Shown here: positions 1-64,000 of the stretch, piece after piece
Layout of the letters: each line of letters starts with the position of its first letter
How positions within the stretch are numbered: the stretch's first letter is position 1
NCBI GenBank assembly: GCA_030835305.1
Contig: JAURPJ010000062.1
Span: 1-64,000 of the forward strand
Origin: Verrucomicrobiota bacterium
GTDB lineage: Bacteria; Verrucomicrobiota; Verrucomicrobiia; Verrucomicrobiales; Akkermansiaceae
DNA: 64,000 nucleotides
Direction: 5' to 3'
The notes under the pieces: generated by a model
Database searches by the model: none
What the model was told of the DNA's origin: nothing
What the model saw: the letters and a program-made list of their open reading frames with translations, nothing else
Position numbers and translations under genes: made by a program

Positions 1-1
1 A

Positions 2-67
2 AAAAGGAAAGCCGCCGAAAGGAGAGAGTCAGAAAAGAAGGCAAAGGAAGACGAAAAGGATTTCTAG
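2..67 (+). CDS. C-terminal end of an unidentified lysine-rich protein (partial)
   Basis: The reading frame entering at base 2 stays open to a TAG at 65-67. The 21 visible residues are almost all Lys, Arg, Glu, Ala and Asp, which suggests a charged helix or basic tail. The stop lies one base before the ATG of the next gene, so the two are probably co-transcribed. The rest of the gene is outside the window and no family can be named. Confidence 0.45.
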   Translation, partial: KRKAAERRESEKKAKEDEKDF

Positions 68-68
68 A

Positions 69-326
69 ATGCCTCAACCACCCGTTCCAACCTACCGAGT
101 CGAATACGAGCCATCCCGTGGCTCATGGCTGCTGACTGGCCCTGTGGGTGCAAAAGGTTACCTGAGATATACAACCGCCCGGGATGCCGCTGATTACGCT
201 CGTTGGGATGCCCGTGATAGGGGTGGCAACATTGATGTGTTTGACCAAAAAGGTCAGCTTTTTAGGAAAATTAGCGTCAAAGCTAATGATTCAGTAGCTG
301 CTGGTTTGGTTCTGCCGTCAGTTTAG
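69..326 (+). CDS. Small hypothetical protein, 85 aa
   Basis: I do not recognise this protein. It has no signal peptide or membrane segment. Aromatic and glycine residues are spread as in a small soluble alpha/beta domain (YRVEYEPSRGSW near the start, then a charged stretch with alternating Asp and Arg). The ATG is one base after the preceding stop, with purine-rich sequence upstream that can act as ribosome binding site. It lies between the window edge and the 3' end of a tRNA gene, where islands often insert, so it may be island cargo. That is inference; no integrase is visible. Confidence 0.55.
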   Translation: MPQPPVPTYRVEYEPSRGSWLLTGPVGAKGYLRYTTARDAADYARWDARDRGGNIDVFDQKGQLFRKISVKANDSVAAGLVLPSV

Positions 327-336
327 ACTTATTTTT

Positions 337-354
337 GTTGCCCATTAGTTGCCC
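337..354. repeat. Two direct repeats of GTTGCCC, 11 bp apart
   Basis: GTTGCCC occurs at 337-343 and 348-354, one helical turn apart, just after the 85-aa gene and about 100 bp from the 3' end of the tRNA. Arm-type binding sites of tyrosine recombinases often look like this. No recombinase gene is in view, so the role is a guess. Confidence 0.35.
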
Positions 355-377
355 GTTTTGGGTGCATCTGACTGCGT

Positions 378-412
378 TTAGGTGCTTTTTTGGGAGGTTG
401 GCAAGCACCTAA
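378..412. repeat. 10-bp inverted repeat (hairpin) beside the tRNA gene
   Basis: TTAGGTGCTT at 378-387 pairs exactly with AAGCACCTAA at 403-412 around a 15-base loop. It sits between the small gene and the tRNA 3' end. On the minus strand it could end tRNA transcription, but no T-run follows. On the plus strand the loop begins with T residues. It may instead belong to an island attachment region. Confidence 0.5.
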
Positions 413-455
413 GCCATAGGGTAAAAATAGCATAAAACCCTGATTATTAGTAAGT

Positions 456-548
456 TGGCGGAGAGGGAAAGAATCGAACTCACCAAGGACAGATTGCCCT
501 TCAACGGTTTTGAAAACCGCGGCGACCACCAGGCACGCAGCACTCTCC
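456..548 (-). tRNA. selC: tRNA-Sec-like gene, anticodon TCA, 93 nt, encoded CCA
   Basis: On the minus strand the sequence begins GGAGAGTG and ends CTCTCCGCCA. The anticodon stem-loop GCGGT-TTTCAAA-ACCGT gives anticodon TCA, which reads UGA. CTGGTGG in the D arm resembles bacterial tRNA-Sec. A long variable arm (AAGGGCA/TGTCCTT, 7 pairs, loop ATC) and a TTCGATT T-loop are present. Oddities: only 12 nt separate the T-loop from the discriminator G where bacterial tRNA-Sec has 13. Acceptor pair 7 is T/C, and the T stem has a T/T mismatch. The D stem needs a bulged T. It could be a functional tRNA-Sec, an allo-tRNA-like variant, or a decaying copy. No selA, selB or selD is in the window. Confidence 0.7.
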
Positions 549-610
549 GAAGTCAGTCTGACCGACAACAAGGAGGGCGTCAAACGAATGAATTTGATCT
601 GATGATTTTT

Positions 611-2089
611 TTAAATCGGCGCAGAGCGGAGTTTTTTGAAGGCCGATCCAATATAATCGATGGTGGTGATGGCTGATAGCGACTCTTCGGATTGACGGGG
701 TAAGGCCAACTCGGAGGCGCAGCCGCATAACCAGGACCCGGTTTTAGCGGCTTCAAGAGGTTCGAATCCCCGCGCCATTAAGGCTGCGAGAAGTCCTGAT
801 AAGACATCTCCTTGCCCTCCGGTCGCCATTCCGGGAGTGCCGGTGGTATTGTAGGCTATGGGGGAACTTCGATTCGTGACGATCGTGCGGGCGCCTTTGA
901 AGAGGAGGGTTGCCTCGCTCTGGCTTGTGAATTTTCGGGCAATGGCGGCCCGGTTGTTCGGTTCATTTCCACCGCGGAGAAGTCGTGCTATCTCGCCAGC
1001 GTGGGGAGTCACTAGGTGATTCGCCCGGAGTGTTGAAATATGCGATTGCCGGGCAATCAAGTTAAGAGCATCGGCATCAATCACAGTGGGCCCTTTGAAG
1101 TTTTTGATGACCGAGAGGATGTCCTGCCCGGCTTTTCCAAGACCTGGGCCGACAGCAAGTGCATCGAGATTTTCGTGGAGTGCTTCGACGTAGCGATCCA
1201 CCGGCTTTACCATAATTTCTACCGGGATGAGCGGCAGAATTAGGGGGTAGTCTTCTTTTCTAACAAACAAGGTGATGAGCCCACCTCCTCCGCGCAGTGC
1301 TCCGAGTGAGGTCAATGCTGCGGCTCCGGCCAATCCTTGTGAGCCAGCGATCATGCCAATCCGGCCGGCTTGGCCTTTGTGGAATTCGTAGGGCCTGGAG
1401 AGCTTCTCGACAGGCAGAGTCGCCGGGGTGATGAGATGGTCTTCACCGGCTTTCCAATTGCTCAAGCCGTTCAGGGTGAGGAGTGCCAGTGATCCTACGT
1501 AATCGGTGGCTTGGTCTGCGATGAGTCCAATTTTTGGCGATCCAAGGGTGCAAGTGAGATTCGCACGAACGGTTTGTCTTCCACACTGGCCAGTGTCGCA
1601 ATTCAGTCCGGATGGCACATCGACCGCAGCAACAAAGACCATTCTCTTTTGGCTCAATCCGTTGATTTCGCCTGCCAATTTGGAAAGAGGTTCGCGGAGA
1701 TCTCCTTTGGTGCCGATCCCCAGAAGTCCATCGAGAATGACAAAGGGGCCGGGCTTGTAAAACTCTTCAAGTGAATCAAGGGGCTGCGCGGATCCCAACT
1801 CATGCCACTTCTTTGCGAGTAATCCCTTCATTTCGGATGGCTGAATGGCACTTCGAACCGAGACTTCCCATCCAGCTTCTTTAAAGTGACGGAGAGCGAC
1901 AAGGGCATCCGCACCATTATTGCCGGTTCCGACGACTGCGACGGCCCTGCCCGGTGGGGTTTCTGCAAATCTCCCCAGAATTTCCTGTGCGATTTTTTGG
2001 CCGGCCATATTCATCAATGATTCGGCTGCGACTCCGGACTCGAAGAGCGCATCTTCGGCCGCATACATTTCCCTGGAAGTCAGAAACAT
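611..2089 (-). CDS. nnr: Bifunctional NAD(P)H-hydrate epimerase / ADP-dependent dehydratase
   Basis: This enzyme repairs NADH and NADPH damaged by hydration: the N-terminal domain interconverts R and S hydrates and the C-terminal domain dehydrates the S form using ADP. In the YjeF_N domain (about 1-215) GTGNNGADAL is at residues 54-63, DGLLGIGTKG at 120-129 and DVPSG at 157-161. The ribokinase-like C-terminal domain shows KGQAGRIG, AVGPGLG, VIDADALN and the GTPGMATGGQGDVLSG nucleotide-binding motif near residues 425-440. Length 492 is normal for the fused form. The start lies 6 bp after the yceH stop, so the two form an operon. Cytoplasmic. Confidence 0.95.
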   Translation of the reverse strand: MFLTSREMYAAEDALFESGVAAESLMNMAGQKIAQEILGRFAETPPGRAVAVVGTGNNGADALVALRHFKEAGWEVSVRSAIQPSEMKGLLAKKWHELGSAQPLDSLEEFYKPGPFVILDGLLGIGTKGDLREPLSKLAGEINGLSQKRMVFVAAVDVPSGLNCDTGQCGRQTVRANLTCTLGSPKIGLIADQATDYVGSLALLTLNGLSNWKAGEDHLITPATLPVEKLSRPYEFHKGQAGRIGMIAGSQGLAGAAALTSLGALRGGGGLITLFVRKEDYPLILPLIPVEIMVKPVDRYVEALHENLDALAVGPGLGKAGQDILSVIKNFKGPTVIDADALNLIARQSHISTLRANHLVTPHAGEIARLLRGGNEPNNRAAIARKFTSQSEATLLFKGARTIVTNRSSPIAYNTTGTPGMATGGQGDVLSGLLAALMARGFEPLEAAKTGSWLCGCASELALPRQSEESLSAITTIDYIGSAFKKLRSAPI

Positions 2090-2095
2090 CTCGTA

Positions 2096-2749
2096 CTAGC
2101 CTTCTTCGATTCCCAATTGTTCGCAGATTTGTGCGAGTTTCCCTTCGAGGAGCGCCACCCGCTTTTCCAGGCCGGATTCATCCTTGTTGGGCGGATCTGT
2201 CTTAAAGCGGGTGTCGGCCTCGAAGCTTTTCTCTCCGCCAAGAAGGTGACCGTAGGTTTTGACGCGACGACCTTCACCCACCGGGATTTCCTTCACCAAA
2301 GGTCCGTAAGAATACTCCATGAAGCCTTTGAGGATTTCTTCAACCTGCCCTACGCTTTCGAAGGGGTGCATTCGTTCGCAGCGTTGCTTGATTTCCCCGG
2401 CAGTCTGGATGCTACGAAGAAGCAGCACCGTTATGACGGCTTTTTCTGGTGAGGTCAGGTCGAGGATGCCGGAAAGTTGATGCTCATATCTTGGAGCGCG
2501 TGAGCCTGAAATATGCACCTGGATGATAATCTCTTTTTGACGGAGTCTCTGCACCGCTTCCCCGACTTCCTCCGAGGATAAGCGGGTGACCGGGTAGCGG
2601 TTTGAGGACTGATTGCAGGCTGCTTCAATCGCCTTGAGAGTCAACGGGTAGTAGTCCGGTGTCGTGGTCTCCTTTTCCAAAAGAGAACCCAACACCCGGC
2701 TTTCGACAAAATCCAATTGTTGCTCTGGAAATCGCATGATCTCGCTCAT
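2096..2749 (-). CDS. YceH family (DUF480) protein
   Basis: The 217-residue protein matches the YceH/DUF480 family. The N-terminal part carries the family features LGSLLEKE, YYPLTLKA and ACNQSSNRYPV. A second winged-helix-like half starts near SPEKAVITVLLLRS. The C-terminus (about 180-217) is charged and helical (RVALLEGKLAQICEQL) and probably forms a coiled coil. Two winged-helix folds in tandem suggest nucleic-acid binding, but the cellular role of the family is not established. It lies immediately upstream of nnr with a 6-bp gap. No signal peptide is seen. Confidence 0.88.
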   Translation of the reverse strand: MSEIMRFPEQQLDFVESRVLGSLLEKETTTPDYYPLTLKAIEAACNQSSNRYPVTRLSSEEVGEAVQRLRQKEIIIQVHISGSRAPRYEHQLSGILDLTSPEKAVITVLLLRSIQTAGEIKQRCERMHPFESVGQVEEILKGFMEYSYGPLVKEIPVGEGRRVKTYGHLLGGEKSFEADTRFKTDPPNKDESGLEKRVALLEGKLAQICEQLGIEEG

Positions 2750-2814
2750 GACTCAAGGATAGCGGAGCGCCGTGAAATGAGGAGGTCTGAATTGAAGATA
2801 TCAGGAATTCTTTT

Positions 2815-3093
2815 CCGGCCAAACGATGATCGAAAGCGAAAGGCTCTGCTTTAATGAGGTCTGCTTTGTCGAAATCAACGCGACAAGGATTCAGCAGGAG
2901 ATTGTGTTCGGCAGGAATGGTTGCTGAGAGGGAAAATACTCCGCCTGTTTTTCCGGTGCGCAAGCAATCGTCAGCTTGTTCGCAGGATCCCTCCCCGGGC
3001 GGATCATCATGCCAACCTTCGTTCTGTCAGACTTCCCTCCAACAATATTGCTTGGGACTCGCACCGTGACTAGCGTCCTGAAAATTCGCCGCA
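2815..3093 (-). pseudogene. Remnant of a RES-domain (NAD-degrading toxin family) gene
   Basis: Two minus-strand frames together spell the C-terminal half of a RES domain. The first segment (about 3093-3005) gives TLVTVRVPSNIV. After a frame change the second (about 3010-2815) gives GWHDDPPGEG, ADDCLRTGKT, SATIPAEHNLLLNP and EPFAFDHRLA. These match the family pattern of a Trp near the start, NxLLNP and a final FDxRL. The second frame has a TGA upstream, no start codon exists and the N-terminal half is missing. No Xre/DUF2384-type antitoxin gene is adjacent; the TRIC gene takes that place. I infer a dead toxin of a lost RES-Xre type pair. Confidence 0.65.
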
Positions 3094-3096
3094 GAT

Positions 3097-3738
3097 TTAA
3101 TCTTTATTTCCCACAACTGCAGGGAGGTTGAGGTTTAGGCGGATTGCGGTAATGCGAATTGCCGCGGTAATCGTGGTTGTAATCAGAATATTGAAGCCAA
3201 TCGGGACATGAATCCGTTCCATCCCCAGATAGATCAAGCCTCCGATGAGGGCAGCCGTTGCGTAGATTTCGCTTCGGAAGATGAGTGGAACCTCGGTTCG
3301 AAGTAGGTCTCGAATCACTCCGCCGAACGTTGCGGTGACCATTCCCATTCCCACGGCAGCCCACCAGGCGAGTTGATTTTCCTGGGAAACTTTCACCCCA
3401 ATGCAGACAAACACGCCCAAGCCCAGGGCGTCAAAGAGAGAGACCACTCGCTCGCCGCGCTCCCAGATGGGTTCGGCGTAAAATGAAGCGATCGTCGCGA
3501 TTGCTGCCACGATGAGATAAGCGGGATCATTCAAAACCGGCGGTGGTGTGACTCCGATGAGGAGGCTTCGCAGGGTTCCTCCCCCTACGCAGGTCACGGT
3601 GGCAAGCATGAACATGCCAAAAAGATCCATCTCTTTTTGGCGTCCTGCGATCGCGCCGGAGACGGCGAAGACAAAGACCCCGATGAGATCGGCAAGATAA
3701 AGTGGCGACATTGCCGCGAATGAGACATTTTCCGGCAC
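3097..3738 (-). CDS. TRIC-family (YadS/UPF0126) membrane channel protein
   Basis: The 213-residue protein is hydrophobic throughout and fits the trimeric intracellular cation channel family of bacteria, with seven predicted membrane helices in two related halves. The signature GAIAGRQKEMDLFG is near residues 28-41, GGGTLRSLLIG near 51-61, and the matching second-half element GGVIRDLLRTEVPLIF follows. Homologues are potassium-permeable channels of the inner membrane; the physiological role here is unknown. It sits 6 bp downstream of the dnaE2 stop and may be read from the same transcript. Confidence 0.9.
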   Translation of the reverse strand: MPENVSFAAMSPLYLADLIGVFVFAVSGAIAGRQKEMDLFGMFMLATVTCVGGGTLRSLLIGVTPPPVLNDPAYLIVAAIATIASFYAEPIWERGERVVSLFDALGLGVFVCIGVKVSQENQLAWWAAVGMGMVTATFGGVIRDLLRTEVPLIFRSEIYATAALIGGLIYLGMERIHVPIGFNILITTTITAAIRITAIRLNLNLPAVVGNKD

Positions 3739-3744
3739 CCATGG

Positions 3745-6700
3745 CTAGTGAAAGTCGTGTGAAACCGTCGCGAGTTCTCCGGAAACGCCCAGAGGCTGCA
3801 GTGAGGTGACGTAGACCGTGGGCTGCCGACCTTCGGTGATTTGCAAGCGCCCCTGCACCAGTAAAAACGATTCACCGGTAATAATGAGTTTGAATCGATG
3901 GAAGGTTTTGCGGGGAATAAAGAGGTTTGCAATTCCGAATTCGTCTTCGAGCGAAATAAAACAATGTCCCTTTGCGGTGCCTGGTCGTTGTCGGCAGATG
4001 ATCAAGCCGGCGATGATCAGAGGCATTCCGTGCGGCATTTCAAAGAGGCTTGCCGAAGTGGCGAGATCCACATTCTGCTCCTTTCGCCAAAGCTTCATCG
4101 GATGAGGGCCGGTGGTGGCACCTATGAGGGAAAAGTCAGTTTGCAGTCGTTCGGCCGGCGACATCATTTCCAACACCTGTTCCCGGTTCTGCGGTTCCGT
4201 AAAAAGGTCATCGAACGGTAGTTGCTCGGCCTGCCAAAGGGCGTCGCGGCGGTGCTCAACTTCGGGTAAATTGTTGAGCGTGCCAGCGGCGGCGAGAATG
4301 CGACGTTCTTTGATATTCGGACAGACTCTTAGAAGGAAGTTATCGAGCGAAGCAAAGGGTGAAATTGAGCGCTCTTCAATCAATCGCTCCATTGTTTTTT
4401 GTCGTAATCCTTTCAATCGATGAAGACCGAGGCGCAGGGTGTTGTCATCGATAACCTCGGTTGTGATCATGGAATGCGTCACCGAGATGGGTCTCGCCCG
4501 CACGCCATGGCGTTTGGCGTCCTGCAGAAGGGTGTTGACCGAGTAAAACCCCATGGGCTGGTTATTGATCAATCCGCAGTAAAACTCCGCCGGGCGGTGA
4601 ACCTTGAGCCAGCAGGAAGCGTAAGCGATGAGAGCGAAGGAGATGGCGTGGGATTCGGGGAAGCCGTAAAGCGCAAAGGACCCAATCGACTCGACGACCC
4701 GTTGTTGAACCCCGGGGGCAACCTGCCGATCGCTCATGCGGGTTTTCAGTTTATTCACGATGGCATTCATGCGCTTATCGGATCGTTTGAAGGACATCGC
4801 TTTGCGTAAGGAATCAGCCTCCACGCCCGAAAACCCCGCAATCACCATGGCCATCCGGAGGACTTGTTCCTGAAAGAGTGGTACGCCGAGAGTGCGCTTC
4901 AGGATGGGCTCGAAATCGGGGTGGATGTATTCGATTTGCTCGCGCCCGGTTCGACGGTTCAGGAAAGGGTGAACGAGGTCTCCCACGATGGGGCCAGGGC
5001 GGATGATGGCGATCTCAACCGCGAGGTCGTAAAATTTGCGCGGTTGCATGATCGGGAGGGTGGCCATCTGCGCGCGTGACTCAACCTGGAAGGTACCCAC
5101 GGTGTCGGCGCGGCAGAGGAGGTCGTAAGTGGCGGGATCGTCTTTTGGGATCTTGGCGAGATTCACCGGGCGACCGCGGCGCTCGCAAATCTTCAGGGCA
5201 TCCTCCATCGCGGCCAGCATGCCGAGTCCGAGGAGATCGACCTTCACGATGCCGAGATCCTCGCAATCATCTTTGTCCCATTGCAGCACCGTGCGGTTCT
5301 CCATCGCGGCGGGCTGAAGTGGAACCACGTGATCGAGTCCGTCGTCGCAAAAGACCATTCCTCCCGAGTGCTGTCCGAGATGGCGGGGGCAATGAAGGAC
5401 GGCATGGTAAAGTCGTAAAAGGGGTTTGAAGCGCGGGTGGGAAGGGGGGATGCCGGATTTTTCGATCGTTCCGGCGAGCTCCATGACTTTGTCGCCGGGG
5501 TAGTAGTTACTCATTGAAACTTCCTCGCTCACGGGCTCGCGGGAGGCATCATGAACCTTGGGCGAGGAGCAAAGGTCGGTGAAGCGATTTGCGATCGATT
5601 CCGGAAAACCCAGAATTTTGGACATTTCCCTGAAGGCCGAGCGCGGTTTGTAGGTGATCACGTTGGCGGTCATCGCAGCTCCGCGTGGGGCGTATTTTTG
5701 GTAAACGTATTGGATGACGGATTCGCGCCGGTCGCCGGAAGGGAAGTCGATATCAATATCGGGCCACGATTGCCGATTTTCAGAGAGAAAGCGCTCGAAG
5801 AGGAGGCCGCTTTTGACCGGATCGACACTTGTTACGCCAATTGCGTAACAGACCAGTGAGTTGGCAGCCGAGCCCCGGCCCTGGCAGAGGATGCCTTGAG
5901 AGCGAGCAAAGCGAACAAGATCCCAGACGATGAGAAAGTAGCCTGAAAAACCTAGTTTTGAAATAGTTAATAATTCCTTATCAATTTGTTGACAATGTTT
6001 TTCACTTAAATTACAGAATCGTTTTCTAAGCCCGCTTTGGACGACTTTTCTAAGATATTCACACTGTTCACGGTCTGTGAATAATTTCCCGGTGTCGGGA
6101 TCGCGGTAGGATGGGAAGTGGTAGCCCAGATTTGCGAGCGAGAATTCGCTGCACTCTTCGGAGAGCGCGATTGAGTTGTGGAAAGCCTGTGGAAAGCCTG
6201 TGAATAGATTGCGAATAACTTCCGGAGGTTTTAAGAAGCGCTCTCCATTTTGTTCGAGAAGGCGTCCGGCGTCATCAAGGGTTTTGTGTTCGCGCAAGCA
6301 GGTGAAAGCGTCGACGAGAAGGCGATCCGAGCGTTGTGAACAGGTCGGCGAATTGCTGGCAATTACTGGAATCTTGAGAAAGTCGCCCAGATCGCGGAGG
6401 AGCTGATTGATGCGGTCTTCGCCACGCCGGAAGTGGCGGAACAGGGCGATCGAGACATTTCCCTTGCCGAAGTGGCGGAGGAGTTTTTTGGCGGCCGAGA
6501 GTAGATTGGCTTTGGTGGGTTTCAGAAGAGACTCCGGAGTGAGGATAGCGTGAGTTCCGGTGATATCGTGATGCGCGAAAGCATCAACTTCCGGCTGGCA
6601 GTGGAGAGAGGTGATGAGTCGGGAGAGGTTTTGGTAGCCGGTTCGAGATTTGTTTAAAATTGTCAATTGGTGGAAGCAGGAAATCGACTCCAAAGTGGCT

Positions 6701-6882
6701 CCAGTAATGGCTTTGACGCCGACTTTTTGAGCTTCGGCGTGAGCGCGGGCGGAGCCGTAAAACCCCATGTGGTCAACGAGTCCGAGGGAATGATGGCCGA
6801 GTTCCGCGGCACGATTTACCAACTCCTCGGGCGAGGAAGCGCCGCGTAGGAAGGAGAAATTTGATTTGGCGAGGAGTTCCAT
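3745..6882 (-). CDS. dnaE2: Error-prone DNA polymerase DnaE2 (ImuC)
   Basis: This is the alpha-type polymerase of the ImuABC mutasome, which carries out damage-induced translesion synthesis. The N-terminal PHP domain covers about residues 1-260. The polymerase core shows GRGSAANS near 335-343 and PDIDIDF at 374-380 with the catalytic aspartates. HLGQHSGGMV and the Pol III alpha fingers region follow. The C-terminal OB fold (GLIICRQRPGTAKG onward, about 945-1030) is the nucleic-acid-binding part. Length 1045 is typical of DnaE2 and shorter than DnaE1. It follows imuB by 91 bp in a LexA-type cassette, so SOS induction is expected. Confidence 0.95.
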   Translation of the reverse strand: MELLAKSNFSFLRGASSPEELVNRAAELGHHSLGLVDHMGFYGSARAHAEAQKVGVKAITGATLESISCFHQLTILNKSRTGYQNLSRLITSLHCQPEVDAFAHHDITGTHAILTPESLLKPTKANLLSAAKKLLRHFGKGNVSIALFRHFRRGEDRINQLLRDLGDFLKIPVIASNSPTCSQRSDRLLVDAFTCLREHKTLDDAGRLLEQNGERFLKPPEVIRNLFTGFPQAFHNSIALSEECSEFSLANLGYHFPSYRDPDTGKLFTDREQCEYLRKVVQSGLRKRFCNLSEKHCQQIDKELLTISKLGFSGYFLIVWDLVRFARSQGILCQGRGSAANSLVCYAIGVTSVDPVKSGLLFERFLSENRQSWPDIDIDFPSGDRRESVIQYVYQKYAPRGAAMTANVITYKPRSAFREMSKILGFPESIANRFTDLCSSPKVHDASREPVSEEVSMSNYYPGDKVMELAGTIEKSGIPPSHPRFKPLLRLYHAVLHCPRHLGQHSGGMVFCDDGLDHVVPLQPAAMENRTVLQWDKDDCEDLGIVKVDLLGLGMLAAMEDALKICERRGRPVNLAKIPKDDPATYDLLCRADTVGTFQVESRAQMATLPIMQPRKFYDLAVEIAIIRPGPIVGDLVHPFLNRRTGREQIEYIHPDFEPILKRTLGVPLFQEQVLRMAMVIAGFSGVEADSLRKAMSFKRSDKRMNAIVNKLKTRMSDRQVAPGVQQRVVESIGSFALYGFPESHAISFALIAYASCWLKVHRPAEFYCGLINNQPMGFYSVNTLLQDAKRHGVRARPISVTHSMITTEVIDDNTLRLGLHRLKGLRQKTMERLIEERSISPFASLDNFLLRVCPNIKERRILAAAGTLNNLPEVEHRRDALWQAEQLPFDDLFTEPQNREQVLEMMSPAERLQTDFSLIGATTGPHPMKLWRKEQNVDLATSASLFEMPHGMPLIIAGLIICRQRPGTAKGHCFISLEDEFGIANLFIPRKTFHRFKLIITGESFLLVQGRLQITEGRQPTVYVTSLQPLGVSGELATVSHDFH

Positions 6883-6973
6883 GTTTAAAAATGAAGTCGC
6901 TGAAAGCTCCTGTTTTCAGGATGCGGAGCAAGTGAGTCGCGGTTCCGCAAGCGGGCGCTTTCGGCTACGTTCT

Positions 6974-8434
6974 TTAGGCGTAAATTCCGGTGAGGTGCCA
7001 CTGTTTGGGAGGGAGGAAGGCGAGTTGGAGGAGAAGGGAGTCCTGGAGTTCGACGTCCCATTGGGCTTGTTGCCAGCCATTTTCCCACCAGGAGCCGGAG
7101 AGCGGGAAAGGACCGCGAGCTCTATGAATTTGGCCTTTGTGGGGGCCGGTGAGGAGGGCGAGGGGATGATGATAACGGCCTCGTTTTTCGGAGGCGACAT
7201 GAACGGGAATGGGAGGGCGTTGTCGTTTGAGTGGAAGTTGGTTAACTGGAAGTATACCAGGAGCGAGTGGGGTTTTGAAATCAGAGATGACTGGAGAGAG
7301 CGCGACGATATCGGGGCGATGGGTGTTGATCTGATAAGGGATGCCAATGCGATTTGACCCGAGAATCCCGGAGAGACGACGGAGGGTGTCGGCAAACTCG
7401 TTAGGGTCCTTGAGACCTCGTGAGAAGAGTTGGTGCTGGGCGTGACGCGGAAGAGTCGGGGTGAGTTCGAGGTGGAATTCCTCCATGGGTGCGGGTGCTT
7501 TAACGGTCTCGAGATGGGTGTGGAGGGTGCGAAGAAGGACATCAGGTGAGAGAGAAGGGTCGGAGAGGATGAGTTTGCGGGCGTGGGCAGCTCCGTTGTC
7601 GAAGGCAAGGGTGAGTTGGATTTCGGCGGCGGTGCGTTGATGATGATGGAGACGATTGCAGAGGGTTTGCAGGAGCCGTTTGGCCATGAAAAGAAGGGGC
7701 TCATGGCTCTCGACCGGAGGGTCGAATTGATGGGTGACGCGGTAGTGGTCCCGGGCGCGGTAGAGCGTGAGGAGACGGTGATGTTTGCCGTGGGCGATGT
7801 CGTGGAGCCGGGCGAGTTCTTTGCCGAGGCGTTCGGCGAGGCCTTGTCGCGGGAGTTTGGCGAGATCGGCGAGGGTTTGCAGGCCCCAGAGTTGGAGGAC
7901 GGGGGCGTGGGGGAGCGGGAAGGTTTTGGCGAGAACGAGGTCGGCGAGTTTGAGGGTGAGTGGATCGGCTTGATTTGGGCAAAGTGAAGCGAGGTGGGCG
8001 AGGTCTGGCGTTTTGCCGAGGCCGACTTGGAGGGGCAGGGCGAGGTAGGTGGAAGCCTCGATGGTTTGAGCGATCCAGTCAGCTTCGGATGCCATGAGGA
8101 GGGTGGAAAGATCGAGGAGGTAGGTTTCGGGCGTGGTGAGCTCGAAGTCCGGGACGAGAGAATCGACGAAGGCGAGGGTTTCGCTGCGGGCTGATTTTTC
8201 GGCGGTGGAGTCGGGGTCGAGGAGGAGGAGGTCGGCACAGCGGGCGAGGCCGCGGGTGGTGCGGAGGCCGGAGTGGATATCGAATTGGCGGGCGGCTTGG
8301 TTGACGGCGATGAGGTGGGACTTTTTCCGCTCACCGGAAGAGAGGAGGGCAGCGGGTTGGTCGGGCGGGATGCCGTCGCGCGTCAGTAGGGAGCTGAGAG
8401 CGAGGTCACGGAAATGGAGCGCGGCGTAGTTCAT
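6974..8434 (-). CDS. imuB: ImuB, inactive Y-family polymerase-like mutasome protein
   Basis: The start is the ATG at 8434, which overlaps the imuA stop (ATGA) and gives 486 residues. The protein has Y-family architecture: a palm/fingers part at the N-terminus (MNYAALHFRDLALSSLL) and a little-finger-like C-terminal half. The first-motif acidic residues of active Pol IV or Pol V are absent at the N-terminus, as known for ImuB, which bridges the beta clamp, DnaE2 and ImuA rather than copying DNA. Translational coupling to imuA and the dnaE2 gene downstream support the assignment. A longer open frame upstream of 8434 is only the shadow of imuA. Confidence 0.9.
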   Translation of the reverse strand: MNYAALHFRDLALSSLLTRDGIPPDQPAALLSSGERKKSHLIAVNQAARQFDIHSGLRTTRGLARCADLLLLDPDSTAEKSARSETLAFVDSLVPDFELTTPETYLLDLSTLLMASEADWIAQTIEASTYLALPLQVGLGKTPDLAHLASLCPNQADPLTLKLADLVLAKTFPLPHAPVLQLWGLQTLADLAKLPRQGLAERLGKELARLHDIAHGKHHRLLTLYRARDHYRVTHQFDPPVESHEPLLFMAKRLLQTLCNRLHHHQRTAAEIQLTLAFDNGAAHARKLILSDPSLSPDVLLRTLHTHLETVKAPAPMEEFHLELTPTLPRHAQHQLFSRGLKDPNEFADTLRRLSGILGSNRIGIPYQINTHRPDIVALSPVISDFKTPLAPGILPVNQLPLKRQRPPIPVHVASEKRGRYHHPLALLTGPHKGQIHRARGPFPLSGSWWENGWQQAQWDVELQDSLLLQLAFLPPKQWHLTGIYA

Positions 8435-9039
8435 GCTTTTCCGGCGAGTTGTCGGTTTTCGGACTGGTGGAGTTGGAGGGTGGGCTTGGTGAGTTCGAGG
8501 TGATCGAGGGTGAAGCGTCCGCCGAGGGTAAGACGATGATGTGGCGTGGGCACGAGGGCGCGCGGGGTCATCGCGACGAGGGTTGCTCTGGAGTCGCGGG
8601 CCTGGATTTTGAGCCGATGCCAGAGAGCGGTGGGGATTTGACGGAGCTCGCGCTCGGAGACGAGGTGGAGATCGAGAATGACGAGTGGGAGATTGCCGTC
8701 GCTCAGGAGGAGGTCGGTGCACTTGAGGGCTTGCTCGGTTTTGGAGCAGCGGAGCCAGATGAGGTGGCGGCATTTCTCGTTTCCGTATGAGGCAGGGTCG
8801 AAAGTGTCACGACCATCGACGAGGGCGAGAGGAAGGTCGCGCTTTTGCTCGAGGAGTTCGGAGATGACGAGGGAGGCTCCGGAGGAGTGGCGTGGCGAGA
8901 TGATTTCGCTGAGATGGCCGGCAGAGAATTCCAGGGGTGCGACTTGAGGAGTGGGTTCTTCGGGGGCAGGAGTACGATGAGCGGCTGGAAACTTCTCGCG
9001 AAGCTGGTGGCGGAGTTGTTCAATTTGCAGGACGCTCAA
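8431..9039 (-). CDS. imuA: ImuA-type mutasome accessory protein
   Basis: The 202-residue protein has the RecA/SulA-like pattern of ImuA: a short helical N-terminus, a degenerate P-loop region (SSGASLVISELLEQ near residues 52-65), and a central beta strand LPLVILDLHL. ImuA is needed with ImuB and DnaE2 for damage-induced mutagenesis. The start read here is TTG at 9037-9039, giving MSVLQIEQL. No Shine-Dalgarno precedes it and a LexA-type operator begins 4 bp upstream, so the mRNA may be leaderless or the true start may be further in. Its stop overlaps the imuB ATG. Confidence 0.85.
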   Translation of the reverse strand: MSVLQIEQLRHQLREKFPAAHRTPAPEEPTPQVAPLEFSAGHLSEIISPRHSSGASLVISELLEQKRDLPLALVDGRDTFDPASYGNEKCRHLIWLRCSKTEQALKCTDLLLSDGNLPLVILDLHLVSERELRQIPTALWHRLKIQARDSRATLVAMTPRALVPTPHHRLTLGGRFTLDHLELTKPTLQLHQSENRQLAGKA

Positions 9040-9043
9040 AACA

Positions 9044-9057
9044 TGTTCATTAGAACA
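9044..9057. promoter_or_regulatory. Predicted LexA operator, TGTTC-ATTA-GAACA
   Basis: A perfect palindrome TGTTC-N4-GAACA lies 4 bp upstream of the imuA TTG and about 95 bp before the plus-strand oxidoreductase ATG. TGTTC-N4-GAACA is the LexA-binding motif reported for Verrucomicrobia. Repression of imuA-imuB-dnaE2 is the obvious role. The divergent gene could also be affected, although its start is distant. Confidence 0.88.
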
Positions 9058-9151
9058 CTTTTTTAAAGTGAGTCAAGAAGATGGAGATCTAACATCAAAT
9101 GAGTCGACAAGAGGTTGTCTTTGGAGCTGTGAGCGATTATTCCTCGGGGAG

Positions 9152-10720
9152 ATGGCTGTGGAGATTGTTGAACTGGTGCTGACTCCGGCGGAGGCGGCGG
9201 ATGAGGGTGTTTGGTCGTCGAAGATTTCGCGGAAGTTGCGCGTGAAGCCGGATCGGGTGAAGGGATATCGGCTGTTGAAGCGGTCGCTGGATGCGCGGAA
9301 GCGGCCGGTGAAATTTCGGCTGCGGCTGGAGGTGGGGGTTGATGAGGCTCTTCCAGAGGAACCGAAGGCGGTTTGGGAAGTTCAATCACTGGCGAAAGAG
9401 CCGGAAGAGGTGGTGATCGTGGGTTGTGGTCCGGCGGGAATGTTCGCGGCGCTACGCTGTTTGGAGTTGGGTTACAAGCCGGTTGTTTTGGAGCGGGGTA
9501 AGGATGCTTCGTCGCGACGGTTTGATTTGGGCCCGATCTTGAAAGAGGGGCGGGTGATTGAGGAGTCGAACTACTGTTTTGGAGAAGGAGGAGCGGGGAC
9601 ATTTTCGGACGGAAAACTCTACACGCGGGCCACGAAGCGGGGTCCGGTGGCGGAGGTTTATCGGACGTTGGTAGCTCACGGAGCTCCGGAGAAGATTTTG
9701 GTGGAGGCGCATCCGCACATTGGATCGAACTTATTGCCGAAGGTGGTGATGGCGATGCGGGAGTCGGTGCGGGAAGCGGGTGGCGAGGTTCACTTTGGGG
9801 CGAAGGTGGTGGAGTTTTTGAAATCGGGCGGGCGACTGGTGGGCGCGGCGACGGAGGATGGTCGGGAGTTTCGCGGGAAAGCGGTGATTTTGGCGACAGG
9901 GCATTCGGCGCGGGATATTTACGAGCTGCTGAATGAGCAGAAAATCTTGATGGAAGCGAAACCGTTTGCGGTGGGAGTGCGAATTGAGCACCCGCAGCCT
10001 TTGATCGACCGGGTGCAATATCACTTGCGCGAAGACGAGGAACGGGGGCGAAACTTGCCTGCTTCGAGGTATCGGTTGGCGACGCAGATCAAGGGGCGGA
10101 GTGTCCATTCCTTTTGCATGTGCCCGGGGGGGTTTGTGGTTCCAGCGGCGACGGAGAATGACGAGGTAGTGGTGAATGGCATGAGCCTTTCGCGGCGGGA
10201 TTCTCCTTTTGCAAATAGCGGCATGGTGGTGGGCGTGGAGCCGGAGGATGTGCGGGGATTTGGGGGCGATGATGTGTTGGCGGGTATTCGATACCAGAAG
10301 CATATTGAGCAGCTGGCGAAGAAGGCGGGAGGCGGTGGTCAGGTCGCTCCCGGGCAGAAGGTGACTGATTTTTTGGCGGGCAAGATTTCGAAGAATCTGC
10401 CCAAGACGAGTTATTTTCCGGGTTTGAATTCGGTGAAACTGGATGAGGTTTTACCGGGAGAGATCGGTGGAAGACTTGCGGGAGGATTGCGGAAGTTTGG
10501 CCGGATGATCAGGGGATACACCGGGCCGGATGCTTTGTTGATTGGCTTTGAAACGCGGACGAGTTCGCCGGTGAGGATTCCGCGTGGGGATGATTTGCAA
10601 CACCCGGAAGTGAAGGGGCTTTATCCGTGTGGCGAGGGAGCGGGTTATGCGGGCGGCATTGTTTCGGCGGCGCTGGATGGACGGCGCTGCGTGGAGGCGG
10701 CGATCAATGAAATACGATAA
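9152..10720 (+). CDS. NAD(P)/FAD-dependent oxidoreductase (COG2509-type)
   Basis: Counting from the ATG at 9152 (522 aa), an N-terminal domain of about 95 residues (MAVEIVELVLTP, then a basic RLLKRSLDARKR stretch) precedes the FAD-binding fold. The dinucleotide motif VVIVGCGPAGMFAALR follows near residues 92-107. Later motifs are CFGEGGAGTFSDGKLYTR, AVILATGHSARD, and at the C-terminus GLYPCGEGAGYAGGI, which closes over the flavin. The family is widespread but its substrate is unknown. An upstream GTG at 9068 would add 28 residues that look non-coding and would cross the LexA region, so 9152 is preferred. The cupin gene follows after 3 bp. Confidence 0.88.
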   Translation: MAVEIVELVLTPAEAADEGVWSSKISRKLRVKPDRVKGYRLLKRSLDARKRPVKFRLRLEVGVDEALPEEPKAVWEVQSLAKEPEEVVIVGCGPAGMFAALRCLELGYKPVVLERGKDASSRRFDLGPILKEGRVIEESNYCFGEGGAGTFSDGKLYTRATKRGPVAEVYRTLVAHGAPEKILVEAHPHIGSNLLPKVVMAMRESVREAGGEVHFGAKVVEFLKSGGRLVGAATEDGREFRGKAVILATGHSARDIYELLNEQKILMEAKPFAVGVRIEHPQPLIDRVQYHLREDEERGRNLPASRYRLATQIKGRSVHSFCMCPGGFVVPAATENDEVVVNGMSLSRRDSPFANSGMVVGVEPEDVRGFGGDDVLAGIRYQKHIEQLAKKAGGGGQVAPGQKVTDFLAGKISKNLPKTSYFPGLNSVKLDEVLPGEIGGRLAGGLRKFGRMIRGYTGPDALLIGFETRTSSPVRIPRGDDLQHPEVKGLYPCGEGAGYAGGIVSAALDGRRCVEAAINEIR

Positions 10721-10723
10721 ATC

Positions 10724-11077
10724 ATGGAGATACGAAATCGCGAAGAGCAGGAGCCATTTACGACGAAGGATGGTTCGACGATCCGGAGTTTGCTGGATCT
10801 GAGTAATGCGCCGGTGAAGGGGCAGAGTTTGGCTGAGGCGACTTTACCAAAAGGTGGTTCGACAGAGCGGCATTACCACAAAGTAAGCGAGGAGTTTTAT
10901 TACCTGCTGGAGGGGCGGGGTGTGATGGAGATCGACGGGGAGGAACGCGAAGTGGGGCCAAGAGATGCCATTTTGATTCCGGCGGGAGCCTGGCATGGGA
11001 TCAAGGCGACTGAAGAGATGCGATTTCTCTGCTGTTGTGCGCCGCCTTATGCGCATGAGGATACCTACTTTGAGTGA
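10724..11077 (+). CDS. Cupin domain protein
   Basis: This is a single-domain cupin of 117 residues. Motif 1 is seen as HYHKVSEEFYYLLEGRG (about 48-64) and motif 2 as DAILIPAGAWHGI (about 80-92). His50, His52, Glu57 and His90 or nearby residues are placed to bind a metal. Proteins of this kind are often sugar isomerases or small oxygenases, but the substrate cannot be read from sequence. A CCC cluster near residues 107-109 is unusual. The start is 3 bp after the oxidoreductase stop, so the genes are co-transcribed. Its last 13 bp overlap the 3' end of the opposing DUF2071 pseudogene. Confidence 0.85.
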   Translation: MEIRNREEQEPFTTKDGSTIRSLLDLSNAPVKGQSLAEATLPKGGSTERHYHKVSEEFYYLLEGRGVMEIDGEEREVGPRDAILIPAGAWHGIKATEEMRFLCCCAPPYAHEDTYFE

Positions 11078-11449
11078 CTGAGTTCCGGTTCCGAGTGCCA
11101 TTCGTGCGGGATGTCCCGCATAAGGAGCGCATGGTCGAAAGTGATGGCGTCTTCAGGGAAGTGCTCAGGGTTATCGAAGAACGACGATTCAATTTTTTGG
11201 ACTTCGAGCGCGGATGCTTGCCAGTTTGAAACTTTCAGAAGGAGTCCGTCGAGGCGTGAGGAATTGGGGCGGGAGGAAGGTAGGTCGGACCTGTTCCAAC
11301 CTGATGAGGCAAATCCCCGCGATGGCGTGACCTTTTACGAGCTTCGTCCGGAAGTTGTCCGGCAGATGTGGCTGAATGACTTCCGGCGAGACCCGATAAT
11401 TTAAGAGAAGGCGACGCCGGATGATTCCTTTGATCGCGGGGATGTTCAT
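11065..11449 (-). pseudogene. DUF2071 family gene with internal deletion
   Basis: The N-terminal piece starts at 11449 (MNIPAIKGIIRRRLLLNYRV, later AGICLIRLEQVRP) and is a clear DUF2071 start. It loses similarity near residue 60 and hits a stop at 11189. In another frame the authentic C-terminus is present from about 11250 to the TAG at 11065-11067: KIESSFFDNPEHFPED then ALLMRDIPHEWHSEPEL. The middle of a gene normally about 240 codons long is gone. The lesion is therefore a deletion that also shifted frame. The start lies 6 bp after the Dabb gene, so it was the second gene of that operon. Confidence 0.8.
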
Positions 11450-11455
11450 TGATTG

Positions 11456-11854
11456 TTATCTGGCAACGAAGTCGAAGACGAAGACGTCGTCGAGGATGGG
11501 CTTGAGGATCTTGACAAAGGCTTGGTGGGCGTCGTGCGGGCCATAGACCTTGAGGCCGGCCATGTCCTTGAAGCTGACGACAAAGCAATGAGTGAAGCCT
11601 TTGGCGCGGTCCTCGGGGCTGACGTTGGTACCCCACTCGAGTCCGGTGATGGTGTCGATCTTCCCCTTAAGGGCTGCAAATTCCTTCTCGATGTTCTTAA
11701 TCTGGGCGGGAGAGGCATCTTCTTTGAACTTCAGACAAACGATGTGGCGAAGAGGAGAGGGTGCTTCGGTTTTAGCGGCAGGTGTTTCTTTGTGATGATC
11801 GGCCATGGCGAGAACTGGGACGAGGGCGGCGAGCGCGATGATGATTGTTTTCAT
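11456..11854 (-). CDS. Exported Dabb-domain (stress-responsive alpha/beta barrel) protein
   Basis: The 132-residue protein starts with a signal peptide (MKTIIIALAALVPVLAMA, cleavage likely before DHHKE). The mature part begins with a short Glu/Lys/Ala linker and then a dimeric alpha-beta barrel: RHIVCLKFKEDAS, the helix QIKNIEKEFAALK, and FTHCFVVSF followed by VYGPHDAHQAFV. The Dabb family includes plant stress proteins and bacterial exported versions common in Planctomycetes and Verrucomicrobia. The ligand is unknown. It heads a two-gene unit whose second gene, DUF2071, is broken. Confidence 0.88.
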   Translation of the reverse strand: MKTIIIALAALVPVLAMADHHKETPAAKTEAPSPLRHIVCLKFKEDASPAQIKNIEKEFAALKGKIDTITGLEWGTNVSPEDRAKGFTHCFVVSFKDMAGLKVYGPHDAHQAFVKILKPILDDVFVFDFVAR

Positions 11855-11932
11855 GGGGCCGCAGTGTGAGTGGAATGGGATGATCTCTCTAGGAAAAATA
11901 TTCGGAGAGTTTCCGGGTGAGCCATTCCAGGG

Positions 11933-12067
11933 TTATCGGGCACGGTCGGTGGCGATAGCGTCAAAGAGGACGGTATTCCCATCTTGAACGCGGACAGTTC
12001 GCGGGAAGGTGTCGGTGGAGATGATTTCCGACTTGAGAATCTCCCCCGTGGGAATGGTGAAAATCAA
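11933..12067 (-). CDS. Possible 44-aa protein overlapping the DUF3817 stop
   Basis: A TTG at 12065-12067 overlaps the TGA of the membrane protein gene (TTGA) and opens a frame of 44 codons ending at a TAA at 11933-11935. The peptide reads MIFTIPTGEILKSEIISTD and ends DAIATDRAR, with beta-strand-like alternation and no membrane segment. The overlap would permit translational coupling. I recognise no family, the start codon is weak, and it may be the tail of a decayed gene. Confidence 0.35.
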   Translation of the reverse strand: MIFTIPTGEILKSEIISTDTFPRTVRVQDGNTVLFDAIATDRAR

Positions 12068-12375
12068 TCTTGGGTTGCCGAACCTTCCTGCTCATTCTTG
12101 AGTTTCGTCTCCAGAAAGAAGGGGGCGAAGGGGATGAGCGAGCAGACGAAGACGAGAGCGGCGCGCTTGATGGGCCATTTGCGCTTCTCCATGGTGAGGT
12201 AGAGGAGGATGAGGAAGATGGTGAAAATTACTCCGTGCACCATTCCCGGAATCCGGACGGCGGTGTCGTCCCCAAGGATCCGTTTTTCGTAGATTGCGAA
12301 GTAAAGGAGGATGATGAATGAGATTCCATCGAGGAGGGAAAAAAGGCGCAGGAGGCCAAGTGGAAACTGGAACAT
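12064..12375 (-). CDS. DUF3817 integral membrane protein
   Basis: The start chosen is the ATG at 12375, giving 103 residues (MFQFPLGLLRLFSLLDGIS). Three membrane helices are visible, at about 10-28, 45-64 and 70-88. The family pattern LRLFSLLDGIS...GMVHGVIFTIFLILL is present with conserved His in the second helix. The C-terminus is charged (KLKNEQEGSATQD) and cytoplasmic. The function of DUF3817 is unknown; some members are fused to transporters. It starts 4 bp after the VOC gene stop, so the two are co-transcribed. Confidence 0.85.
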   Translation of the reverse strand: MFQFPLGLLRLFSLLDGISFIILLYFAIYEKRILGDDTAVRIPGMVHGVIFTIFLILLYLTMEKRKWPIKRAALVFVCSLIPFAPFFLETKLKNEQEGSATQD

Positions 12376-12379
12376 GACT

Positions 12380-12727
12380 TTAGGACGGACGTTTTTGGGT
12401 GAGCATGAATTCGTTGCCTTCGGTGTCGAAGCAGAAGGCGAGATGAATGAAACCGTCTTCTTCCTCGGGTTCGCGGACCAAGCCGCCACCGTTTTCCTTA
12501 ACGAGTTTGATTCCGACGAGGATGTCGTCGCACTGGAAGCTGAGGCCGGTCCATGTGCGTTTTCCTTCACCACCGCCATGAATTCCAATCGTGGAGCCAC
12601 AGAGGGTGACCTCGCTCCAGACTTCCATTTCGAAGGAGAGTTCTGCGCCAAAGGTCTTTTGGTAGAATTTAATGGCACGGAGGTGGTCGGCTGCCCAGAT
12701 GGCATATTTCACTTTTTGAACCTGCAT
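12380..12727 (-). CDS. VOC family (glyoxalase-fold) protein
   Basis: The 115-residue protein has the two beta-alpha-beta-beta-beta modules of the vicinal oxygen chelate fold. The first is VKYAIWAADHLRAIKFYQKTFG (about 5-26), the second TGLSFQCDDI to HLAFCFDTEGNEFML (about 61-110). His14, His96 and Glu106 are candidate metal ligands. Members include glyoxalases, dioxygenases and antibiotic-resistance proteins, and the substrate here cannot be assigned. It leads a short operon with the DUF3817 membrane protein. Confidence 0.85.
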   Translation of the reverse strand: MQVQKVKYAIWAADHLRAIKFYQKTFGAELSFEMEVWSEVTLCGSTIGIHGGGEGKRTWTGLSFQCDDILVGIKLVKENGGGLVREPEEEDGFIHLAFCFDTEGNEFMLTQKRPS

Positions 12728-12792
12728 GGGAGGTAACTAACACCGCTTCGGCGGGTGGACAAGGCGCACTCTTTATGTTAAGGATGGTCCCG

Positions 12793-13287
12793 ATGAAGTT
12801 GGCTCCATTTCCGACGCCTCGTAATTTGATCCTCCAATGGCAGGAGGGAGAGATTGAACGTGAAGAGATGCATCGCCTGATGGGCGAGCATCAGAAAGAG
12901 CTTTTGAAGGAAGCGGACTACTTTCATTTTAATCCGATTGCAGGTTATATTGAGGGATTGTTGAATAAACGGGCAGCCCGGCGTTTGGTCCGTGAGCATG
13001 GCGAAGCCCAGATTCGGGAGCTCTTTCAGGCTCTTTCGTGGCTCCATGATTTTGAGCCGGGGGCGTTTCTTTGGAACGCCGACCACTGGGATGTGGCGCT
13101 TCACGCGTTTTTTAGAACGAGAACCGAGCCGGTTTTCCGGGTCCGTGAGTTGATGGTGAAGAGCAGTCGTGCGGTGATGTTGGTTGAACATGGATCCGCC
13201 AGAAAATCAGAGACGCGCCGCGAGCGCCTGACCTTCAAACGCCACTGGAAAGGCGAGATGGAAGTGGTGAAGCGGGAGGACGTCTAG
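12793..13287 (+). CDS. Hypothetical protein, about 164 aa
   Basis: I do not recognise a named family. The protein is soluble and helical, rich in Glu, Arg and aromatic residues (YFHFNPIAGYIEGLLNKRAARR, then ELFQALSWLHDFEPG), and has a basic C-terminus. Two more ATGs lie in frame upstream at 12775 and 12784. I favour 12793 because AAGGA lies 8 bp before it. Its 3' end overlaps the opposing membrane-protein gene by 4 bp. Base composition and codon use match neighbouring genes, so it is probably real. Confidence 0.65.
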   Translation: MKLAPFPTPRNLILQWQEGEIEREEMHRLMGEHQKELLKEADYFHFNPIAGYIEGLLNKRAARRLVREHGEAQIRELFQALSWLHDFEPGAFLWNADHWDVALHAFFRTRTEPVFRVRELMVKSSRAVMLVEHGSARKSETRRERLTFKRHWKGEMEVVKREDV

Positions 13288-15092
13288 GGGAGAAGCGCCT
13301 TCAGTTCGGAGAGGAAGTTGCGGGTCATTTTGGCTTCGTATTTGGTAATGAAGTGGGCTTCCGGAGTCCCAAACTCGTCGTTTGCGATCCAATACTTCTC
13401 TTCTTCGACAAGTGCCCGGGTCCAAATTCCGAAGAGTCCGGCAGCGAGAAAGAAGGCAGGCGCAGCGAGACGGGCCTTGAGATATTTGGAGGCTTCTTTT
13501 TGGCGGTGAAAGCGGCTGGCGATGAAGGCCAACCAGATGAGGAAGGCGAGATTTGCAGTCCCGGAAATCAAAAGGAAAAAGCTGTTTCGACCGAGGGCGT
13601 GATACCTGCCCATGATGAGGATGGCGGCAAGTGGAAGCAGGACCGGGATGACCAATTTAATGGGTGAGCCGGGTTTTGACTCTGCAAGCTGACGAACGAT
13701 CACGATGATGGTGGCGATGATGACAAGTCCGGAGGCGACGAGCGGGATCGCGAGATTTGCAAATTGGGACGAAGTTGCCGCGAAGTCGAGTTTGCCGAGC
13801 GGGGTGAGGTATCGAATTGCGAGGAGAATTCCAAAAGGGAGAATCACTCCGATCGTGAGTGTTCTCCAGCGTGCGGAGGTGCCCAGTTGGGCGAGACGAT
13901 CGGCGATTTCATTTTGGCAGGAAAGCGGCGCTCGGAGAGAGACGATCCAGAGATCGATTGCGATGGCGAGAAGGAGAAGAAAGCAAGCCGTGGTGAAGAT
14001 GCGGGAAATCATGGCATTCTCAGCACGACATGAGGGGCGGAGATCGTCACGAGTGAATGGAATCGGTCGGCTGGTGAAATTAAAACCCGTGCCAAGCTGG
14101 ACCATGATAGCTCCGTGGCGCCTTAGGACGTGGCGGTTGTTCCGGCTAACAGGCCCGTCACGCTGATCACTCATCTTGCGATCTCGTTCTTGAAGCCGGT
14201 CCCAGAGGTCTTGATATTTACGGGTGATTTCCGGAATCTGGAAATGTTTCCCTCCGTCGATCATCTGCTGGTAAAAATTTCGCAGCCAAACCAAGGTGAG
14301 CAAGCTGCCGACACCATCGTGGGAATCCGCGTGGAGCTTGGGCGCGAGTCGCTCGGACGAGTATCCGAACTTGAGAAACCCTTCACGGTCGTTCTTTTCA
14401 ATGAGAAATTGGAAAGCGGCGCAGGTAAAATCATTCAGGGCGGACGCAACCGATGCCTGAGCGGTGATTTGGAGGGTTTTGAAGCGGTAATCGACCTCGT
14501 CCAGCCAGGTCTGCGGCCTTCCGGTCCCGGCTTGGATCAGGTTCTGCATCTCAATAAAGTAGCTGGTGAATTCTTCTTTGCCGGTGGCTTCGTGGTAGAG
14601 CCCGATGGCTTGCCTGAGGGCTTCCGGCTCTGGAATTTCATACAGGGGAGCTTGATCGGGGGATTCGTCATCGTCATCACTTGGGTGGTCTGCTTTGCGA
14701 AGTGAGCCCGAAGTGACTTGTGCGATTTCCCAGACGTCAAACCACCCGTTGGATGGGGCAAGTTTTTCGATGGTCTCTGCGTAGCCCTCGGGGATGGTTT
14801 GCGCCTGCTGGATGTAGCGGGCAAAGTGAAGCGCGCTGTCCGGGGATGCATCGTGAACACTTTTCCAGCGTGCGATTTCACTTCCTTTGGTGAGGTCGCC
14901 TTGAAGCAGTAGCTTCAGCTCCCCGTTCCCGGTCTTCGGGGCTTGAGATGGGGCGAGTGGACTTGCGGTGAGTTCCCGGATCTGGCTGAGTTCTCTCACG
15001 AGTTGGGTTGAATGGAAGCCTCCTGTGATCATCCCGGTGAAAAAGATGATGACGACGAAGAATTTCCAGGAGGGCTTGAGAGGTGATTTCAT
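13284..15092 (-). CDS. Large multi-pass membrane protein of unknown function
   Basis: About 602 residues from the ATG at 15092; a GTG at 15125 would add 11. One membrane anchor lies at about residues 10-30 (FFVVIIFFTGMITGGF). A long soluble stretch of roughly 300 residues follows, acidic in places (DDDDESPDQ). The C-terminal half has six or seven hydrophobic helices, beginning with RIFTTACFLLLLAIAIDLW and ending near FFLAAGLFGIW. No catalytic motif is recognised. The middle part may be helical repeats. It is convergent with the gene on its left and has no obvious operon partner. Confidence 0.7.
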   Translation of the reverse strand: MKSPLKPSWKFFVVIIFFTGMITGGFHSTQLVRELSQIRELTASPLAPSQAPKTGNGELKLLLQGDLTKGSEIARWKSVHDASPDSALHFARYIQQAQTIPEGYAETIEKLAPSNGWFDVWEIAQVTSGSLRKADHPSDDDDESPDQAPLYEIPEPEALRQAIGLYHEATGKEEFTSYFIEMQNLIQAGTGRPQTWLDEVDYRFKTLQITAQASVASALNDFTCAAFQFLIEKNDREGFLKFGYSSERLAPKLHADSHDGVGSLLTLVWLRNFYQQMIDGGKHFQIPEITRKYQDLWDRLQERDRKMSDQRDGPVSRNNRHVLRRHGAIMVQLGTGFNFTSRPIPFTRDDLRPSCRAENAMISRIFTTACFLLLLAIAIDLWIVSLRAPLSCQNEIADRLAQLGTSARWRTLTIGVILPFGILLAIRYLTPLGKLDFAATSSQFANLAIPLVASGLVIIATIIVIVRQLAESKPGSPIKLVIPVLLPLAAILIMGRYHALGRNSFFLLISGTANLAFLIWLAFIASRFHRQKEASKYLKARLAAPAFFLAAGLFGIWTRALVEEEKYWIANDEFGTPEAHFITKYEAKMTRNFLSELKALLP

Positions 15093-15251
15093 GAGGGGGT
15101 GGGGAATCTTTTTTAGCGATTCCACGACTTGATGGAAAATTTTGGCATTTGAAAATGTCGTGAGATCGCTAGCTTCACCCCAGCAAGTCAGACCACTATG
15201 GGCAGAGCATTTGAATAGCGGAAGGCTTCGAAGGAGGCGCGTTGGGGAAAG

Positions 15252-15908
15252 ATGTCACGCATTTTTCCAAAGTTGGCCAAGTCAATCACGATGGCGGCCA
15301 AGGAAGGTGGCCCGGATCCGGATTCCAATTCGAAGCTGCGTACGGCGATTATGAACGCCAAGGCGGAGAATATGCCGAAGGATAATATCGACAAGGCGAT
15401 CAAACGAGCTTCCGGCAAAGACCTTGGCGACATTACCGAGATCAATTACGAGGGCAAGGGGCCGCACGGGAGTCTTTTTTATGTGGAATGCGCGACCGAG
15501 AACACGAATCGCTCGGTGACCAATGTGCGGACGACTTTCAATAAAAACGGCGGCGAGATGCAGAACTCGGGATCGCTGGAATTCCTCTTCGACCGCAAGA
15601 GCGTCATTGAGTTCAAACCGAACGGAGTGAATTTGGAGGAGCTGGAGCTGGAGCTCATGGATGCCGGTTTGGAGGAGATGGAAGTGGAGGATGACATGGG
15701 CCTTGTTTATGGCGATTTCACTTCGTTTGGAAAATTGACCGAAGTTTTCGAGCGCCTCGGCGTTGAGGTGACCAAGGCGAGTCTGGAAAGGATTTCCAAC
15801 AACCCACAGAAGTTTACCGAGGAACAACTTGTTGAAATTGACGCGCTGGTTGATAAGCTGGAGGACGATGAAGACGTTCAAGCTGTTTTCACCAATGTTG
15901 ATCGCTAA
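15252..15908 (+). CDS. yebC: YebC/PmpR family protein, N-terminus interrupted by an amber codon
   Basis: YebC proteins bind DNA and ribosomes; recent work on the family links them to relief of polyproline stalling. From ATG 15252 the protein is 218 aa and has all three domains, with KEGGPDPDSNSKLR, NAKAENMPKDNIDKAIKR and the acidic C-terminal domain. The usual family start MGRAFEYRKASKEARWGKM is also encoded in frame from ATG 15198, but the Tyr codon is TAG at 15216-15218. Either translation begins at 15252 (GGGGA is nearby, AAGGAGG 14 bp upstream), the amber codon is read through, or the base is an error. The missing residues are a conserved basic patch, so activity is uncertain. Confidence 0.85.
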   Translation: MSRIFPKLAKSITMAAKEGGPDPDSNSKLRTAIMNAKAENMPKDNIDKAIKRASGKDLGDITEINYEGKGPHGSLFYVECATENTNRSVTNVRTTFNKNGGEMQNSGSLEFLFDRKSVIEFKPNGVNLEELELELMDAGLEEMEVEDDMGLVYGDFTSFGKLTEVFERLGVEVTKASLERISNNPQKFTEEQLVEIDALVDKLEDDEDVQAVFTNVDR

Positions 15909-15920
15909 CCCTTTAAAATC

Positions 15921-16163
15921 ATGAAATTACTTTTGCTCTTATTTTACTTCCTCGCAGCCAAAGAGGTAGAGGTCCAGATGGCGGGGCCACAGCTCCAGGC
16001 AGTTCCGGCTGAAGTGGCTCCTCGGGTGGAAATTCCCGCCGTCCCTGCTCGCCCTGTTCAAAAGGCTCCCAAGGGGGAGAAGCGGGTCCCGCAACGAAAG
16101 GTAGTTTCTGAAATTCCGATCCAGCCTGCTGAGAAAATACCTGAGGCTGGGGAGGGGGAATAG
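15921..16163 (+). CDS. Small proline-rich membrane-anchored or secreted protein, 80 aa
   Basis: The protein starts with a hydrophobic segment (MKLLLLLFYFLAAKE) that can act as signal anchor or signal peptide. It then becomes a disordered tail of about 60 residues rich in Pro, Val, Glu and Lys, such as APRVEIPAVPARPVQKAPKG. There is no Cys lipobox. The start lies 12 bp after the yebC stop, so co-transcription is likely. Tails like this often span the periplasm or bind partners. No homologous family is recognised. Confidence 0.55.
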   Translation: MKLLLLLFYFLAAKEVEVQMAGPQLQAVPAEVAPRVEIPAVPARPVQKAPKGEKRVPQRKVVSEIPIQPAEKIPEAGEGE

Positions 16164-16529
16164 CGTCCGTGACCAAGGAGCAACGCAGCTTGATTTGAAG
16201 GTCCTCGCAGCGCTTTTTCAATCAAACGGCCCAGCTGCATTTCTCTACAGTATCAAATCTGAAATACTCGTTGGGTGTTTTCAGAGCGACTGTTTGGAGG
16301 AGAGGATCCTGCTCGAAATTCGGGCCCAATGATCGCGTTGGGTATCGCCAAGCGGAAAGCAGGCGCGGACTTGAAAATCCAGACCAAATATCGGTTTTTT
16401 GAAATCTAAAAGATGCTGATTTCGCACCCCAGATAATTGATCAGAGAGCTAAACAAATGTGGTCTCTGGCCAGACACAACATTCCCAGTTTACCGCCGAC
16501 TTATGGAAAAATCGATACTCCGGAGCAAC
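16164..16529. other. Intergenic stretch with no confident gene
   Basis: 366 bp follow the proline-rich gene. One plus-strand frame is open to a TGA at 16330-16332 and reads QLDLKVLAALFQSNGPAAF and onward, but it has no good start codon. It may be a fragment of an older gene. No terminator hairpin, tRNA or clear promoter is seen. Confidence 0.4.
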
Positions 16530-16649
16530 CTACTTGCCACCGAAGAATCCCATCATCTTCATCACGTCGATGGCCCAGTAAACGAAGAAGGCAAGGTGGA
16601 GGACAATGTAAAGCTTGGCACCGAGTTCGATGTGCTTGCGGGTCAACAT
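16530..16649 (-). CDS. 39-aa single-span membrane protein
   Basis: From the ATG at 16649 the frame runs 39 codons to a TAG at 16530-16532. The peptide begins MLTRKHIELGAKL, continues with a hydrophobic helix IVLHLAFFVYWAIDVMKMM (about 14-32), and ends GFFGGK. A basic N-terminus, a clean membrane helix and a short glycine tail are what a genuine small membrane protein looks like. Opposite-strand frames read through it are not protein-like. No Shine-Dalgarno is obvious. The function is unknown. Its neighbours are a pseudogene and an empty intergenic region. Confidence 0.5.
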   Translation of the reverse strand: MLTRKHIELGAKLYIVLHLAFFVYWAIDVMKMMGFFGGK

Positions 16650-16802
16650 GGGCGGACGATGCAAACGACGGACGTTTTGGTCAAGGATTTAGTGAGTGAA
16701 ATCTACTTCTTTGTGACGTGATTACGGAGAATTCGGAGGATTTCCTGAATCGTTTAGGGATTTCCGGTGAGACTGTGCTCGGCAGGGACGACTCTCTCAC
16801 TT

Positions 16803-18045
16803 TTAGCACCATCCAGATGGCGAGGACCAATAGGCAATAATTCCATCGCTGCCTTTATTGCCATCGCCTTTGCCCCGGTCTCCAATGATTAAGTTGTAGA
16901 CCAGTCCCGGACGGAAAGGGGAAGCTTCCAACGCCTTGTAGGGTTTATAGTTTGGAGAAAGTGTTCCGATCGAGGTCTGGGGTGGTCGGGTTTGACCTCC
17001 TTGCTGGATCGACTTTGTGATTTCGTTGAGCGTGGCTGTTGCGAGATCGGTGATCAGAGTTTTAGGAAGTCTTATAATAGAGCTAATCCGAGTGACGAGT
17101 TGTCGGTCGGCTAGCGGTGGACCCCGGTGGGCCGCAGCCATGAAGATGTTGTGTGAGAGAGACTTGAGAGGTTTGTATAGGAGGACGCTTTCGATGGCGC
17201 GGCGTGCGAATTTGAAATCGGCAGTTCCCCAATGGGCCTGCGATAAGAATCTTTGTAAAAGCGATTTCCGGGTTCTATCAGGGAAGCGTGGGAAATAACG
17301 CTTCCCATGGAGTGCCCAATGACGACCATTTTTTTCCGGCCAAATCGTTCTAGAGGGTCTTGTAAGTGCTGGGGCTTGAATTAAGCCCATGGACCAATAT
17401 GAGAGGAATTTTATTCTTCGAGTAGGGTGTGGCAACAAAGAGGTTGGCATGATCGGTGAAGCGAGTATGAAAAAACTTTAATGAGATCGACATCATCGAG
17501 GTCGCTCATGAGCCAGTAGAATGCGCCGGGTGCAGACTAATCGATGGCCGCCGGAAGAGCATTTTTACCGATCTTGACGCGGGGAACGTATTCGCCATAA
17601 ACGAAGTGCCTAATGGGATCTCGGTGGAGACATCCAGGAAGATCGTGAGATTTAGTGGGAATCTGTTGGGCGGGGCGAATTCGAAGCGACGCTTGGTTCC
17701 CACTGGTGTCGATTTCCAGCCGACCAGGGGAATGCCCAGGCCAGGGACGGAGTGTCGTTGACCGATGCCTTTGAGAGAGACCTTGGACGCCCGGACCAGA
17801 CCGTCGAGTTGTTCGAGCTTCAGTCCGGTTCCAAGGGTGTGGGTCCTGTCGATTTGTGTCCCCATTGCCGCAGCCTTGCTATCCCATGAGGTTTCTCCAC
17901 AGTGCAAATGATCAAAAAGTTGTGAAATGGCGAGGTTGTAATTCGCGGCCGCTTTCTGCGCGGGGTTTCGCTCCATTTGCTTCCAGGCGATTCGGGCCCG
18001 GGTAATCAGGTCGTGCGCTGGAACATGCGACTTCAGACGGATGGT
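16803..18045 (-). pseudogene. Decayed alpha/beta hydrolase (lipase/esterase-like) gene
   Basis: Pieces of one alpha/beta hydrolase appear in order on the minus strand in different frames. From 18045 to about 17510 come ARIAWKQMERNPAQKAAANY and TSWDSKAAAMGTQID. Near 17330 is the nucleophile elbow VVIGHSMGSVISH. From about 17150 to 16803 come ALEASPFRPGLVYNLIIGDR and GSDGIIAYWSS, the usual C-terminal segment. Stops and frame changes separate the pieces, one of them an in-frame TAA after the ATC GAT near 17540. No start codon fits the N-terminus, and the tail after YWSS is lost. The gene has been dead for some time. Confidence 0.82.
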
Positions 18046-18211
18046 CTAACATTTTGGAGGTGTGGGCGTTCCTCATTGGCAAAGAAGAAACAGGAGGGGG
18101 ATGAGGGGGCGCCACTTCGAGATGGCGGAAGTATTGTCGATTTGCAGCGACAAGCAAAGGCTGCTTGAGTCTTCTCCGGATTTGGAAGAGAACGGGGGCG
18201 TGATCGACAGT

Positions 18212-18940
18212 ATGACCGGATGGATTCTTGTCTCGCTAGCTGCCATGTGCGTTGGCCTGGGCAAGGCCGGTTTTTCTGGACTCGGGTTAATCGCGGTTTT
18301 CATCATGGCCGAGTTATTTGGGAAGGCTTCAGTGGGAGTGCTTCTCCCCATGCTTATTGTGGCTGATGTGAGTGTTTACCCGATGTTTCGCAAGCATGCC
18401 TCGTGGGCTCCGGTGTGGAGGTTGCTGCCTCCGGCTTTGGTTGGAATGGTTGTTGGGTTTTTCTTGCTCGACCGGATGCCCGAGGAATGGGCCAAACCGG
18501 TGATAGGGAGCATTATTCTATTGATGGTCGCACTGCAATTGGTCCGCCAGTTTGCCCGTGATTTTTTCCACAAGCTTGCTCATTCCGGAGGATTTGGCAT
18601 GGCTGCGGGGAGTTTCGCGGGGATCGCAACCACAATCGCCAACGCGGCCGGACCGGTTTTTCAACTTTACTTTCTGGCGCGACGGCTCCCGAAGATGGAG
18701 TTAATCGGAATTGGTGCCCGCTTTTTTTTGCTAATCAATTTGATCAAGCTGCCCTTCATGGGCGGGTTGCATTTCACTACGCCGGAAAGCCTTTTGCTAA
18801 ACTTCAAGTTGGTCCCGTTGATTCTGCTTGGAATCTTTCTGGGGCGTCAACTTCTTCAGCTGATTTCCCAGCGCGTTTTTGAATGGATGATTATTGGTTT
18901 TGCGGTTCTCGCCGGGGTTCGGTTGGTTTTGGCCGGCTAG
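18212..18940 (+). CDS. TSUP (TauE/SafE) family membrane transporter
   Basis: From the ATG at 18212 the protein has 242 residues and about eight membrane helices in two halves. The family hallmark GLGKAGFSGLGLI is in the first helix, and the second-half counterpart GGFGMAAGSFAGIATTIANAAGPV follows near residue 130. TSUP proteins export or import small sulfur-containing or organic anions such as sulfite, sulfoacetate or taurine-derived compounds; the substrate is not evident. The frame is open further upstream, but that part is not membrane-like and overlaps the flank of a pseudogene. Its stop overlaps the opposing protease gene by 4 bp. Confidence 0.87.
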   Translation: MTGWILVSLAAMCVGLGKAGFSGLGLIAVFIMAELFGKASVGVLLPMLIVADVSVYPMFRKHASWAPVWRLLPPALVGMVVGFFLLDRMPEEWAKPVIGSIILLMVALQLVRQFARDFFHKLAHSGGFGMAAGSFAGIATTIANAAGPVFQLYFLARRLPKMELIGIGARFFLLINLIKLPFMGGLHFTTPESLLLNFKLVPLILLGIFLGRQLLQLISQRVFEWMIIGFAVLAGVRLVLAG

Positions 18941-19656
18941 CGATAGCCACCCTTTATCTGCTGGAGGCGTTGGTAGTTCTCATAGGCTAAAAATCCGAAG
19001 AGAACGGCCCCAATCAGGCGGCCAAAAATAAGAAAAGCAACCGCCGCAATAATCCCGGTGACCATCCCCACGGTCACCACCTTGATTTGTGACGGCTCTA
19101 CGGCAGCGTAGATTTGCCCTCCATCGAGTGGGAAGACCGGGAGGAGATTGATGACGCTCCACCAAAAATTTGCGAAGAGAAGCATGGTGACTCCAACAAA
19201 TACAAAACGATTCATGTTCAGCGCAACCTCGAGAAAACGTTGGTCGGGATCAATTCCGGGAATGAGGTAGGCAAACGCGAAATGGAGCCCGGAAGATGGT
19301 CCATATACGAAAATTAAGCCAAGTAGAGTGATGAGGAAGAGGCCAAAACCGGCCAGTGGACCAGCCCATGTAACCCAGAAGCTTTGCTTGTTGGTGAGAT
19401 GGGTATTGGGGGTCGCGAGCCCACCCATTGCCACAAGCGAGACCGAAGGATTTACGCCAGTGAGTGTGCGACTGGTCAGGGCATGTCCGAATTCATGGAC
19501 AAGAACCGAGAGAAAGATCACCGCCATGCTCAAAAGAATCGCGATAAAGCCTTCGCGATTGGGCTCAATGCCAAAACCTCCCCCGATCACAAAAGCCATT
19601 AGCCAGAAAATTGGTTGCACTTGCACGGGAACCCCGAGAATCTTGAAATTCAGCAT
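18937..19656 (-). CDS. Site-2 protease family (M50) intramembrane metalloprotease
   Basis: The 239-residue protein has the zinc-binding motif HEFGH at 54-58 in a membrane helix and the second motif NLLPVFPLDGG at 170-180, which brings the third ligand. About six membrane helices are present. There is no PDZ or CBS domain, so it is a minimal rhomboid-like M50B member rather than RseP. Substrates could be anti-sigma factors or other membrane proteins, but none is linked here. It lies convergent to the TSUP gene and divergent to thrB. Confidence 0.9.
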   Translation of the reverse strand: MLNFKILGVPVQVQPIFWLMAFVIGGGFGIEPNREGFIAILLSMAVIFLSVLVHEFGHALTSRTLTGVNPSVSLVAMGGLATPNTHLTNKQSFWVTWAGPLAGFGLFLITLLGLIFVYGPSSGLHFAFAYLIPGIDPDQRFLEVALNMNRFVFVGVTMLLFANFWWSVINLLPVFPLDGGQIYAAVEPSQIKVVTVGMVTGIIAAVAFLIFGRLIGAVLFGFLAYENYQRLQQIKGGYR

Positions 19657-19766
19657 GATGAAAACCTACGGAGTTGAAGGTCTACCGCAACCTAAAGTGA
19701 GTAAACTTGCTAACAAGGTAAAGATTGCCCGTATTCGTGGGATCTGCTACCGCCCATCTTGAAATG

Positions 19767-20711
19767 ATGACTGACAGGCTGAAGGAGGTGCGCGTGTTTG
19801 CTCCCGCAACGGTGGCGAATGTCGCTTGTGGATATGACGTTCTTGGGTTTGCGATTGACGCTCCGGGCGATGAAGTGGTTGCCCGCCACTCGGAAGAGCT
19901 TGGATTGCGAATAGCCAAAATCACCGGGGATGACGGGAAACTTCCTTTGGAGGCCGATAAGAATACCGCGGGAGTCGCGGCCCTTGATTTGTTGAAGCAT
20001 CTCGGAATGCTTGATCTCGGAATCGAGTTGGAGATCCATAAAAAAATGCCTTTTGGAAGCGGCCTCGGATCTAGTGCCGCGAGTGCGGTCGCGGGAGCCT
20101 ATGCCGTGAACAAGCTCATTGGAGAGCCATTGACCAAGAAGCAACTGCTTCCATTTGCAATGACCGGCGAGGCCAGTGCCGATGGCGCGTGGCACGCGGA
20201 TAACGTGGGGCCGTGTCTTTTGGGGGGGATCGTTTTTATCCGTGATAATCAGGAGCTAGATATCGCCCAGCTTCCGGTCCCGAAGGATCTTTGGGCGGCA
20301 GTGGTTCATCCGGATATCGAAATCCTAACGAAAGTTGCTCGGGGCATTCTTCCGACCGAGGTTCCGCTAGCAAATGTAACCCAGCAAATCGGCAATCTCG
20401 GCGGTCTGATTTGTGGATTGATTCAGGAAGACTATGGCATGATCAGTCGCTCTGTTCACGATGTGATCGCCGAGCCTCGGCGTCAAAAGCTGATTCCGGA
20501 GTTTTATCAGGCCAAGCGTTCGGCGATGGCAGCAGGAGCTCTCGGCTTCAGTATTTCCGGAGCTGGTCCCAGTGTTTTTGGACTCTGCGAGGGCGAGGAG
20601 TCTGCCAAGAAAGTTGGTGCGGCAATCTCAGGTGTTTTCTCGAAGGTCGATCTTAGGAACCAGCTCTACATTTCCAAAGTGAACCAGACGGGCGTCAAAG
20701 TTATTGGATAG
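19767..20711 (+). CDS. thrB: Homoserine kinase
   Basis: This GHMP kinase phosphorylates homoserine to O-phosphohomoserine, the penultimate step of threonine synthesis. Counting from ATG 19767 (314 aa), the N-terminal VFAPATVANVACGYDVLGFA is the substrate-binding segment, PFGSGLGSSAAS at 95-106 is the ATP phosphate loop, and SISGAGPSVFGL near residue 270 is GHMP motif 3. A second ATG at 19764 is equally possible. thrC follows after 8 bp, forming a thrBC operon. The preceding enzymes hom and lysC are in the same window about 30 kb away. Confidence 0.95.
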   Translation: MTDRLKEVRVFAPATVANVACGYDVLGFAIDAPGDEVVARHSEELGLRIAKITGDDGKLPLEADKNTAGVAALDLLKHLGMLDLGIELEIHKKMPFGSGLGSSAASAVAGAYAVNKLIGEPLTKKQLLPFAMTGEASADGAWHADNVGPCLLGGIVFIRDNQELDIAQLPVPKDLWAAVVHPDIEILTKVARGILPTEVPLANVTQQIGNLGGLICGLIQEDYGMISRSVHDVIAEPRRQKLIPEFYQAKRSAMAAGALGFSISGAGPSVFGLCEGEESAKKVGAAISGVFSKVDLRNQLYISKVNQTGVKVIG

Positions 20712-20719
20712 TCGGTAAT

Positions 20720-22030
20720 ATGTCCCAGCGATTTTACAGCACCAGAAGCCCGGCCCAATTTGTTGATGTTAAAGAGGCCGTTCTCCGGTCACTGCCTGCC
20801 GATAACGGGCTCTATATGCCGGAAAGCATCGAGCCTTTGTCTGCTGACTTTTGGGATAATTGGAGGAGCCTTACCTTGCCTGAAATCGGCTTTGAAGTGG
20901 CCAAGGGGATTTTTACTGACAGCGTTCCGGCAGAACAACTTGAGAGGATTGTCCATGAATCGGCCAACTTCCCGGCTCCTCTCGTGACAGTGAAGGAGCG
21001 GGAACACGTATTGGAGCTCTTCCATGGTCCGACTATGGCCTTTAAGGATTTCGGAGCCCGTTTCATGGCGCGCCTGATGGGGTGGCTGACTCGCGAGGAC
21101 GAAGGATTGCTAACCGTGCTGGTCGCTACCAGCGGCGACACCGGGGGCGCGGTGGCCAGTGCTTTTCACCATGTTCCCGGAACGCGGGTCGTTATTCTTT
21201 ATCCACAGGGAAAGGTGAGCGGACTTCAGGAAAAGCAACTTACGACTCTGGGAGGGAATATCACTGCTTTGGAAATCGATGGTAATTTTGACGATTGTCA
21301 GAGACTTGTGAAGTCAGCCTTCCTTCAACGTGAAATGGCAGAGAGAGTGAACCTTACTTCGGCCAACTCGATTAACATTTCGCGGCTGGTGCCGCAGAGT
21401 TTTTATTACTTTGAAGCCGCCAAGAATTTACCCGAAGGAGTGCAGCCAACTTTCGTGATTCCGAGCGGAAACTTTGGGAATCTCACCGCGGGATTACTTG
21501 CGGAGACGTTGGGTTTGAAAGTCGAGCGATTTGTGGCGGCCACCAATCGCAATGATGTTGTCCCTGAGTATTTACGTGAGGGAGAGTATCGTCCGAGACC
21601 AAGTGTGGCCACGATTTCAAACGCGATGGATGTCGGGGCGCCGAGCAACTTCGCAAGGATGGAAAGCATCTTCGGCTACGAATGGGAGTCAATGAAAACG
21701 CGCGTTGCCGGGTTTGCCTACGATGATCAAATGACCCGCGATACGATTCGTCGGATTAAAGAGGAAATAGGCTACACTCTAGAGCCCCACGGGGCTGTCG
21801 GCTGGTTGGCCGCGGAAGCGTGGCGGAAGTCCAATCCCGAAGCACACACTGTCGTTTTGGAAACCGCTCATCCCGCCAAGTTCCTCGATGTTATGGAAGA
21901 AGAGTTGGGGGAAGGATCGGTGGAGATCCCCAAACGGCTTGGGTGTCTCGCTAATTTGGAAAAGGTTGCAATTTCAATGGATCCGAATGAGGAGGAATTC
22001 GCGGAGTGGTTGCGGTCTCTCGACCAGTAG
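20720..22030 (+). CDS. thrC: Threonine synthase
   Basis: The PLP-dependent enzyme converts O-phosphohomoserine to threonine. The 436-residue length and the N-terminal MSQRFYSTRSP fit the bacterial class II-like form. The PLP lysine is Lys109 in GPTMAFKDFGARF, VATSGDTGGAVASAF binds the cofactor phosphate, and SANSINISRLVPQ and PSGNFGNLTAG are further conserved blocks. It is the second gene of the thrBC pair. Confidence 0.96.
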   Translation: MSQRFYSTRSPAQFVDVKEAVLRSLPADNGLYMPESIEPLSADFWDNWRSLTLPEIGFEVAKGIFTDSVPAEQLERIVHESANFPAPLVTVKEREHVLELFHGPTMAFKDFGARFMARLMGWLTREDEGLLTVLVATSGDTGGAVASAFHHVPGTRVVILYPQGKVSGLQEKQLTTLGGNITALEIDGNFDDCQRLVKSAFLQREMAERVNLTSANSINISRLVPQSFYYFEAAKNLPEGVQPTFVIPSGNFGNLTAGLLAETLGLKVERFVAATNRNDVVPEYLREGEYRPRPSVATISNAMDVGAPSNFARMESIFGYEWESMKTRVAGFAYDDQMTRDTIRRIKEEIGYTLEPHGAVGWLAAEAWRKSNPEAHTVVLETAHPAKFLDVMEEELGEGSVEIPKRLGCLANLEKVAISMDPNEEEFAEWLRSLDQ

Positions 22031-22239
22031 GGGTAATTCAAGAAATCGATAGAGGGTTATCCTTAGGGTTGTCGCTTCCGTTAAAATTCTCTTTCCGTTA
22101 TCTTTGTTGCCTCGCTTCTTGCGATGCTGCACCCATCGGCGAGACAGCTTGCCGAGGAGAATGATGGGGCTGCCAAACCCGGGACGGGTGAGCAGCTTGA
22201 GAAGGTGATTCAAAAATCCACGGAACAAAAAGAGACGAC

Positions 22240-23646
22240 CTACCCTTCGTAAGATCCTTCCACGCGGGATGCGACGTCGCGGTAGCCGTAGTCGACCTCA
22301 TAGATCTGCTTGAAGCAATCGAGAGCCTCCTGCTTTTTCTCCGCCTTGGTGTAGATGACTCCCAATTCGTAAAGGATTTCCTTCTTGGTGTTGTCCATTT
22401 GGGTGAGCTCGTCGTTGGCATCCTTAAGCTGCTTGATGGCTAAATCGGTCATCCCTTTGGCATCGAAGGTCCGGCCGAGAAGGAGAAGCACCTTAATTCT
22501 GATGTGAGGATTCCGGGTCGCCTGCTGAAGGTGAGGAATGGCGTCACTGTGTTCCCCGGCATCGTAAAGGGCCTGACCAAGGTCAAAGCGCATCTTGGGA
22601 TCAGTCGGGTTTTGTTTCACTCGCTCGCGGCATTCTTCAAGTCGCTCCACAATTCGTGCCTGTTGAATGTCCCTCATCTGGGCTTGCAGCTCATCATTGT
22701 CAGGATCGGCGGCAGCGGCGGCTTCGACATCCTTGATGTATTGATCGGCGGCTTTGTCCTTGATCTGGTTGGCCTTGTTTCTCAGAGCAACGTCTCCATT
22801 CGAGAGCTCGTGCGCCCAACTGTAAAATGAGTGGGAGGTGTTCCAGTCTTCGAGCTGTTCATATGTCAGCGCAAGCTGCTTCACGACAGCTAGATTATTC
22901 GGGTCAGTCTCGTATTCTGCGACGAGTTCGCCAGCGCGCTCCTCCAACTGATCCTTGGTCAGAGAGACCCGGGAGGCCTTTTCCAATTCAGCAGCTTCAT
23001 CACTTTTAACCATGTCCTTGAAGCTGGAATTCTCCGACATGCGGTTCTGCTGCATCGAAGCTTTCGCCGAGCAGTCTTTTTCTCCACGGACGGCCTCGCC
23101 ATCGCCGGGATCCTGTTTCACGATTTCGCGGTAGACTCGTGAGGCATCGAGGTGCATCTCGCGGGCCACGTAAAATTGGGCCAGTTTGTGAGCGACTTTG
23201 GTGTTTTCAGGATTTCCTTTTTTCGCGGTTTCAAATGCGAAGGCCGCGGTATCGAGAAGGTTCATGCGAAGGGCGATCTCATGAAGCGCTTCGTTGACGC
23301 CACAGTTGAAAGGGTCTTTCTCAAGCTCCTTTTCGATTGCGACCAGCGCACCCGCTGGATCTTTTTTTGCCTGACGGGTGAACGAACCTCCGCCTCCGCT
23401 GCTGCCGCCGAACAGCCCCTTTTTAGCGGAACCCGGGGAAGCACCGGTTTCAACGATTTCGGCCTGACGGAGCAGCTTGCGGGCATTCAAAAATCCAGGC
23501 TCCTCCTTGAGGATTGCCTGGAGGAATTTGATGGCATACCCGTGGTTGTTTCTTTCAACACTGGCTTTGGCATTCTTCCAGTGCTCCTTGAGGGAAGCCG
23601 GCAAGTCGGCCTCGGTGATCTCTCGAACTTCTTTGGTTTCTGACAT
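22240..23646 (-). CDS. Tetratricopeptide-repeat protein, 468 aa
   Basis: The protein begins MSETKEVREITEADLPASL with no signal peptide. A glycine-serine linker (LFGGSSGGGGSF, about 77-88) follows a first helical hairpin. From residue 100 to the end there are TPR-type helix pairs, for example FYVAREMHLDASRVYREIVK, FDLGQALYDAGEHSDAIPHL and YELGVIYTKAEKKQEALDCF. Cytoplasmic scaffold or assembly roles are usual for such proteins; no partner is suggested by the neighbours. It lies convergent with thrC, with about 210 bp between them. Confidence 0.82.
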   Translation of the reverse strand: MSETKEVREITEADLPASLKEHWKNAKASVERNNHGYAIKFLQAILKEEPGFLNARKLLRQAEIVETGASPGSAKKGLFGGSSGGGGSFTRQAKKDPAGALVAIEKELEKDPFNCGVNEALHEIALRMNLLDTAAFAFETAKKGNPENTKVAHKLAQFYVAREMHLDASRVYREIVKQDPGDGEAVRGEKDCSAKASMQQNRMSENSSFKDMVKSDEAAELEKASRVSLTKDQLEERAGELVAEYETDPNNLAVVKQLALTYEQLEDWNTSHSFYSWAHELSNGDVALRNKANQIKDKAADQYIKDVEAAAAADPDNDELQAQMRDIQQARIVERLEECRERVKQNPTDPKMRFDLGQALYDAGEHSDAIPHLQQATRNPHIRIKVLLLLGRTFDAKGMTDLAIKQLKDANDELTQMDNTKKEILYELGVIYTKAEKKQEALDCFKQIYEVDYGYRDVASRVEGSYEG

Positions 23647-23748
23647 GATCTTGGTGTGTGTGGTTTGAAATCGTTTGGTTTCCGGTAATCAAGCGATAAA
23701 CGGTTGGCTTGGCAAGCATCCAAGATCGTTCGGCTAGATTCCGGAGCA

Positions 23749-24591
23749 TTAAAGGCTCTGATCCATGGCCTTTGCAGGGTTCTCAGAGGGGCTGGTTCCG
23801 ACGACAATTGCGGGGACTCCCGCGACCGTTTTATGTGGAGGCACGTCATCGAGGACCACGCTTCCCGCACCGATTTTCGAGCCTGTTCCGATTTCGACGC
23901 GGCCGAGGATCTTGGATCCTGCTCCGATCATCACCCCAGAGCGTACGATAGGATGGCGATTTCCTGATGCTTTGCCCGTTCCGCCAAGGGTGACCTCATG
24001 TAAAATTGAGACGTTATCCTCAATAATTGAGGTTTCCCCGATGACGACACCGGTGGCGTGGTCTAGGAAGATTCCGCAGCCTAGCTGGGCGGCCGGGTGG
24101 ATATCGACACCGAAGACTTCTGAAGCAAGGCTTTGAAAGTAATAAGCCAAATCATAGCGGCCATTTTTCCACATTTGGTGACCCAGCCGGTAAGTCGCAA
24201 GCGCCAGGAATCCCTTGTAATAAAGGAGTGGTTGCGCGAGCGAGAGGCAAGCAGGGTCGCGTTCATAGATTGCAATAAGATCGGAAGCCATGCTTGAAAC
24301 GAGGTCAGGGTGCTCAATAAGAATCTCCTGTAAGAGCGGCAGGAGTTCGTCACCCACCATGTCCTCGCGAGCCAGCTTGCGGGTAAGACGAGCCGCCACC
24401 GAGCTGGCGATGGACTTCCGTGAAATAAAAATATCCTGCATGAGGGCGGCGAGACGATGCTCGGAACTTGCGATCCGATGAGCTTCGTCCTGCAGGCTTT
24501 GCCACACCAGATCGAGTTTCGGTTTCCCCTTCGCACATAAGAGATCACTCTTAGTGATGGTGTTTTGAGTATTGGTGTGGTCTCCTTTCAT
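23749..24591 (-). CDS. cysE: Serine O-acetyltransferase
   Basis: The enzyme transfers acetyl from acetyl-CoA to serine, the committed step to cysteine. The 280-residue protein has the N-terminal helical SATase domain (WQSLQDEAHRIASSEHRLAAL) and then a left-handed hexapeptide helix: DIHPAAQLGCGIFLDHATGV, where the catalytic His lies, VIGETSIIEDNVSI, and GAGSKILGRVEIG. The start is the ATG at 24591; an upstream extension would run into the divergent regulator and looks non-coding. No Shine-Dalgarno is visible before the ATG. Only 2 bp separate its start from that of the Rrf2 gene. Confidence 0.93.
   Translation of the reverse strand: MKGDHTNTQNTITKSDLLCAKGKPKLDLVWQSLQDEAHRIASSEHRLAALMQDIFISRKSIASSVAARLTRKLAREDMVGDELLPLLQEILIEHPDLVSSMASDLIAIYERDPACLSLAQPLLYYKGFLALATYRLGHQMWKNGRYDLAYYFQSLASEVFGVDIHPAAQLGCGIFLDHATGVVIGETSIIEDNVSILHEVTLGGTGKASGNRHPIVRSGVMIGAGSKILGRVEIGTGSKIGAGSVVLDDVPPHKTVAGVPAIVVGTSPSENPAKAMDQSL
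24544..24558. promoter_or_regulatory. Perfect 15-bp palindrome inside the cysE 5' end, possible regulator site
   Basis: ATCACT-CTT-AGTGAT lies 36-50 bp upstream of the Rrf2 GTG and inside cysE codons 12-16. It is in the right place for an operator or promoter element of the Rrf2 gene. Autoregulation by the Rrf2 protein is a reasonable guess, but the site could also be chance. Confidence 0.35.
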
Positions 24592-24593
24592 CA

Positions 24594-25004
24594 GTGAGGA
24601 TTTCGCAGAAGTTGGATTATGGAAGTCGCGCGATGGTTCATCTGGCCAAAAAGCACGATGGCCAATCGGTCGTTCGGGCAGACGATATTGCAGAGAGCGA
24701 GGGGATACCATCTAGTTTTTTAGCTCAAATCCTGCATGAGCTTAAAAGAACCGCCTTAGTCACCAGTCGGCGGGGTAAGACCGGCGGGTGGAAGCTCATC
24801 GAATCGCCCGCGAATATCAGCTTGCTGCAGATTGTGGAGGCACTTGAGCCAGAAGTGCTGGGGCAAATTCCGCAACCAACCGGCGAGTCCGGAGTTGCCT
24901 TGGGCAAGCTCTGGGAGAGTGTCCGCGAGAGCAGTCGGCAGATTCTTGCAAAGAACAGCCTCGAAACGCTGGCGGCTGAGGACGAGCCGATGTTCTACAT
25001 CTGA
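24594..25004 (+). CDS. Rrf2 family transcriptional regulator, cysteine-free
   Basis: The 136-residue protein has the Rrf2 winged helix: MRISQKLDYGSRAMVHLAKK, the recognition region SEGIPSSFLAQILHELKR, and the wing VTSRRGKTGGW. It has no Cys residue, so it cannot carry an Fe-S cluster like IscR or NsrR and is more like CymR or CysR types. The start is GTG at 24594, two bases from the ATG of the divergent cysE. Family knowledge (CymR controls cysteine metabolism) plus this arrangement suggests control of cysE and its own gene. Confidence 0.9.
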   Translation: MRISQKLDYGSRAMVHLAKKHDGQSVVRADDIAESEGIPSSFLAQILHELKRTALVTSRRGKTGGWKLIESPANISLLQIVEALEPEVLGQIPQPTGESGVALGKLWESVRESSRQILAKNSLETLAAEDEPMFYI

Positions 25005-25014
25005 ACGATGCAGC

Positions 25015-26781
25015 CTACTCATCTTCCTCGATCAAGTCGGGGTAGGCGGCCCGGGCGGCAGCGTGGCTGAGCTCATAAATTTCCGCGCTGGTTGGCATAG
25101 CCAAGGCTTCCCCGGCTAGAGCTTTGCATTCACTAAAATCCAGAGACATGAGAGCCTTGCGAACGGGAGCAACTTCACGAGGTCCAACTGAAAGTTCATC
25201 GACACCAAGACCCACGAGCAGAGGAGTCAGACTCAGATCGGCAGCCATTTCGCCGCAAATGCCGGTCCAGATTCCCACCCGGGATGAGGCGTCGGTCGTC
25301 ATTTTAATCATTCGAACGACAGAAGGATGGCTGGATCGGTAGAGCTTGGCTACGCGGTTATTAATACGATCAACCGCAACGGTGTACTGGATCAAATCGT
25401 TCGTTCCGATGGAAAAAAAATCGACCTCTTGAGCGATTTCATCGGCGACAAGAACGGCTGAAGGAATCTCAATCATCGCTCCGACTTCAAGATTGGCATC
25501 GTATTCACTTCCTTCGAGATCCAGTTCGTTCATGCATTCCTTGACGAGAGCTTGGCATTGTCGGATCTCGCTGACCCCGGAGATGAATGGGAACATCATG
25601 CCGAGCTTTCCATGGGCACTCGCACGGAGAATGGCACGCAGTTGCTCCTTGAAAAAATCAGGTCGATCCAGAGAGACGCGAATGCCACGCCACCCCAGAA
25701 ACGGGTTGGGCTCCGGTTCGGTGAGAGGTTCCGCCGATAGCTTGTCGCCTCCGGAATCGAGGGTCCGAATGATCGCGGGCTGGGATCCGGTTCGCCTCGC
25801 GAGCTCGGTGTAGGTCTTCGTCTGATCGTTTTCAGTAGGAGTTCGGCCGGCTTCGAGAAGGAAGAATTCGGTTCGAAAAAGCCCGACGCCCTCCGCGCGG
25901 TTGTCTTGAACGAGGTCGAGTTCGTGGGTGAATTCAATATTTGCCGAAAGCGTAATGTGGCGACCATCTTTGGTCGTGCTTTCTTGGTCACGAAGCTCTT
26001 CAAGCGCTTCACGTTGTTCGCGCTTTCTATTGGCGAGCAAGCGATAATGCTCGGTGGTTTTTCTGGATGGATCGACGATGAACTTCCCACTGTATCCATC
26101 GATGATGGCTGGTGCGAGCGCGGTAATTTCTACAACGGCCTTTCCCAGTCCGACAATGGCCGGGATTCCAAGAGCCCGGGCAAGAATTGCGGTATGTGAA
26201 TTGACACTTCCATCTTCTGTAACGAAACCTAGGAGTTTGCTCCGGTCCATCGAGGCGGTATCCGATGGCGTCAGTTCGTAGGCTACAAGGAGATGTTGAT
26301 GGTCCGGGTCGATGACTTCTTGGGAAGCCTCAAAATTTCTTAAAACCCGCTGGGAAACATCCTCGATGTCGATCGTTCTCTCGCGAAGGTAGGGATCGAC
26401 AATGCGACGCACGGCTTCAAGGACGGTCTGCATCACAGCATAAAAGCAAAACTCGGCGTTTTGCCTTCGGTCTTCAATAGCGCGCTCGACTTTTGCTTGC
26501 AGGCTGGGGTCGGCGAGAACCATGCCGTGCGCCTCGAAGACCAAGCCTTCATCGCCGCCAGCGACTTCATCGATTTTTGTCTTTAAGCTGGTAAGTTGCT
26601 TCCTGGTAATATCGAAGGCTGTTGCCAGACGCTCTTTTTCCCGTTCGATTCCTTCCTCCGGGATCTCATAGACGTCCGGTGCTGAAAACCCGCGCGCGGA
26701 GACATGAATGGGACCGAAAGCAATTCCACGCGACACCGGGGTGCCGTAAAATACTCTTTCTTTTGGATTCCTTTTCGCCAT
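25015..26781 (-). CDS. ptsI: Phosphoenolpyruvate-protein phosphotransferase (PTS enzyme I)
   Basis: Enzyme I takes phosphate from PEP and passes it to HPr. The 588-residue protein has the N-terminal HPr-binding domain and the phosphorylated His196 in GSVNSHTAILARALGIP. Its C-terminal TIM barrel carries NRAEGVGLFRTEFFLLE, GWRGIRVSLDRPDFF and the catalytic Cys region (GICGEMAADLSLTPLL). The HPr gene lies just upstream, 69 bp away, so they form ptsHI. No sugar permease (EII) is in the window. Confidence 0.96.
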   Translation of the reverse strand: MAKRNPKERVFYGTPVSRGIAFGPIHVSARGFSAPDVYEIPEEGIEREKERLATAFDITRKQLTSLKTKIDEVAGGDEGLVFEAHGMVLADPSLQAKVERAIEDRRQNAEFCFYAVMQTVLEAVRRIVDPYLRERTIDIEDVSQRVLRNFEASQEVIDPDHQHLLVAYELTPSDTASMDRSKLLGFVTEDGSVNSHTAILARALGIPAIVGLGKAVVEITALAPAIIDGYSGKFIVDPSRKTTEHYRLLANRKREQREALEELRDQESTTKDGRHITLSANIEFTHELDLVQDNRAEGVGLFRTEFFLLEAGRTPTENDQTKTYTELARRTGSQPAIIRTLDSGGDKLSAEPLTEPEPNPFLGWRGIRVSLDRPDFFKEQLRAILRASAHGKLGMMFPFISGVSEIRQCQALVKECMNELDLEGSEYDANLEVGAMIEIPSAVLVADEIAQEVDFFSIGTNDLIQYTVAVDRINNRVAKLYRSSHPSVVRMIKMTTDASSRVGIWTGICGEMAADLSLTPLLVGLGVDELSVGPREVAPVRKALMSLDFSECKALAGEALAMPTSAEIYELSHAAARAAYPDLIEEDE

Positions 26782-26850
26782 CAGACGAAAAGAAGCCTGA
26801 CGAGCTGAGCCCGTTCAGTCAATCACAAGGGGTTTGGAGGATTGGCGTCC

Positions 26851-27126
26851 CTAAGCTGGAGCCACCTCTTCGAAGTCTCTTTCGATCAATTCCCCAAGAG
26901 CGGCAAGTGCCTCTTTTTCTTTTTCACCTTTCGTGGTGACGGAGATGACAGATCCATGTCCCGCTGCCAACATCATCAAACCAAGAATACTTTTGCCATC
27001 AACTTCATCGTCGTCTTTCTCCACACGAATCTCGCATGGAAAGGTGTTTGCAATCTTGACGAATTGCGCGGCAGGGCGGGCATGGATTCCAAGCTGATTG
27101 GTAATGGTAAAATCTTTTTGAGGCAT
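26851..27126 (-). CDS. ptsH: Phosphocarrier protein HPr
   Basis: The 91-residue protein has the phosphorylated His15 in LGIHARPAAQFV and the regulatory Ser46 in DGKSILGLMMLAAGHGS, the site used by HPr kinase in bacteria that have HprK. The position of both residues is canonical. It is followed by ptsI. With no EII gene nearby the pair may serve distant permeases or a regulatory PTS. Confidence 0.95.
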   Translation of the reverse strand: MPQKDFTITNQLGIHARPAAQFVKIANTFPCEIRVEKDDDEVDGKSILGLMMLAAGHGSVISVTTKGEKEKEALAALGELIERDFEEVAPA

Positions 27127-27301
27127 AAAAACGTTCGTGTGAGGGACCTAGTCTGTATACGAAAATCGATGTCGCAAAGATAATTATTCTGGCATGCTTT
27201 GTGAACGTGTTATCACTTGATCTACAATTACAGGATTGTGAATCACTTTAAGAGGCGGATTTGGCCCGAAATTCTCTCAAGTTATTTTAAATTCCCAGAA
27301 G

Positions 27302-28627
27302 ATGCTTCGTTTGATTCAGACAGTTTCCATTGCTGGACTTCTTTGGCTGACCTGGCTGATTTTTCCTGCTGGTCAAGTGGGAGGTGGCGGTGAAATTCCA
27401 AAAAATCCTCCCGTAAGCGAGCGGAAGTTATCCGACATTGACGATTTCAGCTCGAAGGACCGGGGCAGATTTGTTGGGAAAGATGTCCGCAAGTGCCGTT
27501 CATTGGACGAGTTGTTGGAGGCTGTGGCAAAAATAGGGAAGGAGCTCGACTCCGATGACGATTCCGGGGAGACACTTCCGGCAGGCGTTCAAGACTTTGT
27601 CGATGGCTTGGGAGCGATGGAGTCCGAGCGATTGGTCAGACATTTCCATGAAATAAGCGCCAAATTTCCTAATCAGGGTCTCAGCTTGTATTTTCAGTTG
27701 ATTCAGCATTGGGGCAAGCTGGCTCCTGACGATGGCTTGGCTTTTGCGAGGGAATTAAATTCTTCAGACAACGAAGATTGGACGAATGTCTTCGGATACA
27801 CTTTTCTAGGTTGGGCTTCAGTGGCTCCTCTCGAGGCTTGGGAGGGATTTCAGGAAATGATCAAGCCAGGGAATGGGTTTTCTGATGCCGGTTTCTTTAT
27901 GGATCGAGTCAGGAGAAATCTTCTCGGTGAATTAGCGAAGAAACACTCCGGTCTTGCGCTCGGGCTCATTTCCAGATCAGGGAAGATTGACGATGGCGAA
28001 TGGATATCGTGGGAAAGTCGCGATTCTGTCTTTCGGAACCTTCCCGGGGGGCAGGATTGGGGTAAGATCGCTCGGGAGTTTGAGGCTTGCAAATTCGGCC
28101 AGGGAGAATCAGCAGCGGCGCTTATGCTCAGTGACCCGGGGCCGGAACTCTTTGCTAGATGGGCCGATGAGAAACCGTCTGAAGCCATTGAATGGTTCAC
28201 AAAAGAAAGCGTGGTCAGCGATGAGGGCCTTTTCTAAAACGAATGGGAAAGACTGATGGATACTTGGCACGAACGTTATCCTGAAAAGAGTTTATTATGG
28301 ATTGAGGGACAGATCGTCTCTGGACAGGAAGCAAAGTATCTTGAAACCCTGCGATACCTTTTTGACTCACCAACGGTCGGAGAACCCACTGTGCGAGCGG
28401 CGAGACTCCTGCCGGATCGTGATGAACGATTTAAAATCCTGAAACTCGCCGCACACTCTTCAGACTACGATGGCCATGTCTCGCGTGATCCTTTTGCCGC
28501 GCAACAAAACCCAATGAGCCAGGATCCTAAATTGGTGACAAACCTCATCCCTCAATTTCAACTTTCCGAGTCACAGGTCTCTGAAATTAAATCGATCATT
28601 ACAGCACGTCAAGGTGAGGGTGATTGA
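27302..28627 (+). pseudogene. Exported Verrucomicrobia-type protein gene with an in-frame TAA
   Basis: The frame begins at ATG 27302 with a signal peptide or anchor (MLRLIQTVSIAGLLWLTWLI). It reads helical repeat-like sequence (LVRHFHEISAKFPNQGLSLY, APLEAWEGFQEM) for 311 residues to a TAA at 28235-28237. The same frame continues without loss of character: NEWERLMDTWHERYPEKSLL on to TGA at 28627. Read through the stop it is 441 codons. The lesion is a single sense-to-TAA change in the phrase EGLF-stop-NEWERL. Repeats with Trp-Ala and His-x-x-Glu pairs resemble unnamed exported proteins common in this phylum. A truncated 311-aa product may still be made. Confidence 0.7.
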
Positions 28628-28693
28628 CTAGTTGTTAGGCAACCATGAATGCCACCCTCTTGACATTATTTTTTAATATACGAAAACCCTCCG

Positions 28694-29353
28694 GTGGATA
28701 AGCCTGCAATCCCTGGAAAAACGATTTATCGACTCTCAATCTACCATCGCTGCTTGCGGAAATTGGAAGATAATTCAATCGAAACGGTAAGTTCGTCGGG
28801 ACTTGCAAAGGCCGCTGGCGTCAATCCCGCCCAGCTTCGTCGTGACCTCGGATATCTGGGAAGCTTCGGAACCCGTGGCCTTGGTTATCCGGTCATCGAT
28901 CTCGCCGAGGCAATCCGCGAGGTTTTGGGGCGCGAAAACTTGCAACCTGTCATCCTAGTCGGAGTGGGTAATTTGGGAGCGGCTCTGCTCCGTTATGATG
29001 GGTTCAAGAAAGAGGGATTTGAACCAATTGGGGCCTTCGACACAGTTCCGGAAGCCGTGATGCTCCGTGGAATCAATGTCCCGGTTCATCATGTCGATGA
29101 AATGCCGGGCTTTATTCGGGAAAATAAGGTCAAGCTGGCCGTGCTTTCGGTTCCGGCCGCGCATGCCCAGGAGGTCACCAACGAATTGGTGGATGCGGGA
29201 ATCCAGGGAATCCTCAGCTTTTCGCCAACCGTACTTCAGGTTCCGGACTCGGTGACGGTCAACAGCGTCGATCTCGCCCTTGAGCTGGAGCAGGTCAGCT
29301 TTTTCATCAAGACAGACGGGACGTCCAATACCGACGTAAAGATCGTCCCGTAA
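28694..29353 (+). CDS. rex: Redox-sensing transcriptional repressor Rex
   Basis: Rex senses the NADH/NAD ratio and represses fermentation and respiration genes when NADH is low. The N-terminal winged helix (IYRLSIYHRCLRKLE, then AAGVNPAQLRRDLGYLG) binds DNA. The Rossmann motif VGVGNLGAAL at about 89-98 binds NADH, and the C-terminal domain-swap helix ends NSVDLALELEQVSFFI. The start is GTG at 28694 and length 219 is normal. The gene ends 3 bp before the convergent cytochrome gene. Confidence 0.95.
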   Translation: MDKPAIPGKTIYRLSIYHRCLRKLEDNSIETVSSSGLAKAAGVNPAQLRRDLGYLGSFGTRGLGYPVIDLAEAIREVLGRENLQPVILVGVGNLGAALLRYDGFKKEGFEPIGAFDTVPEAVMLRGINVPVHHVDEMPGFIRENKVKLAVLSVPAAHAQEVTNELVDAGIQGILSFSPTVLQVPDSVTVNSVDLALELEQVSFFIKTDGTSNTDVKIVP

Positions 29354-29356
29354 CCG

Positions 29357-31726
29357 CTATTTTTTAGCAGCCTGGTATTGAACTTCCAGATCCGCACATT
29401 TCTTTTGCTGAGCGGCAAGCTTGGAGGCGACCGAAGGGTCCTCATCTTTCAATAAGACAAGATCGGCAAGTTCCGCCTGGGCCTGAATCAAGGTAGCGTG
29501 GATTGCCGCGGCCTGCCATTTCTTGAGCCGAGCGGCGAACTGTGATTCCTTGGCAGTGGCGGCTCCGAGCTCGTGTTTGGCTGCTTCCGATCTTTTTTCT
29601 TTTTCCGAAATAGCCTTCCGGAGCGCCTGAAGCTGCTTTTGAACTTGTGTAATTCTAGCCTGCTTGGCTTTCATTTCGGCAACCTTCGCGTCCTTATCGT
29701 TGCTTGATTGGTCACGTTGCACAATTAACTGCTGATGTTCCGTCGTGAGCTGTTTGATCCGTACATTATTTCGGGCCATTCCAGCTTCTAGTTTTTTGCT
29801 TTCTTCAGCTTGAGCGGCCAGAAGCTTCTCATGTTTTGCCATTCTGCTGGCAATTTCCCCAACGATTTGTCTTTGACGGTGTTCGATTTGTTCGGCCGCA
29901 ATCAGAGCGTTCTTCTTTTCGATATTCTGAGGGTTCTTGTTTGATTCCTCTCGTTTTTGAGCGGTATCACGACTGGAAGCAGCCAAGGTTTGACTTGCAA
30001 TGGCACCCTCTTGCTTAATTGCTTGTTTTTCGTCAGCGAGCTTGCGCATCTCCTGGGCAAGCTTTTGTCTCTGCTTTGTTAATTCTTTGGCCTTTTGGGC
30101 AATTTGCTCTCGCTCTTTGATCTTATCCCCGGCTTGTTGGTCAAACTGCTTCCGTTGGGTGGACAAGACATTCGCAGCCTGTTGCAGATCAGCGTTTTCT
30201 TTTTTGAGTGCGACAATATTTGCCTCCGCTCTGGTGAGGTTTGTGCGGGCTTTTTTGACTGTGTTGTCCGCAGCCACACTTTTCTCTCGAAGCGAAACAA
30301 GTGCTACATTGAAGATTTTCTCCTCTTCGATAATCGAAGTGATTCTCTCTTGGATCGATGGTGGAGTCGCGCTAAGTTCACCGCCTTTCTTCAAGTCAGC
30401 TGTATTCCAGACTTCAATTTTTCCGTTCCAATCAGCGGTGAAATAGCGGGCGGCATCATGGGAAAAGGCGACCTCTGTCACCATGTCGGTGAACGGTTGG
30501 GTCTGCTTCTCGAGGGATAGATCCGGCTTCCAAAGTTTGACGCGGCGATCGCGCGTCGCGCAGATGAGTTGTCCATTCCGGGCATAGTCGAGAGCCAAAA
30601 TCCCACCGCCACCGGCATTGCCTTGTTTGATTTCCCTGCCTTGGTTCATGTCCCAGAAACGGATTGTTCCGTCTTCGGACGCGCTCGCGACCAAGTTGGA
30701 GTCGGCACGCCATTTAAGGTCTACAATGGCCTTTTGGTGACCACGAAGGCTGTGGAATTCGTTTCCGGTTACAGCCTCCCAGATTTGCAATCCGCTTCCA
30801 CGACCACCGGTCGCAAGAAGAACACCATCTGGTGAATAGGCGAGGGCGGTCACCCAGTCGGTGTGTTTCTTAATGCTCTTGATCTGTTCGCCTTCCTGAG
30901 TATCCCAGAGTTTGACAAGTCGTGCCGGTCCGCCCAGAGCCACTCCTCCGAGGTCTGCCCGGATATCGGCGGCGAGCACGGAATCGAATTCCTTGCCCAT
31001 CGTCATCATTTCCTTCCCTGTGGTGACGTCCCATGTAATGGTCGTTCCCAATTTTCCGCCAATCCCGCCGCCGGCGATGAGATATTTTCCGCTGGGGTGA
31101 AAGGAAACGCTTTCAGGGTTCCCCTTGGGGAAGGGGAGGACTCCGACCAATTCCAGGGTGTCGGAGTGGTAGAGGAGAACTTGTTTTTGCCCGGTCACAG
31201 CCAGAAGCGGAGCCCAGGGGCTTGCGTCCATGTCGGCAACGACGGTTGAGCGCGTCGGTGTAACCACCGGTTCGAGGAGCAGATCCTGAGGCATCGGAGG
31301 TGGACCCTCAGGCCGTTCGCCGGTCGGGACAGAGCCGAGCGAAAAAGCCGGTTTTTGTCTTTTTTTGGCCTTTGATCCTTTGTTTTCGAGAAGTCCACCG
31401 TCAATCCATGCGCGAATGAGATCGGCATCCTTCTTTGCAATTTTGTCACCCTCGGGGGGCATGACAGGCTCCTCGGTGTGGACGGTCACGGTATAAAGTT
31501 TTGACGATCCACCGTCTCCGGAAAGTGCAATCTTTCCGCCCGAGCTTCCAGACATGGTGCCAGTATAAGTGGAGAGATCGAGGTCGCCCTTTTTCTTGTC
31601 GGGATTGTGGCAATTCAGGCACTTCGATTCGAAGATCGGAAAGATTTGATCGTCGTAGGTAACCTTGTCTGCCGCACCGGAGACACTGGTAGAGATAAGA
31701 AGAATTGAGAGTGATGGCTTAAGCAT
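29357..31726 (-). CDS. Secreted c-type cytochrome / WD40 / coiled-coil protein
   Basis: This 789-residue protein begins with a signal peptide (MLKPSLSILLISTSVSGAAD). A planctomycete-type cytochrome C domain follows, with heme motif CLNCH at 36-40 and distal MPPEG near 93. From about 150 to 450 there is a WD40 propeller (VTALAYSPDGVLLATGG, IVDLKWRADSNLVASAS, IRFWDMNQG). From about 465 to the end it is a very long coiled coil rich in Lys, Glu, Gln and Ala. Family members sit in PSD1/DUF1501 clusters of the PVC phylum. It is the last of four genes on this strand, 12 bp after the PSD1 gene. Substrate unknown. Confidence 0.9.
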   Translation of the reverse strand: MLKPSLSILLISTSVSGAADKVTYDDQIFPIFESKCLNCHNPDKKKGDLDLSTYTGTMSGSSGGKIALSGDGGSSKLYTVTVHTEEPVMPPEGDKIAKKDADLIRAWIDGGLLENKGSKAKKRQKPAFSLGSVPTGERPEGPPPMPQDLLLEPVVTPTRSTVVADMDASPWAPLLAVTGQKQVLLYHSDTLELVGVLPFPKGNPESVSFHPSGKYLIAGGGIGGKLGTTITWDVTTGKEMMTMGKEFDSVLAADIRADLGGVALGGPARLVKLWDTQEGEQIKSIKKHTDWVTALAYSPDGVLLATGGRGSGLQIWEAVTGNEFHSLRGHQKAIVDLKWRADSNLVASASEDGTIRFWDMNQGREIKQGNAGGGGILALDYARNGQLICATRDRRVKLWKPDLSLEKQTQPFTDMVTEVAFSHDAARYFTADWNGKIEVWNTADLKKGGELSATPPSIQERITSIIEEEKIFNVALVSLREKSVAADNTVKKARTNLTRAEANIVALKKENADLQQAANVLSTQRKQFDQQAGDKIKEREQIAQKAKELTKQRQKLAQEMRKLADEKQAIKQEGAIASQTLAASSRDTAQKREESNKNPQNIEKKNALIAAEQIEHRQRQIVGEIASRMAKHEKLLAAQAEESKKLEAGMARNNVRIKQLTTEHQQLIVQRDQSSNDKDAKVAEMKAKQARITQVQKQLQALRKAISEKEKRSEAAKHELGAATAKESQFAARLKKWQAAAIHATLIQAQAELADLVLLKDEDPSVASKLAAQQKKCADLEVQYQAAKK

Positions 31727-31738
31727 CTTGAAAGGAGG

Positions 31739-34531
31739 TTAGTGATTAAAGAGATACTCCTTGGAATTGAGCAGAGCCCAAAAAATGTCCTCTAAAACAA
31801 CAAGCTTCTCTTTTGGCTCCCTGGCATTAGCGAGATTGTGGTTGAGCTTTGAGACCTCGGCCTCATTTGGATCTCGGGAAAGAGTTTTGCGATAAAGTGA
31901 TTTCACAATTTCCTCGGGCGGCATTTTCTCGTCGATCATCTTGTTAATGACCCGCCCCCGGATGATGCGATTGTGCACGGAGTCGCCATTGAGGAGGTGG
32001 AGTGCCTGGGAAAGGTTGGGCTCCATCTTCACCTCGCATGAGCAAACCGTCTTGCGGGTAGCACGTCCGAAGGTGGTCAGGAAGTAGGTCGAGGTATTTC
32101 CATCGGCAATGTTGACGGCCCGTGATCCAAGGGGAAGGCCCCGAAACTTGTTCGGGGTGGCCGTAACTTGCGCCAGAGTGTCGAGAAGGACCTCGGCGCG
32201 GAGCCGGCGAATACGCGACTTGGAGAAGTTCGTTTCATCGCTTCCGTTGGTCTCGTTCGCCTTGGTCGAAAGTTGATAGGTGCGCGAGGTGCAGATATCG
32301 CGGACAAGTCGTTTCATGTCGAAGTTGTATTCCGTGAACTTTTGACCTAGGGCTTCAAGGAGGGCTGGATTGGTGGCGGGATTAGAAATGCGGACGTCAT
32401 CGACCGGATCGACAATCCCAATACCGAAGAAGTGGGACCAAATGATATTAGAGACATTCCTGGCAAACCAAGGGTTTCCGGGCTTGGTCAGCCACTCGGC
32501 AACTGCCTTGCGCCGGGTCGTGCCCTTTACTTCGGCAAGACCATCACCAAGGTAAGTGGGAATTGCATTTTGTTTGGTGACAGGATGTTGGATCTCTCCA
32601 CCACCATCATAGATAATCATGTTTGTAGGGTCTTCCCCACGCTTGCGTTTCACTTGGGTGAAGAAGGAGGCAAAGCCATAGTAGTCATCCATGGTCCAGC
32701 GATCGAAGGGGTGGTTGTGGCACTGGGCGCATTGAATGCGGGTCCCCATGAAAACTTGGGCGACATTCTCGGTGAGCTTCTTAATGTCCTGTTCGGATTT
32801 AAAGAAGTTGGTCGCTGGGCTCTCATAGGAACCACCTGTTGCCGAGAGAAGGTCACGAACAATCTCGTTAAAGGGGCGATTGTTGGCGATCTGGCCACGG
32901 AGCCACTCATACCAGAGAAGGGCCGATTTGTAGGTGACATCGTTACCGTTATTTCCGGTGGTCCGGATCTGCAGAAGTTCGGCCCACTTCATGACCCAAA
33001 GCTCGGTGAAGTCTTTTCGCTCCAGCAACTGGTCGACCAATGCTTCACGCTTCTTTGGATTGGAATCCGTGATAAAACTATTCAGTTCCTCCTCGGTCGG
33101 AAGAAGTCCGACGATGTCGAGGTAGACCCGCCGGATGAACACTTCGTCGGAACAGATTTCGGATGGGACGATACGAAGTTTGTGGAGCTTCTCGTGAACA
33201 TGTTTGTCGATGTAGTTGAATTCCGGGAGTCGAGGACGCGTATATTGCAATCCATCGGGAATCACGATGGCCATGGAACCTTCGGTAAAAGTGTGGAAGC
33301 GGGCCATGAGGAAGGCTTCTCCCTGGGCCTTCGAGCTGGTCACCCCGGAATTTTCATCGATGGAAACAGAGTTATCGTTCGAAGAGGTGTAACTCGAGAG
33401 TGTCGAAACATCGCGGTCAGTGCCATCGGAGTAGGTGGCCTTGACGGTAAGCGGGATTTTCTTGCCCGACCCTTCAAGGAGAAACTCCTTGGGCTCCACC
33501 TCAATTTTGACGGGCAGTGCAATCTCCTCGGGATCGTAATGGGCACCATCTTGAATCCACTCAAGAAGGGTCGCGTAAAAAGGAGAGTCCTTTTCGAAGA
33601 GCTTGCCACCCGTATGTGGAACCGATCCGACTGCCTTGGTTAGAAGGAGGGATTCTTCAGGAAGTGCCAGGTTGATTCGGCGGCCGGCAAGCTCACGGGT
33701 GACACGGTGGTAATCACCCTTGGGATCATAGCCGAAGAGCGAGATCATAAATCCGTCCTGACCACGGGCGGAACCATGGCAGGCACCGGTGTTACAACCT
33801 GAGGCAGTGAAGACGGGGACAACGTCCTGTTGAAAGCTGATCCGACGATCCTTCGCCGCGTCTTTCACGATGACCGGAACGGTAAGTTCCTTTCCCCTGA
33901 AAGTGATTTTGACGGTCGTCGAGCCGTCCTTGATTGGGTGCAGGGTCGAGTCTTCGATACGGGTGAGTGATGGATCGGCGATGGTGAACTTAACCGAAGA
34001 TGTGACATCGCGGGTGACGGCATTCTTATCGGTCGCGAGAATGATGAGACGGTGGAAATCACGCTTCGTTTCCAGAGTGACCGAGGAGGGGTAGACCGCA
34101 ATCGAAGCCAGATTCGGGTCCGGGGCCGAGTGATCCTCGGTCGCGGCGCTTCGTTCCCGATGCTGGAGAGTGATCGTGTCATCCCACTCCGCGCCACTGG
34201 TGATCCAGTTTTTGATACGGGCAATCTCCTCTTGGGTCAGAGGTTCGCGCTCCTCTTTTTTTGAAGAAGGAGGCATGAATTCATCATCATCGTGCGGAAG
34301 CTGAATCCGGCGAAGAAGTTCGGATTTATCTGGTGCTTTCAAGTCGACGGGAGACCCTGAATCTCCACCTTCAAGAAATTTTGCTTTCACGTCCATGCGA
34401 AGGCCGCCTTTGTCCTTGTCGGCATTGTGGCATTCCACGCAGGAATGTTCAAAGACGTCGCGAACGTTATTGATAGATGCGGAGGCTCCAAGGGTGAGGG
34501 CGGTCAGTAAAAGGGGCGTGATGGGTTTCAT
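31739..34531 (-). CDS. Secreted PSD1-type cytochrome, DUF1549 and DUF1553 protein
   Basis: The 930-residue protein has a signal peptide (MKPITPLLLTALTLGASA), a cytochrome C motif CVECH at 31-35 with MPPSS near 87, and Ig-like BIG_2 domains around 150-230 and 360-440. DUF1549 follows (HEKLHKLRIVPSEICSDEVF, RRVYLDIVGLLPTEEELN) with a second CxxCH, CAQCHNHPFDRW, and then DUF1553 (NPWFARNVSNIIWSHFFG). A CNTGACHGSARGQDGF segment near 245-260 is also typical. These proteins are expanded in Planctomycetes and Verrucomicrobia and are thought to oxidise polymers or sugars, though the reaction is unproven. The start overlaps the PPC gene stop by 4 bp. Confidence 0.93.
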   Translation of the reverse strand: MKPITPLLLTALTLGASASINNVRDVFEHSCVECHNADKDKGGLRMDVKAKFLEGGDSGSPVDLKAPDKSELLRRIQLPHDDDEFMPPSSKKEEREPLTQEEIARIKNWITSGAEWDDTITLQHRERSAATEDHSAPDPNLASIAVYPSSVTLETKRDFHRLIILATDKNAVTRDVTSSVKFTIADPSLTRIEDSTLHPIKDGSTTVKITFRGKELTVPVIVKDAAKDRRISFQQDVVPVFTASGCNTGACHGSARGQDGFMISLFGYDPKGDYHRVTRELAGRRINLALPEESLLLTKAVGSVPHTGGKLFEKDSPFYATLLEWIQDGAHYDPEEIALPVKIEVEPKEFLLEGSGKKIPLTVKATYSDGTDRDVSTLSSYTSSNDNSVSIDENSGVTSSKAQGEAFLMARFHTFTEGSMAIVIPDGLQYTRPRLPEFNYIDKHVHEKLHKLRIVPSEICSDEVFIRRVYLDIVGLLPTEEELNSFITDSNPKKREALVDQLLERKDFTELWVMKWAELLQIRTTGNNGNDVTYKSALLWYEWLRGQIANNRPFNEIVRDLLSATGGSYESPATNFFKSEQDIKKLTENVAQVFMGTRIQCAQCHNHPFDRWTMDDYYGFASFFTQVKRKRGEDPTNMIIYDGGGEIQHPVTKQNAIPTYLGDGLAEVKGTTRRKAVAEWLTKPGNPWFARNVSNIIWSHFFGIGIVDPVDDVRISNPATNPALLEALGQKFTEYNFDMKRLVRDICTSRTYQLSTKANETNGSDETNFSKSRIRRLRAEVLLDTLAQVTATPNKFRGLPLGSRAVNIADGNTSTYFLTTFGRATRKTVCSCEVKMEPNLSQALHLLNGDSVHNRIIRGRVINKMIDEKMPPEEIVKSLYRKTLSRDPNEAEVSKLNHNLANAREPKEKLVVLEDIFWALLNSKEYLFNH

Positions 34532-36957
34532 TGTCTTAGGGACTGGCGAAGTTGTTCGAGGCGTGAGAGGGGCTTCTTAGGCTCTTCTTTTTTCTCTGTT
34601 TTGACCGGAGTGACTTCCGTTGCCGGTTTCTTTTTGGGGGCAGGCGGCGGTGGGTCGATTCGCAGGGTGCCTCCGTGGCCTACGTTGTGTGGAATTGGGT
34701 GGCCGCCTTTGGTAATGATGACCTGGCAGAAAAGATTGGAATGCTTTCCCTTACGGGCGTCCTTGGCCACCTCCAGTGGAAAGGTGACTTCGCCGGATTC
34801 GGTGGTGATTTTTTTCTCGTCGGATTTCACTCCATGGGGGAGAGCTTGAAGGATGACCCTGGCCTCACCCGGGAAGGGTTCGAGGTGTTCAACCGAAGCG
34901 ATCACACTGGTGTTTTTTCCAGGGTTGGTTGCAGCCATGGCAATTGTAAGGTTGACGAAGGGTTCGGAAACTTTGAGGTCTGCAAACTGGGAGGAAACCC
35001 GGACAGTTCCCTGATCGGTGATTGCTTCACCAGTTACGAGAATCTTCCAGTCCTGGACGGGAGCATCACCATTGGCATTGAGAACAAGGTTTACTTCGTC
35101 CTTACCCTCGGGGATGTCTACCTCGTTCGGAGCTCCAATCCCGGGTGGCTTCCAAGGGAGTCTCACCTTAATTCTCTTCGTGAAATCCTTCGCTCGTTTG
35201 GCGGTGACTTTGAGGGTCATGGTGCCGTTGCGAACAAGAGGAACAGGAGGAGTAAATAACTCAAGATGAAACGGAGCCTCCTCAATCACCGCGACCGAGA
35301 TCTTTTCGGTATCGGTAACCTGGTAATCACCTTGGTTGTTCACGTAGAGGTGCGAGATTTTTTCGGTGAATGGACCCCGTAGTTTCGTTTTGGGGTCTTC
35401 GATATCGAAGGAATAAAGTCCCCCGGCGATCGGCGCATCTGCTTTCGCTTCAAATAAAATTGGAAAGCTACTCAGACTGCGTGGAACGGTATGGGAGGTC
35501 GCCGAGACACCCTGCGGAAGGTTGGGGGCGTGAAAGTCGATGTCGCAACCGATGTTGGAGCGGGCGATATTTGGGGCAAAAGCGAGACGATTTCCTCGTG
35601 GAATATGAATCATCTTGTGCTTCTGGGTGTCGACCCGGTCAGCTGCGGGAAGAGTGGCGGAAATCGCTGGGGCGCGGTTTTGAATCTCGACGCGATAGAC
35701 GAAATCCGGCCCGCCACGCTTAAGTTGGTCGCGAACCTCAACGACGTAATTGCCATCGGCTGGAATTTCGTAATCGAGGCGACTGTCGGGAGTGCCGCCG
35801 GTCTGGTCATCGTTCGCGACGAGGTATTTGTTGTCCGCCGCCTGACGTATTGTGATCACGCTATCCAGAGGTGACCGAAGGTGTCGGGCTAAAACCTGAA
35901 AACGGAGTCTCTCGCCCTTCTTTGCCTGAAAGCGAAACCAATCCTTGTCGTCTGCGCTCGACAGGATGCCATGAAAAGCAACAGGGGCCTTTGGTGGACT
36001 TTCTGCCGGAAATGCCTGCTTATAATTTTCATTGGGTTCGACCTCGTTGATGTAATCGAGAGCTGAAACATGAACGCTATTGCCGGATGGGGAACTCTGT
36101 CCACCGTCTTCAACAAAGGCGTCAAAGGGTTGATTGCCAACCTTGATTCTCTTCTTTAAATTACCTTTTGCGTCGCCGATGAAGGTGAATTCGATCTCCT
36201 CGCCGGGCTTCGCGGCGGGTGGGAAAATGGCACGCGGACGTGGAAAGCTGCCGATATGCATGCGGTATTGCGAAGCCGGATTTCCTTCGTATGAGGACTC
36301 CCGGATCACTACAGTGTAAGGTCCATCTTCGGGAACGATAATCGAAGCCGCACAGTCTCGTTTTAACAGAGGGGAATCATCATTGACGGCGAGTTCGAAT
36401 CGATTCTTATCGAGAATCGCGACATAGGGATCGAACATGACACGCCCCAGGCGCATTGCTTCAACCTCGACCGAAAGTCGTTGGCCTTTTTTGCACTGCA
36501 CCTGATAATAGTCGTCGTCTTCCCGGTCGGCGACCCCTTGGACGGTGACATTGAGATCGACTTTTTGCGGGTCCAGAAAGGTGTTGTTGAGATCCTTGGT
36601 GTTGTCCTCGGACCGGGCTTCCATAACCGTAGGGAACTGCCCTACCCAGAATGTGCGCATGTAGGTGAGCCCGCCGTTGCAGCGCAGTCTCATCGGGTGT
36701 TCGCCCAGAGGCGCATCCGGAGCGATGGCAATGACTGCCTTCACACTGTTGTGATCCTTACCGGGGGCGAGGGATTTCACCGTCAGGCCCTTGTGGTAGA
36801 GCAAGAGTTCCTGTGGATCCTTTAATCGCTTGCCATAGAGTCGGATTTCAACCTCTGAACCAAGCTTGCCGCCACGTGGTTCAACCCGCGACAGTTCGGG
36901 GCTGAATCCGTTGGCAAAAAGGGAAGAGAACAAAAACAAGATCAGTGGGCGAGCCAT
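34528..36957 (-). CDS. Secreted protein with pre-peptidase C-terminal (PPC) domains
   Basis: From ATG 36957 (MARPLILFLFSSLFANGFS) the protein has 809 residues; ATG 36966 is an alternative. After the signal peptide come an IPT/TIG-like domain (SRVEPRGGKLGSEVEIRLYG) and two PPC beta-sandwich domains, around 120-235 (VADREDDDYYQVQCKKGQRL) and 310-420 (SADDKDWFRFQAKKGERLRF). Further Ig-like domains and a Pro/Lys-rich tail (PPPPAPKKKPATEVTP) complete it. There is no protease domain. It is the second gene of the operon headed by DUF1501, with a 13-bp gap, and probably binds or shapes the exported enzyme complex. Confidence 0.88.
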   Translation of the reverse strand: MARPLILFLFSSLFANGFSPELSRVEPRGGKLGSEVEIRLYGKRLKDPQELLLYHKGLTVKSLAPGKDHNSVKAVIAIAPDAPLGEHPMRLRCNGGLTYMRTFWVGQFPTVMEARSEDNTKDLNNTFLDPQKVDLNVTVQGVADREDDDYYQVQCKKGQRLSVEVEAMRLGRVMFDPYVAILDKNRFELAVNDDSPLLKRDCAASIIVPEDGPYTVVIRESSYEGNPASQYRMHIGSFPRPRAIFPPAAKPGEEIEFTFIGDAKGNLKKRIKVGNQPFDAFVEDGGQSSPSGNSVHVSALDYINEVEPNENYKQAFPAESPPKAPVAFHGILSSADDKDWFRFQAKKGERLRFQVLARHLRSPLDSVITIRQAADNKYLVANDDQTGGTPDSRLDYEIPADGNYVVEVRDQLKRGGPDFVYRVEIQNRAPAISATLPAADRVDTQKHKMIHIPRGNRLAFAPNIARSNIGCDIDFHAPNLPQGVSATSHTVPRSLSSFPILFEAKADAPIAGGLYSFDIEDPKTKLRGPFTEKISHLYVNNQGDYQVTDTEKISVAVIEEAPFHLELFTPPVPLVRNGTMTLKVTAKRAKDFTKRIKVRLPWKPPGIGAPNEVDIPEGKDEVNLVLNANGDAPVQDWKILVTGEAITDQGTVRVSSQFADLKVSEPFVNLTIAMAATNPGKNTSVIASVEHLEPFPGEARVILQALPHGVKSDEKKITTESGEVTFPLEVAKDARKGKHSNLFCQVIITKGGHPIPHNVGHGGTLRIDPPPPAPKKKPATEVTPVKTEKKEEPKKPLSRLEQLRQSLRQ

Positions 36958-36970
36958 GGCGATCATTAGC

Positions 36971-38302
36971 TTAGGCTTTCTTGGCCAGGATTTCATCGAC
37001 GATGCGACCTCCATCGACGATCTCGATCGGGCGGTCTCCGGGAGCCATGAGCTCTTTATCGCCGGTGATCCCCAGCTGATTGTAGACGGTGGTGGCCAAA
37101 TCTTCGATGCCAACCATGTCTTCCTCGGGCTCGCCGCCAAGGGCATCGGACATTCCGTGCACAAGTCCGCGATGCATTCCACCACCGGCAAGTCCGACTG
37201 AGAAGACGCGCGGCCAGTGGTCGCGACCACCGGTTCCATTGATTTTCGGGGTGCGGCCAAATTCCGAAGTGACCATCACAAGAGTGGAGTCAAGGAGTCC
37301 CCGCTCATCAAGATCGGAAATGAGGGTCGCGATGGCTTGGTCGACCGGAGGAAGCTGCTGTTTGATTCCATTTTTGATATTGTCGTGGTGATCCCAACCA
37401 CCGGCGGTGAGTGAAACGAAGCGCGTGCCTGCTTCCACCAGACGGCGCGCCAGAAGCATCCTTTGTCCGGGGGTGTTCATCCCGTAGCGATTCCGGACCG
37501 CTTCCGTCTCGGCCTTAAGATTAAAGGCTTCACGGGCCTCCTGCGAGGAGATCAATTTGTAAGCATGCTGGTAAAAGGCATCCATCGAATCTAGGGCATC
37601 CGACTCTTCGATCGTTCTGAAGTGGTGATCGACCGTCTCTAGCAGGCTGCGGCGGCGCTCAAAGCGTGCATCATCGACGCCGCCGGGCATATTAAGGTCA
37701 CGCACTTTGAAATCTCCGCGGGATGGTTCCGAACCAATTGCAAATGGTCCAAATGCCGATGAAAGGTATCCGGAGTTGGCGAATTCATTGGGAACCGATG
37801 GGACACAAACATAAGGGGGGAGGTTGTTACGAGGCCCCAATTCGTGAGCCACCACCGATCCCATCGCCGGGTATTCGAGTGCGGGAGAGGGTTTGTAACC
37901 GGTGAACATGTTGTGGGTTCCACGCTCGTGAGCCGCCTCGCCGTGAGCCATGGACCGAATGATGGTCATCTTATTGGCAATTTTGGCGGTGTGCTTGAGA
38001 TTCTCACTGAATTTGATCCCTTTGATTGAGGTGTCGATGGTGCCAAAGGGTCCTCGGTATTCGGTCGGAGCATAGGGCTTGGGATCCCAGGATTCCTGGT
38101 GGGCCATTCCGCCAGGGAGGAAAATCTGGATAACCGATTTGGCAACCCCTTCACGGGTTTTGTAGTGCTTTTGTTGAGCCTTAGCCTCCATGGAGAGAAA
38201 TTGGGGAAGGGACAGGCCGAGGCCTCCGAGCAGGCCGACGTGGAGGAATCCACGGCGGGAGAAGTCATTGGCAAAGGGATTTCCGGGGCAGCGTTTTTTC
38301 AT
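36971..38302 (-). CDS. DUF1501 family protein, Tat-exported
   Basis: The 443-residue protein carries a twin-arginine signal (NDFSRRGFLHVGLLGGLGL, Arg16-Arg17). The DUF1501 fold belongs to the alkaline-phosphatase superfamily: IQIFLPGGMAHQESWDPKP near residues 58-76, AHGEAAHERGTHNMFTGY, a central FVSLTAGGWDHHDN and VTSEFGRTPKINGTGGRDHW toward the end. The Asp/His clusters resemble metal-binding sites. It heads a four-gene operon with the PPC, PSD1 and WD40 proteins, as usual in PVC bacteria. Its actual substrate is unknown. Confidence 0.94.
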   Translation of the reverse strand: MKKRCPGNPFANDFSRRGFLHVGLLGGLGLSLPQFLSMEAKAQQKHYKTREGVAKSVIQIFLPGGMAHQESWDPKPYAPTEYRGPFGTIDTSIKGIKFSENLKHTAKIANKMTIIRSMAHGEAAHERGTHNMFTGYKPSPALEYPAMGSVVAHELGPRNNLPPYVCVPSVPNEFANSGYLSSAFGPFAIGSEPSRGDFKVRDLNMPGGVDDARFERRRSLLETVDHHFRTIEESDALDSMDAFYQHAYKLISSQEAREAFNLKAETEAVRNRYGMNTPGQRMLLARRLVEAGTRFVSLTAGGWDHHDNIKNGIKQQLPPVDQAIATLISDLDERGLLDSTLVMVTSEFGRTPKINGTGGRDHWPRVFSVGLAGGGMHRGLVHGMSDALGGEPEEDMVGIEDLATTVYNQLGITGDKELMAPGDRPIEIVDGGRIVDEILAKKA

Positions 38303-38433
38303 AGTTTTACGATGTAGCTGTTGTTGTTACGAAACGGTTTAGATTTTTTAATCAATTCTTCCAAAAAAAATGACTCCTTTTCAGGGGCTGGACATTTCTG
38401 TTCGGATGGACAGACTTCCGCTTGCAAGCGACA

Positions 38434-40989
38434 ATGGAATATCCCCAAATCCAAGGATACCAGATTCAGGCCGAGATTGGTTCGGGGTCCGCTGGTGTCG
38501 TCTATCTGGCCACCCGTGACAACGGCTCCCGCTGTGCGATCAAGGCCTTCGACAGCATGTCTTCCAATCCGGGCTTGCTTGCCGATCGCATACAACGGAT
38601 TCTCGAAGCCGGAGCCCAAGGCGCTATCGTTCCAATTACCGCGCAGGCTTTAGATGCCAGGCCTGCTTGTATCATTATGGACTTGTTGACTGGGAGCGCG
38701 CCCGATGAGAGCCCGATCGAATCGAACACTCTCCAAATTGCTTTTAACCAATACCTGAAAAGCGACTCGACCTGGCCGTTCCTGCAAAACTTGGCGTCGG
38801 CTCTTGCAAAGCTCCACTCGGCCAGGGTGGCGCACGGGAATCTCAAGCCCGGAAATATCTTTCTGGGGCAGGGTGGATTGCCTCTCCTTGCTGATTTCGC
38901 GAGCGGATTGATGCCCGGGGTTCATTGCGCGAATTATAGCGATGCGCTTCTTTATTCTCCGCCCGAGCAACTTCGCTCTCCGCAGGACTACGAAGGCGAG
39001 GCCGGATACCGTTGGGATGTTTATGCCTTTGGTGTTCTTGCCTATCGCTTGCTGACCGGAAACTTTCCACGCTCAAATGATCTTTTTCAGTCGGTTTCTC
39101 CGCCTCCCGGCGAAAACCAGCGATTTGAAATTGATGCCGATCACGAAGGCATCGCCAGAGGTTTGGAGGAACAGCCCGGTGTCTATTGGCCCGAGGAAGC
39201 CGCCGATGAAAAGGAGAAGGCCTTTCGCGCCATCATTGATTCCTGCCTCCAGCTTGATCCGCGGAGTCGTCCGTTCAACATGCGGGAGGTCGCCCGCCGG
39301 TTTGGGGCGATCGAGATCGACTTGGCTCAAAAGAAGGAGCGGGAGCGTCTCGAATTCCTAGAGAAGCAAGCCGACAAGAAACTACGGCGTGTCTCGAGGT
39401 GTTTCGTCACCACTTCGTTGATCGCTCTGGCTTTGGCAGGTGGCTGGGGCGGGACTCAATTTCTGAAAATGCAGGAGGCGAAGAAGGCAAAAGAATTGCT
39501 AGCTGACTATCGGGTAGGTGCCGAAGCGAAAGTGTCCGATTTGACCAATCAGCGGGAGGTGGCTCTCCAGTCACAAAGTATTGCCATTGCCGCAAAGGAA
39601 TCGGCCGAAACTGCACTGGTCCGGGAAAAGAGCCTCGCGAGCGATGAACTGCGGTCGGCTCACGGCACGAACGAAAAGCTTTTCAACTGGATCCTGGAGG
39701 AAGGTATCGAGGGATTGCCTGTCCTCGAAGGGAGGGCTGCAAGACTCGAGTCACTTCTTGCGGAGGTCGGGAAACAGCTCAAAGGATTGTCTGTAAGGGC
39801 CGAACTTAAAGAGCAAGCTAGCATTCTGAAGCTGCGCCGCGCCGAGCTGGCGCTCGCGATGGGTGACGTGGAAAAAGGGGGGGACTGGCTCAACGAAGCG
39901 ATTGATGATCCAAAATTGCCTCCCGAGCTGGCGGCGAGAGCACGACTCCGGAATTTGCTGCTGGTTTCGAAACGAAAACCATCCGAATTGAAAGACCTTC
40001 TCGGCAGGCATGAGGCTGGAATTCTGGATGCCTACCAACGCGACGACCAACGCCGACTCCGCGCAAAAGCAGCCTTGGATCTTGTGAAAGCCCGCCTCGC
40101 CGAGGCGACCGGCGATGGAGCGGGCGCCTTGGCGGCCTATCTCGATAGCTTGAAGGGATTTCAAGAGCTCGAAAAACTCTATCCTGCAAATTCTACAATC
40201 GGCTTAATCGTTGGACGACGTTTCCTCACTGCCGCTCTTGCCGCAGAAGGCGAAGGTTCTCCCGGAAATGCAGCGAAGCTCCGGGGAGAAGCTGCGGCCG
40301 CTTTTGTTACTTTGGCCAAAAAGCAGGAAAATCCGGCTCCGGAGATTCAATATCAAATTGCTTCCGCAAAAGCGGCCCGGGCGGTCTCGTTGTGGCAACA
40401 AGGGGATTCATTTGGGGCTGAGATGTTGGCAAGGGAAGGCGTCACAAGGCTCACAGCACTTCAAAGTAAAATGCCAGGCGACTTTAGAGTCGCCATTGAT
40501 CTTGCCTCACAGAGGGGGATCATCGCGACCGCTCTCCGGGACGAGGGGAAGTTAACCGAAGCCCAGAGTCTTCTATCGAAAGAGATCGCAGTGCTCGGGA
40601 AGGGCGTGAAGGAATATCCCGAAAACTGGAGTGCCTGTTATTTGCTGACTTCCTTAAAGTGGCAGCTCTCCGGACTTTTGGGGCGGCAGGGAAGCGGTGA
40701 CGAAGAACTCAGGCTCAGTAAGGAAGCTTACCATGAACTGAAGGCTCTTCTAAAAAATCCCGCCATGAAACAGCCACGTCCTTCCGAGGTGCGCAAGTCC
40801 CTGGCTTATCTTTGCGGTGATCTCGGTCATGCTTCCGATCTCAGGAACAAGCGGGAAGACGCCATTATCTACCTTCAGGAATGCAAACGATACTGGCAGG
40901 AATTAGCGCGTGATAAAGGCGATCAACTGGAGATCAGGGAAGGCTATCAATGGGCTGTCAATCGCCTTGCAGAGGTTGGCGTGAAGTAG
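38434..40989 (+). CDS. Membrane-anchored protein kinase homologue, probably a pseudokinase
   Basis: Counting from ATG 38434 (851 aa), a eukaryotic-type Ser/Thr kinase domain covers about 8-290. The glycine loop is GSGSAG (16-21), the ATP lysine is Lys37 in CAIKAF, and the metal Asp is Asp154 in ADFASG. The catalytic loop is HGNLKPGN at 134-141, so the proton-accepting Asp of HRD is Asn136. That usually abolishes catalysis. A membrane helix lies at about 322-343 and is followed by a helical, TPR-like domain of 500 residues that should face the periplasm. Family members are Hanks-type signalling proteins. It is divergent from the DUF1501 operon, 131 bp away. Confidence 0.88.
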   Translation: MEYPQIQGYQIQAEIGSGSAGVVYLATRDNGSRCAIKAFDSMSSNPGLLADRIQRILEAGAQGAIVPITAQALDARPACIIMDLLTGSAPDESPIESNTLQIAFNQYLKSDSTWPFLQNLASALAKLHSARVAHGNLKPGNIFLGQGGLPLLADFASGLMPGVHCANYSDALLYSPPEQLRSPQDYEGEAGYRWDVYAFGVLAYRLLTGNFPRSNDLFQSVSPPPGENQRFEIDADHEGIARGLEEQPGVYWPEEAADEKEKAFRAIIDSCLQLDPRSRPFNMREVARRFGAIEIDLAQKKERERLEFLEKQADKKLRRVSRCFVTTSLIALALAGGWGGTQFLKMQEAKKAKELLADYRVGAEAKVSDLTNQREVALQSQSIAIAAKESAETALVREKSLASDELRSAHGTNEKLFNWILEEGIEGLPVLEGRAARLESLLAEVGKQLKGLSVRAELKEQASILKLRRAELALAMGDVEKGGDWLNEAIDDPKLPPELAARARLRNLLLVSKRKPSELKDLLGRHEAGILDAYQRDDQRRLRAKAALDLVKARLAEATGDGAGALAAYLDSLKGFQELEKLYPANSTIGLIVGRRFLTAALAAEGEGSPGNAAKLRGEAAAAFVTLAKKQENPAPEIQYQIASAKAARAVSLWQQGDSFGAEMLAREGVTRLTALQSKMPGDFRVAIDLASQRGIIATALRDEGKLTEAQSLLSKEIAVLGKGVKEYPENWSACYLLTSLKWQLSGLLGRQGSGDEELRLSKEAYHELKALLKNPAMKQPRPSEVRKSLAYLCGDLGHASDLRNKREDAIIYLQECKRYWQELARDKGDQLEIREGYQWAVNRLAEVGVK

Positions 40990-41150
40990 TCTTTTCCGGA
41001 GCTTTCACGACCCCTTAACGATGGATTTACGCGGTCTTGTGTATTTTTCTTCGTTATGGAAAATACAACATTCGAAGAGAAAAGGGCTCGTGTTTTTAAC
41101 TCCAAAATTGGAAGCGCCGTTTAGTCGTTCGGTTTCTGGTTGTTTTGAAA

Positions 41151-41309
41151 ATGTCGGCCACGGGCGTCGAGATGATGGCAGAGGGATTGCTTGCCCGGGT
41201 CATTGGGGAAAATCGTCTGCTGCTGACCGGCGTGACTGCGGGCGCTGTCTGTATCTCGGCGGGCGGTTTGGGCTTCATACGTTGTCTCGCATCCATCGAT
41301 TCGAAATAG
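41151..41309 (+). CDS. Possible 52-aa protein in a debris region
   Basis: ATG 41151 opens 52 codons to TAG 41307-41309. The peptide reads MSATGVEMMAEGLLARVIGE, then a hydrophobic stretch LLLTGVTAGAVCISAGGLGF and a short polar end. It could be a single-span membrane protein. No ribosome binding site is clear and the surroundings are gene debris, so it may equally be a fragment. Confidence 0.3.
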   Translation: MSATGVEMMAEGLLARVIGENRLLLTGVTAGAVCISAGGLGFIRCLASIDSK

Positions 41310-41344
41310 CGCCCCGCTATCTTCGATCACTGCGCCCCGGCCAA

Positions 41345-41575
41345 TTACTTCCCAGCCTCGGTCGCGGCGGGTAAGGGGGCAACTCTGAAGAGCGTAAAGC
41401 GTTTGGGAAAATTCGGAATTTTCCCTCTCGCTTGGCCGTCGGATAGGTTCACATCAACGCGATGCTCGGCGACTTTGACCATGCTTTGAATCCGGACGTT
41501 GCGCAATAGTCCGCGCCACTCTGGCTCTGCTTGACGGGGCAGGTATACCCGGGGGATCTTTAGTAATGTCGTCAC
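41345..41575 (-). CDS. Possible 76-aa hypothetical protein
   Basis: ATG 41575 opens 76 codons ending at TAA. The protein is basic (MTTLLKIPRVYLPRQAEPEW, then VRIQSMVKVAEHRVDVNLSD) with beta-strand-like alternation and no signal peptide. I recognise no family. It lies between a pseudokinase gene and a fused pseudogene and may itself be a fragment. Confidence 0.3.
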   Translation of the reverse strand: MTTLLKIPRVYLPRQAEPEWRGLLRNVRIQSMVKVAEHRVDVNLSDGQARGKIPNFPKRFTLFRVAPLPAATEAGK

Positions 41576-41660
41576 ATTTTTTGACGGAAGAATAATCGTT
41601 CCCTTGATTTGCCATAAATTTGTTCGTTAAATTCCGTGGCATTGGGGAAACTTGAGATCG

Positions 41661-42122
41661 ATGAGTCCTCTCGACGATGAACGCCATGACCAATTCCGTC
41701 GTCTTTTACCGGCGCACGAAGCAGCGATCCGTCCTCAAGCCCGACTCCTGTTGTCGACCTTGGCGGCTCGGGTTGGGCTGGATCAATTCGGAGAAGTCGA
41801 TCAATCACTTCCTCATATCGACGGCTGGGGCAGCGACAACTGCGGGCTGAATCACCGGGTGGTCAATGACGCCGCGACGATACGGTTCGTAATGTCTGGC
41901 AACCGGTTAGCTCTCGGGTTGACTGAAAGTCAAGACTGTCCGGAATTCCGCACTCTGGTCCCGCCCGATCAAGGGTGCGGGTTCCATTGGAGGACGGTCT
42001 ACGATGTCACCATCCTGCACCTCCTTGGACTCGATCACGAGCGTCTGACGTTTTACCACAACGGCATCAAACGCCGTTTGACGGATGTCCATGGACACTC
42101 CATTTCCGAAATTCTAACTTAG
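41661..42122 (+). pseudogene. Fused remnant: ECF sigma factor start and DUF1501 C-terminus
   Basis: The frame starts at ATG 41661 with [20 protein letters not shown], which matches the first helix of ECF sigma factors of PVC bacteria (DQFxRLLxxHExAIR). It then loses similarity. The last 45 codons ([20 protein letters not shown], then [15 protein letters not shown]) are the C-terminus of DUF1501 proteins of the planctomycete type. The two ends are what a deletion across a sigma factor - PSD1 - DUF1501 cluster would leave. The joined frame is open but the middle (about 35-110) looks scrambled, so a functional product is unlikely. Confidence 0.65.
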
Positions 42123-42203
42123 AGAATACCCTCACGTTACCCGGTCCCAAGGCAAGGGACTGGAAAGGTGGACGGTGTCACCTCAATCTGGTGAGGCAAA
42201 ACC

Positions 42204-44030
42204 TCAGGCATCCATCTTGGCCGCCTTGTTGGCGCGCTTGCGCTCGTTGGGGTCAAGGATGCGCTTGCGGAGGCGGAGAAAGTTGGGGGTCGCTTCCACG
42301 AGTTCATCGGGGTCGATGTATTCGATGGCGCGCTCAAGCGAGAACTTCAAGGCGGGTGCCAGCTTGACGGTATTGTCTTTTCCGGCGGAGCGGATGTTGT
42401 CGAGCTTCTTGGCTTTGACCGGATTGACCGGGAGGTCATCGGCCCGGGAGTTCTCGCCAACGATCATGCCGGTGTAGACTTCCTCGGTGGGGTTGACGAA
42501 GAGGGTTCCGCGTCCTTCCAGAGCAGTAAGACTGTATGCGGTGGCCGGACCGGTGTCCATAGAGACGAGGGTGCCGGCTTGACGAGTGACGATGTTGCCG
42601 GCCCATGGCTTATACTGGTCGAAGAGGTGGGACATGATGCCATGGCCCGAGGTGATGTTCACGAGTTCAAACTCGAGACCGATGATTCCACGCGTCGGAA
42701 TATTGGCTGTAATCAGGGTGCGGTTTGAGGAGTCATTGGTCTCCATGTTTTCGAGGACGCCCTTGCGGTCATTCAAGATTTTAAGAATGGAGTTTGCATA
42801 CTCGGAGGGCATTTCAAGAAAGAGAGTTTCCCACGGTTCGAGGCGTTTGCCTCTTTCATCTTCCTTCAGAATTACAGTGGGGCGTGAGACGAGGATTTCA
42901 AAGCCCTCGCGTCGCATAGTTTCGACGAGAACGGCGATTTGCATGGCACCACGGGCGGAGACGTTGAAGGTCCCGGCAAGGTTGGTTTCTTCAACGTGGA
43001 TAGAAACGTTAGTTTTCATTTCGCGGAAGAGACGTTCGTGGATGACGCGGGATTGGACGTGCTTTCCGTCCTTGCCGGCGAAGGGGCCATCGTTGATCGA
43101 GAACTGCATTTGCACGGAAGGAGGGTCAATGGCAACGGCCGGTAGTGGTTCGGCTTCCTCATCACCGGCAATAGTTTCGCCGATGTCGGCGTCTTCAAAT
43201 CCCGAGATTCCTACAATGTTTCCAGCGACTCCGTTCTCAGTATCTTGAATCCCCAGGTTATTGTATTCGAAAACCTTGCCGACCTTGGTGCGAACCTTGG
43301 TGCCGTCTTTCTTGAAACGAAAGACGGTGTCGTTCTTTTTAATTGAACCGGCGACGATTTTACCGATGGCAATACGGCCGACGTAATCATCCCAATCGAT
43401 ATTTGAGACGAGCATCTTGAAGGGAGCTTCGGCGTCGACTTTAGGTGCGGGAATGTTTGCGACGATTGCATCTAGAAGAGGGGCGCAGTCACCTTCGGTG
43501 GCATCGTGTGACGTTGAGAAAAAACCGTTCTTGGCCGAACCGTAAAGGGTGGGAGCATCAAACTGGTCTTCGGTGGCGTCGAGTTCAAGAAAGAGTTCAA
43601 GCACCTTGTCATGGACAGCGAGAGGGTCGGAGTTCGGGCGGTCGATCTTGTTTACGACGAGGATGGGCTTCAGGCCTTCTTCGAGGGCCTTGCGAAGTAC
43701 GAAACGAGTCTGCGCCTGTGGTCCGCCAAAGGCATCGACGACAAGGATGACACCATCGACCATCTTCATGACGCGCTCCACCTCGCCACCGAAGTCGGCG
43801 TGCCCTGGAGTATCGACAATATTAATTGTGTAACTATCCCAAGGGACGGCGGTGTTTTTCGCTTTGATCGTGATTCCTTTTTCGCGCTCCAGATCCATGG
43901 AGTCCATGGCCCGTTCGGTGACAGCTTGGTTTTCACGATAGGCGCCACCTGCCTTGAGAAGTTCGTCGACGAGAGTGGTTTTACCGTGGTCAACGTGGGC
44001 GATGATGGCTAGGTTACGGAACTTGGACAT
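42204..44030 (-). CDS. typA: Translational GTPase TypA/BipA
   Basis: TypA binds the ribosome in a GTP-dependent way and helps 50S assembly and stress growth. The 608-residue protein has the G1 motif AHVDHGKTT at 11-19, the switch I and II region ([21 protein letters not shown]), and NKID. EF-G-like domains II, III and V follow, then the TypA-specific C-terminal domain with [20 protein letters not shown]. Length is normal. It stands alone between a debris region and a frameshifted gene. Confidence 0.96.
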
Positions 44031-44156
44031 AATGGTGGCAAATGGAATTTGCGGGCCTTTTATTGAGGTCAGCGCGCGCTCCTTGCCTTAGAAATGTCGG
44101 AATAGCAAGAAATCGCTCGATTTGAGCGAAATTCATTTTGTGCGACAGCACTATGT

Positions 44157-44658
44157 CTACGGACGAACTCCAATAGATGAAGTTTCGCAGTGGAGGTAGC
44201 GAAAAGCGATTAATCCGGCCAGCAATACCGTTGGGAGAGCCCACAGTAACCCGACCAGGATGGCAAGGATTCCGGCAATCATGATGCGGAAACACAAAAA
44301 ATAGAGGCAGAGGAGAAAGATTTGCCCGCTGTTAGCACTGGCAAACTTCCTAGCTTGGCCGATGCGAAATCCTACGTCGAGTTTGATGGGCTGGGCAGGG
44401 GGCTCCAGACTCCTGACAGTGGCTTGCATTCTCTCAACAACAGTTGTGGAGGGTTGGAGATGAGGATTGTTTGTCATGGCGTCAGTGGTCAGTCCGGGCA
44501 CACTAGAAGCAAGAGTCCATTGTTCCATTCCTTCTGTCCAAACCAAGGTGCTTTCAGGGAGGGCCTCATTAAAGCGCTGCTGCAGCATGCCAAAAGTAAT
44601 GGGGCCTTTTTTCGTTATGTTCGGCGCAGAACCAAGAGCTGTTTGGGGAGGTATTCAT
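44157..44658 (-). pseudogene. GYF_2-domain membrane protein gene with a 1-base frameshift
   Basis: An ATG at 44658 begins MNTSPNSSWFCAEHNEK, a typical start of a GYF_2 (DUF4339) domain. The continuation is in another frame, GPITFGMLQQRFNEALPEST then LVWTEGMEQWTLASSVPGL, and ends at 44157 after two C-terminal membrane helices (FLLCLYFLCFRIMIAGILAI, LLWALPTVLLAGLIAF). Both frames meet at a run of six A (minus strand, 44607-44612); five A would restore one 167-codon protein. The gene may be dead, subject to slippage on the A-run, or misassembled. It follows aroF by 13 bp. Confidence 0.72.
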
Positions 44659-44671
44659 AACCTATGAGGGG

Positions 44672-45712
44672 CTAAAGTTTTTCTGCGGCTTCGACGACAA
44701 GGCGCTCGGTGGTTTCCCAGTCGATGCACTGATCGGTGATAGATTGGCCATAGGCGAGTTGATCAAGAGGCTGGGGAAATTTTTGGCTTCCGGAGTGGAG
44801 GTGGCTTTCGAGCATGGCACCGACAATCGAGGTGTCTCCGGTAGCTCTTTGGCGGACGATCTCCTCAAAAACAGCGGGCATTTGCTCACACTTCTTTCCA
44901 CAGTTAGCGTGCGATGCATCGACCATGATGGCGGGTGGGAGGTTGTGCTTGAGAAGGGTGTCGCGGGTGCTCTTGATAGATTCATGACTGAAGTTGGGGC
45001 CATTTTCTCCTCCGCGGAGGATGAGGTGGCAGTGGGGATTTCCGGCGGTCGAGACGGCTGATGCGACTCCTTCTTCGGAGACGCCAAGGAATGTCTGCGG
45101 TTGTGAGGCGGCCTTGATAGCGTTGATCGCGGGCGTGATTGCGCCTGAAGTCGTATTTTTGAAACCGATAGGCATGGAAAGCCCCGATGCCATTTGGCGG
45201 TGGGTTTGGCTTTCGCTGGTGCGGGCTCCGATGGCGGACCATGAAATGAGGTCGGCGATGTATTGGGGTGTGATGGGATCGAGAAGTTCGGTGGCGGTGG
45301 GGAGGCCGAGTAAAAGGACTTCGGTTAGGAACTGTCGGGCAAGGGTGAGGCCCTGGTGGATATTGTCCGACCCGTCGAGATCTGGGTCCATGATGAGGCC
45401 CTTCCAGCCGACGGTCGTACGGGGTTTTTCGAAATAGACCCGCATCACGATGTTTATTTTTTCTCTCACCTCGTCAGCGAGTATCGCAAGCTTTTCAGCG
45501 TAAATGCGGCAGGCCTCGGTGTCGTGGACCGAGCAGGGGCCGACGATGAGGAGGAATCGGGAATCGGGAACGAAGAGGGAATCACAGATGGCCTTGCGTG
45601 AGGAGGAAACCAATTGGGCTTGTTCGGTGGTCCGGGGCACATCCTGCATCAAAATGGCGGGAGAGGGGAGCGGAGCGTTACCGAGGACGTTGAGATTGGA
45701 AGTATTTTCCAT
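44672..45712 (-). CDS. aroF: Class I 3-deoxy-7-phosphoheptulonate (DAHP) synthase
   Basis: The enzyme joins PEP and erythrose 4-phosphate in the first step of the shikimate pathway. The 346-residue protein belongs to the AroFGH type: FLLIVGPCSVHD near 53-64, MRVYFEKPRTTVGWKGL, IGARTSESQTHRQMASGLS, CHLILRGGENGPNF and MVDASHANCGKK are present with metal ligands Cys, His, Glu and Asp. Which feedback inhibitor it answers to cannot be read, so the gene symbol is approximate. A divergent peptidase starts 61 bp away. Confidence 0.93.
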   Translation of the reverse strand: MENTSNLNVLGNAPLPSPAILMQDVPRTTEQAQLVSSSRKAICDSLFVPDSRFLLIVGPCSVHDTEACRIYAEKLAILADEVREKINIVMRVYFEKPRTTVGWKGLIMDPDLDGSDNIHQGLTLARQFLTEVLLLGLPTATELLDPITPQYIADLISWSAIGARTSESQTHRQMASGLSMPIGFKNTTSGAITPAINAIKAASQPQTFLGVSEEGVASAVSTAGNPHCHLILRGGENGPNFSHESIKSTRDTLLKHNLPPAIMVDASHANCGKKCEQMPAVFEEIVRQRATGDTSIVGAMLESHLHSGSQKFPQPLDQLAYGQSITDQCIDWETTERLVVEAAEKL

Positions 45713-45773
45713 AAAGGGCAGAGTCTTGAGTTTTCGGATTCAAGTATCAAGCCCGTCTTGCTAGACATCTGTC

Positions 45774-46844
45774 ATGCAAGCAAAAGGTCTTCAATTACTC
45801 GAATCTCTCACGCAAGCTCACAGTGTCCCCGGATACGAAGACGAGGTGAGGGATATATTTCTCAAGGAACTCGATGGATACGGAGAGTTTGGCGCGGACA
45901 AAAATGGGTCGGTTTACTGCAGCAAAGGGGGAAGTGGGCCCAAGGTCATGGTCGCAGGTCACATGGATGAGATTGGTTTCCGAGTTCAAAGCATCCTTTC
46001 CAATGGCTATTTGAAGATGGTTCCGGTGGGTGGTTGGTGGGGGCACACTCTTTTGTCGCAACGGGTTGAATTGAAGAATCAGGCCGGGGTGAAGATTGTG
46101 GGCACAATCGCCTCGAAGCCTCCTCACTTTCTGAGTGAATCGGAACGGAACAGTGTGATCGGTGTTCCAAATATGTTTGTCGACATCGGGGCCCGTTCAC
46201 GCGCGGAGGCTGAGGGCTGGGGGGTCCAGTTGGGCGATCCCATTGCTCCGTGGAGTCCCTGGACCGCGATGCACCAGCCGGATTGGTATATGACCAAGGC
46301 CTTTGACAACCGCGTCGGCATGGCAGGGGCCATTCAAGTGGGGCAGGAAGCAAAAGCGGCGAGCTGTCAACTGATCACGGCGGGCTCGGTGCAGGAAGAG
46401 CTCGGGCTGAGAGGGGCAAAGTCGCTCGCTCATGTGACCACGCCGGACCTTGCCATCGTTTTGGAGGGACCGCCGGCTGATGATACTCCCGGAATGCCCA
46501 TGAGTGAGGCTCAAGGTGTGTTGGGAGGAGGGGTGCAAATCCGCCTTCATGATCCAAGCGCCATCATGAATCCCCGCTTGGCCAGATTTGCGATCGAAAC
46601 GGCTCGCAGCGAGGGGATTCCTTATCAGATTACGGTTCGCTCGAGTGGTGGAACTGATGCCGGATCCTTCACTTTGGCCAATGAGGGGATTCCGAGTGTT
46701 GTTCTTGGAACCCCGGCACGATATATCCATTCCCATAACGCCATTGTGTGTGTCTCGGATTACCATGCCATGGTTGCGCTTAGCATCGCCATGGTGAATC
46801 GACTCGACGACTGCACTGCAAAAAGTTTTACGAGCTTTCTCTAG
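45774..46844 (+). CDS. M42 family metallopeptidase (glutamyl/deblocking aminopeptidase-like)
   Basis: The 356-residue protein has the M42 pattern of two metal-binding clusters: VAGHMDEIGF near 61-70 (first His and Asp), TKAFDNRVGMAGAI, SVQEELGLRGAKS (catalytic Glu pair) and SSGGTDAGSF with VVLGTPARYIHSHNAIV (last His). An inserted beta-barrel dimerisation domain (VVGTIASKPPHF region) is typical. Such enzymes form tetrahedral dodecamers that trim peptides in the cytoplasm. No signal peptide. It stands alone. Confidence 0.93.
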   Translation: MQAKGLQLLESLTQAHSVPGYEDEVRDIFLKELDGYGEFGADKNGSVYCSKGGSGPKVMVAGHMDEIGFRVQSILSNGYLKMVPVGGWWGHTLLSQRVELKNQAGVKIVGTIASKPPHFLSESERNSVIGVPNMFVDIGARSRAEAEGWGVQLGDPIAPWSPWTAMHQPDWYMTKAFDNRVGMAGAIQVGQEAKAASCQLITAGSVQEELGLRGAKSLAHVTTPDLAIVLEGPPADDTPGMPMSEAQGVLGGGVQIRLHDPSAIMNPRLARFAIETARSEGIPYQITVRSSGGTDAGSFTLANEGIPSVVLGTPARYIHSHNAIVCVSDYHAMVALSIAMVNRLDDCTAKSFTSFL

Positions 46845-46908
46845 GCGCTTCCAAACTATGATCTGAATTATAACAGGTTCGAAAAACCAATTCTGCTTTT
46901 TTGGCATC

Positions 46909-47190
46909 ATGAAAGAGGTTTGGGAACAGGCAACAATCGGCTACATCATGCCGTTCACGATTCTTTTAGGGCTGGTGCTCCTGTTTTGGATCGTGGGCTT
47001 GCACGGAATTAGTGGTTTGGATGCCGATGTTGGTCTGGACGTCGACGGCGGGGCCGATGTGAAGGCTTAAAAAGCCTTCGGATTCTTGTTCCGGGTCGTC
47101 AATGCGCAGGATATTCCCTTGATGCTGATTTTAAGCCTCCTGACTCTTTTTATGTGGGCTATTTCCATAGACTCTAATTTTATATTTTAA
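46909..47190 (+). pseudogene. Decayed OB-fold/YqiJ-like membrane protein gene with an in-frame TAA
   Basis: ATG 46909 begins MKEVWEQATIGYIMPFTILL, a membrane helix, then an Asp-rich turn (LDADVGLDVDGGADVKA) and a TAA at 47068-47070. The same frame resumes KAFGFLFRVVNAQDIPLMLI and a second helix (LSLLTLFMWAIS) to a second TAA at 47188-47190. Helix - acidic Asp turn - FRxxNxxDxPLMxxLS is the start of the YqiJ-type family that accompanies flotillin-like proteins. The OB-fold part is gone or scrambled. Confidence 0.65.
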
Positions 47191-47481
47191 CCCGGGGCAG
47201 AGCACCACTCTCGCTTTGGTGTTCTTGCCGGCCGATTTTTTTCGGCAGTGTCTTACTTGTGAAGATAGTGACCTAGCCGCTGCGCAAGTTTTTCCGGTAT
47301 GGTGATCGGGCTCACTGCGCTTGGAGTCAGGAGCCGCAAGCTTTCGCGATGTCCCCATTGTTATGTAAATTTATAACGACCGTATTCGGGAGGCTTGCTT
47401 ACCAAATGGCTCGTTCTGACTTTCTGCTCAGTCTGGGTCGGGATTTCAATCTTCCGGTGGAGAAGAACTGGCAGGGGCGTA
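47191..47481. other. Intergenic debris, no confident gene
   Basis: About 290 bp follow the decayed membrane gene. Plus-strand scraps such as TTLALVFLPADFFRQCLTC and LLTKWLVLTFCSVWVGI are hydrophobic and may be the continuation of that gene, but they are broken by stops in every frame. No promoter or terminator is clear. Confidence 0.4.
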
Positions 47482-48471
47482 TTAGCCGGAGATCTGGAAA
47501 GGCTTAACCTTGCCATTCTCAAGGGATCCTCCAAGCCAGGCGAGAAGTTGATTCATCTCAAGGTGGTCGTTGCGAAGTGACTGGAGCGATTCCCAGCCGC
47601 AATGAGTGCGGCGTTTTGCGGGGACGATTTTCTCCACATGAAGCCGCCCCATGAGCGCCTCGGTTTCACGATCAATGGCATTTTTGATTTGCGCTGGGTG
47701 GGGGAGATCATCCAGATGGCTTGGCGAAAGCCCGAAGCTGACCACGCCGATCCCTAACTCGTTTGCCAGAGCCCGAACTTGGTCTCCGAGTGATTCATCT
47801 GAAATGCTATTGGCAAGGTAAAGAATACCTTCGTTGGCCCACATGGAGGCGCTCATGGTTTGGAACAAGTCTTCGCGAAAGTTGTCGTGACTTGTCTCCA
47901 CCCGCATCCGAACGGAGCTGAGATGGTAGGGAGGAAGCCCAAGTGTCTGCTTGAGTGCGAGATGGGCGGAATCTAGTGCGAGTCCGTCTTCATAAAATTG
48001 TCCGTGCTCCCAGTCTATGAGAACAATCTCGGGGAATTTCCAAAGGTTTCCAAGAGGAGCCCCAGCGGACAGACACTCGCGAAATTCAAAGGTGAAGATG
48101 CTCTTGGTCTCGGCGTATTTTTGAACGATTGCCCGAAACTTGCTGAGTCGCAGCATGGCTTGATCAACTGACGAGCTGTCATCAAGATCATCGAGTCTGC
48201 CCTGGGTCATTGCAAGGAGCCCCTTCGCGCTAGAGAGGGCCGGGACTGCTGCCCCGCGTTTGTAGTAGCCTTGTCCCTTTTCGACCTTGGCGATGGGTGA
48301 ATTAGGGTCGCATGACATCACCGAGAAGTGATACCGCAGCGAGGCGTCGGAGTATTCGCCATGGAGGTTCATCCGAAGCAGGCGAATTAATTCCGTTCCT
48401 TTGATCGAGTCCTTCGGATTGGAAGGGAGGATTTCGGCAAGGAGGTCGGAAAGTTGGTTGCGGAGACTCAT
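47482..48471 (-). CDS. Hypothetical protein with an N-terminal winged-helix-like region, 329 aa
   Basis: I do not recognise a named family. The first 75 residues (MSLRNQLSDLLAEIL, ELIRLLRMNLHGEYSDASLR, then KVEKGQGYYKRG) look like a winged helix of DNA-binding type. The middle (EIVLIDWEHGQFYEDG, SSVRMRVETSHDNFREDLFQ) alternates strands and helices and could be an alpha/beta sensor or nuclease-like domain; no catalytic motif is obvious. There is no signal peptide. It is transcribed away from a LolA-like gene, with 194 bp between them that must carry both promoters. Confidence 0.7.
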   Translation of the reverse strand: MSLRNQLSDLLAEILPSNPKDSIKGTELIRLLRMNLHGEYSDASLRYHFSVMSCDPNSPIAKVEKGQGYYKRGAAVPALSSAKGLLAMTQGRLDDLDDSSSVDQAMLRLSKFRAIVQKYAETKSIFTFEFRECLSAGAPLGNLWKFPEIVLIDWEHGQFYEDGLALDSAHLALKQTLGLPPYHLSSVRMRVETSHDNFREDLFQTMSASMWANEGILYLANSISDESLGDQVRALANELGIGVVSFGLSPSHLDDLPHPAQIKNAIDRETEALMGRLHVEKIVPAKRRTHCGWESLQSLRNDHLEMNQLLAWLGGSLENGKVKPFQISG

Positions 48472-48665
48472 AAGATCGCTGTAATAGATCGGCGTGATCT
48501 GTCTCCAGATGCAACGGGATGATGAGTGGGTTGGGCAAGCTCCAAGTCATTCAAAACTACAAAAATTGTAAATCTAGGTAAACATTTGCTTTGCAATTCC
48601 AAACAATTCAGTGAATCGATTGTTTCCGCTTGTCGTCTCATTTGATGAACTGTTAAAAAAACAGC

Positions 48666-49352
48666 ATGAAAGTAATTCCAGCATTTATCCTCACAATTGT
48701 CCTGTCATCTTTGGTCCAGGCTCAGACCGCCAAGGAAATCATGGAATCCGTCCGTCAGGGCACCGTCCTGCAAAAGGAGCAGATCCTGACCGGTGTGATT
48801 CGCAAGGGAGTAAAAAAGACGCCGTTGAATCTCTTTTTTAAAGGAAAGGATATCCAATTCACACTGAATGATGGAACCGAGGGTTTTCACCTGCGTCTGG
48901 AGGATGACAAACAGGAACTTTGGGACATTGCGAATGGTAAGGCTAAAAAATTTCCGGCCAGTAAGATCGGAGCCTCGCTGGCGAATACAGATCTGACTTA
49001 TGAAGATCTCGCCTTAAAGTTTCTTTATTGGCCCAATCCCAACAAATATGAAGGGGGGAAAATTGGTCTTGAAGATTGTTGGCGCATCCACATCGTCAAT
49101 CCAGAGGAAAACGGTAGTTACCGTGAGGTCAGCGTCTGGGTGACAAAGAAGCATCGCGCACTGGCACGTGTTGTGGGATATGGCCCGAGGCCGGCACGCC
49201 GTCCGCTCAAGCAATTTGAAATTATGGACGTGATGAAGGTCAATGGAGTTTTTACGGTGGAAACAATGAAAATCAGTCGTTTTGACGAGAAGCGTCGCGT
49301 GATAGGCGATACTTATCTTGAGTTCGATAAGCCGAAGAGGAGAGGGCGCTAG
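48666..49352 (+). CDS. LolA-like outer-membrane lipoprotein-sorting protein
   Basis: The 228-residue protein starts with a signal peptide (MKVIPAFILTIVLSSLVQAQ). The mature part has the half-barrel pattern of LolA/LolB-like proteins in the form annotated as outer membrane lipoprotein-sorting protein: EIMESVRQGTVLQKEQILTG, strands such as IQFTLNDGTEGFHLRL, LTYEDLALKFLYWPN, and the C-terminal YLEF. It may bind a lipid or lipoprotein in the periplasm. Distinct from the genuine LolA chaperone, so the name is by fold. Confidence 0.82.
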   Translation: MKVIPAFILTIVLSSLVQAQTAKEIMESVRQGTVLQKEQILTGVIRKGVKKTPLNLFFKGKDIQFTLNDGTEGFHLRLEDDKQELWDIANGKAKKFPASKIGASLANTDLTYEDLALKFLYWPNPNKYEGGKIGLEDCWRIHIVNPEENGSYREVSVWVTKKHRALARVVGYGPRPARRPLKQFEIMDVMKVNGVFTVETMKISRFDEKRRVIGDTYLEFDKPKRRGR

Positions 49353-49556
49353 GGGCAATGTCGCTTGGTGAAAGGTGCCTTGGCTAAAGACCTGATTCAT
49401 TCCTGTCCCGGGCAATGGGTAGGGTTTTTGATCTTACGCAGCTTACTTGCGGCAGGCTGACCTAATCATTAGGCCCCGGTGGACCAATCTGAGATATTCA
49501 GTAATCGAAGCGTGGGGAGCCACTAAGCAGGACCCATTCTCGATGGGCTCGACTTC

Positions 49557-49581
49557 CCTGCAGGCTTGCTGCGGGCTTTTT
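49557..49581 (+). terminator. Probable rho-independent terminator
   Basis: CCTGCAG and CTGCGGG (7 pairs, one G-T) enclose GCTTG and are followed by CTTTTT on the plus strand. It lies 205 bp after the LolA-like gene and just before the opposing lysC stop. The 204 bp between contain no gene I can support. Confidence 0.55.
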
Positions 49582-49596
49582 GAAGACGTGGGGGGA

Positions 49597-50814
49597 TCAA
49601 GCATCCAGTCCAAAGGCGGTGTGGACGACTCTTGTCGCTTTTTCAATTTGCTCTTCTTCGACCGTGACAGAGATTTTAATTTCAGATGTCGAAATCATGC
49701 CAATATTAATTCCAGCTTTTCCCAAGGCCTCGAACATTTGGGCGGCTACGCCGGAATGGCTGCGCATGCCGATGCCCACACAGGAAAGTTTGGCGATCCC
49801 AGCTTCGGTTTCGATGGCGGCGTCTGCGGAAAGCTCGTCGAGGACCGGCTTGAGGGCGCTTTGAGCCCGGCCGAGATCATTGGTGTGCATGGTGAAGGAA
49901 TGCCGGGCCAATTTATCGCTGGCGATGTTTGACACGATCATGTCGATATTCACCTCGGCCTCGGCGAGAGCGCCAAGAATGCGGCCGGACATTCCCGGGG
50001 TATCGGGGATGGCGGTGATGGTGACTCGGGCTTGGGAGCGCTCGATCGAGACTCCGCGAATGACAACTGATTCCATGGCTTCGTGTTCTTCGGTGACGAT
50101 GGTCCCCGGGTTATTGTTGAGTGATGATTTGACCTCGAATTTCACGCCATATTTCTTGGCAAATTCGACGGAGCGGGACTGCATGACCTTCGTCCCAACC
50201 GAGGCGAGTTCAAGAAGCTCGTCGTAGGAAATCTCCGGAAGCTTCCGGGCGTTTTCAACAACTCTCGGGTCAGCGGTGTAAACTCCATCGACATCGGTGA
50301 GGATTTGGCAAAGGTCTGCCTTGACGGAGGATGCGACCGCGATTGCGGAGAGATCCGAACCGCCCCTTCCCAAGGTGTGGATCATGCCGTCCTTGGTGAT
50401 TCCTTGGAAACCGGCGACAACGATGGTCCGATCCTGTTCAAGGTATTGGTTGACCAAAGTCGGTTCGATTCGCTCGATCCGTCCCCGGGTGTGTGAACCA
50501 CTGGTTACGATTCCGGCCTGACGACCGGTGGTGGAAACGGCATCGATGCCCATTTCGTTGAGGGCAATAGTCAGGAGAGCAATGGATTGCTGCTCCCCTG
50601 AGGATAGTAAGACATCAAGTTCTCGCTCCACCGGGTCATTGGAGAGCTCTTTGGCAAGAGCGATTAGCTTATCAGTGACTCCACCCATTGCAGAAATCAC
50701 GGCAATCACCTGGTGTCCCTTATCGCGTTCGTTCTTGATGCGGCTGGCCACATTCTTGATGCGATCAATGGAGCCAACGGAAGTTCCGCCGTATTTTTGG
50801 ACGATGAGTGCCAT
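49597..50814 (-). CDS. lysC: Aspartate kinase with two ACT domains
   Basis: Aspartokinase phosphorylates aspartate at the head of the lysine, threonine and methionine branches. The start MALIVQKYGGTSV at 50814 gives 405 residues. The kinase domain shows KYGGTSVG, SAMGGVTDKLI, GFQGITKDGMIHTLGRGGSD and LTDVDGVYTADPRVV. Two ACT domains (about 265-335 and 345-405) provide feedback control by lysine and/or threonine. Two further in-frame ATGs upstream at 50829 and 50853 are less likely. It is well separated from hom by the PEP-CTERM gene. Confidence 0.95.
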   Translation of the reverse strand: MALIVQKYGGTSVGSIDRIKNVASRIKNERDKGHQVIAVISAMGGVTDKLIALAKELSNDPVERELDVLLSSGEQQSIALLTIALNEMGIDAVSTTGRQAGIVTSGSHTRGRIERIEPTLVNQYLEQDRTIVVAGFQGITKDGMIHTLGRGGSDLSAIAVASSVKADLCQILTDVDGVYTADPRVVENARKLPEISYDELLELASVGTKVMQSRSVEFAKKYGVKFEVKSSLNNNPGTIVTEEHEAMESVVIRGVSIERSQARVTITAIPDTPGMSGRILGALAEAEVNIDMIVSNIASDKLARHSFTMHTNDLGRAQSALKPVLDELSADAAIETEAGIAKLSCVGIGMRSHSGVAAQMFEALGKAGINIGMISTSEIKISVTVEEEQIEKATRVVHTAFGLDA

Positions 50815-50876
50815 GCGAAGGGCGTGCATAAGGTTTCGACGCCTGTATGGCAAGCAAGAGCACTAAGGGCAGGCAC

Positions 50877-50914
50877 AAAAAATCCCCCGCACCCTATGGA
50901 TGACGGAGGATTTT
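50877..50914 (-). terminator. Rho-independent terminator after the PEP-CTERM gene
   Basis: On the minus strand AAAATCCTCCG pairs with CGGGGGATTTT (one mismatch) around a 14-base loop, followed by TTTTG. It lies 18 bp downstream of the stop at 50932. On the plus strand the same stem is flanked by A and T runs, so it may act in both directions. Confidence 0.65.
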
Positions 50915-50931
50915 GAAGGTTTAATTGCAGC

Positions 50932-51633
50932 CTAGCGACGACGGCGGATCAGTCCGAGGAGAGCCAAGCCGCCTAGGAGTGCCGAAGATGGTTCGGGCAC
51001 TTGTGCAAAAGAGTGGGTCCCTGGTGTCGTATTTGCCAGAATAAGTGCGGTCTCTTCTGTGTCATTGGCAGCTTGCAGAGAGTCAACTCCTCCTACCGTC
51101 CACTCGCTGATGTCGAAGACGCCATTATTACCAGTCGTCACCGAAGGATTCCGAAAAAGATAGCCGTCAGTAAATTCCCACGGTTCGCCGGTTCCATCTT
51201 GGTCGATAACTCCGGCAATGTCGACGATTCCTGTGCCGACACCTGCTCCATCGTCAGCTGTCGCAAGAAGGTAGCGATCATCTCCGTTGGAAAGAAAAGC
51301 CGAGGTGTAAAGATCGGCGGCAAAACCGTAAGTGTCTTCGAAAACTGCTTGACCACCGTTACCTGAGCCCTGAATCACAAACGAACTACTTCCAGGAATG
51401 GTTATTCCAGTCAAATCGACGTCAATGTTGAGATCGGTATTGGAGTTCGACTGATTAATGATCCCCCCCCCAGTGAAGGTGAAAGGGGTTGTTGAAGTAT
51501 TTGTAAGTTCAACAAATTTCGGGTTTCCTCCCGAAAGAGTTGCATCGACAACTTCTGAAATAATCACTGCGGACTGTGCGATACTGGCAGTTAAAAAGGC
51601 TGCAGAGATGGAAAAGAGATGACTTGGTTTCAT
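50932..51633 (-). CDS. Exported lamin-tail-like protein with PEP-CTERM sorting signal
   Basis: The 233-residue protein has a signal peptide (MKPSHLFSISAAFLTASIAQSA), then an Ig-like beta sandwich of lamin-tail type: IISEVVDATLSGGNPKFVEL, SSSFVIQGSGNG and DGTGEPWEFTDGYLFRN. The C-terminus carries a PEP-CTERM signal: VPEPSSALLGG, a hydrophobic helix and RRRR. Proteins of this class are sorted by exosortase to the outer surface or exopolysaccharide. A 1-domain protein with such a tag is common in Verrucomicrobia. The exosortase itself is not in the window. Confidence 0.9.
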   Translation of the reverse strand: MKPSHLFSISAAFLTASIAQSAVIISEVVDATLSGGNPKFVELTNTSTTPFTFTGGGIINQSNSNTDLNIDVDLTGITIPGSSSFVIQGSGNGGQAVFEDTYGFAADLYTSAFLSNGDDRYLLATADDGAGVGTGIVDIAGVIDQDGTGEPWEFTDGYLFRNPSVTTGNNGVFDISEWTVGGVDSLQAANDTEETALILANTTPGTHSFAQVPEPSSALLGGLALLGLIRRRR

Positions 51634-51815
51634 GGATTTGGTTTCGGTAGCTTTTTAGGGATTTCGAATCTGTTGCTTAGTGAGCAGGGTGCAGGCCAAA
51701 TTTCAAAAAGGTTTTTGTGATGCTTTCGTAACACTCTGAGCTGGTTATATTCATTCGATTGATCGTTTGAGAAGGGATTTGGAGTCGTTAACAAAAATAA
51801 CATGATGGAAGCTGT

Positions 51816-53120
51816 TCAGAGTGTCTCGATTCGGAATACCACTGGCCGGTCAGTCAGGCAATCGAGATTTTCGACCTCTGCGAGAGCAGTTTTCAGCTTC
51901 CCGAAGGGGCAGGTGTGCAGGAGAAAGACCATCTCGACAAACTCAGCGTCAGGGTGATCGGCATCGACTGAAGAGTGGGTACCGGAAATTCCAATTTGGT
52001 GTTTGGCGAGGACGGTGGCAATTGCGGCAATCACGCCGGGGCGGTCGGTGACGGAAAAGCGCACGTAATAGGAGGTTGCGGTGTCGTCGATAGCGACCAG
52101 TTCGCCGGCCTCCTGATAGGGAAGGAATCCACGGTCGCTGCGGGAATTGCGTGCGGCTTCGACGAGGTCCGAGACGACGGAAGAGGCGGTCGGTCCCTGT
52201 CCGGCCCCGCGGCCGTAGAAAAGTGACTCGCCCAGGTGGTCTCCCTTGACTGTTACTGCATTAAAAACACCGTGCACCGAGGCCAGGATGTGGGTTTGGG
52301 AGAGGAAAGAAGGTTGGGTTCTAATTTCGATCTCTCCATCATCCTTCGCAATGACAAGGGAGAGGAGTTTAACGACGTAGCCGAGATCGGAGGCGAATTT
52401 GATGTCGAGCGGGGTGACTTTTTCGATGCCGCGAACGTAAACGTCCTTACAGTCGATCAGGAACCCGTGAGCCAGCGAGCTCAGTAAAATGGCTTTGTGA
52501 GCTGCGTCCCAGCCATTGACGTCGAGCGTTTCGTCGGCTTCGGCGTAGCCCAGTTCCTTGGCCTCTTTTAGGGCTTCGGGATAGCTCAAGCCGGCCTCGG
52601 ACATGCGTTGAAGGATGTAGTTAGAGGTTCCGTTGATGATGCCGGCGATCGATTCGATTCGATTGCCCACCAGAGATTCCTGAACGGCCTTGATGATAGG
52701 GATTCCTCCGGCGACGGCGGCTTCGAAGTGAATCGGAGAGTTGTATTCTCTTGAAAGACTAAAAAGTTCCGCACCCCGCTCGGCAAGGAGGGCCTTGTTG
52801 CCCGTAACAACGGGCTTTCCCGCCTTCAGCGTAGCAGCGACGAGCTTGAAAGCGTCGTCGGTCCCCCCAATGAGCTCTACAACAATGTCGATCGAGGGAT
52901 CGTCGACCACGTCCATGAGATTTGTGGTGAAGAGGTCGGCTGGAGCATTGCCGTCCCGCTTTTTTGAGAGGTCCCGCACTGCGATCTTTCGAATTTCCAT
53001 GGCGGCGGCACCTTGCGAGCGGGACTCGATGAGTCCTCCGTGTTCCTCGAGGATTTTCCAAACGCCGGATCCAACGGTGCCAAATCCGGCCAAACCTATT
53101 CCTGAAACTGTGCAACTCAC
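51816..53120 (-). CDS. hom: Homoserine dehydrogenase with C-terminal ACT domain
   Basis: The enzyme reduces aspartate semialdehyde to homoserine. The 434-residue protein has the NAD(P) motif GFGTVGSG at 12-19, VTGNKALLAERG near 105-116, AAVAGGIPIIKAVQESL, GIINGTSNYILQRM and the catalytic-region EAKELGYAEADETLDVNGWDAAHK. The C-terminal ACT domain (about 350-434: YYVRFSVTDRPGVIAAIATV) brings threonine feedback. It stands alone on its strand; thrBC is 30 kb upstream in the window. Confidence 0.95.
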   Translation of the reverse strand: MSCTVSGIGLAGFGTVGSGVWKILEEHGGLIESRSQGAAAMEIRKIAVRDLSKKRDGNAPADLFTTNLMDVVDDPSIDIVVELIGGTDDAFKLVAATLKAGKPVVTGNKALLAERGAELFSLSREYNSPIHFEAAVAGGIPIIKAVQESLVGNRIESIAGIINGTSNYILQRMSEAGLSYPEALKEAKELGYAEADETLDVNGWDAAHKAILLSSLAHGFLIDCKDVYVRGIEKVTPLDIKFASDLGYVVKLLSLVIAKDDGEIEIRTQPSFLSQTHILASVHGVFNAVTVKGDHLGESLFYGRGAGQGPTASSVVSDLVEAARNSRSDRGFLPYQEAGELVAIDDTATSYYVRFSVTDRPGVIAAIATVLAKHQIGISGTHSSVDADHPDAEFVEMVFLLHTCPFGKLKTALAEVENLDCLTDRPVVFRIETL

Positions 53121-53213
53121 GTCCTATTTCTAGGGCGGTTGAGGTATCGAAAACAGAAAAATGTCAGTGAACGTTGAATTGCAACCCCTGCTGGTGCCGT
53201 TATACTAAGCGTG

Positions 53214-54389
53214 ATGGATCACGAATATTCATGGGAAACCGCCAGCACTTACACTCCGCCGCGGCGCGAAGGGCTGGGTTGGTATGTTCTCGTTGCCGTG
53301 ACCCTGGCACTTACCATCCACGTGGCGGCACTCGTGATGGCTGGAAATACCTTTTACCGGTCCGAGATTTCCGAGCCGACGGAGTGGGTTTCAAAGCCGC
53401 TTCGTCTGACGATGGTGGAAACCGAGGTTGAGGAGATCGCGGATGTGCCTCCCGAGGAAGAGCTGGAACGTCCGGTTGATGACAGCGAACTGGTGGATGA
53501 TCCGGAGGTCGCAATTGCCGAGCTCCAAGACATCGCGATCGATGTTGACACCAATCTGGAGGAGATGTCGCTTCCTGAAATGCGAATCGAGAAGCCCACT
53601 TTGGCAGGTGCCAATGATGGGGATTTACTCAGGCCTACGATTGGGGCCAATGTGAACCCTGACATCCCGGACCCCGGCAAAATCAACATCGATTTCCCCG
53701 AAGCCAAGAAAGGGCAGATTGTTGTCGATGAAGGAACGCCGCTCGCCGATGTTCTGGATCCAGACAAAGTCGTTCAGGATTTGGGGAAAATGAAGGGCGG
53801 CGGGGGAAATGATGCGGCGGGAGAAATCAAAGGATACACAGGTCTTTCAGCTTATGCAAATATGTCGCCCGGTGAGCTCCAGAGAAATAAAGCGACGATT
53901 GGAAGCGACCTTCTCTTTGAGTTTAACAGCGCAATTTTACGTGATGATGCCCGCATTACCTTGCTGACCGTGGCCCAGCTCATCGATCGCAATCCAGGTA
54001 TGTTTTGTTGGGTTGAAGGCCACACGGATATGATCGGCGGAGACGAGCTCAACTTTCGTCTTTCCCAGAAACGCGGGCAGGCCGTTAAGACCTGGTTGGT
54101 AAATTCACTCCAGCTTGATCCAAAATTTATTGTGGTTCGCGCCTTGGGCAAAGCCGAACCTATCGTGACGGAAGGGGATCGCGAGGCCCAGGCAGCAAAT
54201 CGACGAGTCGATATTAAGATGCGCAAGACTCCCCCTGACACGACGGTAGTTATGGTGAAGCCGGGCGAAACACCAGAGGTGATTCCGCGGGGCGTGCCGG
54301 TCGAGGACGACGAAGGGGAAGTGATTCCCAAGGCAATTCCGGTGCCGGATGATGAAGAAATCCCAAGGGCAATTCCAGTTGAGGAATAG
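53214..54389 (+). CDS. OmpA-family protein with single N-terminal membrane anchor
   Basis: From ATG 53214 the protein has 391 residues. A membrane helix at about 22-44 (GWYVLVAVTLALTIHVAALV) anchors it in the inner membrane with a short cytoplasmic tail, as in TonB or MotB-like proteins. A long acidic, disordered region follows (EEIADVPPEEELERP and onward). An OmpA domain lies near 235-345 (FEFNSAILRDDARITLLTVA, GHTDMIGGDELNFRLSQKR) and binds peptidoglycan. The tail repeats IPRGVPVEDDE, IPKAIPVPDDE and IPRAIPVEE. The architecture suggests a link between inner membrane and cell wall. The HAD gene follows after 41 bp. Confidence 0.85.
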   Translation: MDHEYSWETASTYTPPRREGLGWYVLVAVTLALTIHVAALVMAGNTFYRSEISEPTEWVSKPLRLTMVETEVEEIADVPPEEELERPVDDSELVDDPEVAIAELQDIAIDVDTNLEEMSLPEMRIEKPTLAGANDGDLLRPTIGANVNPDIPDPGKINIDFPEAKKGQIVVDEGTPLADVLDPDKVVQDLGKMKGGGGNDAAGEIKGYTGLSAYANMSPGELQRNKATIGSDLLFEFNSAILRDDARITLLTVAQLIDRNPGMFCWVEGHTDMIGGDELNFRLSQKRGQAVKTWLVNSLQLDPKFIVVRALGKAEPIVTEGDREAQAANRRVDIKMRKTPPDTTVVMVKPGETPEVIPRGVPVEDDEGEVIPKAIPVPDDEEIPRAIPVEE

Positions 54390-54430
54390 TCGTGCTTGTC
54401 CTTGGGTGAGAAGTCTAGTTCATTGAGGCC

Positions 54431-55228
54431 GTGCTGAGAATTCTGCCCGAACCCCCAGTCTGGAAGGCCGTTCTCGGATTTGATTTTGACGACACCTTGG
54501 TAATGAAGGATTCCGAGTCTCAGGTGGACGAAAGATTTTTTGATTGCCTTAAATGGGTTCGTTCCACTTATGGCGCAGCGTGGGGAATTGCCACAGGGCG
54601 GTCCTTGTATGAGCTAATCGAGGGGCTCAATGAGGCTCGCTTTCCCTTCCTGCCGGACTTCGTGATCGTGCGTGAGCGGGAAATTTTCTTCCCCGGCCAA
54701 TTTGGTCGCTGGGTCCCGGATGAAAATTGGAACAAGAAGTGTGAGAAAGACCATAATCGTCTCTTTCGAAAGTGCCGGCGGATGCTCGCCAAGATCAGGA
54801 ATCACGTTGAGAAAAACACGGACGCCCGATGGGTTTCGGTGGAAGGCGATGCTGCCGGGATAGTGGCTTCAACGGCCGAAGAGATGAACGAAATCCAGCA
54901 GGTTATCGAAGAGTTGTCTTCTCACAGCGATCTCACCTTTGAGCGAAACACGGTCTATCTTCGATTCAGTCATCGGGCTTATCGAAAGGGGAGCTGTCTT
55001 CAGGAGGCGGCCGATCATTGGGGGCTCGAGGCTGATAAAATTCTTGCGATTGGTGACAATTTTAATGATCTGAGCATGCTGCAGCCAGAGGTCTGCGAGG
55101 CCTGCGGGTGTCCTTCCAATGCCATTCCCGAAGTGAGAGACTATGTGAAGAACCGGGGCGGGAAAGTGGCTGTCAATCCCGGGAGTATTGGCGTAATCGA
55201 GGTGATGAAGCACTACTTTGACCAATGA
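54431..55228 (+). CDS. HAD-superfamily hydrolase (Cof-like phosphatase)
   Basis: The 265-residue protein carries HAD motif I as LGFDFDDTLVMKD (Asp nucleophile near residue 18, DxDxT form), motif II as WGIATGRS, motif III lysine in the KGSCLQEAA segment, and motif IV as LAIGDNFNDLSML. The C2-type cap between motifs places it with Cof, sucrose-phosphate phosphatase and similar sugar-phosphate phosphatases. The substrate is not identified. The start is GTG 54431. Its TGA overlaps the ATG of the LysE gene (ATGA), so the two are translationally coupled. Confidence 0.9.
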   Translation: MLRILPEPPVWKAVLGFDFDDTLVMKDSESQVDERFFDCLKWVRSTYGAAWGIATGRSLYELIEGLNEARFPFLPDFVIVREREIFFPGQFGRWVPDENWNKKCEKDHNRLFRKCRRMLAKIRNHVEKNTDARWVSVEGDAAGIVASTAEEMNEIQQVIEELSSHSDLTFERNTVYLRFSHRAYRKGSCLQEAADHWGLEADKILAIGDNFNDLSMLQPEVCEACGCPSNAIPEVRDYVKNRGGKVAVNPGSIGVIEVMKHYFDQ

Positions 55229-55818
55229 ATGGTGAGCTTTGGGCTTTCGCGGTGATTATGGTAATCGGGCAGTTTAGCCCGGGACCCGATATGCTTCTTC
55301 TCACACGGACTTCTTTGGCGGAGGGCTTGCGTGCAGGGTGGATGATGGTTTTGGGAATCAGCACGGGACTCACGGTACACGCTACTCTTGCCATCGGCGG
55401 AATCGCCGTGGTGCTGGCTCGCGGTGGAATCGTGGCGACCAGTTTGAAATGGCTGGCGGCCCTTTATCTTCTTTGGTTGGCGATTGGATTATCCAAAAAA
55501 CCTGTGCTTGGTGGTGAAGTGACCATTCCCAAACGCAGTCCATATTTGCGAGGTTTGTTTTGCAATTTACTGAATCCCAAGGCTCTAGTGTTCTTTGCCA
55601 GTGTTGTTGCGACATTTTTAACGGGGCCACGCCCAGATTGGTGGCCGCTGGCACTTTGGCTTATTGTGGTCGGGGAGGCCCTCTTCTTCTGGTGTCTTTG
55701 GGTTTGGCTTTTGCAGATCCCCAAGGTGCGGGGCGGGTACCAACGATTTGGCCGGATAATTGATCTTCTTTTTGCCCTCGCCCTGACAGGTTTGGCTATG
55801 CACTTGCTCTTTTGGTAG
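55225..55818 (+). CDS. LysE family amino-acid exporter (RhtB type)
   Basis: The 197-residue protein has six hydrophobic helices and the LysE/RhtB hallmark GQFSPGPDMLLLTRTSLAEG near residues 15-34, followed by GWMMVLGISTGLTVHATLAI and the NLLNPKALVFFASVVATFL segment. Members export amino acids such as homoserine, threonine or lysine. The presence of the threonine pathway nearby makes such a role attractive but is not proof. The ATG overlaps the HAD stop. Confidence 0.9.
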   Translation: MNGELWAFAVIMVIGQFSPGPDMLLLTRTSLAEGLRAGWMMVLGISTGLTVHATLAIGGIAVVLARGGIVATSLKWLAALYLLWLAIGLSKKPVLGGEVTIPKRSPYLRGLFCNLLNPKALVFFASVVATFLTGPRPDWWPLALWLIVVGEALFFWCLWVWLLQIPKVRGGYQRFGRIIDLLFALALTGLAMHLLFW

Positions 55819-55888
55819 GTGTGCACCGGTCAAACGTGATTATTGGAAAGCTTTGAAGCACTCTGCCCGTAATCGTCATAACTCATTT

Positions 55889-56551
55889 ATGAAGAATTAC
55901 TCTATAAAAGCCGTCTGGCTCGCATTTACCATGGCTCTCCCGGCCGTTGCCGACCACCACAAGGAATCAAAGGAATGGACCGATCTCTTCAATGGCAAGG
56001 ATCTTACCGGATTCTCCCAGAAGAACGGCACCGCCACCTTTGAGGCTAAAGATGGCACGATTGTTGGAGTAACTGCTAAAGGCAGCCCCAATTCCTTTCT
56101 TTGCACGGACAAGCTGTATGGGAACTTTGAGCTGACTTTCGAAGTGAAAGTTCACAATAGCTTAAATTCCGGCGTCATGATCAGATCCCAGACCAAGGGC
56201 AACACTCCTGAGGGCCGGGTGAACGGTCCCCAGATCGAGATTGAGGCAAGCGGCGCCAAGGGCGCTGAATCCGGCTACATTTATGGTGAGGCCTGTGGCG
56301 GCTGGATGACTCCCAAGGAGCTCTTGAAGCCCCACAAGCATTTTAAGGATGGTGAGTGGAACAAATATCGCATTCTTGCGAAAGGTCCCAGGATTCAAGT
56401 CTGGATCAATGATGTGCAAATTTCCGACCTGACGGATGAAGAGAAGTATAGGACTTATTCGAAGGGATTCATTGGACTTCAAGTTCACGGTGTGGGTAAG
56501 CGCGGGCCCTTCGATGTGGCTTGGAAGAATCTGAAAATTCGCGAGTTCTAA
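55889..56551 (+). CDS. Exported DUF1080 (3-keto-disaccharide hydrolase family) protein
   Basis: From ATG 55889 (MKNYSIKAVWLAFTMALPAVA) the protein has 220 residues, with a signal peptide and then the DUF1080 jellyroll: WTDLFNGKDLTGF, FLCTDKLYGNFELTFEVKV, SLNSGVMIRSQTKG, VNGPQIEIEASGAK and IGLQVHGVGKRGPFDVAWKN. The family includes enzymes that cleave 3-keto-glycosides after a first oxidation, common in PVC bacteria. A strong terminator follows, so the gene is a single unit. It may act with the secreted oxidoreductases at 58.6-64 kb. Confidence 0.93.
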   Translation: MKNYSIKAVWLAFTMALPAVADHHKESKEWTDLFNGKDLTGFSQKNGTATFEAKDGTIVGVTAKGSPNSFLCTDKLYGNFELTFEVKVHNSLNSGVMIRSQTKGNTPEGRVNGPQIEIEASGAKGAESGYIYGEACGGWMTPKELLKPHKHFKDGEWNKYRILAKGPRIQVWINDVQISDLTDEEKYRTYSKGFIGLQVHGVGKRGPFDVAWKNLKIREF

Positions 56552-56587
56552 TTGATCACGCGCAACTGAGATTTTATTTCACCAGAA

Positions 56588-56617
56588 GCCGAAAGGGATT
56601 TTTCCTTTCGGTTTTTT
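56588..56617 (+). terminator. Strong rho-independent terminator after DUF1080
   Basis: CCGAAAGG (56589-56596) and CCTTTCGG (56604-56611) form an 8-bp stem with a 7-base loop followed by six T. It lies 38 bp after the DUF1080 stop. Confidence 0.85.
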
Positions 56618-56780
56618 CGGGCAGATCCTTCAAATTAGCGATCGATGGATGTCACTGATCCGGAGCAGTCTTGGTGTTTGGATCGTTAAAATGATTTTTC
56701 CGGGGAACCGGAGAAGCCTAGAGTCCCCGGTTCCGGCCGATCAGGTGTTTCCATGAAGCGGATTGATGAAGCGATTGCTG

Positions 56781-56816
56781 AAAAAACCCGGCAGCCCATC
56801 AGGGTGCCGGGTTTTA
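56781..56816 (-). terminator. Strong rho-independent terminator after tsf
   Basis: On the minus strand AAAACCCGGCA (56815-56805) and TGCCGGGTTTT (56793-56783) form an 11-bp stem with an 11-base loop and end in TTTTTT. It closes the rpsB-tsf operon 24 bp after the tsf stop. Confidence 0.85.
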
Positions 56817-56839
56817 ATGACTGGGATCTTGGTGCGAAA

Positions 56840-57706
56840 TTATTCCCCAAGGCCGAAGCGAAGGAAATTATTGACGGAGATGGTGTCACCGAGTTCCTTG
56901 CTCTTGGCTTCAAGGAGAGCCTTGACCGAAGTGTCCGGGTCCTTGACGAAACCTTGTTCAAGTAAGCAGCGTTCCGAGTAGAATTTGCCAAGTTTTCCTT
57001 CGATGATTTTCTCCAGAATATCAGCAGGCTTGCCAGCTCCTTCCATTTGCTTGCGGAAGATGTCCTTCTCTGACTCTACAAGTTCAGCAGGGATGTCCTC
57101 ACGCTTGAGACCCGCAGGTGAGGTTGCTGCGATGTGAAGGGTAAGGTCCTTGACCAGGTCCTTGAAAGCCTCTGCGGAAGCGGTTTCAGCTTTCCCGGCA
57201 CTGACCTCGATTAGAACGCCCACCTTGCCACCGAGGTGGATGTAGGAGGCCACGGCACCCTCACCATCTAGGTTGAGGCGCTCGAATCGGCGGAACTTAA
57301 GATTCTCGCCCATTTCAAGGACTTTTGATTTGATAAACTGCTCGAGAGTGACGTCATCCTTGGGAAGGGCCATCGCGGCGTCGACGTCTGCGACATCGCT
57401 GGCCAAAACGGTGTTCGCTACTTCGGCGACAAATGCCTGGAAATTTTCGTTCTTGGCTACGAAGTCGGTTTCGCAGTTGACCTCAACGATAACTCCGGAC
57501 TTCACGGATTTATCGAGAGCAGCGACGATGACTCCTTCATTTGCATCGCGTGAGGCTTTCTTCTCAGCTTTTGCGTTGCCACGCTCACGGAGAATTTTAA
57601 TGGCAGCATCGATATCACCCTCGGTTTCTTTGAGGGCGTTCTTGCATTCCATCATGGCAACTCCGGTCTTTTCCCGGAGTTCTTTAACGAGAGATGCGGT
57701 GATCAT
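56840..57706 (-). CDS. tsf: Translation elongation factor Ts
   Basis: EF-Ts regenerates EF-Tu-GTP. The 288-residue protein has the N-terminal UBA-like domain (VKELREKTGVAMMECKNAL), the Tu-contact NCETDFVAKNENF, and the C-terminal dimerisation or core repeats ending VKALLEAKSKELGDTISVN. Length is within the normal range. It follows rpsB by 29 bp in the universal rpsB-tsf order. Confidence 0.97.
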   Translation of the reverse strand: MITASLVKELREKTGVAMMECKNALKETEGDIDAAIKILRERGNAKAEKKASRDANEGVIVAALDKSVKSGVIVEVNCETDFVAKNENFQAFVAEVANTVLASDVADVDAAMALPKDDVTLEQFIKSKVLEMGENLKFRRFERLNLDGEGAVASYIHLGGKVGVLIEVSAGKAETASAEAFKDLVKDLTLHIAATSPAGLKREDIPAELVESEKDIFRKQMEGAGKPADILEKIIEGKLGKFYSERCLLEQGFVKDPDTSVKALLEAKSKELGDTISVNNFLRFGLGE

Positions 57707-57735
57707 AATGTCTGTTTCTTTCTCGGTGGGTAAGT

Positions 57736-58419
57736 TTAACTTTTAGCTCCGACAACTATTCCGTCGACGAGGTTTTGAAGCACGATGCGAATCGAGCGCA
57801 TGGCGTCATCGTTCGCAGGAACAGGAAATTCGAGCTTGGAAGGATCTCCGTTGGTGTCAACGATCCCGATGATGGGAATCTTGAGACGCTTGGCCTCAGC
57901 AACCGCGATGGACTCGCGAGCGGTGTCGACGATGACGACAGCATCCGGGTGCTTTTCCATATCACGAACTCCATTCAGGTTACGGTGAAGCTTGTCCTTT
58001 TCGCGGTTTAGAGCGGAAAGCTCCTTCTTCGACATGGATTTGTATTCAGGAGCGCGCTCAATGTCTTCGAGATACTTGAGGCGCTTCACCGAGTTACGAA
58101 TGGTGGTGAGATTGGTGAGAGTGCCGCCTAGCCAGCGATAGTTCACGTAGTATTGGCCGGTTGCTTCCGCAGCCTCGCGGACCGCGTCCTGGGCCTGGCG
58201 TTTGCAGCCGACGAAGAGAATTTTCTTATTTTTCCCTGCAAGTTTTGATAGGAAATCCGATGCCTTATCGAGGCACTGAACAGTTTTGTTGAGGTCGATG
58301 ATGTAGATGCCCCCCTTGTCCTTCATGAGGTAAGGCTTCATCTTTGGGTTCCATTTCTTGGTCTGGTGTCCGTAGTGGACTCCAGCTTCGACCATGTCCT
58401 TGACGAGTTCGTTAATCAT
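57736..58419 (-). CDS. rpsB: 30S ribosomal protein S2
   Basis: From ATG 58419 (MINELVKDMVEAGVHYGHQT) the protein has 227 residues. Conserved blocks are GVHYGHQTKKWNPKM, LFVGCKRQAQDAV, YYVNYRWLGGTLTN and IIGIVDTNGDPS. The frame is open for about 100 codons upstream, but that part is not S2 and is only the leader. The 193-bp leader up to 58612 holds the promoter and may contain an autoregulatory structure; I cannot define it further. Confidence 0.97.
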   Translation of the reverse strand: MINELVKDMVEAGVHYGHQTKKWNPKMKPYLMKDKGGIYIIDLNKTVQCLDKASDFLSKLAGKNKKILFVGCKRQAQDAVREAAEATGQYYVNYRWLGGTLTNLTTIRNSVKRLKYLEDIERAPEYKSMSKKELSALNREKDKLHRNLNGVRDMEKHPDAVVIVDTARESIAVAEAKRLKIPIIGIVDTNGDPSKLEFPVPANDDAMRSIRIVLQNLVDGIVVGAKS

Positions 58420-58612
58420 TATATTTGGGTCCTCCGTTAAAGCACGAAGGCGCTTTTGGTGAGAAATTGCTGCAATGGACCTTACCCGGTTTCTCGTTGT
58501 TGATAATGCAGCTCGTGGGAAGGGACGGGGATCTAATTGGAAAAGGCCAAATTGGCAAGGGATTTCCTGCTTTTGAAGCTGGAAACGACAGGTTTGTTTC
58601 CGGCCCTGGCGC

Positions 58613-59257
58613 TTATTTGGCAGTGAGGGCGTCTGTGACGGCCTTTGCAATAAGGGTCGCCCCGCTGGTGTTCGGATGGACGGTGTCGGGAATGAGATCG
58701 TCCTTGCCCTCGAGAGCTGAATAGACATCGATGACCTCCAGTTTAAGGCCTTTGGCGATTTTTTTGATGATGGGGATCTGGGCCTTGGTATCGTTGTTGT
58801 TGATCCCCCAACGGCCTTCTTTTGCTATGTAGGGAGGCAGACAAAGGTAGATCTTTGGCTTGGAAAGAAGTTTTTGGAAATCAGCAATTAAATCCAGATA
58901 ATCCGATTTATAATCCTTGTCGAACTTCTTCCAATTGTCCGGTTTGGTGTCGTTCGTTCCGAGCATAATCACCACGATGTCGGGATTTGAGGCGAGGGCG
59001 TTTTTGAACTGCGTCGATTTTTGATAAGGCTTGTTACCGCTGTTCATCAGGGTGGTTCCGCTGAGGCCGAAGTTTTTGACCTGCCAATCTTTACCCAGGG
59101 TTTTCTGGGCTTGTGCGGGCCAGGATTGGCCTCGCTTAGCCCCCACTCCTTGGGTGATGCTGTCCCCAACACAGGCTAATACGGTCGGTTCCTTTGCGTT
59201 AATCGAATTCAGTAACGGGAGAGCGCAGAGCGTGGATAGGAAATTTCTCAGGTTCAT
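58613..59257 (-). CDS. Exported SGNH/GDSL hydrolase
   Basis: The 214-residue protein starts with a signal peptide (MNLRNFLSTLCALPLLNSIN). SGNH blocks follow: block I GDSIT at 31-35 with nucleophile Ser33, block II Gly in GLSGTTLMNSG, block III MLGTNDTKP with the oxyanion Asn, and block V DTVHPN near 191-196 with Asp and His. Such enzymes act as acetyl-xylan or sialate esterases and the like. It follows the multiheme cytochrome gene by 49 bp. Confidence 0.93.
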   Translation of the reverse strand: MNLRNFLSTLCALPLLNSINAKEPTVLACVGDSITQGVGAKRGQSWPAQAQKTLGKDWQVKNFGLSGTTLMNSGNKPYQKSTQFKNALASNPDIVVIMLGTNDTKPDNWKKFDKDYKSDYLDLIADFQKLLSKPKIYLCLPPYIAKEGRWGINNNDTKAQIPIIKKIAKGLKLEVIDVYSALEGKDDLIPDTVHPNTSGATLIAKAVTDALTAK

Positions 59258-59306
59258 AAATTTTTACTGGTCTTTGATCGATGTACCGGGTTTGGAATAA
59301 ACTCTC

Positions 59307-61274
59307 TCATTTTTTAGGAATCTTACCAACCGATTGGATGTATTGGCGGATGGCTTCGAATTGTTTTTGCGAGTCGCCTTCGAGAATATCGGGGCGGAGG
59401 GCGGCACCATCGTCGGGGTTGGTGTAGCGAGGCATTTTTGTGTCGGGGACCAGACGTGCCGGGTTAAACATCCATTGGTGGAAGTAGCCCGGACGAAGAC
59501 GTTCATGGGTGATGCCAAAATTGATTCCCTGGACTTCAAAAGCGGCGAGAGCCGGTTTCTCGTTGATGGCATGGCAGGTCACACAAGCGTAACCGGTCAT
59601 GCTGACGAGTTGTTCACCCAGCTTGACCTGATCGGCAGGTGGTTCTTCTTTGGATGGAGAAGAGGCCGGGAGCCCGTGATGTTGTCCAAGTCCGTGTGCC
59701 ATGTGTTTTGCATGGAGAGGGAAGGCGGGCATGCGCATCTCGAGCCATGGGCGGGGGCGTGGGTCGGCGCTACCGAGGAGCATTTTTTCGATGTATTCGG
59801 TGTGGAGCATGGCTCCCATGTGAGTGAGAGGGGGTCTTGATTGAATGAGTCGTTCGTCGGTTTCCTTGATGTGATCGAGGAGTGACTTGGTCTCGCCATG
59901 TGTTTTAGTAAGGAGTGAATCTTTTCCATTGTATGCGTGGCAGGAAGTGCAGTTGAGAGCTTCGATTTGGCGGGAGGTGTAGGCTTCCACGGTGTCGTGC
60001 TTCAGAGCGGGAAGAATGGCCGGGGTAATCGCTTTCTTTTGTTCTTCAGTCAGGATGAGACGGGGGGAATTGCCACGTTGATCTTCCGGTCCCAGGCAGC
60101 CCTTGGTCCAGTCCTTAATATCGGCAAGGTTTGGAGCGGGATTTTTGGAGGCTTCCAGTCCTTCGTGACAGCTTGAGCAATTCAGCGTTGCGACAAGATT
60201 CTTGCCGCGCGTGGCGTCACCGGGTGGGAATTCCGAGGGGTCCGGTGTGTGTTCACCAGTGGATGTTTTAGTGAGGTAGGCGGCAAGAGAAGAGGCTTCT
60301 TCGTTTGAGAAGCGAAAGTTGGGCATCTTGATTGCTTTGTGATGCTTTTGCGGGTTCTTAAGAAATCCCACGAGTGATCCGCCTTTGAACTTGGCAGCTA
60401 CATTATTAAGGGGGACACGGCCATTTTTAAAATCAGGCTCGTTGGCGTCCGGCTTGGAATGGCAGGCGATACAACCGAGTTTGTGGAAATGCTCGCCACC
60501 TTTCTGAGTGAGTGAAAGGTCGGGAGAGCTCGTGGCTTTTTCCCGGGTGACGAGCGATGCGAGATAGGCTCCGATGTCGGCGGCCGCTTGGGCACCCTCA
60601 GGCTTGGTGTGGTCGACCATTGCGGGCATGGTGGTTGTTGGTTTGAGTTTATCGGGTTGGGCGATCCAGCGGGTGAGCCAGGCTTCGTTGGCGCGGGAGC
60701 CGATGCCGGTGAGATTTGGTCCGGCATAGTTGAGTTCCGGCATTGAGGATGCCCCGAGGTCAGCCTCGTGGCATTGGATGCAGTTGTGACTGGCGAACAA
60801 GTGAGCCGCATCGACAGGGGGCTTGTCCAAAGAAGTGAAGGCGGATGCGGGAATCGGTTCGCGGGGGAATTCGCGGCGCTCTTCCCAGTAAAGACGGAAA
60901 TAGCCAGCTCCACTCTTGGGAGAAGTGAAGGTGATCTGGATTGGGATTTCGCCGGGGTTGAGTCGGAGGCGATCGGATTTCCCGTCGGTGAAGGTGACCT
61001 CTTCGTCGTTGACCTTGAAGTCAACCTGACCCTCGGACTCGACCGAGAAATAGACGCGGAAGCGTTTCGGTATGGTGAGGCTGCCGGTGTAGGTAGCGAC
61101 GAAGGGACCGGAGGGCAAACCTCCCGCAGGCGACTCGCTTTCCCCCACAAAAAGCGCAGGGAGGGCAACTGTTTTACTGGTCGTTTTCCCTTCTGAGGTG
61201 AAGGAAACATTCAACTCGGCACGCGCCGGGGAAATCAAAGCAAGGAAGAAAATCGCGAGTGAAGCAAACTTCAT
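59307..61274 (-). CDS. Secreted pentaheme c-type cytochrome with PA14-like N-terminus
   Basis: The 655-residue protein has a signal peptide (MKFASLAIFFLALISPARA), then a PA14-like beta domain (about 20-150: RVYFSVESEGQVDFKVNDEE, YFRLYWEERREF). Five heme motifs follow: CIQCH near 165, CIACH near 268, CSSCH near 367, CTSCH near 440 and CVTCH near 568, with distal Met candidates such as TTTMPAM and KMPNFRF. It should carry electrons in the periplasm or outside. Between an SGNH hydrolase and a DUF6797-type protein, it resembles the PVC oxidative sugar cluster. Confidence 0.92.
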   Translation of the reverse strand: MKFASLAIFFLALISPARAELNVSFTSEGKTTSKTVALPALFVGESESPAGGLPSGPFVATYTGSLTIPKRFRVYFSVESEGQVDFKVNDEEVTFTDGKSDRLRLNPGEIPIQITFTSPKSGAGYFRLYWEERREFPREPIPASAFTSLDKPPVDAAHLFASHNCIQCHEADLGASSMPELNYAGPNLTGIGSRANEAWLTRWIAQPDKLKPTTTMPAMVDHTKPEGAQAAADIGAYLASLVTREKATSSPDLSLTQKGGEHFHKLGCIACHSKPDANEPDFKNGRVPLNNVAAKFKGGSLVGFLKNPQKHHKAIKMPNFRFSNEEASSLAAYLTKTSTGEHTPDPSEFPPGDATRGKNLVATLNCSSCHEGLEASKNPAPNLADIKDWTKGCLGPEDQRGNSPRLILTEEQKKAITPAILPALKHDTVEAYTSRQIEALNCTSCHAYNGKDSLLTKTHGETKSLLDHIKETDERLIQSRPPLTHMGAMLHTEYIEKMLLGSADPRPRPWLEMRMPAFPLHAKHMAHGLGQHHGLPASSPSKEEPPADQVKLGEQLVSMTGYACVTCHAINEKPALAAFEVQGINFGITHERLRPGYFHQWMFNPARLVPDTKMPRYTNPDDGAALRPDILEGDSQKQFEAIRQYIQSVGKIPKK

Positions 61275-61312
61275 TCACCAACCATAAACGTCTCAGAGAG
61301 GAGAGCAAAAAG

Positions 61313-61345
61313 AAAAACGCTCCCGGGTTTGATCGGGAGCGTTTT
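61313..61345 (-). terminator. Rho-independent terminator after the DUF6797-type gene
   Basis: AAAACGCTCCCG and CGGGAGCGTTTT form a 12-bp stem with an 8-base loop. On the minus strand it ends with TTTTTC. It lies 21 bp after the stop at 61366 and separates this gene from the cytochrome gene. Confidence 0.85.
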
Positions 61346-61365
61346 GAAGTGGGGTGAAGACTGTT

Positions 61366-64000
61366 TTACTTCCCGGGCACTTTGTGGATGGTGCTATGGA
61401 TGGTGCCAATCAATTCGTCTCCGTCTGCGGATTCGAGATCGTAATCAAGCTTGAATTGCTGGCTCGGTTTGTGGCCCTCAACAGTGAGGAGAACCGATTT
61501 CTTGTCGGCTCCAAGTTTAGCTGCGGTAATTTTGACGGTGTCACGCTTGCGGACTTTTTTCGATTCCTTTTTGAGAGCTGCAGCCTCGGCAGCCTTGTCG
61601 GGATTATCAACCGAGAACTGGCCTGATCCGTATTGGGGGCCGCGGATATATTTCCAGCGCTGGGCGGTGAATGAGGTTGGGTCATTTGCGAGTTCGTCGT
61701 CGAGCTCAACGTCAAAGGTCAGCTGAATACCTTCTTTGGTGACTTTCATGGCAGTCGGGAGAGGACTGACCTCCTTGGCGTTGCGGCGGATTCGTTGAAG
61801 TCCGGCTTCATTGGCTGCATTGGTCTGCCAGCCGCGGAATCCGACCACATACATGGAACCGTCGGGATGGAAGACGGCCCGCTGGGCGGAAGACGAAAGT
61901 TTCACTGGAAGCTTTGCAACGCCGCCCTGGTAGAATCCGTCGGCGACTTTTTGGCGAAGCACGTGATAAATCGCAGACTGACCGTAGGACAAGTGGATCA
62001 ACTCGCCTGAAGCGATACCGATCTTGGCATTCTTTGGAACCCAAATTTGTCCTCCACCCGAGTTATCGACTGACATGGGGAGGTAGCAGAGAGGCTCGGT
62101 AAATTCAGACTTATTCTCCTGACGAGAATCTTCCACGCCGAAGAATGGGGTGCCGTTTTCCGGCTGATAGAAGTTGATCTTGCAGCAGGGCTGCCAGGTC
62201 CCTTCATTCTCTCCGGTGGTGATCTCTCCGTTGGGTCCGATGCCGATACCGCCCGGGGCCCGGAGGCCGGTTCCGATGGTGTATAGGCGATTGCCGTCGG
62301 CACTAATTTTCACGAAAGCTCCGTTGTGGGGGAGAATCTTGTCGAAACCGCGTCCCCCGGGGCGAACGGGTGAGGCTTTGGCGAAGTAGAAGTTGCCCTC
62401 CTTGTCGGTTTCAAGTCCGAACTGGAATTCGTGGAAGTTATTGGAGAGGTAGACATCATTATTGAAGACCTCAAATTTGTCAGCTTCGCCGTCGTTATTG
62501 AGATCGTATGTCTTATAGATCCCATCGCGCCCAGCGATGTGCGGCACGTCGTTTACGATTTTGAGTCCGAGTGGCTCGAAAAATCCAGTGGCGTAGCGCT
62601 TCCAGGTGAGCTTGTTTAAGTTTTTTAAGCCAGAGACCATCCAGATGTCTCCATCCCAGGTGGAAAGGAGGCCCCGGTTGCCATCAGAGAAGAAGTCGAT
62701 ATCGGACATGCGAACTTTGCTCCTGTAGGGGGAATCCTTGAGAGCCGGAGGAAGGGGGACCTGGTCAACGAGCCAGGCCTTCTTGGAGCTGTCCAACTGG
62801 GCTTCCACTTCGAAGGTCTCGGGAGAAATGCCAGGACCGCCTTCGGTGAGAGGGGCCAGCGAGACGGGAGCTGGAGCTTTGGTTTTTGAGTTTCCGGTGT
62901 AGAGCAGGGCTACCTTCGTTGGTTTATCCGAGGCCTCGAAGCGCAGGAAGTAGGTGCCATCCTTGGCGGTGGTCTGAATTCCTCCATCGACAGCCCTTAC
63001 CTTGAGGGTAAAATTCTTTTCACTGGAATCGTCAAGAAGGCGGACGGTGAGTTGTTTGTCGTGAGGAGCGACCTCAAGGTAGCGGACAAGTCCGTCATTG
63101 TGATCGCTGACGGTGTCGAGAATGCGGGTGCCATTGACAGCGTAGTCCAGAACGATCTGGTTTCCGCTGCGGAAGTAGCCGTTGAACTCGAGATGGGAGA
63201 AATTTCCATAGCCTTTGAGGGGGCGTTTGTCTTCGAAAGAGTCGGAGTCATCGGCCCATACCGGGCCTTCGGCAGCAGTAAAGAGGAAGGAATCCTTGTT
63301 GTTGAATTCGTTGACGCGTCCATGACCACCTCCCCAGGGGGTGTTGATGAGATTGACACCCTTGTCGGTTGCTGAAACGAGGGAAAGATTCTCGGTATTG
63401 AAGAGGGCCACCCGGCCCGGCAACGCGGAGTAGTTGAGCGCGATTCCTTTCAGCGCGGACTCGCGACGTTGCTTACCCTTGAACCAGTCGCCGTAGGTTT
63501 GGAAGAAGGCGGGGCCGTGATCGGCAAGATGATACCACTTTTCCTGAGGAGCGGAGGCGGCATTGTATACAATGAGAGCGGAGCGGGGAATTCCGAGCTC
63601 GCCCATAGCCGAAAGGAGGGATTCGGAGGCTAGTTCCCTAACCTTGACGTTGCGAAACTGGACAGGAGATCCGTCGTCGTGGTTTTGAAGGCCAAAGTAG
63701 CCTCCGACATCGCCGCGGCCGGCCTGGCATTCGTAGACATTGATGAGCTTGTCATTGAGGACAACCGCGATCTGGTCGCCTGCGGTAATGATTTGATAAG
63801 TGTTCCACTCCCCGACCTTCATGTCAGGCTGAATGGCCGGCTGGATGTCATAAATGGCTCCGGTCTTGTTTTTATGAGACTCGTTGCCGCAGATTTGGAT
63901 CTCGTATCCTTGTTTCACGGCAACCCAGGGATCATCTCCGGGATCGGGAAAACGGACGAAAATTCCAGAGTTGTCAGCATCTTCGGGAGCCATGAACTCG
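61366..64000 (-). CDS. Large exported DUF1080/DUF6797-type protein (N-terminus beyond window)
   Basis: The frame is open to the right edge, so the start is missing. The visible N-terminus (about residues 1-110) is the second half of a DUF1080 domain: DNSGIFVRFPDPGDDPW, YEIQICGNESHKNKTGAIYD, GEWNTYQIITAGDQIAVVLN, GYFGLQNHDDGSPVQFRNV. A DUF6797-type block follows (WYHLADHGPAFFQTYGDWF). From about 480 to 720 is a sugar-dehydrogenase-like propeller (GIGIGPNGEITTGENEGTWQ, VFHPDGSMYVVGFRGWQ). The C-terminus is Ig-like. Such secreted proteins in PVC bacteria bind heme or PQQ-type cofactors in neighbouring parts and act on sugars; the activity is not proven. Confidence 0.9.
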   Translation of the reverse strand, partial: EFMAPEDADNSGIFVRFPDPGDDPWVAVKQGYEIQICGNESHKNKTGAIYDIQPAIQPDMKVGEWNTYQIITAGDQIAVVLNDKLINVYECQAGRGDVGGYFGLQNHDDGSPVQFRNVKVRELASESLLSAMGELGIPRSALIVYNAASAPQEKWYHLADHGPAFFQTYGDWFKGKQRRESALKGIALNYSALPGRVALFNTENLSLVSATDKGVNLINTPWGGGHGRVNEFNNKDSFLFTAAEGPVWADDSDSFEDKRPLKGYGNFSHLEFNGYFRSGNQIVLDYAVNGTRILDTVSDHNDGLVRYLEVAPHDKQLTVRLLDDSSEKNFTLKVRAVDGGIQTTAKDGTYFLRFEASDKPTKVALLYTGNSKTKAPAPVSLAPLTEGGPGISPETFEVEAQLDSSKKAWLVDQVPLPPALKDSPYRSKVRMSDIDFFSDGNRGLLSTWDGDIWMVSGLKNLNKLTWKRYATGFFEPLGLKIVNDVPHIAGRDGIYKTYDLNNDGEADKFEVFNNDVYLSNNFHEFQFGLETDKEGNFYFAKASPVRPGGRGFDKILPHNGAFVKISADGNRLYTIGTGLRAPGGIGIGPNGEITTGENEGTWQPCCKINFYQPENGTPFFGVEDSRQENKSEFTEPLCYLPMSVDNSGGGQIWVPKNAKIGIASGELIHLSYGQSAIYHVLRQKVADGFYQGGVAKLPVKLSSSAQRAVFHPDGSMYVVGFRGWQTNAANEAGLQRIRRNAKEVSPLPTAMKVTKEGIQLTFDVELDDELANDPTSFTAQRWKYIRGPQYGSGQFSVDNPDKAAEAAALKKESKKVRKRDTVKITAAKLGADKKSVLLTVEGHKPSQQFKLDYDLESADGDELIGTIHSTIHKVPGK

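Follow-up and report, generated by a model that had tools for sequence, protein, structure and literature searches.

Background

By the textbook rule, an acceptor/T branch of 13 layers lets SelA and SelB recognise the selenocysteine (Sec) tRNA and keeps EF-Tu off it. In E. coli the pairs 7-66, 49-65 and 50-64 are EF-Tu antideterminants, the pairs 49-65, 50-64 and 51-63 modulate how strongly EF-Tu binds, and a tRNA-Sec with a shortened acceptor stem is bound by EF-Tu in place of SelB (PMC9976931, PMC6267555). UGA read-through is lost when the E. coli tRNA-Sec is deprived of one acceptor pair (PMC6267555). Bacterial tRNA-Sec with a 12-bp AT-stem (7/5) have nevertheless been described (Santesmasses et al. 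2017, Secmarker; PMC5330540), the groups named there including Gamma- and Alphaproteobacteria, Clostridiales, Spirochaetes, Rubrobacter and Dehalogenimonas, and 8/4 forms of tRNA-Sec are covered in a review (PMC7609411). Verrucomicrobia are not named among the 12-bp and 8/4 forms in the relevant sections of these two sources, and our literature search returned no paper on Verrucomicrobia forms. The gene described here lies in a 64,000-nt stretch of a Verrucomicrobiota genome, which we call the window, and judging from sequence comparisons it is very probably the single, functional selC of that genome and a member of the 12-layer 7/5 subtype.

The tRNA gene and its surroundings

The selC gene for tRNA-Sec(UCA) occupies 456-548 (-) and has 93 nt including an encoded CCA (GGAGAGUGCUGCGUGCCUGGUGGUCGCCGCGGUUUUCAAAACCGUUGAAGGGCAAUCUGUCCUUGGUGAGUUCGAUUCUUUCCCUCUCCGCCA, read from 548 to 456), as indicated by ARAGORN, Rfam RF01852 and the orthologues. 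ARAGORN calls tRNA-SeC(tca) at exactly these positions, and the full RF01852 model matches 548-460 with 52.9 bits (E = 7e-9), against a gathering score of 47 bits. The covariance check suggested by the original prediction thus came out above the cut-off and not well below it, and the UCA anticodon, long variable arm and general tRNA-Sec character that it had read from the sequence were borne out.

All parts of the gene are on the (-) strand. The 5' strand of the acceptor stem, GGAGAG (543-548, pairs 1-6), has its partner at 460-465 according to the pair counts in our alignment, and is followed by U7 (542), which lies opposite C66 (466). The D arm (522-538, Rfam alignment) has a 6-bp stem with a single bulged nucleotide, U14, and the 4-nt loop UGGU, and 4 of the 6 stem pairs show two-sided changes in the alignment of 55 sequences introduced below. 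The anticodon stem-loop (504-520) has 100% of its cells paired in the alignment, and the anticodon UCA (511-513; sequence and ARAGORN) reads UGA. The variable arm (485-501) is long, with 6 bp in the ARAGORN fold, which is an identity feature for SerRS. The T stem consists of GUGAG (49-53, 479-483) and CUUUC (61-65, 467-471); U50 faces U64, and A52-U62 stands where all relatives have G52-C62, so that the pair is preserved. The 3' strand of the acceptor stem, CCUCUCC (66-72, 460-466), has only 7 nt, hence the 12-layer branch, and the discriminator G73 (459) is G in all 55 aligned sequences. Between the T loop and G73 there are consequently 12 nt (CUUUCCCUCUCC) and not the 13 layers of acceptor and T stem of the canonical 8/5 form. 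This spacing, the mismatches in the acceptor stem (7·66, U·C) and in the T stem (50·64, U·U), and the bulge in the D stem are all present as first noticed.

In the genome (4.45 Mb, 97% complete) no other RF01852 match exceeds the cut-off. Seven further matches, the next best by score, were examined as loci and are tRNAs for Leu, Ser and Gly, below the cut-off. No second tRNA-Sec was found in this search of the genome, and the perfect copy elsewhere that had been named as the case against the gene is absent. Since the standard model scores the window tRNA only slightly over its cut-off, related forms may be missed.

The gene is 455 nt from the contig end, and no sigma-70-like promoter adjoining it was seen in a promoter and terminator scan. 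A small ORF at 69-326 (+) of 85 aa (MPQPPVPTYRVEYEPSRGSW...) is convergent with selC at the contig end; it has one weak relative, near the tRNA-Sec in L037. A tRNA-like stretch at 715-777 (+), ending GGTTCGAATCCCCGCGCCA, was rejected as a chance resemblance: conserved codons of nnr (MARGFEPLEAAK) read in antisense account for it, and no related copy of it was found in the genome.

Fold of the acceptor/T branch

We collected 55 distinct tRNAs with a 12-nt branch, mostly from Verrucomicrobiales, and their alignment speaks for 7/5 rather than 8/4, with 7·66 and 50·64 as conserved mismatches. Under 7/5, 12 pairs show two-sided change, compared with 4.4 in shuffles and 4-6 in slid versions of the pairing. 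The T-stem pair 49-65 is paired in 55/55 and is swapped from G-C to C-G in L040 and L173. The main group has U·C, A·C or C·C at 7·66 and never a pair (51/51 aligned sequences that are ungapped here), nearly all of its members have U·U at 50·64, and 51·63 is often mismatched in the 12-layer forms of Verrucomicrobiales. In two distant relatives, L115 and L120, the 7/5 branch is clean, with G7-C66 and a full T stem. The modelled energies are -28.8 kcal/mol for 7/5, -28.0 kcal/mol with U7 bulged and G8-C66 formed, and -24.3 kcal/mol for 8/4; the unconstrained minimum of -32.9 kcal/mol is none of these three folds and has the D, anticodon and variable arms rearranged.

An alternative hypothesis could be that the gene is a functional tRNA-Sec of 8/4 form. 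Its acceptor stem would then have 8 layers, closed by G8-C65 and with U7·C66 as a mismatch, and its T stem would be reduced to 4 pairs and a bulged U50, much as in the minor 8/4 type of tRNA-Sec that has a 51a bulge. G8-C65 could indeed form in 47/55 sequences and G49·U64 in 49/55, but the remaining ones (8/55 unpaired at 8-65 and 6/55 at 49·64) show no compensating change, whereas 49-65 is always paired; 8-65 is broken in both sequences that carry C49-G65, the distant relatives L113, L115 and L120 have full 5-bp T stems, and the modelled energy is the poorer one. We regard the 8/4 fold as unlikely, though less firmly so for the window species taken by itself. The original prediction had offered the two forms side by side; its 12-pair branch stands and is better read as 7/5, with 8/4 less supported by both covariation and energy.

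At least three acceptor/T-branch architectures of tRNA-Sec were seen in the phylum (L098-L120), namely 13-nt 8/5, 13-nt with a T-stem bulge, and 12-nt 7/5; mismatches in the centre of the branch are found in some 12-nt forms and not in others. Canonical 13-nt forms occur elsewhere in the phylum (L098-L105, L107, L109-L111 and L114), and among them L101-L105 have 13 nt with an apparent bulge on the 5' side of the T stem. In the tRNA-Sec at L037:1501-1594, one additional C in the 3' strand of the acceptor stem brings the count to 13 nt. This extra C is likely to be an assembly error, because selD of the same assembly (G014:C8:1589-2519) is also split by a frame shift.

Selenocysteine machinery in the same genome

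The original prediction saw no sel genes, which holds for the window and not for the genome. Profile searches of the genome found selB (C111:67063-68970, 317.7 bits, over the cut-off), selA (C116:2031-3377, 488.8 bits) and selD (C27:15132-16061, 385.6 bits), all on other contigs of the draft than selC, and the same set was found across the genus. selD has one in-frame TGA in the context ELASCGG-U-ASKLGQ. The gene for the alpha subunit of formate dehydrogenase, fdhA (C110:13984-16002, 732.3 bits), also has one, in the context DNCSRA-U-HAPTVAGL, which corresponds to CCARV-U-HGPSVAGL in the record of E. coli FdhF. A hairpin 3' of the fdhA UGA presents the loop GGUCU at nt 22-26 from the UGA together with U17, in the same register as the loop and U17 of the E. 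coli fdhF SECIS, and one of its stem pairs, G-C here, is C-G in L081 and L083 via two synonymous third-position changes. The SECIS hairpin of selD is weaker and weakly defined. A moeA-like molybdopterin gene near selB (L017:6598-7749, on contig C111 of G000, this genome) would be fitting for a molybdenum-dependent formate dehydrogenase containing Sec.

The genome search proposed at the outset, for selA, selB, selD and a UGA-containing gene with a SECIS element, thus turned up every item, the last being fdhA. Recoding of UGA as Sec in this genome, which had been left open, is strongly supported by the presence of selA, selB and selD, by in-frame UGA at canonical Sec positions of fdhA and selD, and by the fdhF-type SECIS; the codon would be read as Sec at least in fdhA, and probably in selD.

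The tRNA and the machinery occur together among relatives as well. In a set of 38 genomes, comprising this one and its relatives, a tRNA-Sec was found in 23 of the 29 with selA and/or selB (all 23 matches checked with ARAGORN) and in none of the 9 with neither. The six genomes with selA and/or selB but no tRNA-Sec match are mostly incomplete drafts; G020, however, is 93% complete. Weaker RF01852 matches in relatives without selA and selB were set aside, being ordinary Ser and Leu tRNAs where checked.

These data bear on the reading of the gene as an allo-tRNA, raised originally, or as a selC*-type tRNA, either of which would insert serine or cysteine at UGA instead of Sec. The 12-pair branch and long variable arm do resemble those of allo-tRNAs, and a selC* tRNA-Cys may carry UCA, as indicated in a review (PMC7609411). 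However, selC* has U73 where this gene has G73, allo-tRNAs are 8/4 or 9/3 and have no Sec role whereas 7/5 is favoured here, the complete selA/selB/selD set and the UGA genes with SECIS would have no other tRNA-Sec to serve them, and presence among relatives tracks selA and selB. We therefore consider this reading very improbable.

Conservation among relatives

Other genomes of the genus, and many across the order, carry the 12-nt branch with mismatches in the same positions. In a scan of named genomes the 12-nt form was found at 89 loci, which with few exceptions are labelled Verrucomicrobiales, Akkermansiaceae or other Verrucomicrobia. The pattern used in the scan fixed most of the 3' strand, so the variability of that strand is not readable from these 89 loci; the Rfam-based searches are free of that bias. 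Some genomes are probably in both sets, and we therefore counted distinct sequences and gave no weight to the raw totals. The isolates Roseibacillus persicicus, R. ishigakijimensis, Persicirhabdus sediminis and Rubritalea marina carry the 12-nt form together with selB and a UGA-containing selD, as does one MAG labelled Akkermansia muciniphila. The 12-pair tRNA-Sec is almost certainly a conserved variant common to dozens of related bacteria with Sec machinery.

The pattern was also found in MAGs labelled Deltaproteobacteria, Planctomycetota and Lentisphaerales (L166, L176, L188 and L210), which could reflect mislabelled bins, contamination or transfer.

selC adjoins nnr in the window, in the close relatives L038 and L140 (nnr 96% identical) and in the more distant L020 and L182, and it is directly upstream of selD in G028, G031 and G035. 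A tRNA-Sec copy in decay, or what is left of a tRNA where an element integrated, might be suspected from mismatches in two stems and from a position so near the contig end, but it is the least credible reading, as the same mismatches are kept across the order, the change peculiar to this species leaves 52-62 paired, the nnr-selC neighbourhood persists in the four relatives named, and the tRNA 3' end has no second copy (attachment site) in the genome at up to 3 mismatches. Drift without selection and an integration scar, both raised by the original prediction, are thus not upheld. Taken together, the sole copy, the sel set, the order-wide conservation and the pair-keeping A52-U62 argue for a functional selC and against an allo-tRNA, a drifting copy or an integration remnant.

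A possible substitute for the 13th layer

We infer from the sequence data that selC is expressed, charged and used in decoding. Following the pathway as outlined in PMC7609411, SerRS would charge the tRNA with serine by way of G73 and the long variable arm, SelA would convert Ser-tRNA to Sec-tRNA with the help of the 6-bp D stem, and SelB would deliver Sec-tRNA to an in-frame UGA followed 3' by a SECIS hairpin.

With only 12 layers in its branch, this tRNA would lack the length signal by which Sec-tRNA of E. coli escapes EF-Tu. The conserved mismatches at 7·66, 50·64 and often 51·63 fall in the same layers as the E. coli EF-Tu antideterminants, which by analogy suggests that they may stand in for the missing 13th pair in EF-Tu rejection; judging from their position, they may replace length as the discriminating feature. 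Because the shortened E. coli form loses read-through, a 12-layer tRNA would need a SelA and a SelB that are fitted to it. We speculate, with considerable doubt, that in Verrucomicrobiales mid-helix mismatches replace the 13th pair in keeping Sec-tRNA off EF-Tu and on SelB, and that SelA and SelB have adapted accordingly. A conserved natural 12-layer tRNA-Sec in one order, with cultured species included, makes it possible to test what else could do the work of the 13th layer, and this tRNA is a candidate scaffold for EF-Tu-compatible Sec insertion.

Comparison with known systems

The gene shares with canonical 8/5 tRNA-Sec such as E. coli selC the anticodon, G73, a 6-bp D stem with 4-nt loop and the long variable arm. 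E. coli selC and the 13-nt loci of the phylum, however, count 13 nt and 13 pairs where the acceptor/T branch of this gene counts 12. The 8/4 and 9/3 allo-tRNAs (Mukai et al. 2017), as they are presented in PMC7609411, have a 12-pair branch and a long variable arm in common with it, but they are Ser or Ala isoacceptors whose anticodons vary and which take no part in the decoding of Sec, and the branch here is 7/5. According to the same review, selC* tRNA-Cys has a tRNA-Sec-like body, with UCA in some cases, but carries U73 and an 8/4 branch with a 51a bulge, where we find G73 and 7/5 (PMC7609411).

The closest match is with the published 12-bp forms. Like those described in PMC5330540, the gene has 7 residues between the 5-bp T stem and G73, 12 layers (7/5 being favoured over 8/4 by covariation), UCA and sel genes in the same genome. 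The examples in that source mostly have an acceptor-stem bulge and lie near selA and selB, and in some the linker has an additional nucleotide or the D stem is bulged (13a). In contrast to them, the present gene is from Verrucomicrobiota, has mismatched 7·66 and 50·64 layers, and adjoins nnr on a contig other than those of selA and selB. A 12-bp tRNA-Sec is thus already known in other bacterial groups, as represented in PMC5330540, and the form found in Verrucomicrobiales adds to that kind.
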